Shown: positions 1 to 64,000 of the stretch, in pieces | How positions within the stretch are numbered: the stretch's first letter is position 1 | How the letters are laid out: every line of letters starts with the position of its first letter | NCBI RefSeq assembly: GCF_003086895.1 | Contig: NZ_CP026004.1 | Span: 1,896,731-1,960,730, forward strand | Source of the DNA: Stenotrophomonas sp. ESTM1D_MKCIP4_1 | Lineage (GTDB): Bacteria > Pseudomonadota > Gammaproteobacteria > Xanthomonadales > Xanthomonadaceae | DNA: 64,000 bases | Reading direction: 5' to 3' | Made by a program: the position numbers and the translations under genes | Notes under the pieces: model-generated | Database searches by the model: none | Seen by the model: the letters and a program-made list of their open reading frames with translations, nothing else | What the model was told of the DNA's origin: nothing

Positions 1-2
1 CC

Positions 3-488
3 GGTCCGGTGCTGTTCCGCCAGCGCCGTCATGGCCTGGGCGGCAAGGAATTCTCGATGCTGAAGTTCCGCTCCATGCGGGTGCACGCGGAAGGTTCGTC
101 GGACAAGATCACCCAGGCCACGCGCAACGATCCACGTGTGACCCGCTTTGGTGCGTTCCTGCGCCGCAGCAGCCTGGACGAGCTGCCGCAGTTCTTCAAC
201 GTGCTGGGGGGCAGCATGTCGGTGGTCGGGCCGCGGCCGCACGCCGTGCAGCACAACAACCACTACGAGCGCCTGATCGACCGCTACATGCACCGTCACT
301 ATGTGAAGCCGGGCATCACCGGCTGGGCGCAGGTGCACGGGTTGCGCGGTGAAACGCCGGAGCTGCGCTCGATGAAGAAGCGCGTGCAGTACGATATCGA
401 CTACATCCGCCGCTGGAGCCCGACCCTGGATGTGCGCATCATCGTGATGACGGCATTCAAGGTGCTGGGCCAGAAGTCGGCATACTAG
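3..488 (+). CDS. Sugar-1-phosphate transferase, C-terminal part (partial)
   Basis: This is the C-terminal catalytic part of a polyprenyl-phosphate sugar-1-phosphate transferase (WcaJ/GumD class), which loads the first sugar phosphate onto undecaprenyl phosphate at the inner membrane to start an exopolysaccharide repeat unit. The visible family signatures are KFRSM, DELPQFFNVL, MSVVGPRP and KPGITGWAQVHGLRGET. The reading frame is open to the left edge, so the N-terminal membrane segments and the true start lie outside the window. It is followed after 109 bp by a Wzb-like phosphatase and then by convergent polysaccharide-export genes, which fits an exopolysaccharide cluster. The sugar substrate cannot be told from this fragment. 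Confidence 0.9.
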   Translation, partial: GPVLFRQRRHGLGGKEFSMLKFRSMRVHAEGSSDKITQATRNDPRVTRFGAFLRRSSLDELPQFFNVLGGSMSVVGPRPHAVQHNNHYERLIDRYMHRHYVKPGITGWAQVHGLRGETPELRSMKKRVQYDIDYIRRWSPTLDVRIIVMTAFKVLGQKSAY

Positions 489-533
489 GCATCGAGGTGG
501 TAACCGGCTTCGCGCCGGTCCCGCCCGCGTGGA

Positions 534-570
534 AGCGCCCGGTTCGCAGCAGCGGCCGGGCGCTGCGTTT
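534..570 (+). terminator. Weak hairpin after the sugar transferase
   Basis: Arms AGCGCCCGG (534-542) and CCGGGCGCT (556-564) can pair, followed by GCGTTT. The T run is poor and the hairpin lies just before the phosphatase gene, so it may only attenuate transcription. Confidence 0.35.
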
Positions 571-597
571 CATGTGATGAAGAACTGACGGAAGCCG

Positions 598-1038
598 TTG
601 TCTGTGTTCAAGAATATTCTGGTTGTGTGTGTCGGCAACATCTGCCGCAGCCCATCGGCTGAGGTGATGTTGCGTGAAGCAGTGCAGGGCAAGGGCATCA
701 CGGTGTCCTCGGCCGGCCTGGGGGCTCTGGTCAACCACGGCGTGGATGCTACGGCGCAGGCGCTGTTGACCGAGCATGGCCTGGATGGCAGCAGCCATCG
801 CGCGCGGCAGATCGACCGCAGCATCCTGGGCGCTGCGGATCTGGTGCTGGTGATGGAGCGCAAGCACGTTCACCGCATCATCGAGATCGCGCCGGAGGCA
901 TCGGGCAAGACCTTCCTGCTGGGCAAGTGGCAGGCTGATCGCGAGATTCCCGATCCGTACCGGCAGCAGCGCGCGGCCTTCGAGCACGTCTACACGCTGA
1001 TGGATGAAAGCGTGAAGAGCTGGGTGCGCTACCTCTGA
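598..1038 (+). CDS. Low-molecular-weight protein-tyrosine phosphatase (Wzb-like)
   Basis: Predicted cytoplasmic phosphatase that in capsule systems dephosphorylates the tyrosine autokinase Wzc. At 146 aa it has the family's normal size. The P-loop CVGNICRS near residues 11-18 holds the nucleophilic Cys and the Arg, and the late general-acid loop is present as DPYR. The start shown is a TTG preceded by GGAAG; a GTG two codons later is an alternative. No Wzc kinase gene is visible in the window, so its partner is upstream of the edge or elsewhere. It sits directly after the sugar transferase and could be co-transcribed with it. Confidence 0.88.
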   Translation: MSVFKNILVVCVGNICRSPSAEVMLREAVQGKGITVSSAGLGALVNHGVDATAQALLTEHGLDGSSHRARQIDRSILGAADLVLVMERKHVHRIIEIAPEASGKTFLLGKWQADREIPDPYRQQRAAFEHVYTLMDESVKSWVRYL

Positions 1039-1075
1039 GTGCCCGCGCGCGGTTGCCGCTGCGCTGCGGGCAGAA

Positions 1076-1106
1076 GGCCGGGAGCCGCGTGGCTCCCGGC
1101 CTTTTT
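1076..1106. terminator. Bidirectional rho-independent terminator
   Basis: A perfect 11-bp stem (GGCCGGGAGCC at 1076-1086, GGCTCCCGGCC at 1091-1101) with a GCGT loop is followed by TTTTT. It separates the phosphatase gene from the convergent yjbH-like gene and touches the stop codon of the latter. Confidence 0.9.
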
Positions 1107-3295
1107 CATTCACCGACCGTGCGCAGGTTGTCGTAGAAGAAGCGCTCGTCGCGGTCGCCGGTCATGCCGTACAGGCCGTACTTGCGTCCAAGCATCGCGC
1201 CGCCGTCGCGGATCAGCGGGTTCCAGTTGAACGCCGCACGACCGCGCGTGGAGCGCGGCAGGAAGCCATCCAGCGGAATGCTGAAATAGATGCCCTTGTC
1301 GAAACTGCCTTCACCGAAATCGCGCGCCGACACATTGGTCTTGGTGGCGTAGGCGCCCATCGTCACGCCGTTGTCGAACACGCGGGCCAGGTCCAAGGTG
1401 GCGCCCTTGTCACCCGCCAGGTACTGGCCGACCGACAGCGAGCCGATGATGCGCTCGCGGGCGTCGAACGCGTAGAAGAACGTAGCGTGGCCGGTGGTGA
1501 TGCGGTAGTCGCGCAGGCCGAAGTGCTGGTCGTAGTCGCGCTGCTGCACCCGGTTGAGATTGGCACCGACGGCCCAGCGCTCGCCACTGGGGCGATACAG
1601 CAGCTCACCACCGACGCCGGCGTACATCCATTCCAGATAGCCCGCGTAGGCGATGCCGTACAGGTCCGGTGCCAACCGCCCGGCGATGTTGGCCTGCAGG
1701 TTGGGCAGCATGACGTCGGACGTGGTCAGGTACTGGCGGATGTCCGTGCGCACGCGCGGCAGGCGGCTGGGGGCGTTGTACTTGAACTTGTGGTAGTTGT
1801 TGGTGACATCGGCACTGACCGTGCCGGTCAGCCAGATGTTGTCGCGCAGGAACAGGCTGCCCGAATAGTTGGCCGCGACCTGGTACAGGATGAAGCCATC
1901 GGGGCCGCCCAGATTCTGCCGGTAGCCGACGTTGAAGCCGCCGCCGAACGGGCTGCGCTTGGGCGTGTAGAGGGTTTCGCGCGCACGTGCGTCGGGCGCC
2001 TGCAGTTCCGTGCTTCGCCGCAGTACATCTTCGCTGACCGTCCCGTCCAGGTAGCCGGCGAATGCTTCGCGGTTGATCGACAGGTCGGCGATGGGCATGC
2101 CCACGCGGGTGGTGCGCAGGGTGAACCAGTCGTAGTCATCGCCGGTCGCATTGGCAAGGATGCGCGTGGCACGACCCAGACCCTTGGCGGCATGCAGGTA
2201 GCGCATCTGGTAGCCGTCCACGTACAGCTCGTCACCGCGGCGGGAGATGCGTTCGACCCGGAAGCCGGCGTTGCGCTGCAGCTCGGCGCTGACGGCCGCC
2301 CAGTCGGGGCCGATGGCCGGTGCATCGGCGGAAGCATCGCTGCTGGCCGCGACCGCGCGCTGTTCGGCAACCGCAGTTTCGGGCAGCAGGCGCTGCGGCG
2401 GCGGATCGAACGGCTTGGGTGCGGCTGGCGTGTTGCCCGGGTTGCCACGGAGGGTGAGCGAGAACATGGCTGCATCGCCTCGTTCCCAGGCGGCGGTCAG
2501 CTCGACATTGCGGCTCGGGACATAGACCAGGCCCACGTTGATGGGGGTGCGCTGCCGCAGGTTGTTGTTGCGGGGCTCGCGGCGGTAGTCGTTGCCGTCG
2601 TACTCCACCTTGAGCAGCAGCTCGTCCATCGGCGTCTGGTAGGTGATGCCGCCGAAGATGCCGACCGGGCCCTTGAACATGTTGCTGAGGCCGAACTTGC
2701 CGGCCTGCGTGATATCGCTGCTGCCTACCGACCGGCGACCCTTGAAGCGGTCATCGATCAGGCCCAGTGGATTGGAGAAGTCGCCACGGTTGCCGATGTA
2801 GCCCGTGGCCAGGCCGACCGACGCGTCAAACGGGCCAAAATTCTTGTTGACGACCAGATACTCGCTGGAGAAGAACCCGGTGCCGCCGAGATCGCGCACA
2901 CCGAAGGCCACTTCCGGCAACAGGCGCGACTCTTCCCACAGGCGCAGTTTGAAGTCGATCGACTTGTCCTTGTAGTGCTGGTTGCCGGCGTAGCTTCGCC
3001 CGTAATAGAGGTTGTTGACGTTGATGTAACGGAAGGACGCTTCCAGCCATGGGAACGGCTGCAGGGTGAGGTTGTAGCGTGCGTAAGGCGAGTTGTAGGA
3101 CGCGGTGAAGCTGAGGTCGCCGTCATCGGCCATGCGCGCGGTCGGTGTCTGCAGCAGGCCGATGCCACCCCATTCGTTGGCGGTGGGAGGCGGCGCTTCC
3201 TGCGCATGCAACGCGCAGGACAGCGACAGGGCGAGCGCGCTCAGCGCGAAACGGGCGGGGCGCGCCAGGCGCGCACGCGGGCAGGGCTGGGTCAT
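1106..3295 (-). CDS. YjbH/GfcD-like outer-membrane exopolysaccharide protein
   Basis: A 729-aa exported protein of the YjbH family, predicted as an outer-membrane beta-structure protein needed for group-4-capsule/exopolysaccharide export. The chosen start (ATG, protein MTQPCPRARL) gives a signal peptide ending near ALHAQ. The frame is open further upstream but that would overlap the whole end of gfcC. The start codon overlaps the stop of the gfcC-like gene (ATGA), so the two are translationally coupled. The body alternates aromatic and polar residues as in a beta-barrel, with the N-terminal GGIGLLQTPTARM segment typical of the family. It is the last gene of a gfcABCD/yjbEFGH-type operon that here also includes wza. 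The exact molecular role of the family is unsettled. Confidence 0.85.
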   Translation of the reverse strand: MTQPCPRARLARPARFALSALALSLSCALHAQEAPPPTANEWGGIGLLQTPTARMADDGDLSFTASYNSPYARYNLTLQPFPWLEASFRYINVNNLYYGRSYAGNQHYKDKSIDFKLRLWEESRLLPEVAFGVRDLGGTGFFSSEYLVVNKNFGPFDASVGLATGYIGNRGDFSNPLGLIDDRFKGRRSVGSSDITQAGKFGLSNMFKGPVGIFGGITYQTPMDELLLKVEYDGNDYRREPRNNNLRQRTPINVGLVYVPSRNVELTAAWERGDAAMFSLTLRGNPGNTPAAPKPFDPPPQRLLPETAVAEQRAVAASSDASADAPAIGPDWAAVSAELQRNAGFRVERISRRGDELYVDGYQMRYLHAAKGLGRATRILANATGDDYDWFTLRTTRVGMPIADLSINREAFAGYLDGTVSEDVLRRSTELQAPDARARETLYTPKRSPFGGGFNVGYRQNLGGPDGFILYQVAANYSGSLFLRDNIWLTGTVSADVTNNYHKFKYNAPSRLPRVRTDIRQYLTTSDVMLPNLQANIAGRLAPDLYGIAYAGYLEWMYAGVGGELLYRPSGERWAVGANLNRVQQRDYDQHFGLRDYRITTGHATFFYAFDARERIIGSLSVGQYLAGDKGATLDLARVFDNGVTMGAYATKTNVSARDFGEGSFDKGIYFSIPLDGFLPRSTRGRAAFNWNPLIRDGGAMLGRKYGLYGMTGDRDERFFYDNLRTVGE

Positions 3296-4047
3296 CACGG
3301 GCTGACAGGCTGGGTGGCGATGAACGCGGCGAAATCGCTGTTGAACAGCGGGTCGATGCGTTTGATGAGCGGGGCACGCAGGGGAACGAACAGCGTTCCG
3401 CCGGCCGCGATGGCCTGCGGGTCGGCGCGGTTCCACAGCGCTATGCCCAGTTGCTGGACCTGCCCGTCGGGCTGGATCACATAGATGTCGTTGCGGTCGG
3501 CAAGGCGGCTGGGGCGGCAGTCACGCAGGTAGTCGCGTGCGTCCCGCTGCGGTACGTGCGGCAGGACGCAGGCCTGCCCGACCGCGCCCATGACGGTGAT
3601 CGTGCGCGGCTGCAGCGGGAAGCGCAGCGTATCGCCGTTGGCGAGCACCGGATTGTGCGCGGGCTGCGCCTGGATCAGTCGCGCGGGGCCGGTGATGGGC
3701 ATCCGCCCGGTTGCCGGGTGCGTGTCCAGCCAATCGTGCAGCGTCCGGGCCAGGGTCGACACGTCCGCATCGCTGGAACCGGTCAGCTGGCTGGCGCCAT
3801 ACAGCAGGCCGGCGCGAAGGCGCACCTGTGCGTCCATGGCCTGTGGGCGCTCGAAGCGGGTCGCCAGCAGATAGGCGTCTGCGCGTGGGCGGGCCTTCAG
3901 CAGGGCGTCGGCGAGGCGTGCGGTGGCGGGCATCGTATGCACGCCCTGCGCTTCAGCCGCGCCCTCGATGCGCACCTCGGTGGCCTGCGCCGTGCTGGCC
4001 GCGCACAAGGCGGCGATCATCACCAAGCCGGAAAATCGATACGTCAT
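3295..4047 (-). CDS. GfcC/YjbG-like capsule biosynthesis protein
   Basis: A 250-aa periplasmic protein with a signal peptide (MTYRFSGLVM to about STAQA). Order and length match GfcC/YjbG, a soluble beta-grasp protein of group 4 capsule and exopolysaccharide operons, where it stands between the lipoprotein GfcB/YjbF and the outer-membrane GfcD/YjbH. Here the neighbours are exactly those, with 3 bp to the upstream gene and a 1-base ATGA overlap with the downstream one. The assignment rests on context and overall pattern more than on a catalytic motif, since none is known for the family. Confidence 0.8.
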   Translation of the reverse strand: MTYRFSGLVMIAALCAASTAQATEVRIEGAAEAQGVHTMPATARLADALLKARPRADAYLLATRFERPQAMDAQVRLRAGLLYGASQLTGSSDADVSTLARTLHDWLDTHPATGRMPITGPARLIQAQPAHNPVLANGDTLRFPLQPRTITVMGAVGQACVLPHVPQRDARDYLRDCRPSRLADRNDIYVIQPDGQVQQLGIALWNRADPQAIAAGGTLFVPLRAPLIKRIDPLFNSDFAAFIATQPVSP

Positions 4048-4050
4048 GGC

Positions 4051-4728
4051 TCAATCCTTGGCCGGGCGATAGGGTTTGAGCTGGGTCAGCTCCGCAACGC
4101 GGTCGGGCGCCAGGTGCTGGCGGCTCTTCCAGATGAAGCCGGTGGCCGGATCGGCCCAGTAGACATTGCGGCCGTGCATGCCGCCGCCCTGCAGCTGTTC
4201 GTCGAAACGCTGCAGGGTGCGACGCGTACCAAGGATGTCCACCTGCTCCAGTGCGCCCTTGCGCAGGGTGCCGGTCACGGCCACGCCGACCTGGTAGGCC
4301 GGCACCCAGTCGTAACGGCGCTGCACGGTGACCGGGGTGGTCACGGCGCGCAGGTCGTCAAACGGCGAAGGCCCCTTGATGCGGGCGCGCCATTGCTGCC
4401 CCAGTCCGCTGCCTCCCAGCAGCAGGCCGTGGCGATCCATCTCGAACACCGCATGCGAGCCGGCGTACCACTGCTGGCGGCCGTCATCGATGTAGCCGAG
4501 CACGGCCACCGCTACGATGTCCGGCGTTTCCACCTGCAACTGCGGGAAGCGGACGCTGGCCACGCCCTCGGCGGTGGCCTGCGCCGGGCGATGGGTGATC
4601 AGCCGGAACGTTTCCGCAGTGGACCGGCTGCCCACGGTGCAGCCGGTGACCAACAGGCTGGCGGCGACGGCCAGCAAGCCGAGCGCGCGGTATGCCGGCC
4701 GGTGGCGGGCCGCGTCCATGCGGGCCAC
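4051..4728 (-). CDS. GfcB/YjbF-family lipoprotein
   Basis: A 225-aa lipoprotein with lipobox LLVTGC, so it should be acylated and sent to the outer membrane. The remainder fits the GfcB/YjbF family of exopolysaccharide operons. The frame begins with GTG at 4728, one base after the wza stop; ATG at 4719 is equally possible. Its position between wza and gfcC supports the family call. Nothing in the sequence indicates an enzymatic activity. Confidence 0.8.
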   Translation of the reverse strand: MARMDAARHRPAYRALGLLAVAASLLVTGCTVGSRSTAETFRLITHRPAQATAEGVASVRFPQLQVETPDIVAVAVLGYIDDGRQQWYAGSHAVFEMDRHGLLLGGSGLGQQWRARIKGPSPFDDLRAVTTPVTVQRRYDWVPAYQVGVAVTGTLRKGALEQVDILGTRRTLQRFDEQLQGGGMHGRNVYWADPATGFIWKSRQHLAPDRVAELTQLKPYRPAKD

Positions 4729-4729
4729 G

Positions 4730-5839
4730 TCAGTTGTCCCTGACTTCAGTACCGGTACGCGCGGCGTTGTACAGGATGCTGGTGAAGGGCAGCAGCTGGT
4801 TCACGAAGCGGTTCCAACGGCTGACACCGGCGGCGCCGACGAACACGACGTCGCCCGGCTGCAGGTGGAACTGACTGCCGGTAGCGAACGCGGTGGGCGA
4901 GCGCGCCTCCAGCTGGTAGACCATCGAGGGCTCCTGCTGCAGGTCGGTGCTGCCGCGGATGACGTACACAGCGTTGCCGTTGGCGGTCTGCTGCAGCAGG
5001 CCGCGGGCACGGCCCAGCGCCTGGTTCAGCGAGACGTCGCCGGTGCGGAAGCTGTAGGCGCCCGGCAGGTTCACCTCGCCCACCACGAAGATCTCCTTGC
5101 GATCCAGGTAGGGAACGAAGATGGAGTCGCCATCCTTGAGGTACAGCTGGCGACCGCCGAACTCACGGGCCAGGGTTTCCAGGTTGATGGTGTAGGTGGT
5201 GCCGTCGCGGCTGAGCTGGATGCCAGACAGGTCCGCCTGGGCGCTGTTGAGGCCGGCCTGGCTGATGGCATCGGCCAGCGTCAGCGGCGAGGTGCCAAGC
5301 GCGATGGGCGAGGAGCGTTCGGCCGCACCGGTCACCCAGACGCGCTGGCTGCCGTAGGTGAGGACGGACACATCGACCTGCGGCGATTCCACGTACTGGG
5401 CCAGGCGGCGGCTGATTTCCTCGCGGATCTCCACGGGCGATTTGCCCGATGCCTTGACCTTGCCGATGTACGGGTAGAACAGCGTGCCATCACTCTGCAC
5501 CAGGCGGCCTGCGAGGGCGCCTGCCTGCTGCGAGCCGGCAGGCACGGTCAGCTCCGGGTGGTCCCAGACGGTGACGTAGAGAATGTCGCCCACGCCCACC
5601 TTGTACGGTTGGGGCTGGAAATCGAAGAGCGCAGCCGGCAGCGTCTTCTCAGCGCGCGCGGCATTCTCCTGTGCGATCAGCTTCGGCGTGATGGTGACGA
5701 TTTCCAGCTGGCCATCGCCGCTGTGGCGGTCAAGGGCGACGTCACTGCGGCGCAGGTGCTGGCCCGGCGCGAGTGCGCAGCCGGACAGCGCCAGTACGGT
5801 GAGCGCGGCGGCAAGAAGGCGGGGAGTGGTGTTGTTCAT
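4730..5839 (-). CDS. wza: Wza-type outer-membrane polysaccharide export protein
   Basis: A 369-aa lipoprotein (lipobox LALSGC) of the outer-membrane auxiliary family that forms the octameric export channel for capsule or exopolysaccharide. Visible parts are the N-terminal export domain (YKVGVGDILYVTVWDHPEL, then the G-x-L-x-Y/F-P-Y-I-G-x-V strand pattern near residue 130) and SLBB-like repeats (KEIFVVGEVNLPGAY; FHLQPGDVVFVG). The C-terminal segment FVNQLLPFTS can form the amphipathic helix of the outer-membrane barrel. It is co-directional with gfcBC and yjbH and lies 80 bp downstream of a small secreted protein gene, from which it is separated by a terminator hairpin. Confidence 0.9.
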   Translation of the reverse strand: MNNTTPRLLAAALTVLALSGCALAPGQHLRRSDVALDRHSGDGQLEIVTITPKLIAQENAARAEKTLPAALFDFQPQPYKVGVGDILYVTVWDHPELTVPAGSQQAGALAGRLVQSDGTLFYPYIGKVKASGKSPVEIREEISRRLAQYVESPQVDVSVLTYGSQRVWVTGAAERSSPIALGTSPLTLADAISQAGLNSAQADLSGIQLSRDGTTYTINLETLAREFGGRQLYLKDGDSIFVPYLDRKEIFVVGEVNLPGAYSFRTGDVSLNQALGRARGLLQQTANGNAVYVIRGSTDLQQEPSMVYQLEARSPTAFATGSQFHLQPGDVVFVGAAGVSRWNRFVNQLLPFTSILYNAARTGTEVRDN

Positions 5840-5862
5840 GGCAATGGGATTCTGGCAGGCAT

Positions 5863-5895
5863 AAAAAACCCCCGCCGGGTCGCGCCCGGCGAGGG
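5863..5895 (-). terminator. Hairpin plus T run between the small Gly-rich gene and wza
   Basis: Read on the minus strand, a GC stem built on GCCGGG/CCCGGC (CCTCGCCGGG with CCCGGCGGGG) is followed by six T residues (5868-5863). It stands between the stop of the Gly-rich gene and the wza start. It would end most transcripts after the first gene while letting a fraction continue into wza. Confidence 0.8.
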
Positions 5896-5919
5896 CCTGT
5901 GTGGTACGCAGTGCGCCGA

Positions 5920-6282
5920 TCAGCCGCCGGTGCCGCCCGTACCACCGGTGCCGCCAGTGCCACCGGTACCGCCGGTGCCGCCGGTGCCGGGGCCGCCCGG
6001 ACCCGGGCCACCCGGATCGGTGCCGCCGCCGCCATCGTTGCTGCCGCTGGTGCTGTCGCCACCGACGCTGTAAGCCACAGCGGCAGCCGCAACGGCAATC
6101 ACGGTGGTGCCAACCACGGCAGCCGTGGAGACGCCCGCAGCTTCTGCGCCGGCGACTTCAGCCGCAGCGGCTTCCGAGGAGGGCTCTGCGCCAGCTGCCG
6201 CCTGCGCATCCTGCGCGAAGCTCATCATCGGGGAGGCGGAAAAGGCCGCCAGGGCCACAACTGCGATCGTCTTCTTGAACAT
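5920..6282 (-). CDS. Small secreted Ala/Gly/Thr-rich protein (YjbE/GfcA-like position)
   Basis: A 120-aa protein with a signal peptide (MFKKTIAVVALAAF to about SFAQ), an Ala-rich middle with a possible membrane-spanning segment (VVGTTVIAVAAAAVAY) and a C-terminal tail of Gly-Pro then repeated GGT units. It is the first gene of the export operon, the slot held by YjbE or GfcA in E. coli, which are also small, secreted and low-complexity. Homology cannot be shown from composition alone. The GGT tail is encoded by a near-perfect GC-rich tandem repeat that is a candidate for length variation. Confidence 0.7.
   Translation of the reverse strand: MFKKTIAVVALAAFSASPMMSFAQDAQAAAGAEPSSEAAAAEVAGAEAAGVSTAAVVGTTVIAVAAAAVAYSVGGDSTSGSNDGGGGTDPGGPGPGGPGTGGTGGTGGTGGTGGTGGTGG
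5922..5987. repeat. Tandem GGT/GG-coding microsatellite
   Basis: Iterated 9-base units of the kind CCGCCGGTG/CCACCGGTG encode the (GGT)n tail of the small secreted protein. The count stays in frame in this copy. Slippage by whole 9-base units would only change tail length. Confidence 0.8.
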
Positions 6283-6365
6283 GGGGAGGCCTGCTCCGTC
6301 AGGGAAAATTCCATCTGTATGTTCGATGGATGAACCGTGGCTGTCAAGGTTTGCGGCACTTCATT

Positions 6366-7004
6366 TCAATGCTGCCGATGAGCGGGCGGTGCATGCCGGC
6401 GCAGGTCGTGGCGCTCCAGCGCCCGCTCGCGGCCGGACAAGGCCTTTGCGGTGGCCTTCACCAGGTCATGGGTGTGCAGGTCTGCCAGCAGTATCGGCAC
6501 GGCTGCAGCAACCGCGATGGCCAGCAGCACCCCGCGGATACGCACCGGCATCAGGCCGGCAGGCGCGCGCAGGCCACGCAGAACCCAGGCGGACGCGGCC
6601 ATGCCCAGACTGAGCCCGATGATGATCTCCGACAACGAGTGCGCGCGCAGCGGCACTCTTGACCAGGCGATCGCCAGTGCCAGTCCGGCGCCTGCGACGG
6701 CCCAGGCGCGGGGGTGCCGGCTGCGACCGCTGGCGAGCAGCCAGAAAGCCACGGGGTAAAGCGTGCTGGACATCGCGGCATGGCCGGAAATGCCGGTGAA
6801 ATCCACCGATTCGATGCCCAGGCCCCAACCCATGAAGGCGATCTTGCTGGCGAGCGTGGCGACGGCGACGAGCGCGACCGCTGCAGCCCAGCGGCACAGC
6901 AGGCGGTGGTGCGCAGGTGGCGCGAACAGGGCCAGAACGACGGCAAGGGGAAGCAGGGCGCGACTGTCGCCGAGTGCGGACAGTGTCTCCCAGAGGGTCA
7001 TCAT
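6366..7004 (-). CDS. PAP2-family membrane phosphatase
   Basis: A 212-aa integral membrane protein with about five hydrophobic helices. PAP2 phosphatase signatures are visible: SGHAAMSS for the PSGH motif and SRVPLRAHSLSE for SR-x5-H-x3-D. The last acidic residue is Glu instead of the usual Asp, and the first motif (around KIAFMGWGLG) is degenerate. Family members hydrolyse lipid phosphates such as undecaprenyl pyrophosphate or phosphatidic acid, and a role in lipid-carrier recycling would fit the neighbouring polysaccharide genes. The substrate is not deducible. It lies 83 bp upstream of the export operon on the same strand, with the operon's own leader in between. Confidence 0.78.
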   Translation of the reverse strand: MMTLWETLSALGDSRALLPLAVVLALFAPPAHHRLLCRWAAAVALVAVATLASKIAFMGWGLGIESVDFTGISGHAAMSSTLYPVAFWLLASGRSRHPRAWAVAGAGLALAIAWSRVPLRAHSLSEIIIGLSLGMAASAWVLRGLRAPAGLMPVRIRGVLLAIAVAAAVPILLADLHTHDLVKATAKALSGRERALERHDLRRHAPPAHRQH

Positions 7005-7119
7005 CTGGCGGCGGTGCCGGGGCGAAGAGGGGCGGACAGAATAGCCGCGTCGGCAACGGTCGTGAGGGTGCGCGGCTTGGTCCGTTCAGCCAGACGCGGT
7101 ATGCTTGCCTGCTGCCGAT

Positions 7120-7196
7120 GGCCCCGTAGCTCAGCTGGATAGAGCGTCCCCCTCCTAAGGGGAAGGTCGCCCGTTCGAATCGGGCCGGGGTCACCA
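7120..7196 (+). tRNA. tRNA-Arg (anticodon CCT)
   Basis: A full cloverleaf can be drawn: acceptor GGCCCCG/CGGGGTC (one G-U), D-arm GCTC...GAGC, anticodon stem TCCCC/GGGGA with loop CTCCTAA (anticodon CCT), T-arm GCCCG TTCGAAT CGGGC, discriminator A and encoded CCA (7194-7196). Its 3' 50 bp is the attachment site of the neighbouring prophage, and the gene is intact after integration. Confidence 0.96.
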
Positions 7197-7197
7197 T
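7148..7197. other. Attachment site (left), inside tRNA-Arg
   Basis: The 50 bp from the anticodon stem to one base past CCA is identical to 19587-19636. Such a duplication of a tRNA 3' end is the mark of tyrosine-recombinase integration. The left copy reconstitutes the functional tRNA. Confidence 0.93.
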
Positions 7198-7329
7198 ATT
7201 TCAATGACTTAGCTGGGTGTGTGGCAGTTTATGTCGCCATATCTAGGTAGGTTTCCTGGCCTGAATGGCACAGTTGGCACACCTATCAGCCGCCACCAGT
7301 CGCATGCTGTGCGACGACAGGAGTGCAAA

Positions 7330-8268
7330 GTGCTGCAAGTGGTGACGGTGAACGCGGATGAGCTTGACACCTTTGAACAGCTGGGTAGTAAGGACAAGTT
7401 CTGGTACGACGACCGGAAGTACCTGTTCAAGGCACGTCGCAAGGACACGGGTGAGGACTGGGCCGAAGTCGTCGCCGCGCTAATCGCCAAGGAGCTGGGG
7501 CTGCCATACGCCTTGTATGACCTCGCCGAAGCAATCAATCTCCCGGACCCGGTGGTGGGTGAGCCCGAGCGAGAGCCAAGGGGCGTTCGGAGCCTAAATT
7601 TCACACCAGTTGATGGTGGCCGCCTTGTCGTCGGTAACGAGCTGATCGGCCCACCACCTGGCACCTCTGCGGCTAGGGCGGTAAGAGCGGCTCAGCGCAA
7701 GCTTTTTCACACGGCTGCACGCATTCATAGGCTATTGGTGGGCATGCCTTCCCTAGAGCTTCCACTTGGATGGCCTGCGCCGGTGTCGACCATGACTCCC
7801 GTGGGGGTTATGGCCGGCTATTTGATGTTGGATGTGCTCATTGGAAATCAAGATCGACACGAGGAGAACTGGGGCTTCGTGACTTACCAGCGAAGGGTCT
7901 ATTTGGCGCCGACCTTTGACCATGCCTCTAGCCTCGGCCGTGAGCTCACGGATGCTCGTCGTAAGATGAAGCTTGCACCCAAGGACGATCGCCACAATGT
8001 TGTGGGCTACGCCTCTAAGGCGTTGAGTCAACTCTTCGATAGGAAGACTGGAGAGCGGTTGACAACGGTGAACGCGTTCCTGGACTTTGCCAGCAACAGT
8101 AGGGAGAGTTCCCTTTATTGGTTAGGAAAACTTAAAAACCTAGATGAACAATTTTTCCGCCACCTCTTCTCGCTTATTCCAGATTCACATATCACGGATA
8201 TAGGTCGCGAGTTTGCAGTTCAACTCTTGATGGAAAATAGGAAGAGGTTGCTGGCGTTAACGCTATGA
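7330..8268 (+). CDS. HipA-like kinase-fold protein
   Basis: A 312-aa protein with the HipA C-terminal (PI3/4-kinase-like) fold. It shows a GSKDKFW glycine-containing loop, a Lys in YLFKAR (about residue 34), a Glu on the following helix, a catalytic loop GNQDRHEEN (about 172-180, Asp175 and Asn180) and a metal-binding FDHASSLG (Asp197). All residues expected for phosphotransfer are present. The HipA N-terminal subdomain is missing and is instead supplied by the next gene, as in split HipS/HipT systems. I chose GTG 7330 because AGGAG lies six bases upstream and the family pattern starts there; the frame stays open to GTG 7219. It overlaps the next gene by ATGA. Substrate unknown; toxin or defence kinase is an inference. 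Confidence 0.8.
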   Translation: MLQVVTVNADELDTFEQLGSKDKFWYDDRKYLFKARRKDTGEDWAEVVAALIAKELGLPYALYDLAEAINLPDPVVGEPEREPRGVRSLNFTPVDGGRLVVGNELIGPPPGTSAARAVRAAQRKLFHTAARIHRLLVGMPSLELPLGWPAPVSTMTPVGVMAGYLMLDVLIGNQDRHEENWGFVTYQRRVYLAPTFDHASSLGRELTDARRKMKLAPKDDRHNVVGYASKALSQLFDRKTGERLTTVNAFLDFASNSRESSLYWLGKLKNLDEQFFRHLFSLIPDSHITDIGREFAVQLLMENRKRLLALTL

Positions 8269-9065
8269 AGAAAATTTATCTAGCATTGCAAGATTCTGTA
8301 ACTCGCTCATGGTTTCCGGTCGCGCGCGTCGATCGCCTTAAGCCGGAAAATTTGAGCGAGGATGTGTACTTATTGCGTTACACCAAAGGTGTTAATAAGT
8401 TCGCCGATTTTGGCGGGTTCGGGCGCATGGCTGATCTCACCGCTGCTTATTTTTCAGTGGGTCTTTTTCCGCTTCTGAAAAACCGAGTTATTTCTAGAAA
8501 TCGTGCTGATTTTTCCTCCTTTGCTCGTTGGTTGGGAAAGAAGGAGTCTGAGCTAACATTCTTTGATGAGCTTGCTGTTACTGGCGGTCAGCGTGGAACG
8601 GATTCGATCGAGTTAATTCCCGTTCCTGAGCGTTCGCCTGATGGAATGTATCGGGTGTCTTTTTTCGTGCATGGTGTTCGCTATCTTTCCGCAAAAGAGC
8701 AATTAGAATTTTCTCATTTGAAGGATGGGGATGAGTTAGTTCTTGTCCCTGAGTTTAATAATGAATCGGATCGTCATGCTCTTTTGCTGAAGAGGCATGG
8801 ATCGGCGCATCATGTCGGGTATGTTCCCCGCTATTTCTCTAAAGACTTTAGTTTTCTGATGAGAAGGTCTAGTCGGGAGGTTAGCGTAACTGTGCAAAGG
8901 GTTAATCCTGATGCGCCGTATGCATTTCGCGTTTTATGTCAATTTGAAACAAATTGGCCTGATAGCTTTGATGCGTGCAGGGGGGGTGACTTTGAGTTGC
9001 TTGTTGACTTGCCTGATAACGTTCACCCCGTCCCTCAAGAAGCATCGTCAAAATTTGAGATTTGA
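8265..9065 (+). CDS. HipS-like (HipA N-terminal) domain fused to a HIRAN domain
   Basis: A 266-aa protein. Residues 1-120 resemble the HipA N-terminal subdomain/HipS: WFPVARVDRL, YLLRYTKG, LFPLLKNRVISRNR, FARWLG and a GGQRGTD turn. From about residue 125 to 225 it has HIRAN features: FFVHGVRYL, LKDGDELVLVP, NNESDRHALLL and HVGYVPRYF. HIRAN domains in Rad5/HLTF bind DNA 3' ends. The gene starts inside the stop of the kinase gene, so 1:1 coupled synthesis is likely. By analogy with HipBST, the HipS part could be the antitoxin or regulator of the kinase and HIRAN a sensor of damaged or invading DNA; this is inference. Base composition is strikingly AT-rich. The 3' end overlaps the convergent integrase gene by 18 bp. 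Confidence 0.75.
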   Translation: MKKIYLALQDSVTRSWFPVARVDRLKPENLSEDVYLLRYTKGVNKFADFGGFGRMADLTAAYFSVGLFPLLKNRVISRNRADFSSFARWLGKKESELTFFDELAVTGGQRGTDSIELIPVPERSPDGMYRVSFFVHGVRYLSAKEQLEFSHLKDGDELVLVPEFNNESDRHALLLKRHGSAHHVGYVPRYFSKDFSFLMRRSSREVSVTVQRVNPDAPYAFRVLCQFETNWPDSFDACRGGDFELLVDLPDNVHPVPQEASSKFEI

Positions 9066-10037
9066 TACTGCACCGTCATCTCCATCCGGAGTAAGGTGGG
9101 CATAGTACTTTTCGGTAGTCGCATAATCTGCATGACCCGCAAGTAGCTGGACGCGACGTAATGGCACCCCAGCCATCACCATGTGCGCGCAGAAGGTGTG
9201 GCGGAGCCTATGTAGGTGCCCGCCAACGCCGGCGCGTTCCGAGTCTTTTTTGAACCAGTCCGACACGGTGTCCTTGTGTACCGTGACGAGCGGATCAGGC
9301 AGGTGGCGCAATGCCCATCGGGCATAGCGGTTGAGAGGAACCTCCCGCCACTTTCCGGATTTCGTCCGGCCCTCGCCGCTCTCGTCCGGGTCGCTCTCCA
9401 CCAGCAGGCGGCCGGCCACGACCGAGCTCTTCTCCAGGCCGATGATCTCGCCCCGCCGTAGCCCGGTGTGGGCCATGAAGAGCCACAGCGGCGCCCGTTC
9501 AGGGTTCGCCTTATACAGCCGGCGCATCGCCGCCCGGTCATAGAACTTGACTGCCACGCTCCGCACGCCGCGAGGCGCCTTCACTGAGGCGAGCGGGTTC
9601 ACGTCCAGCTCTTTCCATTCGACGCCGCGGTTGAACGCCGCCTTCAGCCGTCGAATCTCCTTCCCCACAGTTTCCTTAGCAGCCTTGTCGTCCAGCAGCC
9701 TGGCGCGCTTGTACTGCTCCACCTCGACCGCTCGGATGCTGTCGATCGGACGGTGTCCGAAGCGCTCGATGAAGCGCTTCACCTCGCTCCTGGCTTTCGA
9801 GATCGTGGTCGGGTGCTCGGCCTCGTACCAGTCCAGATACCACTCGAGGTAGTCGCGGACCTTGGGGAGGCGCGCCAAGATCCGGACCCCATGGATCAGT
9901 TCTGCTTCTTTCGCGGCACGTATTCTCTCCGCCTCACGGGCGTCAGGTTCCCCAATGGACCTGCGAAAGCGCTCGCCGCCTTCCGACCAGTCGAGGTATG
10001 CCTTGCTGCCGCGCCAGTAGAGTCGAACCTTTGCCAT
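9048..10037 (-). CDS. Tyrosine-recombinase phage integrase
   Basis: A 329-aa integrase that catalyses recombination at the tRNA-Arg site. It has an N-terminal arm-binding region (MAKVRLYWRGSKAYLDW), a core-binding SAM-like domain (about 55-145) and a catalytic domain with Arg194 (TGLRRGEI), His276/Arg279 (HRLRHTF), His302 (GHADY) and the nucleophile Tyr312 (YYAH). All catalytic residues are present. Its 5' 142 bp overlap the coding sequence of the upstream HTH gene in another frame, which is unusually long. It converges on the HIRAN gene. Confidence 0.95.
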   Translation of the reverse strand: MAKVRLYWRGSKAYLDWSEGGERFRRSIGEPDAREAERIRAAKEAELIHGVRILARLPKVRDYLEWYLDWYEAEHPTTISKARSEVKRFIERFGHRPIDSIRAVEVEQYKRARLLDDKAAKETVGKEIRRLKAAFNRGVEWKELDVNPLASVKAPRGVRSVAVKFYDRAAMRRLYKANPERAPLWLFMAHTGLRRGEIIGLEKSSVVAGRLLVESDPDESGEGRTKSGKWREVPLNRYARWALRHLPDPLVTVHKDTVSDWFKKDSERAGVGGHLHRLRHTFCAHMVMAGVPLRRVQLLAGHADYATTEKYYAHLTPDGDDGAVSNLKF

Positions 10038-10231
10038 TCCTCTGCACCCTCTATCGCGGCATAGAGCGCCGCCTTTTCGTACAACTGCTTTCCCATGAAG
10101 CGCCGGGGCGTGAGCCCGTAGCCCATGGCGTTCTTCCTGAACTGACTGTTGGAAACTCCGCAGTAGTGGGCGGCTTCCTCGACCGTCAGCCAGTCCTTAC
10201 CCGAGAGGTCGAGCTTTTCAGCGGCTCCCAT
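9896..10231 (-). CDS. Small HTH protein, excisionase-like
   Basis: A 111-aa protein starting at ATG 10231 behind a strong AGGAGG five bases upstream; the frame is open further upstream but only antisense-like sequence is there. Residues 15-55 (DWLTVEEAAHYCGVSNSQFRKN, partly shown by its LTVEEAAHYCGVS core) form a winged-helix/MerR-type DNA-binding motif as in recombination directionality factors. The C-terminal third, basic and ending PRKKQN, is encoded in the overlap with the integrase gene. Position immediately before int and co-direction suggest an excisionase or int regulator. The start overlaps the methyltransferase remnant's stop by 14 bp. Confidence 0.7.
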   Translation of the reverse strand: MGAAEKLDLSGKDWLTVEEAAHYCGVSNSQFRKNAMGYGLTPRRFMGKQLYEKAALYAAIEGAEEWQRFDSTGAAARHTSTGRKAASAFAGPLGNLTPVRRREYVPRKKQN

Positions 10232-11650
10232 GGATGCCTCCTGTAGCCTTCCTCTTTGCCACCAACGTGTCTGCTGCCATTCGATCCAGATTGGCCTCGG
10301 CCAAGGCGCGCAACGGCGGCGGGCTGACGCTGTTGCCGACCATGCGCACGGCGGCGCTGGTGCTGAGCGGCGTCCCGTTGGCCGTGCGATCGATGATGTA
10401 ACCAACCGGGAAGCCCTGTGCGCGGTACAGCTCATGTGGCTTGAGCATGCGCAGCCCGATATCCACGATGACGTGCGGCACGCCTTGGATTTGGACGGTG
10501 ACCAGTGCGTGGCGGTCCTTGGTGGTGATGGTGTCCACCGGGTCGTGCAGGTCGACCGCAATGCCGCTGCCGTAATACTTCACCAGGAAGGCGGCGACGC
10601 GCAGCGCGCCCGCCTCCTGATCGGGAGTCAGCTGCGCCAGTTCGGCCTGGACCATGGCGTGTCCACCATTGCCGCTGGCAGTGACCGTGCCGACGGGTGC
10701 GCGCGCATCCTTGCTGCCGTTGCCCCAGCGCTGGACGCCGCCAGGCTTCCCCTCACCGTGTGCCGCCTGGACCATGAAGGCGCTGGAAACGGCGTGGTGC
10801 TCTGCCTGAGCGGCCACAGTGGTGAGCGGCGTGCGCGCGTCGGCGCCGACCATGTTCCGCCGCAAGGTGACCAGCGAGGCAGCGGCCAAGCCGAGGGCGT
10901 GCGCGGCGCCGGCCGGTCGCGCGGCACCAGCACCAGAGGTGATCGTTGGCACCGGCTCGGTGGCAGCCGCGCCGGAGCTGTCGCCGCGGAACTTGACCAG
11001 GTGGGCGGCTGCCACCGCATGCTTCACGCCGCCGGCAACTACGGTGCCCAGCGGCTGCAGCAGGTCGAGCGCGCGCGGGGCCTGACCCTCGCGCTCTCCG
11101 TAGCCGGTCTGTACCAGCGTTGGCGCCACCACGGAGAAGTGGCCGCCCTTCACGCCTGCGCAGACCGTGCGCAGCGGCTCGTCGGCTCGCATGGAGCCGA
11201 GCGCATGGCTGCTATTCGCATGCTCAGCGATGAAGGGTGCCAGCTCGGGCGCCGCCAGCATCAGTTCGCCGCGGTTGGCCGCGGTGATGGTGCGCATGGG
11301 ATCCCGCACGTCGTGGACGCGGTCGCCGCCCTGGTGCGTCACCGGCACGATAAAGGGATCGGCCGAGTTGATGACGTGGCGCATGACGCCCTTGGCGACG
11401 CGGCGCATGGTGGCATCGGCCAGCGCCTTGCCGCGGGTGAAGATGGACGGGCAGGGGATGGAAAAATCCAGGCAGTCGGCGGCAGTGACGCGCGGCGTCT
11501 GGTCTGGCGCGGGGCCGTGGCTGGCCTCCGGCCACACGATGGCCTCGCCGTCGCGGCGCGCGAGCAGGAACAGGCGCTCGCGGCTGGTGCCGGCACCGTA
11601 GTCGCTGGCCACCAGCTTGCGCCACTCAACTACATACTGGAAGAACCCGC
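10218..11650 (-). pseudogene. Phage DNA cytosine-5 methyltransferase, N-terminally deleted
   Basis: The remnant of about 470 codons keeps the second half of a large phage C5-methyltransferase: motif VIII (SDYGAGTSRERLF), a long target-recognition region built of imperfect repeats (pattern PxxTITxxxxHAxxxAxL), motif IX (LYRAQGFPVGYII) and motif X (RMVGNSV). The SAM-binding motif I and the catalytic Pro-Cys loop of motif IV are absent, because the frame runs into unrelated sequence upstream of EWRKL near 11650. There the opposite strand carries a tail-gene fragment. It should be inactive. An ORF with start codon still exists across the junction (MRPLTSLMIS...), so a stable fragment may be made. 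Confidence 0.85.
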
Positions 11651-11652
11651 CG

Positions 11653-11832
11653 GCGGAGATCATCAGCGAGGTCAGCGGACGCAACTACGGCCTGCCGGCG
11701 GCGCCGCAGGTAACCGTCGCGGTGTCGTCGCCAGTCAACGATGAGGTGGACGACGCGGGTATTCCTACCGCTGTCGTGCGCATCGGCACGGCGCCGCGGC
11801 ACGGCTACGCCACAGTGACGGAGGCGTTGTAA
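11653..11832 (+). pseudogene. 3' fragment of a phage tail (host-specificity J-like) gene
   Basis: About 60 codons remain, ending in TAA that overlaps the next ATG (TAATG). The segment SSPVNDEVDDAGIPTAVVRI looks like the distal part of a tail-tip protein, and the next gene continues with a fibronectin-III-like module typical of J-type proteins or their partners. The 5' part is lost at the same point where the methyltransferase remnant begins. Assignment to the J family is inferred from position. Confidence 0.6.
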
Positions 11833-12482
11833 TGTCGGTCCCAATCGCCTCGTACGAGCTGCGATTCCGCGCTGTCGGCGCACCCGACGCAGCCTGGCAG
11901 TACCGCAGCCAGGTGGCGGGCACGGTGTTTGTGGTGCGCGAGCTGCAACGCGGCACGCCCTACGAAATGCAGATGCGCTCGGTTGGCACCAACGGCCGCG
12001 CATCGGCCTGGGTAGACGTCGCCGTCGACGTGCCGGACACCAACCGTGTCGGCGCCGCCGCGTTGCCCAACATCGGCAATCAGCAATCGATGTGGGACAT
12101 GACCACGTCGGTCACCTTCGCTGCGTCCAGCGATGCTGCAGGTGCGTCGGTTGCCACCGTCAGTGTGACGGCCGGCACGCTGATCATCGGCTCCGTGCAG
12201 GTGTCCTACGCCGCCAGCAGCGCCACCCTGACCGGCACGGCCGGGCAGAAGGTCACCGTCTACCTCTACTACGTCGATCCGCAGCTGGTGGGCGGCAGCC
12301 GTCAGCTGATGCTGACCACCAACATCGTGGAAACCGCGAACGCCAACGGCAACGTGGCGATCAGCTCGCTCCAGATCACCTTCCCGGCTGCAGGTGCCTC
12401 TGGCAGTGGTGGGGGCGGCATCGGTGGTGGCGGCGGTAGTGGCGGGTCCAGAAATCCTGCATTTGAGGAAGTGCCGATATGA
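11832..12482 (+). CDS. Phage tail protein with fibronectin-III-like domain
   Basis: A 216-aa protein. Residues 5-65 have an Fn3 pattern (YELRFRAVG, VRELQRGTPYEMQMRSVG, ASAWVDVAVDV). The middle is a beta-rich domain and the C-terminus is a glycine-serine linker (GGGGIGGGGGSGGS) before a short tail. It overlaps the preceding fragment by one base and the following gene by ATGA, so it belongs to the late tail operon. It is likely a tail-tip accessory or fibre-attachment protein. No enzymatic motif is visible. Confidence 0.6.
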   Translation: MSVPIASYELRFRAVGAPDAAWQYRSQVAGTVFVVRELQRGTPYEMQMRSVGTNGRASAWVDVAVDVPDTNRVGAAALPNIGNQQSMWDMTTSVTFAASSDAAGASVATVSVTAGTLIIGSVQVSYAASSATLTGTAGQKVTVYLYYVDPQLVGGSRQLMLTTNIVETANANGNVAISSLQITFPAAGASGSGGGGIGGGGGSGGSRNPAFEEVPI

Positions 12483-12865
12483 GCTATGCGAAGAAAGAAG
12501 GCTTGCCGGTCGCCGAGGGCGAAACGGCGGTGGAACTGGACACCGGCGAGCTGGTGGCGGTCGTGTGCACGCGGACACTGCTCGGCGGACAGATCCTGTT
12601 CCGCGGCAAGGCGCGTGCTGTGACGCCCGAGGGCACGGTTGTGGTCGGCGCGGATGGGCTGCCGATCGCGCGCGAGTTCCAGCACACCGACCCCAGGCCG
12701 GACAAGGCCAATGAGGTGGCCAGGGACGTCCTGCTGGCGCTGCTTGGCGAGCCACCGGAGCTTGTTGCTTGGTCCGCCCAGGTGCTGCTGGACGTGAGCA
12801 TTCGCCAGGCGCTGCAGCTTGCCAACATCAATACCGGGGCGGTGGATGCCTCGGCTGTTCTTTAA
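12479..12865 (+). CDS. Phage tail-region hypothetical protein
   Basis: A 128-aa protein of unrecognised family, translationally coupled to the Fn3 gene (ATGA). The N-terminal 55 residues are beta-rich (ETAVELDTGELVAVVCTR, ILFRGKARAV), and the C-terminal half is helical (ANEVARDVLLALLG, QVLLDVSIRQALQLANI). No signal or membrane segment. Its place between tail-tip and tail-spike genes suggests a small structural or chaperone function for the fibre. Confidence 0.55.
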   Translation: MSYAKKEGLPVAEGETAVELDTGELVAVVCTRTLLGGQILFRGKARAVTPEGTVVVGADGLPIAREFQHTDPRPDKANEVARDVLLALLGEPPELVAWSAQVLLDVSIRQALQLANINTGAVDASAVL

Positions 12866-12874
12866 GGGGGAGAG

Positions 12875-15037
12875 ATGACGACGATTGATGGGCGGCAGGT
12901 AATTCCTGCATCTGATCTGCCACAGCGATATGCGGGCGTGGATGATGGACTGGTAGGCGTGGTTCGCGCTGGCGACGTGTTGGCGACCTTCCGGCTTAGC
13001 GAACTGCCGACACCCAAGCAGGCTCAGGCGCAGATCGATGCGCTGACCGCAGGCCAGCAGTCGAACGCGATCTACGCGGACACGCTGCCCCAGCTGCAGG
13101 CCATCGCGGGCACCTATGTGGGTCAGGGAGCCTTTGTAAACAACGGCTCGGGCGCTGGGCAATACATCTGGAATGGCTCGTCCTGGGTGTTCTCCCGTGC
13201 CGACCTGCTGAGCCAGAAGGCCGATCGCTCGGAGCTTCTGCTCAAGGCCTCCAACTCGCTGGTGGCGACCAAGATTGATGCCGTCATGGTCCCGTTCGAG
13301 CAGTTCAGTTTCTATGCCGCGAGCGATGACCTGGTGCCTATCGGCGCGATTGACCCGGTGACCGGGGTACCGTTGGCTGCGTTCCGTGTGTCCACTGGCG
13401 AATTGCTCGCCTGGTTCGCCCCGGACAATCCAAGCATCAACAGCATTGCGCTGACGAATCTGGCCAAAGCCGTTCCAGAAACGGCCCGCCTGTTCACTGT
13501 CGATGGGGACGTTGTTCCGCTGCTGGCCACCCGTGATCCGACTGATGGCAAGGTCTACCCACTGGTCTACTACAGCATCAGCGAGGATCGGCTCTACCCG
13601 GGTGGTGGGGGCCAAGGTGCGGTGCCTGAGGACGACAACGTCGCCTACATCGAAAACGGTACCTTGCGCAGCGTGGGCGGGCTGGGTGATCGAATCGTGG
13701 ATGCAGATGCGTCGCGTATCTGGCTCCAGGTGCAGACCGAGGGCGGCACCGGCAAGGGAGTGTTCCGGGATCTGCAGGGCGCGGCGCACGCTGTGCGCAT
13801 TGGGCTCGGATCGGCAAATCGATACCCGGTTGATGTGGTGCGCGGCATCTCCGGCGCAGGACAGTCCAATGCCGCTGGCCAGGCCGGATCATCCAACCGG
13901 TCCATTGTCTACGGTGAGCTCTACGAGTTCCCGAGCAAGCTGCTGATGCCGGCCACTGCTGCCAACAACGTCTGGATGGGCACACCCACTCAAGGCGGGC
14001 TTTCCACTGAACTGCTGCCCTCCTCAATCACTGGCCTTACCCGCCTGCGTAGCACCATCGCCTCGACCAACCAGCACGGCACCGTGGCCGAAGAGGCTGC
14101 AGGACGTAGCTACGTGCGCCGAGCGGCGGCGGAGTTGAACGGCTGGGCTCCTTCCGTGGTGGTCTGGACGAACGGTGAAGGAGGGCAGTCGATCCAGAAC
14201 ATGATGCCTGGCGCGCCGGCCGGATACTTCTACTTCGCCAACGTCATCGCCACCGTTACCCGCATCACCCAGATCCTTGCGGTGCAGGGCAAGCGCTTCG
14301 CACACGCATGGCTGAACATGGCGCAGATGGAGAGCAACTCGAGCGACGCTCTGATTGGCGACAAGCACTACAGCCTGCTTCAGGCCCATCAGGCTGCGAT
14401 CTATCCGATCACCGGGCAGACCGTTCCGCTGCGCATGATGACCAGCCAGATGAGCAGTTTCATCGGAGGTTCTCAGTCGCCCCGGTCGGTGCTGGATAAG
14501 GCGCTGGCCATCGAACAGAAGTGGGGCGACTTCTGGTGCCTCGGCCCCACCTACTGCTATCCCTTCCACAGCGATTTCCTTCACAACACCAGCATCGGCC
14601 ATGCCATGCGCGGTGAGTTCTTCGACCGGGCCGTGGAGGTGATGGAGCGCACTGGGTACTGGCGCCCGCTGCACATGGTCTCCGCCACCAGGCTCAGCGC
14701 GACCCAGATCCAGATCCAGCTGAGTGAGCCTGCAGTGCGGGACGCATCGTGGGCGGTACCTGACATTGCGAATGCTGGCATCTCCGTCGACGTGGGCACG
14801 GTCGAATCAGTTACCGTCAGCGGCAGCCAGGTCACCATCACGGTGCCGGATGCCGCAGCAGTTTCACAGGTCGGCGCTGCGGTCGTCGGGCACACCAGCG
14901 GCGTACCGCGAGAGGCAGCAACCATCCCCCGTTCAACCATCCGGAGCGTCGCATCCATCGGGCAGTGGAGCCCAGAGTGCGGCGGTCTGCGGATGCACAA
15001 GGCCCTGTGTCACCAGCTCATTTCTATCGGAGGTTGA
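12875..15037 (+). CDS. Tail spike/receptor-binding protein with SGNH esterase domain
   Basis: A 720-aa protein preceded by GGGGGAGAG. Residues 1-130 look like a particle-binding segment with heptad-type region (QAQAQIDALTAGQQSNAI). An SGNH/GDSL hydrolase domain spans about 320-600: block I is present as GAGQSNAAGQ (nucleophilic Ser near 331), and the Asp/His pair fits HSDFLHNTSIGH near 565-576. The C-terminus has an Ig-like segment (VSATRLSATQIQIQLSEPAV). Such spikes de-acetylate surface polysaccharide on contact with the cell. This is the largest intact structural gene left in the prophage. Confidence 0.75.
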   Translation: MTTIDGRQVIPASDLPQRYAGVDDGLVGVVRAGDVLATFRLSELPTPKQAQAQIDALTAGQQSNAIYADTLPQLQAIAGTYVGQGAFVNNGSGAGQYIWNGSSWVFSRADLLSQKADRSELLLKASNSLVATKIDAVMVPFEQFSFYAASDDLVPIGAIDPVTGVPLAAFRVSTGELLAWFAPDNPSINSIALTNLAKAVPETARLFTVDGDVVPLLATRDPTDGKVYPLVYYSISEDRLYPGGGGQGAVPEDDNVAYIENGTLRSVGGLGDRIVDADASRIWLQVQTEGGTGKGVFRDLQGAAHAVRIGLGSANRYPVDVVRGISGAGQSNAAGQAGSSNRSIVYGELYEFPSKLLMPATAANNVWMGTPTQGGLSTELLPSSITGLTRLRSTIASTNQHGTVAEEAAGRSYVRRAAAELNGWAPSVVVWTNGEGGQSIQNMMPGAPAGYFYFANVIATVTRITQILAVQGKRFAHAWLNMAQMESNSSDALIGDKHYSLLQAHQAAIYPITGQTVPLRMMTSQMSSFIGGSQSPRSVLDKALAIEQKWGDFWCLGPTYCYPFHSDFLHNTSIGHAMRGEFFDRAVEVMERTGYWRPLHMVSATRLSATQIQIQLSEPAVRDASWAVPDIANAGISVDVGTVESVTVSGSQVTITVPDAAAVSQVGAAVVGHTSGVPREAATIPRSTIRSVASIGQWSPECGGLRMHKALCHQLISIGG

Positions 15038-15040
15038 TTC

Positions 15041-15814
15041 ATGCTTCAGGTACTTCTTCCCACCCTCAAAGGCATTCCCCGCCGGCCGGGTGTTCCGCCT
15101 CTCAACCCGTCCAGCCTGAAACCCGTCTACCCCATTCGTGGCGAGGACGGTGCGCTGGATCACTTCCTGTTCGGTGGCAGCGACGACTCGCTGTATGGCC
15201 TGAAGGGGGTTGCTGCGTTCGCTCCAGCTGCTGCTGCTCCCGTCTTCCAGGACAACTACCTCACCACGGTCGACGGCGTGCTGAATGGCCTGGCCAGCAA
15301 CATCGCAGGGTCGCCGGCGTTTACCGTGTGCATGGTCACCCGCTACGACGTGCAGAACGGAAAGGCCGTGATCTACGCCGGGACGACCCAGGCGGCAAAC
15401 GGAGACGCCAAGGGCTGGGGCCTGCTGCGGGGGCCGACCTCGGACACCATCCAGCACCTGCTGCGTCCGAATGGGTCCGGCACGGCGATGCCGGCAAGCA
15501 ACATTCCCAGCGCGTTGGGCAGGTGGATCTTCCTCTGCATGCAGGTGGACGGCCCCGCGAAGACCTGGCGCTGTTCCGTCGGTGGCGCAACCGCAGTCAG
15601 CGGGACGATGGCGTCCGCCTATGCCGCTTCCGCCCGGGGCCTGGGTATCGGCAACGCGTACTACGCGCCGCCCACTGGCACGCCATACGATCGCGGCGTG
15701 TCAGTAGCCGAGGTCATTGCCTACGACTACATCGTCTCCCCGGAGGACTTGGCCGCCATCTACGCCAGGTCGAAGAACATTCGCATGGCTGATCGAGGGA
15801 TCACGGTCTTCTAG
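15041..15814 (+). CDS. Phage fibre protein with LamG-like lectin fold
   Basis: A 257-aa protein beginning 4 bp after the spike gene. From about residue 85 the sequence has the beta-sandwich rhythm of concanavalin-A/LamG domains: SPAFTVCMVTRYDVQNG, GRWIFLCMQVDG, KTWRCSVGG, and the terminal VAEVIAYDYIVSPEDLAAIY that is common in LamG-3 proteins of phages. It is probably a carbohydrate-binding part of the tail fibre. No catalytic residues are visible. Confidence 0.62.
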   Translation: MLQVLLPTLKGIPRRPGVPPLNPSSLKPVYPIRGEDGALDHFLFGGSDDSLYGLKGVAAFAPAAAAPVFQDNYLTTVDGVLNGLASNIAGSPAFTVCMVTRYDVQNGKAVIYAGTTQAANGDAKGWGLLRGPTSDTIQHLLRPNGSGTAMPASNIPSALGRWIFLCMQVDGPAKTWRCSVGGATAVSGTMASAYAASARGLGIGNAYYAPPTGTPYDRGVSVAEVIAYDYIVSPEDLAAIYARSKNIRMADRGITVF

Positions 15815-15980
15815 GGCGGGCCAGACGGTGAGAGAGAACAACGGATCGTTCAGCGTTTTCACGTGGCGCTAACCGCGCTGCCGCGATGTTCAATGCCGGC
15901 GAACAGGGGACTGCCGCACGTTCAGTCGCTGGACGTGCTGCAGGGCTGTCGACCCCCATATGTCAGAGCTGGTATTCGCC

Positions 15981-16112
15981 ATGAATCTTCTAGTGTCTCT
16001 CGCCTTCGCGGTGTTGTTCGGAGCAGCTGTCGTTGGGCTGCTGCACAGCGCGGTCGCGTTGTTCAAATCCCCGAAGTGCCAAGCCAGGTTGCGGAAGGGA
16101 AGGGCAGATTGA
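15981..16112 (+). CDS. Small membrane peptide (first gene of duplicated pair)
   Basis: A 43-aa ORF starting MNLLVSLAF with one hydrophobic helix (residues 3-27) and a basic Cys-containing tail. Its stop overlaps the next start (TGATG). It is too short to call by composition alone, but an equivalent arrangement (single-helix peptide, then the same small basic protein family) occurs at 19821-20196, which supports it. A phage holin-like role is possible but nothing proves it. Confidence 0.5.
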   Translation: MNLLVSLAFAVLFGAAVVGLLHSAVALFKSPKCQARLRKGRAD

Positions 16113-16282
16113 TGCGCTCCTTCCGTTACGCCTATCAGAAGGCACGCAGCTGGCACGGGTCGGTTCCAGCGTCGATCGTTGCAGGAATCAGGTACTCCCT
16201 GACTGGTGACAGCGGATATTTCAAGTCGCACGGTGGCTGGAGGATGTCCCGCCTGCATCGCGGATCTGACGTCGAAGAGTGA
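16112..16282 (+). CDS. Small basic protein, FRYAY/HGGWR family (prophage copy)
   Basis: A 56-aa protein beginning MRSFRYAYQKARSWHG and containing RYSLTGDSGYFKSHGGWR. The copy at 20011-20196 shares FRYAYxKxRxWH, RYxLTGDxGxF and SHGGWRxSRL, so selection has kept the protein sequence. Basic and aromatic, with no signal peptide. Family not recognised; a nucleic-acid or membrane-surface binding role could be guessed but not shown. It is coupled to the membrane peptide gene by TGATG. Confidence 0.62.
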   Translation: MRSFRYAYQKARSWHGSVPASIVAGIRYSLTGDSGYFKSHGGWRMSRLHRGSDVEE

Positions 16283-16288
16283 TGGTGT

Positions 16289-16444
16289 TCAGCCGACGGG
16301 CGTCAGCAGCTGCTCGGCGTTGTTCCGCGGCGTGTTAACCGCCCGGCAGGCCCGGTACGCCTCCATCGACGGGGGCGTGCTGGCCAGCAGCATCGTGTCT
16401 TGTCCACTGGCTGCCATCCAGTCATCGATCTTATCGGCCTCCAT
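16289..16444 (-). CDS. Possible small ORF on the minus strand
   Basis: A 51-aa frame (MEADKIDDWMAASGQDTM... ending LLTPVG) with plausible codon use and an acidic, soluble composition. No clear ribosome-binding site precedes it. It would be transcribed divergently from the AlbA_2 gene, so a regulatory protein for that gene is conceivable. Weakly supported. Confidence 0.35.
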   Translation of the reverse strand: MEADKIDDWMAASGQDTMLLASTPPSMEAYRACRAVNTPRNNAEQLLTPVG

Positions 16445-16511
16445 GCAGACTTGTGTTTGTTCGAATCGCCATATCGCCTTAAGCTACGTTCAAACCTAAA
16501 GGACTGAACGA

Positions 16512-17690
16512 ATGAATCCGGATTGGATCTCCGCGCTTCTAGCTGACCGTGAAGCTGAAAGTGCAGTCCTTGATTTTAAAAGGGCAGTCCCGTCCAAGGA
16601 TGACGTCGGAATTAAGCCTTTCTTGAAAGATGTTGCCGCTTTTGCAAATGCGCGTGGTGGTCGAATTATTTATGGCATCTCCGAGGATGGTGCGGGGCGA
16701 GCGAAAGCAGTTTGTCCCGTTGAAGGTAATGCCGATCAGATATCCGTATGGATGCAATCAAAAATCATTGGCGGGATATTTCCTAGGCTGAGTGGAGTTG
16801 TGGTTCAGCCGATACATATGGGGGATGCGTCTTTAATAGTCATAGACATTCCTAGCCAGTTCGGAGGTCCCTACCAAGTTGAAGTTGGCGACTGGCAGTC
16901 TTTTCCAATCAGGGCAGGAGTGAGGAATGCTGTAATGAGCTATCAGCAACTTTATGACGCCTTCTCCCTGAGGGCTTCCGCTGAATCTCGAATGGAACAG
17001 TGGGTATCACAGCGAGTTTCAGAAGTTTCTTCGAGTATTAGACAGGCCAATTGGCGCTACGCTCTGGTTCACTTGGTGCCATTTTCAGCATTCCATGCTG
17101 GAGCCTCGTCGGATCTATCTGTTTTGCGTAGCAGGACTTTTCGGGCAAACGGCTCAATCCTCTTCAATAGATTTAACTATCGCGGGATGATGGCAAGCCA
17201 GAGCGTCGCAGGAACCCGACCTTCTCCACCCTATTTTCAGTTTCATCGAAACGGTATCGTTGAGATGGCTTGGTCAGTAGCGTACGAGTTTGGTGAAGCT
17301 AAGGTTCTTAAATCTTTGGACACGGCCATTAAACTCATAGATCTTTTGCCGCAGGCCGCGAGGGCATCTGAGCTCGCTGGCGTGAGCGGTCCAGGGTTGC
17401 TTTACATGAGTTACGTAAACGTAAACGGCTATTGTCTTGGTGCTCAGGATCGAGATGGCTTGGAGTATCACTCGCATCTCACCGACGAGCGGGATCTCTG
17501 TTTCGGGCCGCTGATATACGAATCACTAGATCTTTCAATCAATGAAATTTCACCCGTTGCTCAGAGTCTAATGACCGATCTTTTCCGATCATTCGCCTGG
17601 GATGATTGTTTCTATTTCGATCCTGATGGATCCATTGCCTCTAAAAAGCTTCTAGATTACGTTTCGGCGTATCGGGAGGCGTGGGATTAG
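16512..17690 (+). CDS. Schlafen/AlbA_2-domain protein
   Basis: A 392-aa protein. The N-terminal 140 residues carry the Schlafen AlbA_2 signature: ESAVLDFKRAVP (acidic residue plus DFK), FLKDVAAFANARGGRIIYGI (first 20 residues of the block at about 37-56) and a following SVWMQSKIIGGIFP segment. The rest, about 140-392, matches nothing I recognise and may be a fused effector or sensor. AlbA_2 domains bind nucleic acids, and Schlafen relatives act as RNases or defence factors. It sits at the prophage end between tail genes and umuDC, is AT-rich, and looks like separately acquired cargo. It converges on umuC with a 21-bp gap. Defence function is inference. Confidence 0.75.
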   Translation: MNPDWISALLADREAESAVLDFKRAVPSKDDVGIKPFLKDVAAFANARGGRIIYGISEDGAGRAKAVCPVEGNADQISVWMQSKIIGGIFPRLSGVVVQPIHMGDASLIVIDIPSQFGGPYQVEVGDWQSFPIRAGVRNAVMSYQQLYDAFSLRASAESRMEQWVSQRVSEVSSSIRQANWRYALVHLVPFSAFHAGASSDLSVLRSRTFRANGSILFNRFNYRGMMASQSVAGTRPSPPYFQFHRNGIVEMAWSVAYEFGEAKVLKSLDTAIKLIDLLPQAARASELAGVSGPGLLYMSYVNVNGYCLGAQDRDGLEYHSHLTDERDLCFGPLIYESLDLSINEISPVAQSLMTDLFRSFAWDDCFYFDPDGSIASKKLLDYVSAYREAWD

Positions 17691-17711
17691 ATGCAAGAGG
17701 TGGCGTACCCT

Positions 17712-18962
17712 TCAGCATCGCGCCGCCGGGATCTCGTGCACAGAGGTCGTGTAGTTTGGCGAAAGCATGTGCTGCCGCATGCCCCACGCTGGCCGAGCCT
17801 GCCAACCCGATGCGCCAAGGCCGGCCGTGCCGCGCTCGAACTTCTGGTTGATCCGGTCCATGGTAGCCATCAGCCTTTCATTGCCGACAACCGTCGGTCC
17901 GAACAGATCCGCCTGCAGCTCATCTGGCCGGGCCAGGTCGAGCAGCGCCACGCCGGCCTTCTTGTATCCAATGCCGTCGCGGAGCAGGCCGCATAGCAGC
18001 TTGCGCACGATGCCCAGCACCACGGTGGTGTCTGCGGTCGACGCGGGCAGGCCAACGGTTCTACTGGCGTTGTGCTGCCGCAGCTCCGGCCGGAATACGT
18101 CGGATTGGGCGAACACCCAGACGCCCGCAGTGACCAAGCCCCGGGCACGCAGCTTCTCGCATGCGCGCACGGCAAAGGTAGCCAACGCCTGGGCCACGGC
18201 TCCGTGGTCCTCGACTCGGTCAGCGAACGATCGGCTGACCATGATCTGCTGGCGGTCCGGCTCCACTTCCTCCAGCTCCATGCAGGGATGGCCCTGCAGC
18301 TCGCGCTGTGTGCGCGCCAGGGTGACACCGAAGGCTGCCAGGATGTCGTCCGTCGGCGCATCGCGCAGCCCGGCAGCAGTGGTGATGCCCATCGCCTCCA
18401 ACCGCGGCGCCAGCCGGCGGCCCACACCCCACAGATCCCCGACGGGGAAGGTGCCCAGCACCACTTCACGGTAGCCGACGTCGCCGAGGTCGATCACCCC
18501 GTCGGCGCTCTTGGCGACCTTGTTGGCCAGCTTGGCCAATGTCTTCGTGGGGCCTATACCGATGCAGTTGGGAATGCCGGTCCATCGGTGCACGCGCTGC
18601 CGCAGATCCCGGGCGAACCGCTCGCGATTGGGCACGCCATCTAGGTCGATGAAGCTCTCATCGATGCTGTATACCTCCACTCGCGGCGCGGCTTCTCGCA
18701 GGATGGCCACGACGCGCGCGCTCATGTCGCCGTACAGGCCGAAGTTGGCCGAGCGCATCTGCAGCCCGTGGCGCCGCACTAGGTGCTTCAGCTCGTGGGC
18801 CGGCTGGCCCATCTTGATGCCCAGGGCCTTGGCCTCGGCCGAGCGCGCGATCGCGCAGCCATCGTTGTTGCTCAGCACCACCAGCGGCACGCCGCGCAGC
18901 GCTGGCTGAAACACACGCTCACAGCTGGCGTAGAAGTTGTTTCCGTCAACGAGCCCGAACAT
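17712..18962 (-). CDS. umuC: UmuC, catalytic subunit of DNA polymerase V
   Basis: A 416-aa Y-family translesion polymerase. Catalytic acidic residues are visible in LVDGNNFYASCE (N-terminus) and YSIDESFIDL (about residue 100), with the helix-hairpin-helix thumb around 150-200 and the little-finger domain after 230. The C-terminal LFGPTVVGNERLMATMDRIN segment is typical of UmuC. The start overlaps the umuD stop by 17 bp, so UmuD and UmuC are coupled. Both are under a LexA box. In a prophage cargo position this gives the host inducible mutagenic repair. Confidence 0.94.
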   Translation of the reverse strand: MFGLVDGNNFYASCERVFQPALRGVPLVVLSNNDGCAIARSAEAKALGIKMGQPAHELKHLVRRHGLQMRSANFGLYGDMSARVVAILREAAPRVEVYSIDESFIDLDGVPNRERFARDLRQRVHRWTGIPNCIGIGPTKTLAKLANKVAKSADGVIDLGDVGYREVVLGTFPVGDLWGVGRRLAPRLEAMGITTAAGLRDAPTDDILAAFGVTLARTQRELQGHPCMELEEVEPDRQQIMVSRSFADRVEDHGAVAQALATFAVRACEKLRARGLVTAGVWVFAQSDVFRPELRQHNASRTVGLPASTADTTVVLGIVRKLLCGLLRDGIGYKKAGVALLDLARPDELQADLFGPTVVGNERLMATMDRINQKFERGTAGLGASGWQARPAWGMRQHMLSPNYTTSVHEIPAARC

Positions 18963-19428
18963 AGGGGCCTCGGCGTTTCACCTGGCGAACCACGCCGACC
19001 ACGGCGAACACCTCCACCTCGGTGGGCTGCTCGAGCAGGATTGGGGGGAAGTCTGGGTTGGCCGAGTGCAGCTCCATGTGGCTCTCGAACAGCTGCAGCA
19101 CCTTGCAGGTGGGCTGGTTCCCATCCCAGATGGCGATGACCAAGTCGCCGGCCAGCGGCGTGACCGACCGGTCCACCACCAGGATGTCCCCATCGCTGAC
19201 GCCTGCGCCGCTCATCGACCAGCCATCGGCCCGGTACAGGAACGTGGCGGCCGGGTTGCGTACAAGCAGACGGTGCAGGTAGATCGCTTCGTCCATGAAG
19301 TCGTCGGCGGGCGACGGGAAGCCTAGCCGCGCGCGCGCGGAGGCGAGGGGCACGAACTGCGCCGGGCCGTCGATTAGCGCGGGGCCAATGGGCTTCGCCA
19401 GAGTGTGGGGATAGGGTAGGGACTGCAT
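18946..19428 (-). CDS. umuD: UmuD, self-cleaving subunit of DNA polymerase V
   Basis: A 160-aa S24-family protein with start ATG 19428 (MQSLPYPH); the frame is open upstream but into the LexA-box region. The cleavage region is near ARLGFPSPADDF. The catalytic Ser is in GWSMSGAGVSDGD and the Lys in PTCKVLQLF, in the UmuD order and spacing. RecA-stimulated self-cleavage makes UmuD', which pairs with UmuC. It is a full-length UmuD rather than a LexA or CI repressor, as it lacks an N-terminal DNA-binding domain. Confidence 0.92.
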   Translation of the reverse strand: MQSLPYPHTLAKPIGPALIDGPAQFVPLASARARLGFPSPADDFMDEAIYLHRLLVRNPAATFLYRADGWSMSGAGVSDGDILVVDRSVTPLAGDLVIAIWDGNQPTCKVLQLFESHMELHSANPDFPPILLEQPTEVEVFAVVGVVRQVKRRGPYVRAR

Positions 19429-19478
19429 GGCGCGTACTCTGGAGAAGGCAGGTCTCACCTGCTGCGATGGCGCGCATG

Positions 19479-19494
19479 TTAGTACAAATACTAA
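19479..19494. promoter_or_regulatory. LexA (SOS) box before umuDC
   Basis: TTAGTACAAATACTAA is a perfect 6+6 palindrome around CAAA. It matches the TTAG-N6-TACTA LexA box described for Xanthomonadaceae and is unlike the E. coli CTGT-N8-ACAG box. It lies 51 bp upstream of the umuD start, as expected for SOS control. Confidence 0.85.
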
Positions 19495-19529
19495 TTTTGG
19501 GTCGTGAAATGGCTGTCGCGGTGCCCAAA

Positions 19530-19548
19530 TTGGCACAACTTTGGCACA
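19530..19548. repeat. Two TTGGCACA direct repeats
   Basis: TTGGCACA occurs at 19530-19537 and 19541-19548, 11 bp apart (one helical turn), about 40 bp inside the right attachment site. Integrase arm sites are often arranged this way. No matching repeats were seen at the left end, so the role is unproven. Confidence 0.35.
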
Positions 19549-19586
19549 GACCGTCCCAGAACCGTTGCAATATATAGGCGGGTCGC

Positions 19587-19636
19587 CCCCCTCCTAAGGG
19601 GAAGGTCGCCCGTTCGAATCGGGCCGGGGTCACCAT
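19587..19636. other. Attachment site (right)
   Basis: Exact 50-bp copy of the tRNA-Arg 3' half (anticodon stem to one base after CCA). It has no 5' half of a tRNA, so it is not a gene. It marks the chromosome/prophage boundary. The rest of 19429-19820 holds the LexA box, the TTGGCACA repeats and otherwise no feature that I can see. Confidence 0.93.
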
Positions 19637-19820
19637 TCTTCTGCGTGGCACGTCCCAGTTGCCCAATCTGTTGTCGCATTCAGCCGCATTGCATTGCCGG
19701 AAATGCGCATCACTCTGCAGAAAGACCCCTCTGTTTGCGCTTACGGTGGTCCTGCAGCACAGGTTGGCCGTCTATTCCACGGCAGTAGCCTGACCGCATT
19801 CCAGTCGGCCGGAGTATCCC

Positions 19821-19922
19821 GTGGACCTGTTGCTCGCCATCGGTGAGGTAGCGCTGGTGTTCGCCTGCCTGCTCGGGCTGGTGCATGTCGGCGACCGGGT
19901 CTGGCGCCGTCGCAAGCGCTGA
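19821..19922 (+). CDS. Small membrane peptide (chromosomal copy of the pair)
   Basis: A 33-aa ORF starting at GTG behind GGAG six bases upstream. It is one hydrophobic helix (LLLAIGEVALVFACLLGLVH) followed by a very basic end RRRKR. It stands 88 bp before the FRYAY/HGGWR-family gene, the same order as in the prophage (15981-16282). Family unknown. Confidence 0.5.
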   Translation: MDLLLAIGEVALVFACLLGLVHVGDRVWRRRKR

Positions 19923-20010
19923 AGCGCCCAGGGGTGGGGCGTCTTCCGGGGAGAATGTTTTCGCGCTATCGTCCGCAAATCGTGATGACCATCACACTTG
20001 GGGTGTGCCC

Positions 20011-20196
20011 ATGCAAGCACGTCGTTTTCGGTACGCGTACAGGAAAGTGCGGGAATGGCATGTGGGCGCGGTACGCGCGGGCTGGCTGGCCCTGCGCTAT
20101 GGCTTGACCGGTGACACCGGGCGCTTCAATTCGCACGGGGGCTGGCGGGTCAGTCGGCTGCGGGTGGACCGTGGCGAGCGCGACGACGCCCGCTGA
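20011..20196 (+). CDS. Small basic protein, FRYAY/HGGWR family (chromosomal copy)
   Basis: A 61-aa protein starting MQARRFRYAYRKVREWH and containing RYGLTGDTGRFNSHGGWR. It is clearly related to the 56-aa protein at 16112 in the prophage, with substitutions spread along the length, so it is a diverged homologue and not a recent copy. No signal peptide. It lies just outside the right attachment site, 374 bp from it. Function unknown. Confidence 0.62.
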   Translation: MQARRFRYAYRKVREWHVGAVRAGWLALRYGLTGDTGRFNSHGGWRVSRLRVDRGERDDAR

Positions 20197-20284
20197 GCAC
20201 TCACGACACGACTGCATTGCATGCACGCCCGTTGCACGGGCGCTGCAGCAGGGTGATTGCACGCCCCCACTCAGGATGCATGCA

Positions 20285-20395
20285 ATGAACACCCCAGGCA
20301 CTCCCAAACCCAGTTTCCGCCAGCGGCACGGCCTGTGGATCGTGGCTGGGGTGGTGGCCGTCATCGCTCTGATCCTGGTCACGCAGTACTGGTGA
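20285..20395 (+). CDS. Small single-helix membrane peptide
   Basis: A 36-aa ORF preceded by AGGA at a good distance. The N-terminus is polar and basic (NTPGTPKPSFRQRHG), followed by one transmembrane helix (LWIVAGVVAVIALILV) and a short TQYW end. This is the form of a small inner-membrane protein. No family recognised. Confidence 0.5.
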   Translation: MNTPGTPKPSFRQRHGLWIVAGVVAVIALILVTQYW

Positions 20396-20410
20396 CGCGG
20401 GCCCGCCTTT

Positions 20411-20472
20411 GTAGAGCTTGACAGTCGAGCAAGCTCGACTCTACACCCCCGGTAGAGCAAGCTTGACGCTAC
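20411..20472. repeat. SMAG-type GTAG repeats (two)
   Basis: A GTAG-ended element (20411-20444) with stem AGTCGAGC/GCTCGACT closing at CTAC, then a shorter GTAG...CTAC unit (20452-20472) around CAAGCTTG. They fill most of the gap before marC. These match the Stenotrophomonas maltophilia GTAG (SMAG) repeats. Confidence 0.85.
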
Positions 20473-20498
20473 ACAAGCAAATCGCAGCGGAGCGCACC

Positions 20499-21188
20499 AT
20501 GCCTTTGCCTGACGTGCTTGCTACGGTGGCTGGCGAGCTGATCCTGGTGCCGGTCACCCTGCTGCCGATCATCAACCCGCTCAGTACGGCGTCCATCTTC
20601 GTTTCCACAGTGGGTGGCCGCCGGGATGTCGCCAAGCGCCTGGCCCGGCAGATTGCCGTGAACAGCTTCGTGGTTATCGTCGTAGCGATGCTGGTCGGCA
20701 CCTATGTGCTTTCGTTGTTCGGCATCTCGCTGCCGGTGGTGCGCATCGGCGGCGGCCTGCTGGTGGCGGCCGCGGGCTGGCGCATGCTGGGTGCGCGCGT
20801 GGACGATCCGCCCAGTGCCGCCGAGGCGCAGGCCTCGGCCATGGTAGGCCATGAGCTGCAGCAGAAAAGTTTCTTTCCGCTTACCTTCCCGTTGACCACC
20901 GGCCCGGGCACGATTGCAGCGTGCATCACCCTGGGGACCCATGTTGAATCGGTCACCCCGTTGCACTTGCTGTCCGGCGTGGTGGTGGCCGTGGGCGGGG
21001 CGATGCTGGTCGTTGCGGTGATCTACCTGATCCTGCGCAATTCCATCGTGCTGGTCACCCGGCTGGGGCCGACCGGTGCGGTGGTCATGCAGCAGCTGGT
21101 GGCGTTCGTGCTGCTGTGCATCGGCATTCAGCTGATGTGGGCAGGCTGGGTCGACCTCAATCACGAGACGTTTGCCGCCGCAGCGTAG
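20499..21188 (+). CDS. MarC-family integral membrane protein
   Basis: A 229-aa inner-membrane protein with six predicted helices. Family marks are LLPIINPLSTASIFVS near the N-terminus and FPLTFPLTTGPGTIA in the middle, the two P-x-NP/TGPG-type segments of MarC. The start at ATG 20499 gives the usual MarC N-terminus; the open frame upstream runs through SMAG repeats. The TAG stop lies within the GTAG end of the next SMAG repeat. The transported substrate of the family is uncertain, and the old link to antibiotic resistance is not supported. Confidence 0.85.
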   Translation: MPLPDVLATVAGELILVPVTLLPIINPLSTASIFVSTVGGRRDVAKRLARQIAVNSFVVIVVAMLVGTYVLSLFGISLPVVRIGGGLLVAAAGWRMLGARVDDPPSAAEAQASAMVGHELQQKSFFPLTFPLTTGPGTIAACITLGTHVESVTPLHLLSGVVVAVGGAMLVVAVIYLILRNSIVLVTRLGPTGAVVMQQLVAFVLLCIGIQLMWAGWVDLNHETFAAAA

Positions 21189-21242
21189 CGTCGAGCTTGC
21201 TCGACGGATGGGCCAGGAGCAGTCGAGCACGCTCGACTCTAC
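21185..21242. repeat. Facing pair of SMAG repeats
   Basis: GTAGCGTCGAGC... (21185-21206) and its inverted partner ending ...GCTCGACTCTAC (21220-21242) face each other. Together they could form one long hairpin between marC and the convergent receiver gene and may act as a shared terminator. The first supplies marC's stop codon. Confidence 0.85.
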
Positions 21243-21267
21243 GAAGGGCAACGGCCAGGGCCGGAGA

Positions 21268-21627
21268 TCAGCTCTGCTGCAGCAGCTCCACCAGCTGGCG
21301 CAGGCGGTACGGCTTGGGCAGGAACTCCACTTGGTCCGGCAGTGGCGGCAGCTGCGAACGTGCGTAGCCGGACGACAGGATCATCCGTGCGTGCGGCTGG
21401 TTGCGGGCGACGTGCTCGCTCAGCTCGATGCCGGACATGCCATTGGGCATGCTGACGTCGCTGAACACCACATCGAAACGTTCGCCGCCCTGCATCAGGG
21501 CCACCGCCTCATGGCCATCGGCCGTGGTTGCCACGTCAATGCCGAAATCGCGCAGCGCCAGGCCGATCATCTCGCGCAGATCGGACTGGTCCTCCACCAT
21601 CAATACGCGGATCGGGTCATCAGTCAT
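21268..21627 (-). CDS. Stand-alone response-regulator receiver
   Basis: A 119-aa protein consisting only of a CheY-like receiver: acidic pair VEDQ, phospho-acceptor Asp in DVVFSDVSMP, Ser/Thr in MILSSGYA and Lys in EFLPKPY. It has no output domain, so it probably relays phosphate or works by binding. The start (ATG 21627) overlaps the histidine-kinase stop by 8 bp, which makes the upstream PAS kinase its likely partner. Confidence 0.88.
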   Translation of the reverse strand: MTDDPIRVLMVEDQSDLREMIGLALRDFGIDVATTADGHEAVALMQGGERFDVVFSDVSMPNGMSGIELSEHVARNQPHARMILSSGYARSQLPPLPDQVEFLPKPYRLRQLVELLQQS

Positions 21628-22777
21628 GGGCAGGGTCCTCCATTGCGGGTAGCAGCAGGCTGACCGTGGTGCCGACACCGGGCGTGGTGGACACATCGAC
21701 GAAGCCGCCGCTCTGGGTAGTAAAACCGAACACCTGGCTCAGGCCGAGACCACTGCCTTTGCCGATGTCCTTGGTGGTGAAGAAGGGTTCGGTGGCCCGT
21801 GCCGCGATATCCGGGGCCATGCCATGGCCCTCATCGCAGACGCTTAGTGTCACATATCGGCGCTGCAGCGGGGTGTCGGCATCAGGATCCAGGCGATGCT
21901 CCAGCGCGGTGGCCACCAGTACGCGACCACCGTCGAGGGTAGCCTCGGCGGCGTTGGCCACCAGATTGGCGATGGCGGTCTGAAGCTGCAGCGGGTCGGT
22001 ATTCAGCAACGGCAGGCCCGGGGTCAGCGCCGCTTCCACGGTCACGCCGGGCGGGCAGGCGCTGCGCAGGCCGGGCAGCCATTCGCGGATCTGCTGGTTG
22101 ATGTCCAGCGTCTCGCGGATCAGGGTCTGGCCGGTGCTGAAGGCCAGCAGCTGCCGGGTCAGCAGGGCGCCGCGGTCGGTGGCCGCCTGGGCGGTGGCCA
22201 GCAGCTCGGTGGCACGGGCATCACTGCCCAGTCGCAGCGACAACAGATCGAGTGCGTTGCCGACCGTGGTCAGCAGGTTGTTGAATTCGTGCGAGAGCCC
22301 GCGGCTGAGCCGGCCCACGGTCTCGAACTGCTGGGTCTGGCGCAGGGCGCGCTGGGCATCGCGCAGCAGGCGCTGGGCCTGCCATTGCTCGGTGATGTCG
22401 CGGGTGATCTTGACGAAGCCCAGCAGCTCGCCGTGCTCCCGGACCGCTTCGATGACGATGCTGGCCCGAAACGACGACCCGTCACGGCGCACCCGCCAAC
22501 CCTCGCTGGCCACGTGGCCGTTCTGCGCGGCCAGGCGCAGCAGGCGTTCCGGCTCTCCGGCGTCGCGTTCATCGGCCAGGTAGAAGCGGCTGAAATGGGT
22601 GCCGATGACCTCGTCGGCGCGGTAGCCCTTGATGCGCTCGGCGCCCGGGTTCCAGCTGCACACCATGCCTTCGGGATCGAGCAGGTACAGCGCATGGTCG
22701 CGCACGCTGTCGATCAGCAGCCGCAGTTGTCGTGAGGTGTCGGTCAGTACCGACGGCGTAGAAGCAGCAGCGTCCAC
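21620..22777 (-). CDS. Cytoplasmic PAS-domain sensor histidine kinase
   Basis: About 385 aa with no membrane segment. A PAS domain (about 10-135: LIDSVRDHALYLLDPEGMV, GAERIKGYRADEVIG, ITRDITEQ) precedes a dimerisation/phosphoacceptor region (GRLSRGLSHEFNNLL) and an ATPase domain with N box (LVANAAEATLDGG), G1 (CDEGHGM) and G2 (GSGLGLSQV). The frame is open up to 23005, but that would overlap the divergent hybrid-kinase gene and the codons there look non-coding. GTG 22777 is my best guess for the start. The ligand of the PAS domain is unknown. Confidence 0.85.
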   Translation of the reverse strand: MDAAASTPSVLTDTSRQLRLLIDSVRDHALYLLDPEGMVCSWNPGAERIKGYRADEVIGTHFSRFYLADERDAGEPERLLRLAAQNGHVASEGWRVRRDGSSFRASIVIEAVREHGELLGFVKITRDITEQWQAQRLLRDAQRALRQTQQFETVGRLSRGLSHEFNNLLTTVGNALDLLSLRLGSDARATELLATAQAATDRGALLTRQLLAFSTGQTLIRETLDINQQIREWLPGLRSACPPGVTVEAALTPGLPLLNTDPLQLQTAIANLVANAAEATLDGGRVLVATALEHRLDPDADTPLQRRYVTLSVCDEGHGMAPDIAARATEPFFTTKDIGKGSGLGLSQVFGFTTQSGGFVDVSTTPGVGTTVSLLLPAMEDPAHD

Positions 22778-22928
22778 GTGGAAATCAGCATTACCCCTGT
22801 GAGGGACGAGACCGTAGGCAGTGAAGTGTGAAGAATGCGTGCACACGAGGCCTGTGCCATTCGTCGTATGCGGCTGAATGCGACACGGAGTACCATCACC
22901 CACCTTTCGTGATCTGGAACCGACCCGC

Positions 22929-26023
<3,095 letters not shown>

Positions 26024-26027
<4 letters not shown>

Positions 26028-26848
26028 ACGAACAGGCGCTGTTCGACCTGGAACTGAAGGTGCTGCTGGAAGCGCTGTACCAGCGCTACCACTACGATTT
26101 CCGCAGCTATGCGGTGTCCTCGCTGCGGCGGCGCATCCGCCAGGCCATGCAGCGCTATGAGTGCGAGCGCCTGGTGGACCTGCAGCATCGGCTGCTGCAC
26201 GAGCCGGATCTGTTCGCCCAGGCCATGCAGTTCTTTACCGTGCAGGTGTCGGAAATGTTCCGCGACCCGGCCTATTTCAAGCAGCTGCGCGAGCAGGTGG
26301 TGCCGGTGCTGCGCACGTACCCCTCGGTGAAGTTGTGGGTGGCCGGCTGCAGTACCGGTGAAGAGGTCTGGTCGCTGGCCATCCTGCTGCACGAGGAAGG
26401 CCTGCTGGACCGCAGCATCGTCTACGCCACCGACATCAACCCGGCGGCGCTGGCGACGGCCGAAGCAGGTGCCTATGGCATCGACCGGCTGGCCCAGTTC
26501 AGCCGGAACTACCTGGCTGCCGGGGGTACCGGCTCGCTGTCCGACTACTACGCGACCGCCTACGACGGTGCGGTGTTTGATCGCCAGCTGCGCCGCAACG
26601 TGGTGTTTGCCGACCACAGCCTGGCCACCGATACGGTGTTTTCCGAGGTGCACCTGGTGTCGTGCCGCAACGTGCTGATCTACTTCAACCGCGATCTGCA
26701 GGATCGTGCGGTCGGCCTGTTCCGTGAAGCGCTGGTGCACCGGGGTTTTCTCGGCCTGGGCAGCAAGGAATCGCTGCAGTTTGGGCGTCACCACGATGCG
26801 TTCGAGACCTGCTCGCGCGAGCATCGGCTGTACCGGAAGGTGGTCTGA
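26024..26848 (+). CDS. CheR-type protein-glutamate methyltransferase
   Basis: A 274-aa SAM-dependent methyltransferase. The N-terminal helical domain (YHYDFRSYAVSSLRRRI), the entry FFTVQVSEMFRDP, the SAM loop WVAGCSTGEEVWSLA and the NVLIYFN motif are those of CheR. No chemoreceptor gene is nearby, so its target may be a kinase of this operon or a distant receptor. Coupled upstream (ATGA) to the hybrid kinase and downstream (TGATG) to the CheB-type gene. Confidence 0.9.
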
Positions 26849-27420
26849 TGGGTGCTTCGCGCCCGCATCTGCTGGTCGTGGGTGCTTCGGCTGGCGGCGT
26901 TGCGGCACTGCAGACGCTGCTGGGGGCGCTGCCGGCGGGCCTGTCGATTCCCGTGCTGGTGGTTCTGCACCTGCCGCGTGACCGTAGCAGCCGCATCGCC
27001 GAAGTGCTAGCGCCTTACTGCGCGTTGGACCTGCGCGAAGCGGAGGACAAGCAGCCGCTGCAGGCGGCGACCGTGACCTTCGCTGCGCCGGATTACCATC
27101 TGCTGGTGGAGGACGCGCAGACCATCGCGCTGTCGATGGATGAGCCGGTGCTGTTTTCGCGCCCGGCCATCGATCCGTTGTTTGAATCCGCCGCGGCCGT
27201 GTTCGGGCCGCAGCTGCTGGCTGTGCTGCTGACCGGTGCCAGCAGCGATGGCAGTGAAGGTGTGGCCGCCGTGCGCAGCGCGGGTGGCCGTGCCTGGTTG
27301 CAATGTCCCGAGGAGGCCGAGGCATCGATGATGCCGGCCTCTGCACTGCAGCACGCCGGCGCCGACGCCGTGCTGCCTCTTGAATTGATGTGTCGTCGTT
27401 TGAAGGAGTTGTTCGCATGA
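26848..27420 (+). CDS. CheB-type methylesterase without receiver
   Basis: A 190-aa CheB catalytic domain only. The triad is visible: Ser in GASAGG, His in VLHLPRD, Asp in LTGASSDGSEG. The N-terminal receiver of chemotaxis CheB is missing, so control must come from partner proteins such as the receivers encoded on both sides. One-base overlap with cheR and ATGA overlap with the next gene. Confidence 0.88.
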   Translation: MGASRPHLLVVGASAGGVAALQTLLGALPAGLSIPVLVVLHLPRDRSSRIAEVLAPYCALDLREAEDKQPLQAATVTFAAPDYHLLVEDAQTIALSMDEPVLFSRPAIDPLFESAAAVFGPQLLAVLLTGASSDGSEGVAAVRSAGGRAWLQCPEEAEASMMPASALQHAGADAVLPLELMCRRLKELFA

Positions 27421-28556
27421 ACCTGCTGCCACCGGACCCTGCGCAGTCGCAGACCCCGGTCAACCTGCTGATCGTCGATGACGTGCCGCAGAACCTGGTG
27501 GCCATGCAGGCGCTGCTGCGCCGCGAGGGCGTCAATCTGCTGCTGGCCGGCTCGGGCGCGCAGGCGCTGGAGCTGCTGCTGGAACACGAGGTGGCGCTGG
27601 CGCTGCTGGACGTGCACATGCCGGAGATCGATGGGTTCACGCTGGCCGAACTGATGCGAGGTTCGCAGCGCAGCCGCGATGTGCCGATCATCTTCCTGAC
27701 CGCCTCGCCGGATGACCCGGTGCGCGCGTTCAAGGGCTACGAAAGCGGCGCGGTCGATTTCCTGCACAAGCCGGTAGCGCCGCAGGTGATCCTGAGCAAG
27801 GTCAACGTCTTCATCGAGCTCTACCAGCAGCGCCAGCTGCTGAAGTCGCGCAACGACGCGCTGGAGCGCGCGCTGAAGTTGAACGAGACGATGGCGGCCG
27901 TGCTGACCCATGATCTGCGCACGCCGCTGTCGGCCATCCTGCTCTGCGCCGACAAGCTGTCGCTGGAACTGCCGCCGGGCAACACCAGCGCCCAGCAGAC
28001 CCTGCAGCACCTCGAGGCCAGCACCGTGCGCATGGCGCGCATGGTCGAGCAGCTGCTGGATTTCTCGCGCATCCGCAGCGGTGGTCTGCGCCTGGAAGCC
28101 AGTCCCTGCGACCTGGAGGTGCTCGCCCGCGCGGTGATTGCCGAGGCGGGCAGCGCGCACGGCAGCGATCGCATCGCTTTCGATGCCCTGGGGGATGCCA
28201 CGCTGCATGGCGACATGGACCGCCTGGGGCAGGTGGTGGCCAACCTGGTGGGCAATGCGCTCACCCATGGCGGCAAGGACGTGGTGCATGTTGCCGTCGA
28301 TGGCAGCGACGCGCGCGTGGTGACCCTGCGCGTGCGCAATGCCGGGCACATCGAGGATGCACTGCTGCCGCGGTTGTTCGAGCCGTTCAAGGCCAGCTTC
28401 CACCAGAGCAAGGGCCTTGGGCTCGGCTTGTACATCGTCGATCAGTTCGTGGCCGCGCATGGTGGGCGCCTGGGGGCACGCAACGAGCAGGGCCAGGTGG
28501 TGTTCGAGGCGGTGCTGCCGCGGCGTACCGATGCACGCGGAATGGGCGCATTCTGA
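27417..28556 (+). CDS. Receiver-histidine kinase hybrid
   Basis: A 379-aa soluble protein with an N-terminal receiver (IVDDVPQN, LLDVHMPEIDG, FLTASPDD, FLHKPV) joined to HisKA (VLTHDLRTPLSAI, His near 165) and HATPase (ANLVGNALTHGG, GLGLGLYIV) domains. Such receiver-first kinases act as intermediate nodes in phosphorelays. Start ATG 27417 follows AAGGAG and overlaps the cheB stop. It ends the operon of hybrid kinase, CheR, CheB and this protein. Confidence 0.9.
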   Translation: MNLLPPDPAQSQTPVNLLIVDDVPQNLVAMQALLRREGVNLLLAGSGAQALELLLEHEVALALLDVHMPEIDGFTLAELMRGSQRSRDVPIIFLTASPDDPVRAFKGYESGAVDFLHKPVAPQVILSKVNVFIELYQQRQLLKSRNDALERALKLNETMAAVLTHDLRTPLSAILLCADKLSLELPPGNTSAQQTLQHLEASTVRMARMVEQLLDFSRIRSGGLRLEASPCDLEVLARAVIAEAGSAHGSDRIAFDALGDATLHGDMDRLGQVVANLVGNALTHGGKDVVHVAVDGSDARVVTLRVRNAGHIEDALLPRLFEPFKASFHQSKGLGLGLYIVDQFVAAHGGRLGARNEQGQVVFEAVLPRRTDARGMGAF

Positions 28557-28639
28557 ATTCTTCAGCAAGCGCCGGAGCGAACTGAGACGGACTCGTCCGT
28601 AGCTGCTACCGTGGCCACTCTTGTTGCCAAGGACGCTCC

Positions 28640-29068
28640 ATGCCACTACGCGCCATCGCCTACGTCAGCCAGGCCCGGCCGGAGCTTTCCGCCGAACGGC
28701 TGCAGGCGGTGGTTGACGATGCGGCGCGGTTCAACAGGTTGGCCGGTGTGACCGGCGTGCTGCTGCATGACGGGCAGCGTTTCCTGCAGTACATCGAAGG
28801 TCCGCCCGATGGCCTCGACTCGGTGTACGAACGCATCCTGCAGGCGGGCAGCCACGTCGACATCGTTGAACTGGCGCGCAGCCGCCTTGGCCAGCGTCAG
28901 TTCCCGTACTGGTCGATGCGCGTGCTGGCCGTGGATGCGCCGAAGCTGCGGCAACTCACCGCCGGGGACTGGTCGGGATTCTCGCGCACCGTGGATGGCG
29001 ACCCCGCCGAACCGACCGCCGTCGATCTACTGAGTGATATCGTGCGACCGCTGCTCAGCGCAGGCTGA
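28640..29068 (+). CDS. BLUF blue-light photoreceptor
   Basis: A 142-aa stand-alone BLUF domain that should bind FAD. Key residues are present: Tyr in RAIAYVSQA, Asn in RFNRLAGVTGVLL, Gln in RFLQYIEGP and the Trp/Met pair in YWSMRV. About 45 extra C-terminal residues probably form capping helices. There is no fused output domain, so it must signal by protein contact. It lies 83 bp after the signalling operon in the same direction and could be co-transcribed with it. Confidence 0.9.
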   Translation: MPLRAIAYVSQARPELSAERLQAVVDDAARFNRLAGVTGVLLHDGQRFLQYIEGPPDGLDSVYERILQAGSHVDIVELARSRLGQRQFPYWSMRVLAVDAPKLRQLTAGDWSGFSRTVDGDPAEPTAVDLLSDIVRPLLSAG

Positions 29069-29086
29069 CGTACGAAGCCGACAACC

Positions 29087-29107
29087 GTCGAGCAGGCTCG
29101 ACTCTAC
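29087..29107. repeat. SMAG repeat, minus orientation
   Basis: GTCGAGCAGGCTCGAC followed by TCTAC; GTAG reads on the minus strand. It is a single copy after the BLUF gene, with stem GTCGAGC/GCTCGAC. Confidence 0.8.
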
Positions 29108-29179
29108 CGATTCTGGGCTTCACCTTGCTGTCACCCCTGCCGCGTTCCCATCGGAGCTTCCTGGGGAAAGGAGCGGAGC

Positions 29180-30232
29180 ATGAAGCGGATGACGTGGCAA
29201 GGAAAGGCGGTGCTGGCCATGGCGCTGGCGTCGGCATGTGTACCGGCATGGGCATGTACGCGCGCGGTCTACCTGGGTGACAACGGGGATGTGATCACCG
29301 CCCGCTCGATGGACTGGAAGGTGGATGTGGCCACCAACCTGTATGTTCTGCCGCGCGGCATTGCACGCACGGGCCAGGCCGGACCGAAGTCGGCGGCATG
29401 GACGGCACGGTACGGCAGCGTCGTTGCCACGGGCTACGATGTGTCCACCACCGATGGCATGAACGAGAAGGGGCTCGTCGCCAACCTGCTGTGGCTGGTG
29501 GAGTCGGAGTACCCGCAGCAGCGGGGTAACAAACCCGGCCTGGCCATATCGCTGTGGGCGCAGTACGTACTGGACAATTTCGCCACCGTGGGCGAAGCCG
29601 TGGCCGCGCTCGAGCGCGAGCCGTTCGCCATCGTCACCGACAAGGTGCCCGGCGAGGACCGGCAGGCCACCTTGCACCTGTCGCTGTCCGATGCGTCCGG
29701 CGACAGCGCCATCGTCGAGTACATCGGTGGCCGCCAGGTCATCCACCATGACCGCCGCTACCAGGTGATGACCAATTCGCCGATCTTCGATCAGCAGCTC
29801 GCACTCAATGCGTACTGGCAGCAGATCGGCGGCACGGTCATGCTGCCCGGCACCAACCGCTCGGCGGACCGCTTTGCGCGGGCGTCCTTCTACATCAACG
29901 CCATTCCCAAGGCTGAAGATCCGGTCGAGGCGCTGGCCAGTGTGTTCAGCGTCATCCGCAACGTTTCGGTGCCCTTCGGCATCACCACGCCGGGCGAGCC
30001 GAACATTTCCTCGACGCGCTGGCGCACGGTCGCCGACCACAAGCGCCGGCTCTACTTCTTTGAATCGGCACTGACGCCCAATACGTTCTGGGTCGATCTC
30101 AACAAGGTCGATTTCGGCGGGCAGGTGCTCAAGCTCGACCTCGGGCGGGACCAGCGCAACACCTTCTCCGGTGATGCGCTGTCGCACTTCGTGCCGAGCC
30201 AGCCGTTCGCCTTCCTCGGCACCGACGGCTAG
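29180..30232 (+). CDS. Choloylglycine hydrolase/penicillin V acylase family enzyme
   Basis: A 350-aa exported Ntn-hydrolase that cleaves linear amides (bile-acid conjugates, penicillin V or acyl-homoserine lactones, depending on member). The signal peptide ends AWA, leaving Cys26 as the N-terminal nucleophile (ACTRAVY). Other conserved residues are Arg and Asp in ITARSMDWK, Asn in VMTNSPIFD and the GMNEKGL loop. Preceded by GGAAAGGAG. The Gram-negative subgroup often acts on acyl-homoserine lactones, so quorum quenching is possible, but the substrate is not readable from sequence. Confidence 0.88.
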   Translation: MKRMTWQGKAVLAMALASACVPAWACTRAVYLGDNGDVITARSMDWKVDVATNLYVLPRGIARTGQAGPKSAAWTARYGSVVATGYDVSTTDGMNEKGLVANLLWLVESEYPQQRGNKPGLAISLWAQYVLDNFATVGEAVAALEREPFAIVTDKVPGEDRQATLHLSLSDASGDSAIVEYIGGRQVIHHDRRYQVMTNSPIFDQQLALNAYWQQIGGTVMLPGTNRSADRFARASFYINAIPKAEDPVEALASVFSVIRNVSVPFGITTPGEPNISSTRWRTVADHKRRLYFFESALTPNTFWVDLNKVDFGGQVLKLDLGRDQRNTFSGDALSHFVPSQPFAFLGTDG

Positions 30233-31014
30233 GGCGCGCGGCTGTCGTCCTTCGGGTAGACCGCCAGGATGTCACAGCCCGGGCGGGCGAAGCTCGGGGT
30301 GTAGGAGCGGCCGTCGCCTTCGATTCCCGAGGGCATCATGACGATGCGGTCGCGGGGATTACCGCAGATCAGGCCATTCTGCAGCCCGGACTGGAAGTCC
30401 ACCTCGGAGGCGCCGGCCAGGATCGAGCAGCTGCTGGCCAGCTCTACCTGGTAGTAGCGATGGCCGCCGTTGCGGCGCGGGTTGGTTTCCACCACCACGC
30501 CACCTGGTGTCTCGCTCCAGCCGCGCACGTTGCGGGTGGCGAAGCACACGGCGGACGAGGTCTGGAAGGTGTGCGGGGTGTCGCCGCTGCGGCGCCCGCG
30601 GCCCTTGGCGCTCACGGTCACGCCGGGCAGGGTGGCCGCATACTGGCGGCTGCTTTCGCGGGCGATGGTGGCGAAGCTGCGGTTGTCGATGGGGGTGACC
30701 GCGCGGACCACGCAGGTGCGGTCGTCGACCACCACCCGTTCGCCCGGCTGGCCGCAGGCCCAGCCCTGCGGTGCTTCCAGACGGAGGGTGTCGGCTTCGT
30801 TGACGCCCGGGCAGGCGGCGGCGAAATCAATGCGGAAGGCGCGGCCCTGGCCGTCTGCGACAGCGATGGAGCCGGGCGTGTCCTGCTCCACCTGCTGCAC
30901 ATCGCGCGCATCAAGGCAGGCCGGTGCGGGGGGTGTACGCGCTTCCTGCGCGTGCAGCGGGGTCACGACGGGGCTGGCGAGGGTCAGCGCCAACAGCAAC
31001 GGTTGGACATTCAT
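30229..31014 (-). CDS. Exported protein with duplicated Cys-rich domain (DUF6491-like)
   Basis: A 261-aa protein with a signal peptide (MNVQPLLLALTLAS to about LHAQ). Two repeats follow the same pattern: Cys, then a short beta segment, an aromatic-x-V/I-D/E-x-A-x-x-Cys strand, and a closing Cys-x-(V/I)-x-A-V (first ACLDARDV...CVVRAV, second VCFATRNV...CDILAVYP). This looks like tandem copies of a small periplasmic domain that I would place with the DUF6491 type, without certainty. It overlaps the end of the amidase gene by 4 bp on the opposite strand. Function unknown. Confidence 0.6.
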   Translation of the reverse strand: MNVQPLLLALTLASPVVTPLHAQEARTPPAPACLDARDVQQVEQDTPGSIAVADGQGRAFRIDFAAACPGVNEADTLRLEAPQGWACGQPGERVVVDDRTCVVRAVTPIDNRSFATIARESSRQYAATLPGVTVSAKGRGRRSGDTPHTFQTSSAVCFATRNVRGWSETPGGVVVETNPRRNGGHRYYQVELASSCSILAGASEVDFQSGLQNGLICGNPRDRIVMMPSGIEGDGRSYTPSFARPGCDILAVYPKDDSRAP

Positions 31015-31115
31015 CGTGCAATCCATGCGGGGTGAATGCGCCCGACCATACCACGCAGCCGTTTCCCCTTGATGACCGCGTTGCAGGCCGGGCTGCGCAC
31101 GCGCACACTGCCGTG

Positions 31116-31817
31116 ATGGGCGCCATCTTCCACCTGCGGCATTACGGCCAGGCCACCGGCCTGGACCGGCACGACTATGCGCAATGGGTGCTGCCGCTGC
31201 AGGGCGAGCTGCAGTTCGAGCTGCAAGGTCGTGGTGGTCGCCTGGATCTGCTGCAGGGGGCATTCGTTGCGGCGGGCGAGGCGCATGACCAGATGGCGCA
31301 CGGTCCGAACGGGTTCGTGATCGTCGACTGCGGCCCCGGTGTGCTCGACGATCTGACCCAGGAACACCTCAGCCGCCAGCGCTGGCTGCACCTGCCGCTG
31401 TCGTTGCGCCAGCGGCTGGCCCAGGTGCAGGGTGGGGGAGACATGCCCGAACTGCTGCCGGACCTGCTGCGGGTGTTTGCGCCGGCCGGCAGTGGCGCAC
31501 GCATGCAAGGCTTGTGTGCGGCGGTGCAGGCCGCGCCTGGGCAGGCATGGCCGGTGGCGCGGATGGCGGCATTCGTTGGTGTCAGCGGAAGTCGTCTGCA
31601 TGCGCTGTTCCAGCGCGAGTTCGGGGTCAGCCCGCAGGCGTGGCTCAGTGCCAGCCGGCTGCGCTGGGCCAAACATGCGCTGTTGAACAGTGCGGCGCCG
31701 ATCAGCGATATCGCGCTGGCCGCAGGGTATTCCGAGCAGAGCGCACTGACCCGTGCCCTGCGTCGCGAGACGGGTCTCACGCCGAGCGCCTGGCGGCGGC
31801 AGAACGCGCTTTTGTAG
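31116..31817 (+). CDS. AraC-family transcriptional regulator
   Basis: About 233 aa. The N-terminal cupin-like part (LDRHDYAQWVLPLQGELQFEL) may sense a ligand, and the C-terminal double HTH (VARMAAFVGVSGSRLHALFQ; ISDIALAAGYSEQSALTRAL) binds DNA. The frame is also open to GTG 31032, which would add 28 residues; neither start has a good ribosome-binding site. The TAG stop lies in the GTAG end of a SMAG repeat. It is followed by a DMT exporter gene that it may control. Confidence 0.85.
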   Translation: MGAIFHLRHYGQATGLDRHDYAQWVLPLQGELQFELQGRGGRLDLLQGAFVAAGEAHDQMAHGPNGFVIVDCGPGVLDDLTQEHLSRQRWLHLPLSLRQRLAQVQGGGDMPELLPDLLRVFAPAGSGARMQGLCAAVQAAPGQAWPVARMAAFVGVSGSRLHALFQREFGVSPQAWLSASRLRWAKHALLNSAAPISDIALAAGYSEQSALTRALRRETGLTPSAWRRQNALL

Positions 31818-31879
31818 AGTCGAGCTTGCTCGACTGAACGCAGTCGAGACTGAACGCAGTCGAGCAAGTTCGACTCTAC
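31814..31879. repeat. Facing SMAG pair with internal direct repeat
   Basis: GTAGAGTCGAGC... (31814-31836) and ...GTTCGACTCTAC (31857-31879) form inverted halves. Between them GACTGAACGCAGTCGAG is repeated in direct orientation. The first half supplies the stop codon of the AraC gene. Confidence 0.85.
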
Positions 31880-31969
31880 TTACCGGCTGGCCAGTAGCCT
31901 CGGTCAAGACGCCGCGCGGGTCGCCGCCTACACTGCGCGGCCTGTTCTCTCCTCCGCGAAGCAGCTGAA

Positions 31970-32920
31970 ATGCGCAACAACCCGATGGCCCTGGGCATCG
32001 CCAATGGCGTTGCCGCCGGTGCGCTCTGGGGCGTGGTCTTCCTCGCCCCCGCCGTGCTGCACTCCTTCAATGCTCTGCAACTGTCGGCCGGTCGCTATCT
32101 GGTCTATGGCCTGATTGCCGCCGTGCTGCTGCTGCCGCGCTGGAAACGGCTGGCGCCGACGCTGGGGCGCGCCGAATGGAAGGGCCTGCTCTGGCTCAGC
32201 CTGGCGGGCAACCTGGTGTACTTCCTGTTGCTGGCAACGGCCGTGCAATGGGCCGGTGGAGCGGCGGCCTCGCTCATTGTCGGCCTGATCCCGGTGGTCG
32301 TGACCCTGGTGGGCGTGCGCGAGAAGGGAGCGGTGCCGCTCGCTCAACTGCTGCCGGCGTTGGGGTTGTGCGTGCTTGGCGTGGCTCTGGTTGGCTGGGA
32401 ATCACTGATGTCCGAGCATCTCGCCACGCCTTGGCGACAACGCCTGGTCGGGCTGCTGTGCGCCTTTGGTGCGCTGTTCTCCTGGGCGCTGTACTCGGTG
32501 GGCAACAGCCGCTGGCTTGCGCGCCGTGCCGATCTGTCCAGCCATGACTGGTCGCTGCTGACCGGCGTGACCACCGGCGGCCTGTCGCTGCTGCTGGTGC
32601 CGATGGCCTTCGTCGGCCAGGCGGCGGGCCACACGCCGGCCCAGTGGAGCCTGTTCTGGGGCATCAGTGCGGGCGTTGCCGTCGTGGCGTCGATTCTCGG
32701 CAACGCGTTCTGGAACCGTGCCAGCCGGCTGCTGCCATTGACCCTCACCGGGCAGATGATCGTGTTTGAAACGCTGTTTGCGCTGCTCTACGCGTTTGCC
32801 TGGCAGTGGCGCTGGCCGACTCTGCTGGAGGCGCTGGCAATCGTCTTCCTGGTGGCGGGCGTGCTGCTGTGTGCGCATGCACATCGCACGCCGCGCGCGA
32901 TCGCCGAACATGCCGGCTGA
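31970..32920 (+). CDS. DMT-superfamily (EamA) transporter
   Basis: A 316-aa inner-membrane protein with ten helices arranged as two EamA repeats (first ALGIANGVAAGALWGVVF, second LVGLLCAFGALFSWALYS). Members export amino acids or metabolites. The substrate is not evident. It follows the AraC regulator in the same direction after the SMAG pair. Confidence 0.85.
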   Translation: MRNNPMALGIANGVAAGALWGVVFLAPAVLHSFNALQLSAGRYLVYGLIAAVLLLPRWKRLAPTLGRAEWKGLLWLSLAGNLVYFLLLATAVQWAGGAAASLIVGLIPVVVTLVGVREKGAVPLAQLLPALGLCVLGVALVGWESLMSEHLATPWRQRLVGLLCAFGALFSWALYSVGNSRWLARRADLSSHDWSLLTGVTTGGLSLLLVPMAFVGQAAGHTPAQWSLFWGISAGVAVVASILGNAFWNRASRLLPLTLTGQMIVFETLFALLYAFAWQWRWPTLLEALAIVFLVAGVLLCAHAHRTPRAIAEHAG

Positions 32921-33021
32921 TTGCCTGCTTCAAGCGCCCTGATGCCTGCTTTGTCTCAATTGCAACCAAATGGCTGCACGTTGGGCGATGATCGAAACAA
33001 ATAAATTTTGCATCGCAGCAC

Positions 33022-33051
33022 TTGACAGCCGCCCGGTGCACGGTGTTTTCT
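33022..33051 (+). promoter_or_regulatory. Possible thr operon promoter
   Basis: TTGACA at 33022-33027 is a perfect -35; 18 bp later TTTTCT (33046-33051) is a weak -10. Transcription would then start at or next to the ATG of the leader peptide. An alternative AT-rich -10 (TAAATT, 33002-33007) lies further upstream. Confidence 0.45.
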
Positions 33052-33058
33052 GTGCGGC

Positions 33059-33196
33059 ATGGTCGTTGATGCCGCCCTCGCCAGCCTGATTGCCGCCGCT
33101 ACTGCGGGCGGTTCGGCTGCGCCGGTTGCCGCCACCACCACCATTATTACCACCACCGCCACCACTGCCCTGGTGCGGCCCGTCGTCTTCGTGTAA
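33059..33196 (+). CDS. thrL: thr operon leader peptide
   Basis: A 45-aa ORF just upstream of thrA whose middle reads ATTTIITTTATTA: eight Thr and two Ile codons in a short run. These are the two end products that regulate thr operons by attenuation, so ribosome stalling here would report threonine/isoleucine supply. No clear Shine-Dalgarno precedes the ATG. It is longer than E. coli ThrL but has the same logic. Confidence 0.85.
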   Translation: MVVDAALASLIAAATAGGSAAPVAATTTIITTTATTALVRPVVFV

Positions 33197-33210
33197 CTCC
33201 CGAAAACAAC

Positions 33211-33280
33211 GGCCCCGCACCATCCAGGTGGCGGGGAAACCCATCACCTGCATGCGACGGGGCCTCCCACAGAGGTCTGC
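33211..33280 (+). promoter_or_regulatory. thr leader alternative RNA structures
   Basis: Between leader stop and thrA, GGCCCCG can pair either with the nearby GGCGGGG or with the distal CGGGGCC, and GGTGG...CACC forms a further stem, so mutually exclusive folds exist. I see no T run after the last stem. Attenuation could therefore act on thrA translation (CCTC versus the GAGG of its ribosome-binding site) or through another termination mode. Confidence 0.5.
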
Positions 33281-35785
33281 ATGTCTTTCAACGCCCCCGC
33301 CCATTCTGCTGCCCCGGCCGATCTGGCCGCACCGTCCACCGTCGTGCACAAGTTCGGTGGTACGTCGGTCGCCAGCGCCGAACGCTATCGCCATGTGGCC
33401 GGTCTGCTTCTGGCCCGGCCTGAGCCGCTGCAGGTCACCGTCGTTTCGGCGATGAAGGGCGTCACCGATGCGCTGATCGAACTGGCTCAGCTGGCGGCGC
33501 GCGGTGATGCAGGCTGGCGCGAGGCCTGGCATGCGCTGCGTGCCCGCCACCGCGGCGCCGCCGTGGCCCTGCTGCGTGAACAGGTGGGCGAGACCGTGGA
33601 ATGGATCGACGTGCGTTTCGATCAGCTGGCCGAAGTACTGGGCGCGCTGGCGGTGATCGGCGAGCTGCCGCGCGAGGTGCTGGACCGCGTGCAGGGGCTG
33701 GGCGAAGTGTTTTCCGCGCAGCTGCTGGGCACGCATCTGCAGGCGCTTGGCGAAGACTGCGCGGTACTGGATGCTCGCGAAGTGCTGGTGGTGGGCCATG
33801 GCGAACTGGGTGTGGACGTGGACTGGGAGGCCAGTGCCGACCGTCTGGCCAAATGGCGCCTGCAGCACCCGCAGTCGCGCGTGGTCGCCACCGGCTTCGT
33901 CGCCCGTGACCGGGAAGACCGCATCACCACGCTGGGCCGCAACGGCAGCGACTATTCCGGCGCGATCTTCGCCGCCCTGTTCAATGCGGATGAACTGCAT
34001 ATCTGGACCGACGTCGATGGCGTGCTGTCGGCCGATCCGCGGCTGGTGCCGGAGGCCGTGCAGCTGGACGCGTTGAGCTATGACGAGGCCTGCGAGCTGG
34101 CGTACTTCGGCGCAAAGGTCGTGCACCCGCAGACGATGTCGCCGGCCATCCGCCTCGGCCTGCCGATCTTCATCCGCAATACGTTCCACCCGGCGCATCC
34201 CGGCACGCGCATCAGCGCTGAACGTTCGCCGCGTGGGCCGGTGAAGGGCCTGACCCTGAGCCCCGACCTGGCGCTGCTGAACCTGGAAGGCACCGGTCTG
34301 ATGGGCGTGCCGGGCACCGCCGAGCGCGTGTTCTCGGCGCTGCGCCAGGCGCAGGTGTCGGTGGTGATGATCTCGCAGGGGTCCTCCGAGCATTCGATCT
34401 GCTGCGTGGTGCGGGCCGGTGAAGCCGCGCGGGGCCGTGATGCACTCTTGCAGGCCTTCGCCCACGAACTGGCCGTCGGCCAGGTGCAGCGCGTGCAGGT
34501 CGGCGAGGGCGTGAGCGTGCTGGCGGCAGTGGGTGATGGCATGGCGGGCCAGCCTGGCGTGGCCGCGCGCCTGTTCGAGGCGCTGGGCCGCGCCCAGGTC
34601 AACATCCTGGCGATCGCGCAGGGGTCGTCCGAGCGCAACATCTCGGTGGCGGTGGCCAGCGCCGATGCCACGCGCGCACTGCGTGCCGCGCATGCGGGTT
34701 TCTGGCTCTCGCCGCAGACCTTCGCGGTGGGGGTGATCGGGCCGGGCAATGTCGGTGCCGCGTTGCTGGACCAGTTGCTGGCCGCGCGTCCACACCTGCT
34801 GGCCAAGGCCAACGTCGACCTGCGCCTGCGTGCGCTGGCCTCGCGGTCACGCATGCGCCTGGAAGTGGATGGTCTGCACGCCGATTGGCGGCAGGCGCTG
34901 CACGATGATGGCGTGGCCAGCGATCTGGACCGGTTCACCGAACACCTGCTGGCGGCGCACCTTCCGCATGCCGTGGTCATCGACTGCAGTGGCAGCGCGG
35001 ACGTCGCCGAGCGCTATGAGGCCTGGCTGGCAGCAGGCATCCATGTGGTCACCCCGAACAAGCAGGCCGGCTCTGGCCCGCTGCCGCGCTACCAGCGGAT
35101 CCGTGCCGCTGCCGCCGCCAGCGGGGCGCGCTTCCGCTATGAGGCCACCGTTGGTGCCGGGCTGCCGGTGATCACCACGCTGCGTGATCTGGTCGATACC
35201 GGTGATGAAGTGCTGGCCGTGGAAGGCATCTTCTCCGGCACGCTGGCGTGGCTGTTCAACCGGTTCGATGGCAGCCAGCCGTTCTCCGCGCTGGTCGCGC
35301 AGGCACGTTCGATGGGTTACACCGAACCGGACCCGCGTGATGATCTTTCGGGCGTGGACGTGGCGCGCAAGCTGGTGATCCTCGCCCGCGAAGCCGGCCA
35401 CGCGCTCAGCCTGGAACAGGTGCAGGTGGAAAGCCTGGTGCCGGCGCGGCTGCGCGAGGGCAGCGTGGACGACTTCATGGCCCGCCTGGGTGAGTCCGAT
35501 GCCGGCCTCCTGCAGCGCCTCACCGATGCGCGGGCGCGCGGCGCGGTGCTGCGCTATGTCGCCCGCCTCGGCGCGGATGGCGCTTCGGTGGGCCTGCAGG
35601 AACTGCCGGCTGACCACACCTTTGCCAACCTGCGCCTGACCGACAACGTGGTGCAGTTCCGCACGCGCCGCTACTGCGACAACCCACTGGTGGTGCAGGG
35701 GCCTGGCGCGGGACCGGAAGTCACCGCTGCCGGTGTGTTTGCCGACCTGCTGCGGGTGGCGGCCGGCGAAGGAGCGCGGCTGTGA
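33281..35785 (+). CDS. thrA: Bifunctional aspartokinase I/homoserine dehydrogenase I
   Basis: An 834-aa fusion catalysing the first and third steps from aspartate to threonine. The aspartokinase part (about 20-300) has KFGGTSVAS and [15 protein letters not shown]; two ACT domains (about 310-465: [28 protein letters not shown]) bind threonine for feedback. The homoserine dehydrogenase part begins at [17 protein letters not shown] (NAD(P)-binding), with substrate segments [14 protein letters not shown] and [13 protein letters not shown]. Preceded by AGAGG. It is followed by thrB with a GTGA overlap. Confidence 0.96.
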
Positions 35786-36696
35786 TCGCACGTGCGTTTG
35801 CCCCCGCTTCGGTCGCCAATGTGGCGGTGGGCTTCGATATTCTCGGCCATGCCATTGCCGGTATCGGCGATACCGTGACGGTGCGTCGCATTGACGAGCC
35901 GACCGTCCGCATCGATGCCATCCGCGGCAGTGCGGTCGAGCTGCCGCTGGATGCGCCGGGCAATACGGCCGGGGCAGCGTTGATCTCGATGCGCGAGGGG
36001 CTCGGCCTGGCGCATGGCTTTGCGCTCGAGATCGACAAGGGCATTCCGTTCGGTTCGGGCATGGGCGGTTCGGCGGCGTCGTGCGTGGCGGCACTCGTCG
36101 CGGCCAATGCGCTGCTGGACGTACCGTTGCCGCGCGAAGCGCTGTACCCCTACGCGCTGGATGGCGAAGCGGTGGCCAGTGGTGGGCGCCATGGTGACAA
36201 TGTGGGGCCGCTGCTGCTGGGCGGCCTGGCGCTGTGCACGGCCGATCGCCTGTTGCCGATACCGGTGCCTGCCAGCTGGCACAGCCTGTTGGTCCACCCG
36301 CATGCGGTGCTTGAAACCCGGCGCGCGCGGGCGGCACTACAGGGCAGCTATGCGCTGAGTGAATTCGTTGCCCAGAGCGCCAACCTTGCGCTGGTGCTCA
36401 GCGGCTGCCATCGCAGCGATGCGGCCCTGGTGCGGGCCGGCCTGCGTGACGTGCTGGTGGAGCCGCGCCGGGCTGCGCTGATCGCGGGTTTCGACGCTGC
36501 GCGCGATGCGGCGTTGGCGGCCAACGCGATGGGTGCAGGCATTTCCGGTGCCGGGCCCAGCGTCTTTGCCTGGTTTGAAGATGGCGACCAGGCCCGTGCC
36601 GCAGCGGCGCCCGTGCGCGCGGCCTTCGCTGCGGCCGGCTTCGACAGCGATGCCTGGGTGTCTCCGCTGGATGCTGCGGGAGCGCGACTGTGCTGA
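35782..36696 (+). CDS. thrB: Homoserine kinase
   Basis: A 304-aa GHMP kinase phosphorylating homoserine. The ATP loop [13 protein letters not shown] is clear (about 91-103), with [14 protein letters not shown] at the N-terminus and [14 protein letters not shown] near the C-terminus. The GTG start behind GAAGGAG overlaps the thrA stop (GTGA). Confidence 0.95.
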
Positions 36697-38015
36697 ATCC
36701 TTCCCCCTTGCTGGATACCGATCTCATGCAATTCGTTTCGACCCGTGGCCACGCGCCCGCTGTTGGCCTGAGTGCCGCCATCGCTGCCGGTCTGGCGCCG
36801 GATGGTGGGCTGTACGTTCCGGAAGTGCTGCCCGCGCCGCGCGAACTGCAGGCCGGAGAGACCCTCGCCGAGACCGCTGCAGGACTGCTGGCGCCGTTCT
36901 TTGAAGGTGACCCGCTTGCACAGGCGCTGCCCGCGATCTGCGCTGAGGCCTTTGATTTCCCGGTGCCGCTGCGCCCGCTCGGGCGCGAGGGCGACCATGT
37001 GCTGGAGCTGTTCCATGGCCCGACGGCGGCCTTCAAGGACATTGGCGCCCGCTTCCTGGCCGGCACCTTGTCGCGCCTGCAGGCAGGCCAGCCGCGTGAC
37101 CTGACCATCGTGGTGGCCACCTCGGGCGACACCGGGGCCGCCGTGGCGGCCGCCTTCCATCGCCAGCCGGGCGTGCGCGTGGTGGTGCTGTATCCCGATG
37201 GCCGGGTGTCGCCGCGGCAGGCGCACCAGTTGGGGTGCTTCGGTGACAACATCCAGGCGCTGCGTGTGGCGGGTTCGTTCGATGACTGCCAGGCGATGGT
37301 GAAGCAGGCCCTGGCCGACAAGGTGCTGCAGGCGCAGGTGCCGCTGAGCTCGGCCAACAGCATCAGCCTGGGCCGGTTGCTGCCACAGATGAGCTACTAC
37401 GCGCATGCCGCACTGAACCACCACGCCCGCACGCGGCGCCGCCTCAATCTGGTGGTGCCGACCGGCAACCTGGGCAACGCGATGGCGGCCGTGCTGGCAC
37501 GCACGCTGGGCGTGCCCATCGGGCAGATCGTGCTGGCCACCAATGCCAATGCGGTGTTGCCGGCGTACTTCAATGGTGCGGCTTACCAGCCGCAGGCAAG
37601 TGTCGCCACGGTCGCCAACGCGATGGATGTAGGGGCGCCGAGCAACTTCGAGCGGCTGCGCTGGCTGTACGCCGACGATGATGCGGAGCTGCGTGCCGCG
37701 TTCCGGGCGTTCGCTGTGGATGACGTGACCATCCGCGCGACGATTGCCAGTGCCTATGCCAGCAGCGGGGAGGTGTTCTGCCCGCATACCGCCACGGCGG
37801 TGAAGGTGCTGCAGGACCTGCGCGGGCGCGGCGCCAAGGGCGACTGGGCGGTGGTATCGACGGCGCATCCGGCCAAGTTCGAGGCGGTGGTGGAGCCCTT
37901 GATCGGCGAGCCGGTGGCGGTGCCACCGGCGCTGGATGCACTGCTGCAGCGCCCGGCGCATGCCGAACCGCTGGCGGCGGATTACGCGGCCCTGCGCGAG
38001 GTGCTGCTGCGCTGA
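36690..38015 (+). CDS. thrC: Threonine synthase
   Basis: A 441-aa PLP enzyme converting phosphohomoserine to threonine. The Lys that binds PLP is in [15 protein letters not shown], the phosphate-binding region in [15 protein letters not shown], and ISTRG-like [10 protein letters not shown] starts the family core. I take GTG 36690 as start because GGGAGCGCGACT precedes it exactly as GGAGCGCGGCT precedes thrB; ATG 36726 would give a 429-aa form with the usual family N-terminus. It overlaps thrB by 7 bp. Confidence 0.94.
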
Positions 38016-38067
38016 CGGTGGATCCACGCCATGCGCGGATGGGGTGCCGATCAGGTAGGACGGGATT

Positions 38068-38130
38068 GCCGGCCAGCGGCCGGCACTACCGGGGGCGGGT
38101 CGAAACGGGGATTGCCGGCCGCTGGCCGGC
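38068..38130. repeat. Two GCCGGCC-type REP hairpins
   Basis: GCCGGCCAGCGGCCGGC plus CTAC (38068-38089) and GCCGGCCGCTGGCCGGC (38114-38130). They lie between thrC and the convergent FNR-like gene and may end both transcripts. Confidence 0.8.
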
Positions 38131-38139
38131 AACGCCACC

Positions 38140-38892
38140 TCAGGCCAGGCCTTCGCCCGCCAGTTCGCGCAGCCCGTCCTCGTTGAGGATCTCCACCACG
38201 TTCAGATGGGGCAGGGCGATCAGGCCCTGCTGGCGCAGCTTGGTGAAGGTGCGGCTCACCGTTTCCATCGTCAGACCCAGGTGGTCGGCGATATCGCCAC
38301 GGCCCATCGGCAGTGATACGCGCAGGCCGTCGCCGCCCAGCTTGGCTTCGCGTGCAGCCAGCCGCAGCAGGAAATCGGCGAGCTTTTCCGCCGGCTGCAG
38401 GCGGGCCAGGGCCAGTGCGGCATCCTGCGCGGCGTCCAGCTCCTGGCAGGCACGCTGCAGCAGTTTGCGTTCCAGGTGCGGGTAGCGGCCGCGCAGCGCC
38501 TTCATCTGTGGCAGCGCCACCCGGCAGACACGGCTGTCGGCGATGGCCTCGATGTCATGGCGATGGTGGTCGCTGCCGCTCAGGCCCAGATAATCGCCGG
38601 GCAGCACGAAGCCGTTGATCTGGCGGCGGCCATCGGCCAGCGTGCGCACCAGGCGCAGCGCGCCCGCCGTCAATGTATAGACATGCTGACGCTCTTCGCC
38701 CGTGCGGGCCAAGGTGCTGCCCATGCTGACCTGCTGCGACACGGTCACCTGTTCCAGTGCCTGCACTTCATCGGGCGACAGCGCCGAACAGACCGCCAGG
38801 TGGCGGACCGAGCAGTGCAGGCAGTCCAGCGTGGTGCAGGACGGCGCAGCAGCTTCGTGGTTGGAGGGCAGGGCGCCGGAGGGCCGGGACAT
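38140..38892 (-). CDS. Crp/FNR-family regulator with Cys cluster
   Basis: A 250-aa regulator: cyclic-nucleotide-fold sensor domain, dimer helix and C-terminal winged HTH (RGDIADHLGLTMETVSRTF, with the E-xx-SR triplet that FNR uses to read TTGAT). The N-terminus has Cys24, Cys27 and Cys35 (CLHCSVRHLAVC) plus an extra Cys19, and one internal Cys in DSRVCRVAL. This could hold an oxygen-sensitive 4Fe-4S cluster, though the spacing C-x2-C-x7-C differs from E. coli FNR (C-x2-C-x5-C). ATG 38892 is chosen; GTG 38910 is the alternative. Confidence 0.85.
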   Translation of the reverse strand: MSRPSGALPSNHEAAAPSCTTLDCLHCSVRHLAVCSALSPDEVQALEQVTVSQQVSMGSTLARTGEERQHVYTLTAGALRLVRTLADGRRQINGFVLPGDYLGLSGSDHHRHDIEAIADSRVCRVALPQMKALRGRYPHLERKLLQRACQELDAAQDAALALARLQPAEKLADFLLRLAAREAKLGGDGLRVSLPMGRGDIADHLGLTMETVSRTFTKLRQQGLIALPHLNVVEILNEDGLRELAGEGLA

Positions 38893-39030
38893 GGTGCGGA
38901 GGCGTATCACGGGCGGGGAGGGCTTTATGATACTTCATGCGGCCTGATGGCCCCTTATCGGCGGCTGAGCGATGCGGGGCGGTAGAATGTCGCCCCCTCC
39001 CACGTTCCCGTTCCTGCAGGAGTTCCGCCC

Positions 39031-40425
39031 GTGATCAAGCCCCGTACCCCGCCCGGCACCCTTGAACTGTTGCCGCGCGAGCAGATTGCGTTCCAGCGCA
39101 TGCTGGACGTCATCCGCCGCAACTACGAGCGCTTCGGGTTCCTGCCGGTGGAAACGCCCGTGTTCGAGCTGTCCGATGTGCTGCTGACCAAATCCGGTGG
39201 CGAGACCGAGCGTCAGGTCTACTTCGTGCAGTCGACCGGTGCGCTGGCCAACGCCGCCGAATCGGGTGACCGTTCGCTGCCGGAAATGGCGCTGCGCTTC
39301 GACCTGACCGTGCCGCTGGCCCGCTACGTGGCCGAGCACGAGCACGAACTGACCTTCCCGTTCCGCCGCTACCAGATGCAGCGCGTGTACCGCGGTGAGC
39401 GCGCCCAGCGCGGCCGCTTCCGCGAGTTCTACCAGTGCGATATCGACGTGATCGGCAAGGACAGCCTGAGCGTGCGTTACGACGCCGAGGTGCTGGCCGT
39501 CATCCATGCGGTGTTCTCGGAACTGCGCATCGGTGATTTCAGCATCCAGCTGAACAACCGCAAGCTGATGCGCGGCTTCTTCGAGAGCCTGGGCGTGGCC
39601 GAGGGCGAGCGCCAGCTGGCCGTGCTGCGCGAAGTGGACAAGCTGGACAAGCGCGGCGCCGATTACGTGCGCGAGACGCTGGTGGGCGAGGGCTTCGACA
39701 TCCCGGCAGAGCAGGTCGAGAAAATCCTGGCCTTCGTTGCCGTGCGTTCCAAGGGCCATGCGGATGCGCTGGCGCAGCTGGACGCGCTGGAATCCGGTGC
39801 GGCCTCGTCGGACACCCTGTGCGCCGGCGTGGCCGAACTGCGCGAGGTGCTGCAGCTGGTGCAGGCGCTGGGCGTGCCGGAAACCGCGTACTGCCTGAAC
39901 TTCTCCATCGCCCGCGGCCTGGATTACTACACCGGCACCGTGTACGAAACCACCCTCACCGACCACCCGCAGATCGGCTCGATCTGCTCGGGCGGCCGCT
40001 ATGAGGACCTGGCCAGCCACTACAGCAAGTCCAAGCTGCCAGGCGTGGGTATCTCCATCGGCCTGTCGCGCCTGTTCTGGCAGCTGCGCGAAGCCGGCCT
40101 GATCGACGGCATCGAAGCCAGCAGCGTGCAGGCGCTGGTGGCGCTGATGGACGAGCAGGGCATGGCCCAGTCGCTGGATATCGCCCGCCGCCTGCGCAGC
40201 GGTGGCATCAATACCGAAGTGCAGATGGAGCCGAAGAAAATCGGCAAGCAGTTCCAGTATGCGGCCAAGGCAGGTATCCGCTTCGTGGTCCTGGCCGGTG
40301 AAGACGAACTCGCCCGCGGCGTGGTGGCGGTAAAGGACCTGGTGCGTGAGCAGCAGTTTGAAGTGTCCCGCGATGAACTGGCGAGCACCCTGCAGGTCGA
40401 GCTGGAACAATCGAAGGTGATGTAA
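39031..40425 (+). CDS. hisS: Histidyl-tRNA synthetase
   Basis: A 464-aa class II synthetase charging tRNA-His. Motif 2 ([20 protein letters not shown], 20 residues), the histidine-binding [12 protein letters not shown] and motif 3 ([12 protein letters not shown]) are present, followed by the anticodon-binding domain. The GTG start has CAGGAG eight bases upstream. It lies just ahead of the histidine operon but has its own terminator. Confidence 0.96.
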
Positions 40426-40456
40426 CTGCCTCTGGCAACAACCCGAGGTTCGAGGA

Positions 40457-40483
40457 AACGCCCACCACATGGTGGGCGTTTTC
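40457..40483 (+). terminator. Rho-independent terminator after hisS
   Basis: A perfect 10-bp stem AACGCCCACC/GGTGGGCGTT with ACAT loop, running into TTTTC. It isolates hisS from the his operon. Confidence 0.9.
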
Positions 40484-40505
40484 GTTTCCGGGCCCCGACC
40501 CCCTT

Positions 40506-40528
40506 GCCGGCCAGCGGCCGGCACTACC
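40506..40528. repeat. GCCGGCC-type REP hairpin
   Basis: GCCGGCCAGCGGCCGGC followed by ACTAC, the same element as at 38068. It is located in front of the his promoter. Confidence 0.8.
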
Positions 40529-40547
40529 GGGCGTGGGAGCCGGGGAT

Positions 40548-40577
40548 TTGACGCACTGCGCAAGAATGCGCTAATGT
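40548..40577 (+). promoter_or_regulatory. Probable his operon promoter
   Basis: TTGACG (40548-40553) and TAATGT (40572-40577) are 18 bp apart. The -10 lies within the left half of the palindrome described next, so a repressor bound there would block RNA polymerase. Confidence 0.6.
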
Positions 40578-40596
40578 ACTAGCGCGCTATTACATT
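40573..40596. promoter_or_regulatory. TrpR-type operator palindrome before the his operon
   Basis: AATGTACTAGCG and CGCTATTACATT are inverted copies with 11 of 12 positions matching. The core GTACTAG...CTATTAC resembles the CTAG half-sites of E. coli trp operators. It overlaps the -10 and ends at the start codon of the TrpR-family gene, pointing to autoregulation and control of his genes. Confidence 0.7.
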
Positions 40597-40597
40597 G

Positions 40598-40924
40598 ATG
40601 CAAGACTCCCGCCCCGTGAAAGCCCGCCCCGACATCGCCGCCAAAGACCCCCGTGCCGACCTGGAATCGCTGGCGCAGGCATTTGCCGCGCTGCGCGAGC
40701 CGGAACAGGTGCTGGCCTTCCTGCGTGACCTCTGCACCCCGGCCGAACTGGAAGCCATGGCCGACCGCTGGAAGGTCGTCCCGTTGCTGCAGCAGGGCAT
40801 CCCTTATCGCGAGATCCACGAACGCACCGGGGTCAGCGTGACCACCACCGGGCGGGTGGCACGCACCCTCGAGCATGGCCATCGAGGCTACGCCGCTGCC
40901 GTCGACCGCCTTGCTTCGCGCTGA
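40598..40924 (+). CDS. TrpR/YerC-family regulator, probable histidine-operon repressor
   Basis: A 108-aa TrpR-superfamily protein (YerC/YecD type) with a helical N-terminus and [26 protein letters not shown] 40595 is directly before the chosen ATG. It is the first gene of the his operon, 35 bp before hisG, and has an operator-like palindrome over its promoter. The likely role is feedback repression of histidine synthesis with histidine as co-repressor; the ligand is inferred from context only. Confidence 0.82.
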
Positions 40925-40959
40925 TCCGCGCCCCGTTCCGAACTTCGAGACCTCCCCCC

Positions 40960-41871
40960 ATGAGTGCAACCCAGGCAGCGCCGGCACGTGACCGGCTGCG
41001 TATCGCCATCCAGAAGAGTGGCCGTCTGGCCGAACCCGCCCGCAACCTGCTCAGCGCCTGTGGCCTGAGCTGGCGCGAAAGCCGCGACAAGCTGTTCTGC
41101 TACGGCGAATCGCTGCCGGTGGATCTGCTGCTGGTGCGCGACGATGACATCCCCGGCCTGATCGCCGACGGCGTCTGCGACCTTGGCATCGTCGGCCGCA
41201 ACGAGCTGGACGAACAGGCCGCCGCGCGCCGCCAGATCGGCCTGCCCGACGCCTACCAGGCGCTGCGCGGGCTCGGTTTCGGCCAGTGCCGGCTGATGCT
41301 GGCCGTGCCCGAGGAATGGCAGTGGCAGGGCCCGGCGCAGCTGGCCGGTACCCGCATCGCGACCAGTTACCCGGCCATCCTCAAGCAGTGGCTGGCCGAG
41401 CAGGGCGTGGACGCCCAGGTCGTCGAACTCTCCGGTTCGGTGGAAATCGCCCCGCGCCTCGGCACGGCCGACCTGATCTGCGACCTGGTTTCCAGTGGCG
41501 CCACCCTGCGCGCCAACCAGCTGACCCCGGTGCACAACCTGCTGGACAGCGAAGCCGTGCTGGCCGGTGCGGTGCGCGTGCCCGATGACGCCCGTGCCGG
41601 GCTGCGCAGCATGCTGCTGCGGCGCCTGGACGGCGTGGTGCAGAAGCAGGATCGCAAGCTGCTGATGTTCCGTGCCACCGAAGACCGCGTGGATGCACTG
41701 GCGCAGCTGCTGGCCGATGCCGAGCCGCTGGTGCGTTTGCCTGCTGATGGCGGTGCACTGCGCCTGCAGACCATGTGCCCGGGTCCGTTGACCTGGCAGC
41801 GCATGGAAGAACTGGAGCGCGCCGGCGCACAGGGCCTGATGGTACTGAGCGTGGAGCGGTCGCTGGCATGA
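40960..41871 (+). CDS. hisG: ATP phosphoribosyltransferase (long form)
   Basis: A 303-aa HisG, first and feedback-inhibited step of histidine synthesis. The catalytic lobes ([30 protein letters not shown]) are followed by the C-terminal regulatory domain ([20 protein letters not shown]), so it is the long hexameric form needing no HisZ. No hisZ is seen. ATGA overlap with hisD. Confidence 0.95.
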
Positions 41872-43163
41872 ATCGTCTGATCTGGTCACAACTTGATGAA
41901 ACCGCCCGCAGTGCCGCGCTGACCCGCCCGGTGCAGACCGTCGCGCAGCAGACCCGCGACGCTGTGGCGGCGCTGATTGCACAGGTGCGGGAACAGGGTG
42001 ACGAGGCGCTGCGTGCGATCACCGCCCGTTTCGATCGCGTCGAACTCGCGTCGTTCGAGGTCAGCGACGCAGAGTTCGCCGCAGCCGACGCCGCCGTACC
42101 GGCCGAGCTGCGCCAGGCCATGGTTGAAGCGGCCGAGCGCATCACGCGCTTCCACAAGGCCGGGATGGGCCAGGGCTATGCGGTGGAAACCGCGCCCGGC
42201 GTGGTCTGCGAACGCATGCTGCGGCCGATTGGCCGCGTCGGCCTGTACGTGCCGGCGGGCAGCGCGCCTTTGCCGTCCACCGCATTGATGCTGGGCGTGC
42301 CCGCGCAGCTGGCGGGCTGCCCGCAGGTGGTGCTGTGCACGCCGCCGCGCTCCGATGGCACGGCCGATCCGGCTGTACTGGTCGCCGCGCGACTGACCGG
42401 CGTGCAGCGCGTATTCAAGCTGGGCGGCGCCCAGGCCATTGCCGCGATGGCCTATGGCACGGCCAGCATTCCGGCGTGCGACAAGCTGTTCGGGCCGGGC
42501 AACAGCTTTGTTACCGAGGCCAAGCAGCAGGTGGCACAGGATGGCGCCGCCGCCATCGACATGCCGGCTGGCCCTTCCGAAGTGCTGGTGATCGCTGATG
42601 CGGGCGCCAATCCGGCATTCGTCGCGGCGGACCTGCTGTCGCAGGCCGAGCACGGGCCGGATTCGCAGGTGCTGCTGCTGACCGACGACGCGGCGATGCT
42701 GGCTGCGGTTGAGGCGGAAGTGGAGCGCCAGGTTGCGCTGCTGCCGCGGCAGGAGATCGCGCGCCAGGCCCTGTCGGCCTCGCGCCTGATCCAGGTCGAT
42801 GCGCTGGCCGATGCCTTTGCCATCAGCAACCGTTATGCCCCCGAGCACCTGATCCTGGCCCTGCGCGAGCCGCGTGACTGGCTGGACCAGGTGCAGGCGG
42901 CCGGTTCGGTGTTCCTCGGCGACTACACCCCCGAAGCGCTGGGCGACTACTGCAGTGGCACCAACCATGTGCTGCCTACCGCCGGTGCTGCGCGCGCCTA
43001 CAGTGGCGTCAGCGTTGCCAGCTTCCAGAACCTGATCAGCGTGCAGAGCGCCAGCGCCGCCGGCCTGGCCGCGATCGGCGGCTGTGCGCGCATCATCGCC
43101 AGCGCCGAAGGCCTCGATGCGCACGAGCGCGCCGTGGCCCTGCGCATGGAGGCTGCGGCATGA
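41868..43163 (+). CDS. hisD: Histidinol dehydrogenase
   Basis: A 431-aa enzyme oxidising histidinol to histidine in two NAD steps. Family segments include [50 protein letters not shown] and the signature around [14 protein letters not shown]; the late GTNHVLPT contributes a zinc ligand. Start ATG 41868 overlaps the hisG stop and the 3' end overlaps hisC (ATGA). Confidence 0.95.
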
Positions 43164-44254
43164 ACGCAGGCATTGATGAGATGCTGGCACTGGTTCGCCC
43201 CGATCTGCAGGCGTTTGCCGGTTACAGCTCGGCACGCAGTGCGGCAGTGCAGGGCGAGGTCTGGTTGAACGCCAATGAATCGGCGTGGGCCAATCCAGCC
43301 GACAGCGCGGGCAGCAGCCGTCGCTACCCCGAGCCGCAGCCGCTGGCGCTGCGCGAAGGCTTGGCTGCCCTGTACGGCGTGCAGCCGCAACAGCTGCTGG
43401 TCGGTCGTGGCAGCGACGAGGCGATTGATCTGCTGGTTCGCGCCCTGTGCGTGCCCGGCCGCGACGGTGTGCTGGTGACCTCGCCGGTGTTCGGCATGTA
43501 CGCGGTCTGCGCGCGCCTGCAGGGTGCGCCGCTGATCGACGTGCCGCTGGTGGACGGCGAGGACGGCCTGCATGCCGATCTCGACGCGGTCATCAGCACG
43601 GCGCAGGTGCAGCGCGCAACGCTGGTCTTCCTCTGCGCGCCGTCCAATCCGGCCGGCAGCGATATCGATCTGGCCGATATCGCGCGCGTCGCCACCGCAC
43701 TGCGCGGGCAGGCGCTGGTGGTGGTGGATGAGGCCTATGTCGAGTACGCCCAGCGTGCATCGGCGACCACGCTGCTGTCCGCGTACGCCAACCTGGCGGT
43801 GCTGCGCACGCTGTCCAAGGCGCATGCGCTGGCGGCCGCGCGCATCGGCACCCTCATCGCCGCGCCCGAACTGATTGCCGTGCTGCGCCGCTGCCAGGCG
43901 CCGTACCCGGTGCCGACCCCGTGTGCCGAGCTTGCCGTGCAGGCGCTGCAGCCGGCTGCGCTGGCGCGCACCGCCGAGCGCGTGGCCACGGTCATCGCCG
44001 AGCGCGAGCGTCTGTTCGCGGCCCTGCCGGGGCTGCCCGGCGTGCGCCGCGTGTACCGCTCGTCCGGCAACTACCTGCTGGTCCGGTTTGCCGATGCACA
44101 GGCCGCGTTCGATGCGCTGCTGGCCGCAGGCGTAGTGGTGCGCGACCAGCGCGCCGCGCCGCAGCTGGGCGATGCACTGCGCATCAGCATCGGCAGCCCC
44201 GAAGAAAACGACCGCGTACTTGCGGCCCTGTCGGCCCGGAGGGCTGCTGCATGA
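43160..44254 (+). CDS. hisC: Histidinol-phosphate aminotransferase
   Basis: A 364-aa PLP aminotransferase. [33 protein letters not shown] and the PLP-Lys in [16 protein letters not shown] identify HisC. It makes histidinol phosphate from imidazole acetol phosphate. ATGA overlaps on both sides. Confidence 0.95.
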
Positions 44255-45324
44255 CCCCCATCCTGTTCATCGACCGCGACGGCACCCTCATCGAAGAGCC
44301 GGCCGATTTCCAGATCGACGCCTACGAAAAGCTGCGCTTCGTGCCTCAGGTGATCCCGGCGCTGCTGAAGCTGCGCGATGCCGGCTACCAGTTCGTCATC
44401 GTCACCAACCAGGATGGCCTGGGCAGCGAGAGCTACCCGCGTGCCAGCTTCGAGGGTCCCAACGACCTGATGCTGCAGATCTTCGAGAGCCAGGGCATCA
44501 CCTTCCGTGACGTGCTGGTGGACTGCAGCTGGCCGCAGGACAACGCGCCCACGCGCAAGCCGGGCATCGGCCTGATGACCGCCTATCTGCAGGACCGCAG
44601 CATCGACTGGGCGCGTTCGGGCATGGTCGGCGACCGCATCACGGACCTGCAGTTCGCCGACAACCTCAACATCCGTGGCTTCCAGCTGCGCACCGAACAG
44701 TTCGGTGGTGAATGGGACTGGGCGGGTATCGCCCACGCCCTGGCCGATGCACCGCGCACCGCCGTGGTCCAGCGCAATACCAAGGAAACCAAGATCCGCG
44801 TCGAACTGGACCTGGATCGCGTCGGCGACGCGCACATTTCGACCGGCCTGCCGTTCTTCGACCACATGCTGGAGCAGATCGGCAAGCACGGCGGCTTCGC
44901 CCTGGACATCCGGGCCGAGGGCGACCTGCACATCGACGAGCACCACACCATCGAAGACACCGGCCTGGCCTTGGGCCAGGCGCTGCGCGAGGCGCTGGGT
45001 GACAAGCGCGGCATCGGCCGCTACGGCTTCACCCTGCCGATGGATGAGACCCTGGCCAGCGCCGCGCTGGATTTCAGCGGCCGCCCGTATTTCGTCTTCG
45101 AAGGCGAGTTCAAGCGCGAGCGCGTGGGCGACATGCCGACCGAGCTGGTGCCGCACTTCTTCCGTTCGCTGTGCGATGCCAGCGGCCTGAACCTCAACCT
45201 GCAGGTGCGCGGCGACAACGACCACCACAAGGTGGAAGCCTGCTTCAAGGCACTGGCGCGTGCACTGCGCCCGGCGCTGGCCCGGCAGGGCACCGCGCTG
45301 CCGACCACCAAGGGGGCGCTGTGA
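44251..45324 (+). CDS. hisB: Bifunctional histidinol-phosphatase/IGP dehydratase
   Basis: A 357-aa fusion. The HAD phosphatase part (1-165) has [21 protein letters not shown] and [10 protein letters not shown]; the dehydratase part (from about 170) has metal-binding HHTIEDTG and [12 protein letters not shown]. The N-terminal fusion is the gammaproteobacterial type. The ATG overlaps the hisC stop; the longer frame upstream is only hisC read in another phase. Confidence 0.95.
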
Positions 45325-45923
45325 GCGAGGTTGCACTGATCGATGCCGGCGGTGCCAACCTCGGTTCGGTGCGCTACGCGCTGGAGCGACTGGGCGCGAA
45401 TGTGCGCCTGGTACGCGATGCCGAGGGCCTGGTCGGCGCACAGCGGGTGATCCTGCCCGGCGTCGGTGCCGCGGCACCGGGCATGCAGCGCCTGCATGCA
45501 CAGGGCCTGGTTGAACCGCTGCGCCGCCTGGAGGTGCCGCTGATGGGCATCTGCCTCGGCATGCAGCTGCTGTTCGAGCGTTCCGAGGAAGCCGGCGTGG
45601 ATACCCTGGGGCTGATTCCCGGCGTGGTCCGCAAGCTGGTACCGGCCTGTGGCATCCGCGTGCCGCACATGGGCTGGAACCGGCTGCTGGCGCTGCGTCC
45701 TTCGCTGCTGCTGCAGGGCGTACCCGACCGCGCCAGTGCCTACTTCGTGCACAGCTACGCCGCACCGTTGAATGCCCATACCGTCGCTGCCTGCGACCAT
45801 GGTGGCCTGTTCACCGCTGTGACCGAGCAGGGCCGCTACTTCGGCGCCCAGTTCCACCCCGAACGTTCCGGCGATACCGGTTCGCTGATGCTGCGCAATT
45901 TCCTCGAGGGCACTGCTGCATGA
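45321..45923 (+). CDS. hisH: Imidazole glycerol phosphate synthase, glutaminase subunit
   Basis: A 200-aa class I amidotransferase supplying ammonia to HisF. Nucleophile Cys in [12 protein letters not shown] and the His/Glu pair in [10 protein letters not shown]. The GTG start overlaps the hisB stop and the end overlaps hisA (ATGA). Confidence 0.95.
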
Positions 45924-46654
45924 GTTTCACCGTCTACCCCGCACTGGATATCCGCGAAGGCCGCGTGGTGCGGCTGCGCCAGGGCGACTACGCGCAGGAA
46001 ACCTCCTATGGCGATGATCCGCTGCCGCGCGCGCAGGCCTTCGCCGCGCAGGGCGCGCAGTGGATGCACCTGGTCGATCTGGATGCGGCGCGTGCCGGTG
46101 GCTACACCCTGGCCCCGCTGCTGGGGTCGATCCGCCTGCAGACCCCGTTGCAGGTGCAGACCGGCGGCGGCGTGCGCGGTCGTGACGACGTCGCACGCAT
46201 GCTCGATGCCGGTGCCAACCGCGTGGTGGTCGGCTCGCTGGCCGTGCGCCGCCCTGATGAAGTGCTGGGCTGGCTGGAAGAATTCGGTGCCGAGCGCATC
46301 ACCGTCGCCCTCGACGCGCGCCAGGATGCCGAAGGCCAGTGGCAGCTGCCGGTGCACGGCTGGACCGAGAATGCCGGGGTGACGCTGGATGATCTGGCCC
46401 TGCGCTATGCGAAGGCCGGCATGCGCCATCTGCTGTGCACCGATATCGCCCGTGACGGCATGCTGGCCGGGCCCAACATCAGTCTGTATGCGCATCTGTC
46501 GGCCCTGTTGCCCGGCGTGGCGGTACAGGCCTCCGGTGGCATCCGCAACGTGGCGGACGTGGCCGAGGCGCGTGCGGCCGGCTGTGGTGGCGCCATTCTC
46601 GGCAAAGCACTGCTGGAACAGCGCATGGACCTGGGCGAGGCACTGGCATGTTGA
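45920..46654 (+). CDS. hisA: ProFAR isomerase
   Basis: A 244-aa beta/alpha barrel. Catalytic Asp in [17 protein letters not shown] and the second acid in [14 protein letters not shown], with phosphate sites GGGVRGRDD and [10 protein letters not shown]. It isomerises ProFAR to PRFAR. Overlaps hisF by 7 bp. Confidence 0.95.
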
Positions 46655-47424
46655 GCCGCCGCATCATTCCCTGCCTGGACGTGCGCGATGGCCGCGTGGT
46701 CAAGGGCGTACGCTTCCGCGATCACGTCGATATGGGTGACATCGCCGAGCTGGCCCAGCGTTATCGCGACCAGGGCGCCGACGAGCTGGTGTTCTATGAC
46801 ATCGGCGCCAGCCCGGAGGCACGTTCGGTGGACGTGGCATGGATCGAGCGCATCGCCCGGTTGATCGACATTCCGTTCTGCGTGGCGGGTGGCATCGACA
46901 GCGTTGAGACCGCGCGCCGGGTGCTGTTTGCCGGTGCGGACAAAGTGTCGATCAATTCGCCCGCGCTGGGCCGTCCGGAACTGATCAGTGAACTGGCCGA
47001 GGAGTTCGGCGTGCAGTGCGTGGTGGTGGGCGTCGATTCGGTGCGCGAGGACGATGGGCAGTGGCGGGTGCGCCGTTTCACCGGCGACCCGAGCAAGACC
47101 CAGGCGGTGCCCCTGCGCACGCTGGACTGGATCATCGAGGCGCAGCGCCGCGGTGCCGGGGAAATCGTGCTGAACTGCATGGACAGCGACGGCGTGCGCC
47201 GTGGATATGACGTGGAGCAGCTGCGCCAGGCGCGTGCGGTGTGCAACGTGCCGCTCATCGCTTCCGGCGGTGCCGGCGCGATGGAGCATTTCGCGCAGGC
47301 CTTCGACCAGGCCGACGTGGACGGTGCGCTGGCCGCCAGCGTGTTCCACAGCGGTGCCATCGCCATTCCGGATTTGAAGCGCTACCTGCGCGAGCAGCAG
47401 ATCGAGGTTCGAGATGTCTATTGA
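46648..47424 (+). CDS. hisF: Imidazole glycerol phosphate synthase, cyclase subunit
   Basis: A 258-aa beta/alpha barrel partner of His[18 protein letters not shown] carries the first catalytic Asp and [14 protein letters not shown] the second; [11 protein letters not shown] is a phosphate loop. Overlaps hisA upstream and hisIE downstream by 11 bp. Confidence 0.95.
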
Positions 47425-48034
47425 AGTACGCCCATCGCCGCAGGCGCTGGAAACGCTGGACTGGGCAAAGGGCGATGGCCTGCTGCCGGCCGTGGTGCAG
47501 GATGCCGATACCCTGCAGGTGTTGATGCTGGGTTATGTCAGCGCCGAGTCGCTGCACATCACCCAGGTCACCGGGCACATGACGTTCTACAGCCGCAGCA
47601 AGCAGCGCCTGTGGACCAAGGGCGAACAGTCCGGCCACGTGCTGGCGGTGCAGTCGATCAGCGTGGACTGCGATGCCGATACCGTGTTGGTGCTGGCCCG
47701 TCCGGCCGGGCCGACCTGCCACACCGGTGCCGAAAGCTGCTTTGATGGCGCACCGAAGGATTTCCTGGGCGGCCTTGGCCAGTTGGTCGCCGTGCGCGAC
47801 GCGCAGCGTCCGCCGGGCAGCTACACCACCTCACTGTTCGAGGGCGGTATCCGCCGCATTGCACAGAAGGTCGGCGAGGAGGGCGTGGAAACCGCGCTGG
47901 CGGCCGTCGCCCAGGATGATGCGGCCCTGCTGGGTGAATCGGCCGACCTGCTGTACCACCTGCTGGTGCTGCTGCGCGCGCGTGGGCTGTCGCTGGATGA
48001 TGCGCGGGCGGTGCTGGAACAGCGCCACCGTTGA
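47414..48034 (+). CDS. hisI: PR-AMP cyclohydrolase/PR-ATP pyrophosphatase
   Basis: A 206-aa HisIE fusion. The cyclohydrolase half (1-115) has [11 protein letters not shown] and the CHTGAESCF zinc ligands; the pyrophosphatase half has [13 protein letters not shown]. It closes the operon; the next hairpin (48042) may reduce read-through. Confidence 0.95.
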
Positions 48035-48041
48035 ACCGGGT

Positions 48042-48066
48042 GTGCGGACCAACGGTCCGCACCTAC
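48042..48066. repeat. REP/SMAG-type hairpin after the his operon
   Basis: GTGCGGACC/GGTCCGCAC with AAC loop, ended by CTAC (GTAG on the minus strand). A perfect 9-bp stem without T run. Confidence 0.75.
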
Positions 48067-48098
48067 AATATGGCGTCTTTCTTTCCCGGACCGCCTCC

Positions 48099-49688
48099 AT
48101 GAAACTGCCCGCCGCCTGGCTGTGCTGCCTGTTGCTGACGTCGCCGGCCTGGGCCGCCGACACGGTGGTCAGTGGCAAGGTCTATCTCGAACGCGACGGC
48201 AAGCCCGGGCGCGGTGCGACCGATCCGGGCCTGGCCGGTGTGCAGGTCTCCAACGGAGAAACCATCGTCAAGACCGCTGCCGATGGCAGCTACAGCCTGC
48301 CGGTGCGCGACGGGCAGACGGTGTTCGTGATCAAGCCCGATGCCTACACGTTCCCGAAGGCGGCTGATGGACTGCCTGCGTTCTGGCGCCACTACCGCCC
48401 GAACGGATCGCCCGCCTTGAAGTACGGTGGCATCGCCGCGACCGGTGAGGCCGGCCGTGGCTGGGATTTCGCCCTGCAGTCCGACCGCCATGACAGCCGC
48501 CGCGGCTTCCAGATGCTGGTCTTCACCGATTCGCAGACGGCCACCCTGAAGGACATCGGCTACTACCAGCAGGCCATCGTGGCCCCGCTGGTGGGCCAGA
48601 CCAAGGCGCGCCTGGGCACCACGCTGGGCGACATCGTCAATGATGATCTCAGCCTGTACCCGGCCATCAACAAGGTCACCACCCAGCTGGGGGTGCCGTG
48701 GTTCCACGTGCCGGGCAACCACGATCTGGATTTCGACGCCGCCAACGACGACCACTCGCTGGACAGCTGGCGCAACATCTACGGCCCCGATACCTATGCG
48801 GTGGAAGAGGGCGGTGCCAGCTTCGTTTTCCTGGATGACGTGGTGTACGACCCCAACGCCAAGCCGAAGTACGTTGGTGGCCTGCGCGAAGACCAGTTTG
48901 CTTTCCTTGCCGGCTACCTGAAGGGCCTGCACAAGGACCGCCTGCTGGTGCTGGGCATGCACATCCCGCTGTTCGATGCCGCACCGGGGCGCGAGACGTT
49001 CCGCCATGCAGACCGCCAGCGCCTGTTCGACCTGCTCAAGGACTTCCGCAACGTGCTGGTGCTGAGTGGCCACAGCCACACCCAGCAGCACGTCTACCAC
49101 GGCAAGGCGGAGGGCTGGCAGGGTGAGAAGCCGCTGCACGAGTACAACGTCGGCGCCAACTGCGGTGCGTTCTGGTCGGGCGTGAAGAGCGCCGCTGGCG
49201 TGCCGGACAGCACGATGAGTGACGGTACGCCCAAGGGCTATGCGCTGCTGGACGTGGCCGGCAACGGCAGCTACCGCCTGCAGTACCGCGTGGCCGGTGC
49301 CCCGGCCAGCGACCAGATCGGCCTGCATGCACCGAAGGTGCTGCGCCAGGGGGCCTACCCGGCGTGGGGCGTGTACGCCAACGTCTACATGGGTGAGGAC
49401 ACCAGCGTGGTGGAGTTCCGCGTCGATGGCGGCGCATGGCAGCCGATGAAGCAGGTCAGCCAGCCGGATCCGCGCCTGCTGGTCGAAAACGTCGCCGATG
49501 ACACGGCCGACGCCCTGCGCGGCTATGATCGTTCGCCGGAAGCCACCGCATCGCCGCACCTGTGGCGTGGCGCGCTGCCGACCAACCTCGAGGTGGGCAG
49601 CCACAAGGTCGAGGTTCGCTCGACCCAGCCCGATGGCGCGGTGTTCACCGCCACCACCCGTTACAGCCTGCAGACGGCACAGCCCTGA
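48099..49688 (+). CDS. Exported calcineurin-like phosphoesterase
   Basis: A 529-aa protein with a signal peptide (MKLPAAWLCCLLLTSPAWA). An N-terminal beta-sandwich (VVSGKVYLERDG, GVQVSNGETIVKTAADGSYS) precedes the metal-binding phosphoesterase core: LVFTDSQTA, VPGNHDLDFD, LGMHIPLFD and LSGHSHTQQH. A C-terminal beta domain starts around 410. The first motif is D-x-Q where many relatives have D-x-H, which is normal for this three-domain subgroup. The substrate is unknown; periplasmic phosphate-ester hydrolysis is likely. Confidence 0.87.
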   Translation: MKLPAAWLCCLLLTSPAWAADTVVSGKVYLERDGKPGRGATDPGLAGVQVSNGETIVKTAADGSYSLPVRDGQTVFVIKPDAYTFPKAADGLPAFWRHYRPNGSPALKYGGIAATGEAGRGWDFALQSDRHDSRRGFQMLVFTDSQTATLKDIGYYQQAIVAPLVGQTKARLGTTLGDIVNDDLSLYPAINKVTTQLGVPWFHVPGNHDLDFDAANDDHSLDSWRNIYGPDTYAVEEGGASFVFLDDVVYDPNAKPKYVGGLREDQFAFLAGYLKGLHKDRLLVLGMHIPLFDAAPGRETFRHADRQRLFDLLKDFRNVLVLSGHSHTQQHVYHGKAEGWQGEKPLHEYNVGANCGAFWSGVKSAAGVPDSTMSDGTPKGYALLDVAGNGSYRLQYRVAGAPASDQIGLHAPKVLRQGAYPAWGVYANVYMGEDTSVVEFRVDGGAWQPMKQVSQPDPRLLVENVADDTADALRGYDRSPEATASPHLWRGALPTNLEVGSHKVEVRSTQPDGAVFTATTRYSLQTAQP

Positions 49689-49771
49689 TCCAGGCCGGTC
49701 CGGGTGCAGGTTCGCTGCACCCGGTCCCGCAGCGTTGGCAAAGCGCGTGCAATGCCTGAGAATCGACACGA

Positions 49772-49785
49772 TTCAATCGATTCAA
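49772..49785. promoter_or_regulatory. Putative LacI-type operator (site 4)
   Basis: TTCAATCGATTCAA fits the palindrome TTnnATCGATnnAA that is shared with 55975, 56096 and 56823. It lies 11 bp upstream of the glucokinase start. Confidence 0.7.
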
Positions 49786-49795
49786 GCAGGCCAGT

Positions 49796-50839
49796 GTGAA
49801 CGTTGCAGCAGCGTCCCCGGTACTTTCCGATCTGGCCAGCCCTTCCGCTGGCAGCGGTGCCCCCCACGGCCATGATCCGCGCAGCCTGGTGGTGGCCGAT
49901 GTTGGTGGCACCTTTGCCCGCCTGGCCCTGGCCGAGACCACGCCAGGGCAGACCCCGCGCCTGGGCAGCTACCGCACATATGCCTGTGCCGACCACCCGA
50001 GCCTGGCTGCAATCCTCGCCGATTTCACCGCCAGCCTCGGTCAGTCGGTGAGCACGGCGGTCGTGGCCATTGCTGGCCTGCTCGATGGCGATGTGCTGAT
50101 CAACGCCAACCTGCCCTGGACGGTCTCGCTGTCGACCACGCGTGCGCAGTCCGGGCTGCAGGAACTGCAGTTGATCAACGATTTCGAGGCGGTGGCGCTG
50201 GCCATTCCGTATCTGCAGGCTGACACGCTCGTTCCGTTGAACGGCGATGCCGATCCATCGCAGGCGTTCCCGGCGCTGGTGCTGGGCGCCGGCACGGGCC
50301 TGGGGGCAGCGCTGCGCTTCGCCGATGGTGAGCGCCCGGTGCTGGCCAGCGAGATCGGCCATGCCGCCCTGGGGGCCGGCAACGCGCTGGAACTGCAGGT
50401 ACTGGGCAGGCTGCTGCAGCGCTGGCCGCACGTGGACAACGAGCGCGTGCTGTCCGGCAGTGGCCTGATGAACCTTTACCCCTGCCTGTGCGAGCTGCGC
50501 GGTGTGACGCCGCAGTGGACCAGCACCGAGGCGCTGATCGGCGCAGCGCGCAGTGGCGAGGATGCGTTGGCGGTGGAGACCCTGCAGGTGTTCTGCGCCT
50601 GGCTGGGCAGCCTGGCCGGTGATGCGGCGATCGCCGTCGGTGCGCGTTCGGTGTATCTGGCTGGCGGCATCTCCGCGCACGTGCAGGATTTCCTTGCCGA
50701 TGGCCGCTTCCGCGAGCGTTTCCTCAACAAGGGTGTGTTGACCGACGTGCTGCGGCAGGTGCCGGTGTGGCGCGTCGAGCATGGCCAGCTGGGCGTGCTG
50801 GGCGCAGCGGTCTGGCACGCGGCGCGCCGGGCCGCCTGA
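49796..50839 (+). CDS. glk: Glucokinase-family sugar kinase
   Basis: A 347-aa kinase of the Glk (non-ROK) family. VVADVGGTFARLALAE is the phosphate loop, INDFEAVALAIPYL the substrate part, and LGAGTGLGAALRF and SGSGLMNLY further family marks; the catalytic Asp is in LINDFEA. GTG start. It is the first gene of a unit with glycosylasparaginase and CutC and has a LacI-type operator in front, so it may phosphorylate glucose or another hexose freed from N-glycans. Confidence 0.87.
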   Translation: MNVAAASPVLSDLASPSAGSGAPHGHDPRSLVVADVGGTFARLALAETTPGQTPRLGSYRTYACADHPSLAAILADFTASLGQSVSTAVVAIAGLLDGDVLINANLPWTVSLSTTRAQSGLQELQLINDFEAVALAIPYLQADTLVPLNGDADPSQAFPALVLGAGTGLGAALRFADGERPVLASEIGHAALGAGNALELQVLGRLLQRWPHVDNERVLSGSGLMNLYPCLCELRGVTPQWTSTEALIGAARSGEDALAVETLQVFCAWLGSLAGDAAIAVGARSVYLAGGISAHVQDFLADGRFRERFLNKGVLTDVLRQVPVWRVEHGQLGVLGAAVWHAARRAA

Positions 50840-50895
50840 CAACAGCAAGGGCTGCCGGCAGCCTGCCGGCGGCGGATCGAACGACGGAGGCGGAC

Positions 50896-51894
50896 ATGGT
50901 GGATCGCAGGCAGTTCCTGCAGGCCGGAGCACTGGCCGCAGGCATCGCAGCCTTGCCGGGCGTGCAGGCACGCAGCCAGGGCGGGGCGAAGGTCGTTTCA
51001 ACGTGGGATTTCGGCGTGCCGGCCAATCAGGCGGCGTGGAAGGTGCTGGCCGGCGGCGGCAGCGCGCTGGATGCGGTGGAAGCGGGCGCACGCTGGGCAG
51101 AGAGCGAGCTGTGCAATCCCACGGTCGGCCATTGCGGCAACCCGGATCGCGACGGCGTGCTGAGCCTGGATGCCAGCATCATGGACGGCGATGGCCGCTG
51201 CGGTGCGGTGGCTGCGCTGGTGGACATCCTGCACCCGGTGTCGGTGGCCCGCAAAGTGATGGAGAACAGTCCGCACGTGCTGCTGGTGGGCGAGGGCGCC
51301 CAGCAGTTCGCGGTGCAGCAGGGCTTCGAGCGCCAGCACCTGCTGACCCCGCAGGCTGAAGCGGCCTGGCGCGAGTGGCTGAAGACCGAGCAGTACCAGC
51401 CGCAGATCAACGCCGAGCGTCGCGGCATCCCCGGCAACAGTGACAACCACGACACCATCGGCATGCTGGCGCTGGATGCCAAGGGCAACCTTGCCGGCGC
51501 CTGCACCACCAGCGGCATGGCCTGGAAGCTGCACGGGCGCGTGGGCGACAGCCCCATCATCGGCGCCGGCCTGTACGTGGACAACGAAGTGGGCGCGGCC
51601 ACGGCCTCGGGCGTGGGCGAAGAGATGATCCGCAATGCGGCCTCGTTCCTGGTGGTCGAGCTGATGCGCCAGGGGCGCACGCCTGCGCAGGCCTGCCGCG
51701 AGGCGATCGAGCGGGTGGTGCGCAAGCGCCCCGAAGCCAGCAGGACCCTGCAGGTCTGCTTCCTGGCCATGAGCAAACAGGGTGAGGTGGGCGCATACGC
51801 GCTGCATCGCGGCTTCGTCTACGCCGTCTGTGATGCACAGCGCCAGGATGACCTGCGCGATTCGCCGTCGATCTACACGAGCACCCAGGCGTGA
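50896..51894 (+). CDS. N4-(beta-N-acetylglucosaminyl)-L-asparaginase
   Basis: A 332-aa Ntn-hydrolase precursor cutting the GlcNAc-Asn bond. The nucleophilic Thr187 follows NSDNHD (autocleavage before TIGML), and GRVGDSPIIGAGLYVDN holds the substrate-binding residues. The N-terminus MVDRRQFLQAGALAAG is a twin-arginine signal, so the folded enzyme is exported. GGAGG precedes the ATG. It takes the last step of N-glycan breakdown from glycosylated Asn. A GTGA overlap couples it to cutC. Confidence 0.9.
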   Translation: MVDRRQFLQAGALAAGIAALPGVQARSQGGAKVVSTWDFGVPANQAAWKVLAGGGSALDAVEAGARWAESELCNPTVGHCGNPDRDGVLSLDASIMDGDGRCGAVAALVDILHPVSVARKVMENSPHVLLVGEGAQQFAVQQGFERQHLLTPQAEAAWREWLKTEQYQPQINAERRGIPGNSDNHDTIGMLALDAKGNLAGACTTSGMAWKLHGRVGDSPIIGAGLYVDNEVGAATASGVGEEMIRNAASFLVVELMRQGRTPAQACREAIERVVRKRPEASRTLQVCFLAMSKQGEVGAYALHRGFVYAVCDAQRQDDLRDSPSIYTSTQA

Positions 51895-52628
51895 GCGTGC
51901 GCCTGGGGTTGGAAATCGCCAGCAATTCGGTGGCCTCGGCGCTTGCCGCGCAGGCTGGTGGTGCCGACCGCATCGAACTGTTCGACAATCTTGCCGAGGG
52001 CGGCACCACGCCGTCTTTTGCCAGCATCGCCATTGCCCGCGAGCGGCTGACCATTCCGCTGTTCGTGCTGGTGCGCCCGCGTGCCGGCGACTTCCACTAC
52101 GACGCATTGGAAACCGAGCTGATGCTGCGTGACATCGCGCAGTGCCGTGCACTGGGCTGTGATGGCGTGGTGGTGGGCGCGCTGGATGCGCAGGGTGACA
52201 TCGACCTGCCGCTGTGCCGGGAGCTGGTGCAGGCCGCCGGGCCGCTGCAGGTCACGTTCCATCGCGCTTTCGATGCGACCCGCGATCTGTCCGCGGCGCT
52301 GGAGCAGGTGATCGGCCTCGGCTGCCAGCGCGTGCTGACGTCGGGCGGGCAGGTCAGTGCCGAGGCCGGCAGCAAGGTGCTGGCTGCGCTGGTCAGCCAG
52401 TCCGCGGGGCGCATCAGCGTGATGGCCGGCGCCGGGCTGGGCCCGGCCAACATCGCCGCGGTGGCCCGGCAGACCGGTTGCAGCGAACTGCACGCGTCTG
52501 CCAAGGGTCTGCGGCGTTCGGCCATGCAGTTCCAGAACCCGGTGCTGCGTGGGCTGGACCCCGACTGGAGCCAGACCAGCACCGCCACGGTTGCGGCCTT
52601 GCGCAAGGCGCTGGTCGCCGCGCGGTAA
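51891..52628 (+). CDS. cutC: CutC-family TIM-barrel protein
   Basis: A 245-aa CutC homologue: LEIASNSVASALAAQAGGAD, LFDNLAEGGTTPS, VLVRPRAGDFHY, FHRAFDATRD, VLTSGG and ELHASAKG are typical. CutC was named for copper homeostasis, but direct evidence for that is thin. Here it is translationally coupled to glycosylasparaginase inside a sugar regulon with no copper genes, which suggests a role in amino-sugar or glycan metabolism. GTG start. Confidence 0.9.
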   Translation: MSVRLGLEIASNSVASALAAQAGGADRIELFDNLAEGGTTPSFASIAIARERLTIPLFVLVRPRAGDFHYDALETELMLRDIAQCRALGCDGVVVGALDAQGDIDLPLCRELVQAAGPLQVTFHRAFDATRDLSAALEQVIGLGCQRVLTSGGQVSAEAGSKVLAALVSQSAGRISVMAGAGLGPANIAAVARQTGCSELHASAKGLRRSAMQFQNPVLRGLDPDWSQTSTATVAALRKALVAAR

Positions 52629-52639
52629 CCCGCTTTTCC

Positions 52640-52836
52640 GTAGAGCCGAAGGTAGCGGCAGGAGCCGCTGCCAACGTCGCTTGCGACGGCCCGCAGGGTG
52701 CCGGTCAGGACGACCGGCATAGCCCACGCTCGGCCGCGCTTTGCGCACAACAGAACGGCAGCCACCTGTAAAAGCGTGACTGTCGTGGAGGACCGTTGCG
52801 CGGGGTCGGATCCCTTCGCAGAAGGGCTCCGACCCC
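52640..52836. repeat. Two REP-type hairpins
   Basis: GGTAGCGGC/GCCGCTGCC (52651-52673) after a GTAG end, and a long stem GGGGTCGGA...TCCGACCCC with inner CCCTT/AAGGG (52802-52836). They fill the gap between convergent cutC and the receptor gene. No T run follows. Confidence 0.75.
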
Positions 52837-52845
52837 GATGGCGCC

Positions 52846-55800
52846 TTAGAACTTGTAGGTCGCGCCGAAGTAGATCTGTCGGCCCGAGTACAGGTTGGAG
52901 ATCAGGCGCGACTGGGTGTCGTTGCCCAGGTAGATGCGCTGCTCGGACTTGGTGGCATTGAGCACCGAGGCAGTGAAGGTCAGCGCTTCGGTGAAGTTGT
53001 AGGCCACGTTCAGATCGAGCTGGTCGTACGGTTCGCTGTACTGGGTCATGCCGTTGACCAGGCCGCCGACCACTTCACCACGACGGTTGTACGAGGCACG
53101 GGCCAGGAACCGGTCGGTTTCGTAGAACACCGTCAGGTTGGCCTGGTTCTTGGCGCTGCCGACCAGCGGCGATGCGCCGAGGTTCTCGCCATTGAGCTCG
53201 ATCGACGCCAGGTTGGTGTCGTTGTAGGTGTAGTTGGCCTGCACGCCCAGGCCGAAGTCGAAGGTGTACTGACCGTACAGTTCCACGCCCTGCGACACCG
53301 CATCGCGCCCGTTGGCCTGGGTGCTGTAGTTCTGCACCGTCACCATCTCGCCGCCGACTTCCATCTGCACGTCACGCACGATCGGCACGGTGAAGTTGCT
53401 GATGTCCTTGCGGAACAGACCCACGCCCGCCACTGCGCCCGGCATGAAGTACCACTCGACGCCGAGGTCGTACTGGGTGGCCTCGAAGGCTTCCAGATTC
53501 TTGTTGCTGCCGCTGCCGGCCCAGCCTTCGGTCGGTGCGCCGCCGGCGACGCGGCGGTCATTGACGTACTCGGCGCTGTAGTAGCTCAGGCTGCCCGGCG
53601 AGGCAATGCTGGTGTAGCTCGGGCGCGCCACGACCTTCGATGCCGCACCGCGCAGGACCAGCGAGTCGGTGATGTCCCAGGCGATGTTGAAGCTGGGCAG
53701 CACGTCGGTGTAGGTGCGGTCCGAACCGATCAGCTCGTAGCTCTTCTCGCGTGCAAGATTGTCCGGCAGGCGCACGAAGCCGCTTTCGCAGCCGTAGGTG
53801 GGGTAGGCGGCCGCTGCCGGATCATCGCAGGACATCGGTGCGCCGGAAGCGTTGTCCAGGAAGTAGTCGTTGAAGCGTTCGATGGAATCGCTGGACTGGG
53901 CGAACTGCTCGGTACGCACCACGCGCACACCCACGTTGCCGCGCAGGCGCTCGGTACGGAAGTTTGCCTGGAAGTAACCGGAATAGATCTTCTCGTTGAC
54001 GTTGTAGACGAAGTCGTCTTCCACGCGGTTGTGCGACTGGCCGTACGTGCTGTTCAGGTAGTCGATGTAAGCCGGGTAGTTGATGCCCGGGAACACATTG
54101 GCATTGAAGCCGTGGCCAAGGCCGGTGATCGGGTTGGACAGGAAGAAGCCCGGCTGGGCGATGCCGGCCGTGTTGTCGCAGCCCGCCTGGTAGCGGCTGT
54201 CGTAGTCGTTCGGATCGGCGCCCTTGCACACCCAGTAAGTGTTGCCGGTGTTGCGATGGACCTTGCCGTCACGGTACTTGGCGCCGAACTGGATCGAGTC
54301 CAGCCAGCCGCTCTCGAACATCTTGGTGACGTCAGCCTGGAAATGGCTCTGCTTGACCTCGGTCTGCATCCAAGACGAGTCGGTCGAGCCGGTATCGACC
54401 TCGGCGATGCCATTCATCAGCACCTCCTGCAGGTTCGGCGAGACGGTCAGCGTCGGCGTGCCGGTCAAATCCCATGCGGTGTACTGGTTGCCCGATTCCC
54501 ACACGCCGTTGACGCGGCGGCGCGGCTTCGCCGACATGCGGAAGTTCATCGACGGACCGCCTTCGGACCAGGTGCGGCCACCGCTGAAGGAGGCCTTCCA
54601 CAGGGGACTGATATCCCAGTCGATGGTCAGGTCGGCGGTCTGCGAGAGCGCCTTTTCACGGCTGTAGCCGCCGGTCAGCTGCGGGGTCGGAATGGTGCAG
54701 TCGTCCGGTCCCCAGCCACCCGGGGCCAGGCCGGCGGCCGCGGCTTCGTCTTCGCTGCAGTAGTAGGCCTTGCCCGGCAGCTTCTCGAACTGGGCGCCGG
54801 TCACCACGGTGCCACTGGGGTCGAAGGTCAGGCCATTGAGCAGGCGCCCGCCGGCCCAGTTGCCGTCACCGTTGTAGCGGGCCATGTTCCATTCGGGCAC
54901 CTTGAGCATGTTCTGCGCATAGTCGCCGTCCAGCTGGAAGCGGAAGTAGTTGGCGGTCAGGGTCAGGTTGTCGACCGGCTTGAACTGGAACGTCAGCTGG
55001 CCACCCTTGCGCTCGCGCTTCTCTTCCTTCACGGCGAAGTTCACCGAGGTGGGCATGAAGAAGTCGGTGTAGTTGTTGCCGAACTGGTCGTTGAAGCCGG
55101 AGTTGCCCCACCAGTAGTTGATGCCGCCCTGGGTGAGGGCATTGCCGTTGGCATCACGGGCGTCGACGTCGGTGCCGTACCACTGGTAGTTCTCGGTGGT
55201 CACTTCCATGGTGCGGCTGGTGCGCTTCTGCTGGGTTACGCCCACCAGCACACCGAAGCGCTCGTCCTTGCTGTGCCACGAGTACAGCGCCGACGCCTGC
55301 GGGTCGACATCCTGGTGGGTATCGGAGGAGACGCCTTCCAGGGTCACGTAGCCGGAGTTGGATTCCATTTCCAGCGGGCGGCGGGTGTGCAGGATGACCG
55401 TGCCACCGATGCCGCCTTCGTCGATGCGTGCTTCCGGCGACTTGAACAGCTCGGCGCTGGACAGCATGTTCGACGGCAGCAGGGTGTAGTTGAACGAACG
55501 GCTGGCCTCGTCATTGGTTTCGGAGGTGGCGATGTAGTTGCCGTTCAACTGGGTGAGGGTCAGGTCCGGATCGAGGCCGCGCACGCTGACGCTCTTGCCT
55601 TCGCCGCCGTCGCGTGTGATGACCACGCCAGGCACGCGCTGCAGGGAGTCGGCCACGTTCTTGTCGGGGAACTTGCCGACGTCCTCGGCGGTGATCACTT
55701 CAACGACGGCGTTGGCGTCACGCTTCTGCTGCAGGCTCTTTTCGATGGCGTAGCGGTAGCCGGTGACCTGGACGCTGTCCAGGGTGGTGGCATCGCTGCT

Positions 55801-55932
55801 GCCGGTGGTGGTCTGTGCGGTGGCCTGCTGGGCAGCGGCGCCGAGGGGCGCGACAGCTGCAGCCAGGGCCAGCGCGACGGCCAGCGACAAGGCGTCGCGA
55901 CCGTGCGTATGAGTTGAATGCTTGATTGCCAT
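52846..55932 (-). CDS. TonB-dependent outer-membrane receptor
   Basis: A 1028-aa receptor of the large Xanthomonas/Caulobacter type used for sugar and glycan import. The signal peptide ends near PLGAAAQ, the TonB-box region is near TTLDSVQVTGYR, the plug has FPDKNVADSLQRVPGVVITR and VSVRGLDPDLTLTQLNG, and the protein ends RQIYFGATYKF with a C-terminal Phe as in outer-membrane barrels. The start ATG 55932 follows AGGAGAGAGGGAGAG. Two operator-like palindromes lie upstream. With the divergent GH92 gene it forms a glycan-uptake locus; the substrate is probably mannose-containing N-glycan. Confidence 0.93.
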   Translation of the reverse strand: MAIKHSTHTHGRDALSLAVALALAAAVAPLGAAAQQATAQTTTGSSDATTLDSVQVTGYRYAIEKSLQQKRDANAVVEVITAEDVGKFPDKNVADSLQRVPGVVITRDGGEGKSVSVRGLDPDLTLTQLNGNYIATSETNDEASRSFNYTLLPSNMLSSAELFKSPEARIDEGGIGGTVILHTRRPLEMESNSGYVTLEGVSSDTHQDVDPQASALYSWHSKDERFGVLVGVTQQKRTSRTMEVTTENYQWYGTDVDARDANGNALTQGGINYWWGNSGFNDQFGNNYTDFFMPTSVNFAVKEEKRERKGGQLTFQFKPVDNLTLTANYFRFQLDGDYAQNMLKVPEWNMARYNGDGNWAGGRLLNGLTFDPSGTVVTGAQFEKLPGKAYYCSEDEAAAAGLAPGGWGPDDCTIPTPQLTGGYSREKALSQTADLTIDWDISPLWKASFSGGRTWSEGGPSMNFRMSAKPRRRVNGVWESGNQYTAWDLTGTPTLTVSPNLQEVLMNGIAEVDTGSTDSSWMQTEVKQSHFQADVTKMFESGWLDSIQFGAKYRDGKVHRNTGNTYWVCKGADPNDYDSRYQAGCDNTAGIAQPGFFLSNPITGLGHGFNANVFPGINYPAYIDYLNSTYGQSHNRVEDDFVYNVNEKIYSGYFQANFRTERLRGNVGVRVVRTEQFAQSSDSIERFNDYFLDNASGAPMSCDDPAAAAYPTYGCESGFVRLPDNLAREKSYELIGSDRTYTDVLPSFNIAWDITDSLVLRGAASKVVARPSYTSIASPGSLSYYSAEYVNDRRVAGGAPTEGWAGSGSNKNLEAFEATQYDLGVEWYFMPGAVAGVGLFRKDISNFTVPIVRDVQMEVGGEMVTVQNYSTQANGRDAVSQGVELYGQYTFDFGLGVQANYTYNDTNLASIELNGENLGASPLVGSAKNQANLTVFYETDRFLARASYNRRGEVVGGLVNGMTQYSEPYDQLDLNVAYNFTEALTFTASVLNATKSEQRIYLGNDTQSRLISNLYSGRQIYFGATYKF

Positions 55933-55974
55933 CTCTCCCTCTCTCCTGGATTGATCCGGTGACTGACGCGGAAC

Positions 55975-55988
55975 TTGAATCGATCTAA
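55975..55988. promoter_or_regulatory. Putative LacI-type operator (site 1)
   Basis: TTGAATCGATCTAA, 43 bp upstream of the receptor start. Palindrome TTnnATCGATnnAA with a central CG as in LacI/GalR-family operators. Confidence 0.72.
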
Positions 55989-56095
55989 TCTGTGATGCCG
56001 ATTTTGCTGAAGCCGCGCGGCTGCCTGGGGCGGCGCGCTCGTGCTCGTGTACGTGTTGTTCCGGTCCCCAACGCCGGGCCATCTCCTGAATCCGC

Positions 56096-56109
56096 TTGGA
56101 TCGATCTAA
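56096..56109. promoter_or_regulatory. Putative LacI-type operator (site 2)
   Basis: TTGGATCGATCTAA, 121 bp from site 1. Two sites about eleven helical turns apart would allow repressor looping over the receptor promoter. Confidence 0.7.
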
Positions 56110-56225
56110 GCGATGGCGGGGCGATTTTTAGCATGGCCGGAAGGGTTGCGCATGCTGCTACGCAATATTGCAGTGACGTGTCTGGCGAATGATGATTCGC
56201 TGAAATGGACTGGAATCGTTTACAT

Positions 56226-56437
56226 GCGCAAAAGGGGGAGGGGGGTTCGGCAGGGCTTGCAGCCCTGCACCTGTTTGAAGCCGAAGTCGAAGCCGAAGCA
56301 AGATCAAAGGCGGCTCTGGCTTTCTGCTGGTTGGGCGGGGCGGTGTGGGCTGGCAGGACACGCCGTAAACCCGTCCATGGGGGCTCGATGGCGCCATCCA
56401 TGGCGCCAACGGTCCTGCCAGCCCACACCACCCCACC
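56226..56437. repeat. Large palindromic repeat element, copy A
   Basis: It begins with CAGGGCTTGCAGCCCTG, continues with a GAAGNC hexamer array and ends in a hairpin with perfect 18-bp arms (GGTGTGGGCTGGCAGGAC at 56342-56359, complement 56412-56429). An inner palindrome GGCGCCATCCATGGCGCC lies near the loop. Copy B lies in opposite orientation 150 bp away. Confidence 0.8.
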
Positions 56438-56583
56438 CCCGACAGTTTCCTGGTGACGGTTGGAACATCACTTCAGCTGTCGACGAAATCTGTCAGATAT
56501 CGAACTTCATCTGAGGTCAGAGCCCATTGCGTAGCAACGGGATCCGACCCCGTCATTCCGGCAGATCGCGGAGAACTGTCCAA

Positions 56584-56784
56584 GGCGGGGTGGGTCCGGT
56601 TGAGGGGGCGTGAGCGCCATGGATGGCGCGACCGAGGCTACATGGACGTATTTACGCCGTCCCCCTCAACCGGACCCACCCCGCCAACCCACAGGACTCC
56701 AGCTCTTGACGTTGACGTTGACGTTGCCTTGGCTTGCAGCAGGTGCAGGGCTGCAAGCCCTGCAAGAGACCCCCCTCTTTTGCT
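56584..56784. repeat. Large palindromic repeat element, copy B (inverted)
   Basis: The hairpin has perfect 25-bp arms (56584-56608 with 56661-56685) and inner GCGCCATGGATGGCGC, then a (GACGTT)3 array and the inverted CAGGGCTGCAAGCCCTG end block. Order and spacing mirror copy A, but the arm sequences differ, so arms co-vary while the structure is kept. Confidence 0.8.
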
Positions 56785-56822
56785 GCGGCGCAGAATGCAA
56801 CGGCAGCGCGGCTTTGCTTTAC

Positions 56823-56836
56823 TTCAATCGATCTAA
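56823..56836. promoter_or_regulatory. Putative LacI-type operator (site 3)
   Basis: TTCAATCGATCTAA, about 95 bp before the GH92 start. Same palindrome as sites 1, 2 and 4. Confidence 0.72.
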
Positions 56837-56931
56837 ATCCGCCGGGGTGCGGATTTGTACCGATGGAAACGAGGCGTTCGGCCCTGACGGCCGGCGCTTC
56901 GCTGCCGCCCTGCCGCCAAGGAGTCCTGTCC

Positions 56932-59406
56932 GTGACCAGGTTGTCCCGCCGTCTGTCCGCCCGCCGCTTGCCGGCCCTGTCCCAGCGCCCGCTGGCCCGC
57001 GTTGCCTGCCTGCTGGCATTGGCGGTCACGCCCTGGCTGCAGGCCGCACCGGCCGCCCTGGAACGTGAGGTCAACACCTTCATCGGCAGCAAGGATGACG
57101 GCAACACCTTCCCGGGCGCATCGGCCCCGTTCGGCCTGATCCAGGTCAGCCCCATCGGCAGCCATTACTCGGGCTGGCGCTACGACGACGAGAAGATCCG
57201 CGGCTTCGGCCACTCCTTCCTGTCCGGCGCCGGTTGCTGGGAACAGGGCGGGCAGGTCTCGATCCTGCCGGTCACCGGCAGCATCGGCCCGGGAGGCGAT
57301 TTCGATACCGCCAATGCCAAGCAGTTCGATCACAAGGCTTACGCCTCGGCGTACACGCATGACGGTGAAGTCGGCCAGGCCGGCTATTACAAGGTGCGCC
57401 TGACCAGCTACGGCGGCATCGATGCCGAAGCCACCGCGCGCACCCGCGCGGCGGCCGAGCGCTATACCTTCAGCCAGCGTGGCGGCGAAGGCCATGTGCT
57501 GGTCAACGTCGGTCAGGCCAACGAACGTCACTCGGTCATCGGCAGCGTGATCGACGTGGTCGGTGACCGCGTGGTGGAAGGCAAGCTGGTCACCAAGAGC
57601 TTCTGCGGCGGGCACCAGTACACCACCTGGTTCCGCGTCGAGTTCGACCGTCCGTTCAAGGCGCATGGCACCTGGGGTGAGGGCGGCGGCCTGCCCAACG
57701 CGCGGCACAGCATGGAAGGCGAGCAGAAGCCAAACGGCGCCTGGTTGACCTTCGACCTGGCCAAGGGCCAGTCGGTCACCGCCGTGAGCGCGATTTCGCA
57801 CGTGGATGCCGAGGGTGCACGCACCAACCTGCGGGTCGAGGGCATGCAGGGCGGGGCACTGATCGGTTTCGACCGGATGCGTTCGCGGTCCCAGCAGGCC
57901 TGGCGCGAACAGCTGGCGCGGGTGCGCGTGCAGGGCGGCAGCGGTGATGACCGCACCGTCTTCTACAGCGCGCTGTACCACACGCTGCTGCAGCCGCTGA
58001 CCGGCAGCGATGCCGACGGCCGCTACCGCGGCTACGACGATGGCATCCACCGCGCCGATGGCTGGACCTATTACGAGTACTTCTCGCTGTGGGATACCTA
58101 CCGTGCCCAGAACCAGTGGCTGGCACTGACCCGCCCGGACGTGGCGCGCGACATCGGGCGCACCCTGCTGGCCATCGACGAACAGGGCGGCTGGCTGCCT
58201 CGCTGGGGCTACGCCAACTTCGAGACCAACATCATGACCGGCGACCCGGTCACGCCCTTCATGGTCGACCTGTGGCGCTTCGGCGCGCTCAAGGGCCGCG
58301 AAGCGCAGGCCTGGGATGCACTGCGCCGCAACGCGTTCGGCACGCCACCGCTGAATTCGCGGATGGCCGGGCGTTCGGGCAATCCCACCTACCTGGACAA
58401 GGGCTATGTGGTCTACGACCGCGCGTTCCCGTCCAAGGGCATGGATGTCGATCCGCATCACGGCGGTTCGGCCACGCTGGAATACGCCGTGGCCGACTGC
58501 GCGCTCTCGCAGATGGCCGATGGCCTGGGTCACGCCCAGGATGCGGCGACGCTGCGCGAACGTGGCCGCAACTGGCGCAAGGTATGGGATCCGCAGGTTC
58601 GCGACGCCGAGACGGGCTTTACCGGCTTCCCGCGCCCGCGCACCGAGGATGGCCAGTGGTACACGCCTGCAGACGGCCACTACAGCCCGCGCTCGCACCA
58701 CGGCTTCCATGAGGGCACCGCGTGGCAGTACCAGTGGCTGGCGCAGCAGGACGTGCCGGGCCTGGTGGAAGCGATGGACGGCCGTGAACAGGCCGGCCGC
58801 CGCCTGGATGCCTTCTTCGCGATGGATGCGCTGCAGGCCGATCCGCTCAATGCCGCGCGACGCGAGTGGGTGGTCGGCCCGTACAGCTACTACAACCAGT
58901 TCCGCTACAACCCCAACAACGAGCCGGATCTGCATTCGCCGTGGCTGTACACCCTCATCGGCCAGCCCTGGAAGACGGCGAACGTCCTGCGCGCTGCGCA
59001 GCAGCTGTTCACCAATGCGCCCAACGGCGTGACCGGCAATGACGACCTGGGCACGATGTCGGCCTGGTACCTGTTCAGCGCCATCGGTGTGTATCCGGCG
59101 GTGCCGGGCAGCGGTGAATTCCTGCTGCACACCCCGCGCTTTGCCAAGGTGGAAGTGGACATGGGCAACGGCCGGACCCTGCGCATCGACGCGCCGGGCG
59201 CCGACGGCCGTCGCCTGCAGTATGTGCAGGGCGTGCAGGTCGATGGCCAGGCCCATGCGCCGGTGTGGCTGGACTGGGACCGCCTGCAGCAGGGGCCGCG
59301 CGTGCGTTTTGCCCTGGATGGCCAGGCGCCGACGCAGGGCTGGGGCACGGCCGTGGCCGATCTGCCGGTGTCGTGGTGCGCTGCACCAGGCAGCCAGCTG
59401 CGATGA
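56932..59406 (+). CDS. GH92 exo-alpha-mannosidase
   Basis: An 824-aa exported glycoside hydrolase of family 92, a calcium-dependent exo-alpha-mannosidase acting on high-mannose glycans. Markers are NTFIGSKDDGNTFPGASAPF at the N-terminus, EYFSLWDTYRAQNQWLAL, FETNIMTGDPV and the C-terminal GNDDLGTMSAWYLFSAIGVY with FNYNPNNEPDLH-like FRYNPNNEPDLHSPWL before it. GTG 56932 is chosen because AAGGAG stands eight bases upstream and the protein then begins with a signal peptide (ACLLALAVTPWLQA). The frame is open farther upstream through the repeat. Divergent to the receptor gene and followed by lacI. Confidence 0.92.
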   Translation: MTRLSRRLSARRLPALSQRPLARVACLLALAVTPWLQAAPAALEREVNTFIGSKDDGNTFPGASAPFGLIQVSPIGSHYSGWRYDDEKIRGFGHSFLSGAGCWEQGGQVSILPVTGSIGPGGDFDTANAKQFDHKAYASAYTHDGEVGQAGYYKVRLTSYGGIDAEATARTRAAAERYTFSQRGGEGHVLVNVGQANERHSVIGSVIDVVGDRVVEGKLVTKSFCGGHQYTTWFRVEFDRPFKAHGTWGEGGGLPNARHSMEGEQKPNGAWLTFDLAKGQSVTAVSAISHVDAEGARTNLRVEGMQGGALIGFDRMRSRSQQAWREQLARVRVQGGSGDDRTVFYSALYHTLLQPLTGSDADGRYRGYDDGIHRADGWTYYEYFSLWDTYRAQNQWLALTRPDVARDIGRTLLAIDEQGGWLPRWGYANFETNIMTGDPVTPFMVDLWRFGALKGREAQAWDALRRNAFGTPPLNSRMAGRSGNPTYLDKGYVVYDRAFPSKGMDVDPHHGGSATLEYAVADCALSQMADGLGHAQDAATLRERGRNWRKVWDPQVRDAETGFTGFPRPRTEDGQWYTPADGHYSPRSHHGFHEGTAWQYQWLAQQDVPGLVEAMDGREQAGRRLDAFFAMDALQADPLNAARREWVVGPYSYYNQFRYNPNNEPDLHSPWLYTLIGQPWKTANVLRAAQQLFTNAPNGVTGNDDLGTMSAWYLFSAIGVYPAVPGSGEFLLHTPRFAKVEVDMGNGRTLRIDAPGADGRRLQYVQGVQVDGQAHAPVWLDWDRLQQGPRVRFALDGQAPTQGWGTAVADLPVSWCAAPGSQLR

Positions 59407-59502
59407 TCGGCGCTGTGCCGTTCGCGGCTATCCAGCGAACGGCACGGCACGACCGGGTCACGATCCATTAGGCTTGAGGCTCCAGCGGAGTCCGGGAAGA
59501 CG

Positions 59503-60552
59503 ATGAACGACACCAGCGACAGTTCCAGCAAGCGTTCCGGCAAGGCGGTGACGGTGACTGACATCGCCCGTGCCATCGGCGTTTCGCGCGCGACCGTGTC
59601 GCTGGTGCTGCGCGGCAGCCCGCTGGTCAACGTTGATACCCGGGCCAAGGTCGAGGCCGAGCTGCGCCGCCAGCGCTACGTCTACAACCGTGCAGCGGCC
59701 AATCTGCGTCGACGCACCTCGTCGAGCATCGCGCTGGTCATCAACGACCTGTCCAATCCATTTTTCGCCGAATTCGCTTCCGGCGTGGACGAGGCACTGG
59801 GCGGGCGCGGTTACGTGACCCTGCTGGGCAGCACGGGTGAGTCGCCCGAACGCCAGCAGGCGGTGCTGTCCACCCTCATGGAACACACCCCGGCAGGCCT
59901 GATCCTGTCGCCTGCCGAAGGCAGCGATGCGACGCGGGTCCGGCAGGCGCTGGGCGCCAATGCCAACGTGCTGCTGTTCAACCGCGAGCTTGAAGGTGCC
60001 GACTGGGACTTCCTGACCCTGGACAACCAGCACGGCGCCTACCTGGCCACCCGCCACCTGATCGAACGTGGCCACCGCCAGATCGCTTTCTTCGGCGGGC
60101 ATGCCGATTCCAGTTCCTGCCATCAGCGGCGTACCGGTTTCCAGCAGGCGCTGGCCGAGGCTGGGCTGTCGCTGCCGCCGGGCTGGATGATCGAATCGGC
60201 GCCGAACCGTCTGGAAGCCGCCGCGCGCACCGACGAACTGTTCGTCGATGGCCACCGGCCGAGTGCTGCGGTCTGCTACAACGACACCGTCGCGCTGGGG
60301 CTGATGCTGGGCCTGAACTCGCGCGGGATCCGTCCGGGTGGCGATTTCGCGGTCACCGGGTTCGATGACATTTCCGAAGCGTCGGTGGCGGTACCGCCGC
60401 TGACCACGCTCACCGCCGATCCGCGCGAGCGGGGCCGGCAGGCTGCGGCACTGCTGTTGCAGCGCCTGGACGACCCGGATGCACCGCCACAGCGCACCGT
60501 CGCCCCGGTGCAGCTGCGCATCCGCGAAAGCAGTGCCGCGCGGCCGAACTGA
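59503..60552 (+). CDS. LacI-family transcriptional regulator
   Basis: A 349-aa repressor. The HTH (VTDIARAIGVSRATVSLVLR) and hinge are at the N-terminus; the periplasmic-binding-protein-like domain (IALVINDLSNPFFAEFASG, LIERGHRQIAFFGG, ICYNDT-like VCYNDTVALGLM) binds an effector, presumably mannose, fructose or a derivative. It lies 96 bp after the mannosidase gene and probably acts on the TTnnATCGATnnAA sites in this locus. Confidence 0.92.
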   Translation: MNDTSDSSSKRSGKAVTVTDIARAIGVSRATVSLVLRGSPLVNVDTRAKVEAELRRQRYVYNRAAANLRRRTSSSIALVINDLSNPFFAEFASGVDEALGGRGYVTLLGSTGESPERQQAVLSTLMEHTPAGLILSPAEGSDATRVRQALGANANVLLFNRELEGADWDFLTLDNQHGAYLATRHLIERGHRQIAFFGGHADSSSCHQRRTGFQQALAEAGLSLPPGWMIESAPNRLEAAARTDELFVDGHRPSAAVCYNDTVALGLMLGLNSRGIRPGGDFAVTGFDDISEASVAVPPLTTLTADPRERGRQAAALLLQRLDDPDAPPQRTVAPVQLRIRESSAARPN

Positions 60553-60615
60553 TCTTCTACGACCTTTTCCCTTCCACGTACCAACGACCTACACGCGCAT
60601 CGAGGCGCGAACCGC

Positions 60616-61929
60616 ATGCCGATTTCCGCAACGCCCCGTCCATCGGGATCCAACAGCAGCCAGGCGCCGGTGATGAATGCCCGCGCGGCCCTGTGGGTGG
60701 CCACCACCATCTTCTTCATGTGGGGCTTCCTGACCAGCCTCAACGATGTGCTGATCCCGCACCTGAAGGCGGTGTTCGAGCTGAACTACACCCGCGCCAT
60801 GCTGGTGCAGTTCACCTTTTTCGGCGCGTACTTCCTGATGTCGGTGCCGGCCGGCCGGCTGGTGGCGCGGCTGGGTTACAAGAAGGGCATCATCGCCGGC
60901 CTGCTGATCGCCAGCGTCGGTGCGCTCGGCTTCTGGCCATCGGCGGCGCTGCGCACCTATGACGCCTTCCTGGCCTCGCTGTTCGTGCTGGCCACCGGCA
61001 TTACCGTGCTGCAGGTGGCGGCCAACCCGTACGTAGCGCTGCTGGGGCCGGAAAAGACCGCCTCCAGTCGCCTCACCCTGGCCCAGGCATTGAACTCGCT
61101 GGGGACCACGCTGGCGCCGATGTTCGGCGGCTTCCTGATCCTGAGCACCGCGGTGAAGAGCGGTGATGAGATCAAGGCGATGCCGGTGGCCGAGCAGCTG
61201 GCCTACCGCGCTGCGGAAGCGCAGTCGGTGCAGGGTCCTTATGTGGGCCTGGCCATCGCGCTGGTGCTGCTGGCGGTGTTCGTGTTCCTGTTCCGCCTGC
61301 CCAGCCTGACCGAATCCACCGAGCAGGCCGACACCAGCCACCACACCCTGCTGGATGCACTGAAGCACCCGCACGTGCTGTTCGGCGTGCTGGCCATCTT
61401 CTTCTACGTGGGTGCCGAGGTGTCCATCGGCAGCCTGATGGTGAATTATCTGGCACTGCCTGAGATCGGTGGCATGTCCGAGGCGCAGGCGACCTGGTAC
61501 GTGTCGATGTACTGGGGCGGCGCCATGATCGGCCGCTTCGCAGGCGCGTGGCTGCTGGCCAAGTACTCGCCGCGCCGCCTGCTGGCGGGTTTCGCGCTGG
61601 CCAACGTGGTGCTGCTGGCGGTTACCCTGGGCTCGGGCGGCAAGGTTGCGCTGTACGGCATCGTGGCCACCGGCCTGTTCAATTCCATCATGTTCCCGAC
61701 CATCTTCTCGCTGGCCATCGAACGCCTGGGTCCGCTGACCAACAAGGCGTCCAGCCTGCTGATCATGGCCATCGTCGGTGGCGCCATCATTCCGCTGCTG
61801 CAGGGCATGCTGGCCGATCGCATCGGCCTGCACCTGAGCTTCGTGCTGCCGGTGGTCTGCTACGTCTACATCATCTTCTATGGTCTGGTGGGCTCGCGCC
61901 CGCCGGCCGTCGGCGCGCAGGGAGGCTGA
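60616..61929 (+). CDS. FucP/GluP-type sugar MFS transporter
   Basis: A 437-aa twelve-helix inner-membrane proton symporter of the fucose/glucose-galactose group. Characteristic are TTIFFMWGFLTSLNDVLIPH (20 residues), FTFFGAYFLMSVPAGRL and ATGITVLQVAANPYVALLGP. In this operon it most likely imports mannose released by GH92. It is followed by the kinase gene after 7 bp. Confidence 0.9.
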   Translation: MPISATPRPSGSNSSQAPVMNARAALWVATTIFFMWGFLTSLNDVLIPHLKAVFELNYTRAMLVQFTFFGAYFLMSVPAGRLVARLGYKKGIIAGLLIASVGALGFWPSAALRTYDAFLASLFVLATGITVLQVAANPYVALLGPEKTASSRLTLAQALNSLGTTLAPMFGGFLILSTAVKSGDEIKAMPVAEQLAYRAAEAQSVQGPYVGLAIALVLLAVFVFLFRLPSLTESTEQADTSHHTLLDALKHPHVLFGVLAIFFYVGAEVSIGSLMVNYLALPEIGGMSEAQATWYVSMYWGGAMIGRFAGAWLLAKYSPRRLLAGFALANVVLLAVTLGSGGKVALYGIVATGLFNSIMFPTIFSLAIERLGPLTNKASSLLIMAIVGGAIIPLLQGMLADRIGLHLSFVLPVVCYVYIIFYGLVGSRPPAVGAQGG

Positions 61930-61936
61930 GTCCGGA

Positions 61937-62932
61937 ATGGGTGCCATTGTCTGCTTCGGCGAAATTTTGATCGATCTACTAGCGCAGCCGCCGGCCTCGG
62001 CCGACACCCCGCGCGCGTTCCTGCAGTACGCCGGCGGTGCGCCGGCCAACGTCGCTGTGGCCGCCGCGCGGCTGGGTGCGAAGACCCAGTTCGTCGGCAT
62101 GCTGGGCCGCGACATGTTCGGTGACTTCCTGGCGGAAAGCCTGGTCGAGCACGGCGTGGGCACCGACTACATCGTGCGCACCGATGCGGCCAAGACCGCG
62201 CTGGCCTTCGTCGCCCTGGACGCGACCGGCGAACGCAGCTTCAGTTTCTACCGCCCCCCGGCGGCGGACCTGCTGTTCCGTGACAGCGATTTCCAGGCAG
62301 CCTGCCTGGACAACGCGCAGTGCTTCCATGTGTGCTCCAACAGCCTGACCGAACCGGCCATCGCCGAGGCGACCTTCGCCGGCATGGACCGTGCCCGCGC
62401 GGCCGGTGCAGTGGTCAGCCTGGACCTCAATCTGCGTCCGGCGCTGTGGCCGGCCGACGTCGATCCGACGCCCTGGCTGTGGCAGGCGCTGGAGCGTGCC
62501 GACCTGGTCAAGCTGTCGCGCGAAGAACTGGATTACCTGGCCGCACCGCTCGGCGCTGGCGGCGAGGCTGCTGTCCTGCAGCGCCTGCTGGCCGCGCAGG
62601 CGCGCTGGGTCATCGTCACCGACGGCGCCGCAACGCTGCACTGGTACACCCGCGAACAGCAGGGCCAGGTGACCAGCTTCAACGTGGCCGCAGTTGATAC
62701 GACCGCGGCGGGCGATGCCTTCGTGGGCGGCGTGCTGGTCGGCCTGCTGGAGCGCGGCGGTGCCGGCGCCGGCTTCGCCGCGTTCTGCCAGGACCCGCAG
62801 GCCATCGCTGCCACGCTGCGCTTCGGCGCCGCCGTGGGTGCACTGGCCGTTACCCGCAAGGGCGCGTTCGCCGCGATGCCCTCACTTGATGAAGTGCAGC
62901 AGCTGCTGCAGGCACAGGATCTTCCCGCATGA
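61937..62932 (+). CDS. PfkB-family fructokinase
   Basis: A 331-aa ribokinase-family enzyme. YAGGAPANVAVAAARLGA is the first signature and VDTTAAGDAFVGGVLVGLL holds the anion hole and catalytic Asp. It should phosphorylate fructose to fructose-6-phosphate. The ATG is downstream of GGAGG. Codons 10-15 (ATTTTGATCGATCTACTA) are unusually AT-rich and contain a near-copy of the locus operator. ATGA overlap with the next gene. Confidence 0.9.
   Translation: MGAIVCFGEILIDLLAQPPASADTPRAFLQYAGGAPANVAVAAARLGAKTQFVGMLGRDMFGDFLAESLVEHGVGTDYIVRTDAAKTALAFVALDATGERSFSFYRPPAADLLFRDSDFQAACLDNAQCFHVCSNSLTEPAIAEATFAGMDRARAAGAVVSLDLNLRPALWPADVDPTPWLWQALERADLVKLSREELDYLAAPLGAGGEAAVLQRLLAAQARWVIVTDGAATLHWYTREQQGQVTSFNVAAVDTTAAGDAFVGGVLVGLLERGGAGAGFAAFCQDPQAIAATLRFGAAVGALAVTRKGAFAAMPSLDEVQQLLQAQDLPA
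61966..61979. promoter_or_regulatory. Possible operator inside the fructokinase gene
   Basis: TTTGATCGATCTAC differs from TTnnATCGATnnAA only at the last base. It is in coding sequence, so chance is possible, but the codons used are rare for this genome. Confidence 0.35.
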
Positions 62933-64000
62933 GCACCGCGCCCGATTTCCGTTCGCCCGCCTTCCTGCGTGCGCACATCGCCGACACGATGGCGTTCTAC
63001 CACCCGCGCTGCATCGACCCGAACGGCGGCTTCTTCCATTACTTCCGTGATGACGGCAGCATCTACGACGCCAGCCATCGTCATCTGGTGAGCAGTACAC
63101 GCTTCGTCTTCAACTACGCGATGGCCTACCGCGAGTTCCGCAATGCCGAGTACCGCGAGGCGGTCGAGCACGGCGTGCGCTACCTGCGCGAGGTGCACCG
63201 CAACCCGGCCACCGGGGGCTATGCCTGGACCCTGCGCGACGGCAAGGTCGAGGACGATATGAACCACTGCTATGGCGTGGCCTTCGTGCTGCTGGCCTAC
63301 AGCTGCGCGCTGAAAGCCGGTGTCGAGCAGGCCCGCGCGTGGATGGACGAAACCTGGCAGCTGCTGGAAGCGCGCTTCTGGGAGCCGCAGCACGGCCTGT
63401 ACAAGGACGAGGCGGATGGCCAGTGGAACTTCACCGGCTACCGCGGCCAGAACGCCAACATGCACATGTGCGAGGCCATGCTGGCCGCGTTCGAGGCCAG
63501 TGGCGAGCAGCGCTACGTCGCCCGCGCGCTGCAGCTGGCCGACAACATGACCCGCCGCCAGGCCGCCAAGGCCGGTGGCCTGGTCTGGGAACACTACGAT
63601 GTGAACTGGGAGATCGACTGGGATTACAACCTCGACAATCCCAAGCACCTGTTCCGCCCGTGGGGCTTCCAGCCCGGCCACCAGACCGAGTGGGCCAAGC
63701 TGCTGCTGATCCTGGACCGGCACGTGCAGGCTGACTGGCTGGTGCCGACGGCGCAGCATCTGTTCGATGTGGCCGTGGAGCGCAGCTGGGACGAGGCACG
63801 TGGTGGCCTGTACTACGGCTTCGCGCCGGAATCGCGCCGCCAGCCGGGCATGGACGGCGCACCGATCGGCGGCGACAGCTTCGTCTGTGACGACGACAAG
63901 TACTTCTGGGTGCAGGCCGAGACCCTGGCCACCGCCGCGCTGATGGCCAAGCGTACCGGCGACGACCGTTACTGGCAGTGGTACGAGCGCATCTGGGCGT
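62929..64000 (+). CDS. AGE-family epimerase/isomerase, probable mannose isomerase (partial)
   Basis: 357 codons of an N-acylglucosamine-2-epimerase/YihS-type (alpha/alpha)6 barrel, running off the window end. SSTRFVFNYAMAYREF, EDDMNHCYGVAFVLLAY, GQNANMHMCEAMLAAFE and the active-site RPWGFQPGHQTEWAKLL are seen. Coupling to a fructokinase and to a mannosidase/transporter set makes mannose-to-fructose isomerisation the likely reaction; GlcNAc epimerisation is the alternative. The start overlaps the kinase stop (ATGA). Confidence 0.88.
   Translation, partial: MSTAPDFRSPAFLRAHIADTMAFYHPRCIDPNGGFFHYFRDDGSIYDASHRHLVSSTRFVFNYAMAYREFRNAEYREAVEHGVRYLREVHRNPATGGYAWTLRDGKVEDDMNHCYGVAFVLLAYSCALKAGVEQARAWMDETWQLLEARFWEPQHGLYKDEADGQWNFTGYRGQNANMHMCEAMLAAFEASGEQRYVARALQLADNMTRRQAAKAGGLVWEHYDVNWEIDWDYNLDNPKHLFRPWGFQPGHQTEWAKLLLILDRHVQADWLVPTAQHLFDVAVERSWDEARGGLYYGFAPESRRQPGMDGAPIGGDSFVCDDDKYFWVQAETLATAALMAKRTGDDRYWQWYERIWA

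Follow-up and report, generated by a model that had tools for sequence, protein, structure and literature searches.

The window analysed here is a stretch of 64,000 nucleotides from a Stenotrophomonas genome that consists of a 4.48-Mb single contig. It holds a pair of overlapping genes, hipI and hipN, which are the first genes after attL inside a 12.4-kb element integrated at a tRNA gene. The features are as follows.

7120..7196, + strand: tRNA-Arg (CCT), the integration target (ARAGORN)
7145..7202, + strand: attL, a 58-nt direct repeat over the 3′ part of the tRNA-Arg gene, 95% identical to the attR copy
7197..7329, + strand: leader from the tRNA to hipI, 133 nt
7330..8268, + strand: hipI, HipA-like Ser/Thr kinase core of 312 aa, without N-subdomain 1
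8265..9065, + strand: hipN, 266 aa, HipS-like domain (residues about 2–122) and HIRAN domain (about 124–239)
9048..10037, − strand: tyrosine integrase, convergent with hipN (Phage_integrase, 9.9e-19; phrog_1)
10038..19583: remaining defective prophage with DNA methyltransferase, tail-fibre, SLFN_AlbA_2, UmuC- and UmuD-like genes (Pfam, PHROGs)
19584..19641, + strand: attR, the right end of the 12.4-kb element (repeat search)

The pair is placed inside the element because the 58-nt repeat of the tRNA 3′ end recurs at 19584–19641. In two relatives from the genus (L170 and L171) the tRNA directly adjoins the sequence that lies to the right of attR in the window, an arrangement that represents the empty integration site. 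Of the element proteins scanned, none was recognised as a capsid, terminase or portal protein, and the element is therefore taken as a defective prophage; it also encodes a possible HTH protein, whose match stays under the Pfam cut-off. According to the list of open reading frames hipI starts with GTG, and its stop codon overlaps the start of hipN in the tetranucleotide ATGA (8265–8268). Neither a sigma-70-like promoter nor a terminator-like site was found in the leader; promoter and terminator scans around hipIN gave counts not above those of shuffled sequences, and the terminator scan found one such site to the right of attR, where 0.7 were expected.

HipI is matched by HipA_C and HipN by HIRAN in Pfam, whilst an NCBIfam scan of the pair returned a sub-cut-off match to YjjJ and nothing else. 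The claim, made earlier from the sequence alone, that the kinase lacks the N-terminal subdomain of HipA is borne out: E. coli HipA chains align with HipI from about residue 125 and two Shewanella chains from residues 68–71, and the HipI profile scores 0.3 against the HipA N-subdomain profile vs 96.6 against the core, a comparison based on 12 of 16 HipA-family places, the other four lacking the motif pattern used for filtering. The counterpart of this subdomain was expected in the overlapping next gene, fused to a HIRAN domain, and structural comparison agrees. HipN has no PDB sequence match on its own, and a HipS-like match is seen both by fold and by profile, at moderate strength; its C-terminal part adopts, in the fold search, a HIRAN fold of the HLTF and Rad5 type. 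No HipS chain occurs among the fold-search matches listed, which according to the search tool excludes nothing. Since HipI (positions 159–311) and HipN (positions 340–537) both match PHROG 26212 (547 positions), the two proteins also occur in fused form. The proteins closest to HipI and HipN among the matches listed are named Stenotrophomonas maltophilia.

The window pair is a further member of hipIN, also catalogued as PDC-M03, and not a new system, because both this organisation and a DNA-end model of abortive infection are already present in the available text of Gerdes, Baerentsen and Brodersen 2021 (PMC8262856), and because PADLOC lists PDC-M03. In that phylogenetic study, hipIN comprises the HipI kinase and HipN and falls in main clade XI. 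Its available text describes four short kinase families of 279–321 aa without N-subdomain 1, proposes that HipN neutralises HipI, and suggests that HIRAN may detect the ends of DNA from invading phages or from replicative intermediates, leading to active HipI and abortive infection; it assigns no function to hipIN. The window pair has the short kinase, the core Hip motifs, the loop serine and the downstream HipS-like partner with a C-terminal HIRAN domain; no architectural difference was found, and this copy sits in a defective prophage at a tRNA. In PADLOC-DB 2.0.0, HipI matches M03A (1.5e-93) and HipN matches M03B (5.1e-79), near full-length and adjacent, as the two-gene defence candidate PDC-M03. 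This is a candidate label only; a full-text search found no paper on PDC-M03, and in the available text of a 2026 paper validation is pending for most of the PDCs it discusses (PMC12988326). A 2025 paper, as far as its available text goes, reports HipA- and HIRAN-domain genes beside a third of its diDNase genes and cites hipIN (PMC11706625).

Comparison with better known relatives supports the distinction from HipBA and HipBST that the sequence-only reading had drawn. In HipBST, too, the kinase core and the HipS-like domain are found on two proteins, but it is tricistronic with an upstream HipB that contains an HTH, whereas in the window pair the kinase gene leads, HIRAN is fused to the HipS-like part and no HipB or HTH gene is present: no further ORF separates the kinase from the tRNA or the partner from the integrase, and the Pfam scan gave no HTH match in HipI or HipN. 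HipBA combines a kinase that has its own N-subdomain 1 with HipB, and the window pair has neither. HipL contains the kinase, HipS-like and HIRAN parts but as one protein, in contrast to the two ORFs of the window, where the kinase stops at 8268. We know of no HIRAN partner for CtkA of Helicobacter pylori, which PDB titles call a proinflammatory kinase. HipAD/DS-6 and PDC-M66 resemble hipIN in that two genes encode a HipA-like kinase and a partner other than HipB; however, that partner is DUF3037, and the window kinase matches PDC-M66A weakly (3.2e-4).

A kinase search yielded 1463 homologues, 120 of them listed. Conservation was assessed across 148 loci, consisting of the best 80 of 259 genome relatives, 66 viral loci, the locus of one Vibrio phage and that of the window. 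The assumption that the two genes form one unit conserved in other genomes is supported throughout: each of the 148 loci has a HipN-profile match downstream of HipI in the same orientation, with a gap of at most 50 nt in 147 (a 4-nt overlap in 79) and of 320 nt in one. Many viral loci are near-copies, and 96 pairs are left at 85% kinase identity; in this dereplicated set the HipI and HipN distance matrices correlate with a Pearson r of 0.89, a value reached in 0 of 999 permutations. The pair is present in the same three of 91 genus genomes, and these 91 contain no orphan hipI or hipN at the thresholds used. The kinase residues K34, D175, N180 and D197, previously judged intact by eye, are conserved in 146–148 of the 148 loci. 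Position 20 of the Gly-rich loop is Thr in 136 loci, Ser in 10 (including S20 of the window) and a gap in two, and thus Ser or Thr in all 146 readable kinases, as would be expected if autophosphorylation matters. In HipN, the HIRAN positions N166, D169, A172, G185 and P188 are kept in 142–147 of the 148 loci, R139 is kept in 71, and the position of Y140 is His in 72.

The genomic setting of the relatives provides a second line of evidence. A copy on a viral contig (L117), with a kinase 36% identical to the window HipI, was used as a query and retrieved relatives in 21 of 5,426 E. coli genomes, at 22 places. In all seven of the 22 places that were read, the next gene after hipN is a P2-like portal gene, 34 nt away and on the opposite strand; a replication endonuclease is listed upstream in five and does not appear within the stretch shown in two. 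Of the 66 viral loci, 32 have a portal relative at most 600 nt downstream of the pair; most of these are near-copies, but the portal proteins of L091, L097, L102 and L130 share only 62–68% identity with that of E. coli. No portal match turned up in the 80 genome loci. The E. coli and viral relatives thus match the placement between replication gene A and portal gene Q of P2, the cos-proximal gpA–gpQ region that holds tin and old and is a reported defence hotspot (PMC9122126, Rousset et al. 2022; PMC9519451, Vassallo et al. 2022, each in its available text). HIRAN and HipA are not mentioned in the main texts of these two papers. The window pair itself lies outside such a region, between the tRNA/attL and the integrase of another prophage. 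In E. coli 89-3156 (L193, 506–3405), the P2 hotspot also holds, upstream of hipIN, genes for a SIR2-family protein and for an ATP-binding protein.

The pair, or its kinase, is also present in other phages, chromosomes and plasmids. Four of 50,697 phage records, with V. cyclitrophicus as host, contain matches to both proteins, covering 94% of the kinase query and 88% of the HipN query; the two that were read belong to Vinavirales, carry a PM2-like capsid gene and have hipIN adjoining the integrase. One Escherichia phage record gives a partial kinase match, and kinase matches occur in seven of 72,556 plasmid records. Clostridioides phage phiCDKH02 (PP767789.1, 1427–2095) encodes a HIRAN protein that matches HipN over 92% and is 23.6% identical to it; a kinase match is absent from this phage at the limit used for HipN.

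The location at a prophage edge beside a tRNA, taken earlier as a usual place for defence cargo, is correct for the window, and tRNA neighbours do recur among relatives, but linkage to an integrase is not a general rule. A recognised integrase lies within 3 kb in 0 of 80 genome loci, of which 49 hold 3 kb on both sides, and within 500 nt in 8 of 66 viral loci. The profile behind these counts was built from the window integrase (27 ORFs found); it covers tyrosine recombinases of this kind rather than serine recombinases, and it missed a broken integrase remnant in L004 that blastn makes visible.

The search for tRNA genes with ARAGORN covered every one of the 80 genome loci and, L142–L148 excepted, 60 of the viral or phage loci; the viral or phage set contained one tmRNA and no tRNA. 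Amongst the genome loci, a tRNA gene lies at most 700 nt upstream of the pair in 9 of the 74 that hold more than 700 nt on that side, always on the same strand, and at most 700 nt downstream in 0 of the 73 that hold as much on the other. The density of tRNA genes elsewhere in the loci predicts 0.23 upstream cases vs the nine seen (Poisson P 4e-12, for a 700-nt cut-off chosen after the data had been seen). Counted by anticodon, eight tRNA genes are represented among the nine loci and the window; the kinase ORF starts 56–141 nt after the tRNA in six of the nine and in the window. On a tree built with a quick method, where rows with too little upstream sequence count as 'no tRNA' and long branches are flagged for L001, L063 and L136, the tRNA label changes eight times, at least six of these changes being forced by starred branches. 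The dereplicated tree kept only two of 32 P2-linked rows.

Two of these loci have a repeat of the tRNA end behind HipN. In L048 (2005–3922), hipIN is the sole content of a 1.8-kb interval that runs from tRNA-Ser(CGA) to an imperfect 37-nt copy of the tRNA 3′ end and lacks an integrase. L004, a S. maltophilia metagenome-assembled genome (MAG), has hipIN behind the same tRNA-Arg as the window, together with the integrase remnant and a 51-nt perfect attR. In this locus (8936–9736) an in-frame TAG cuts hipN after the HipS-like part and hipI is open; if real, given that the record is a MAG, this is a natural HIRAN-less variant. An att-bounded minimal islet as the general form of hipIN was rejected: a clear tRNA-end repeat behind HipN is confined to L004 and L048 among the nine tRNA-linked loci, six show nothing above shuffled queries within 3 kb behind HipN, and L075 has a marginal 14-nt match (score 23 vs a null maximum of 20). 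In L008, L075 and L041 a terminator-like sequence, read by eye, directly follows the tRNA, which makes insertion exactly at the tRNA end doubtful there.

Taken together, hipIN is likely defence cargo, and we favour, with a probability of roughly 0.6, a prophage-borne kinase toxin with an inhibitor-sensor that provides defence against superinfection. The HipS-like domain of HipN would dock on HipI where its N-subdomain is missing and thereby hold the kinase inactive. The HIRAN domain of HipN would watch for free DNA ends or single-stranded DNA from infecting or replicating phage, and DNA binding would relieve the inhibition of HipI. The freed kinase would then phosphorylate a protein essential to the host (an aminoacyl-tRNA synthetase by analogy), growth would stop before the rival phage is made, and the prophage or its relic would give the lysogen superinfection defence. 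The strongest new support for this kinase-toxin and DNA-release model comes from the location of some relatives. Tested HipA-like/DUF3037 pairs lend support by analogy to kinase-dependent defence with a toxic orphan kinase: in the available texts, mutation of the kinase abolishes defence by DS-6/HipAD, in which a HipA-like kinase is paired with a DUF3037/DUF1829 protein (PMC13092281), and for the Retron-Sda1 HipA-like/DUF3037 pair (PDC-M66) deletion of the kinase abolishes defence and deletion of the partner is toxic (PMC12548924). The DNA-end step is the least secure part of the model and is unproven, its basis being the fold and the partly conserved residues. In the papers searched, nothing was found that tests whether hipIN is toxic, protects against phage or binds DNA.

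The two-gene overlap and strict pairing would also fit an ordinary toxin-antitoxin system that stabilises the prophage or island, with HIRAN only tethering or stabilising HipN and defence being incidental. The HipA and HipT relatives are toxin-antitoxin kinases, and the att-end location here and the tRNA-adjacent position in nine of 74 genome loci would suit such an addiction module. We nevertheless consider it unlikely, since the HIRAN positions are kept in nearly all loci although the HipS-like domain alone should suffice to neutralise the kinase, and since relatives reside in a P2 region known for defence genes. Less probable still is that HIRAN detects damage to host DNA, in the form of stalled or broken forks, and that HipI modulates the host in the course of SOS and prophage induction instead of targeting other phages. 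The HLTF and Rad5 type of fold and the presence of UmuC- and UmuD-like genes in the same element would fit, but UmuDC lies at the end of the window element opposite to hipIN, neither the two Vibrio records nor L190 have an annotated UmuDC, and the pair or its kinase is found well beyond this prophage. That HipI is a non-toxic regulatory kinase which merely resembles such a pair is very improbable: the stop in hipN of L004/G037 beside an open kinase would be tolerable if the kinase were harmless, but it falls beyond the HipS-like part, so that inhibition could persist, and the patchy spread (3/91 genus genomes) fits accessory conflict genes better than housekeeping ones.

An extended form of the superinfection-defence reading, in which hipIN is a mobile anti-phage, DNA-end-sensing and translation-stopping kinase cassette that recurrently settles behind tRNAs, with L048 as the extreme of an integrase-less two-gene islet moved in trans by resident integrases, seems doubtful as a whole. 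If the HIRAN domain of HipN is a DNA-end sensor, hipIN would wire damaged or replicating DNA directly to a growth-stopping kinase, using a domain with which eukaryotic fork-remodelling enzymes handle DNA ends. New here are the strict HipI–HipN pairing counts, the r of 0.89, the loop Ser/Thr in 146/146 and the locations; no earlier report of hipIN at the P2 hotspot, among Vinavirales or following tRNA genes came up in the literature search. With the P2-borne E. coli copies, the hypothesis of 2021 becomes readily accessible to tests with standard laboratory phages.

The neighbourhood of the window pair contains further genes worth recording. Just left of the tRNA, an ORF on the − strand (6366–7004) reads as a PAP2-like phosphatase, a name given from the sequence itself and not from a family scan. 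Within the prophage, the DNA methyltransferase (10218–12482) has a Pfam match in its C-terminal part only (395–464) and adjoins, back to back, a fragment whose match to Fn3 is weak and falls below the cut-off; this junction may reflect a large internal deletion of the prophage. The UmuC-like and UmuD-like genes (17712–19536) make up the attR end of the element, and the prophage remnant also encodes a Schlafen AlbA_2 protein (16512–17690; 2.5e-10), which is another possible conflict gene.
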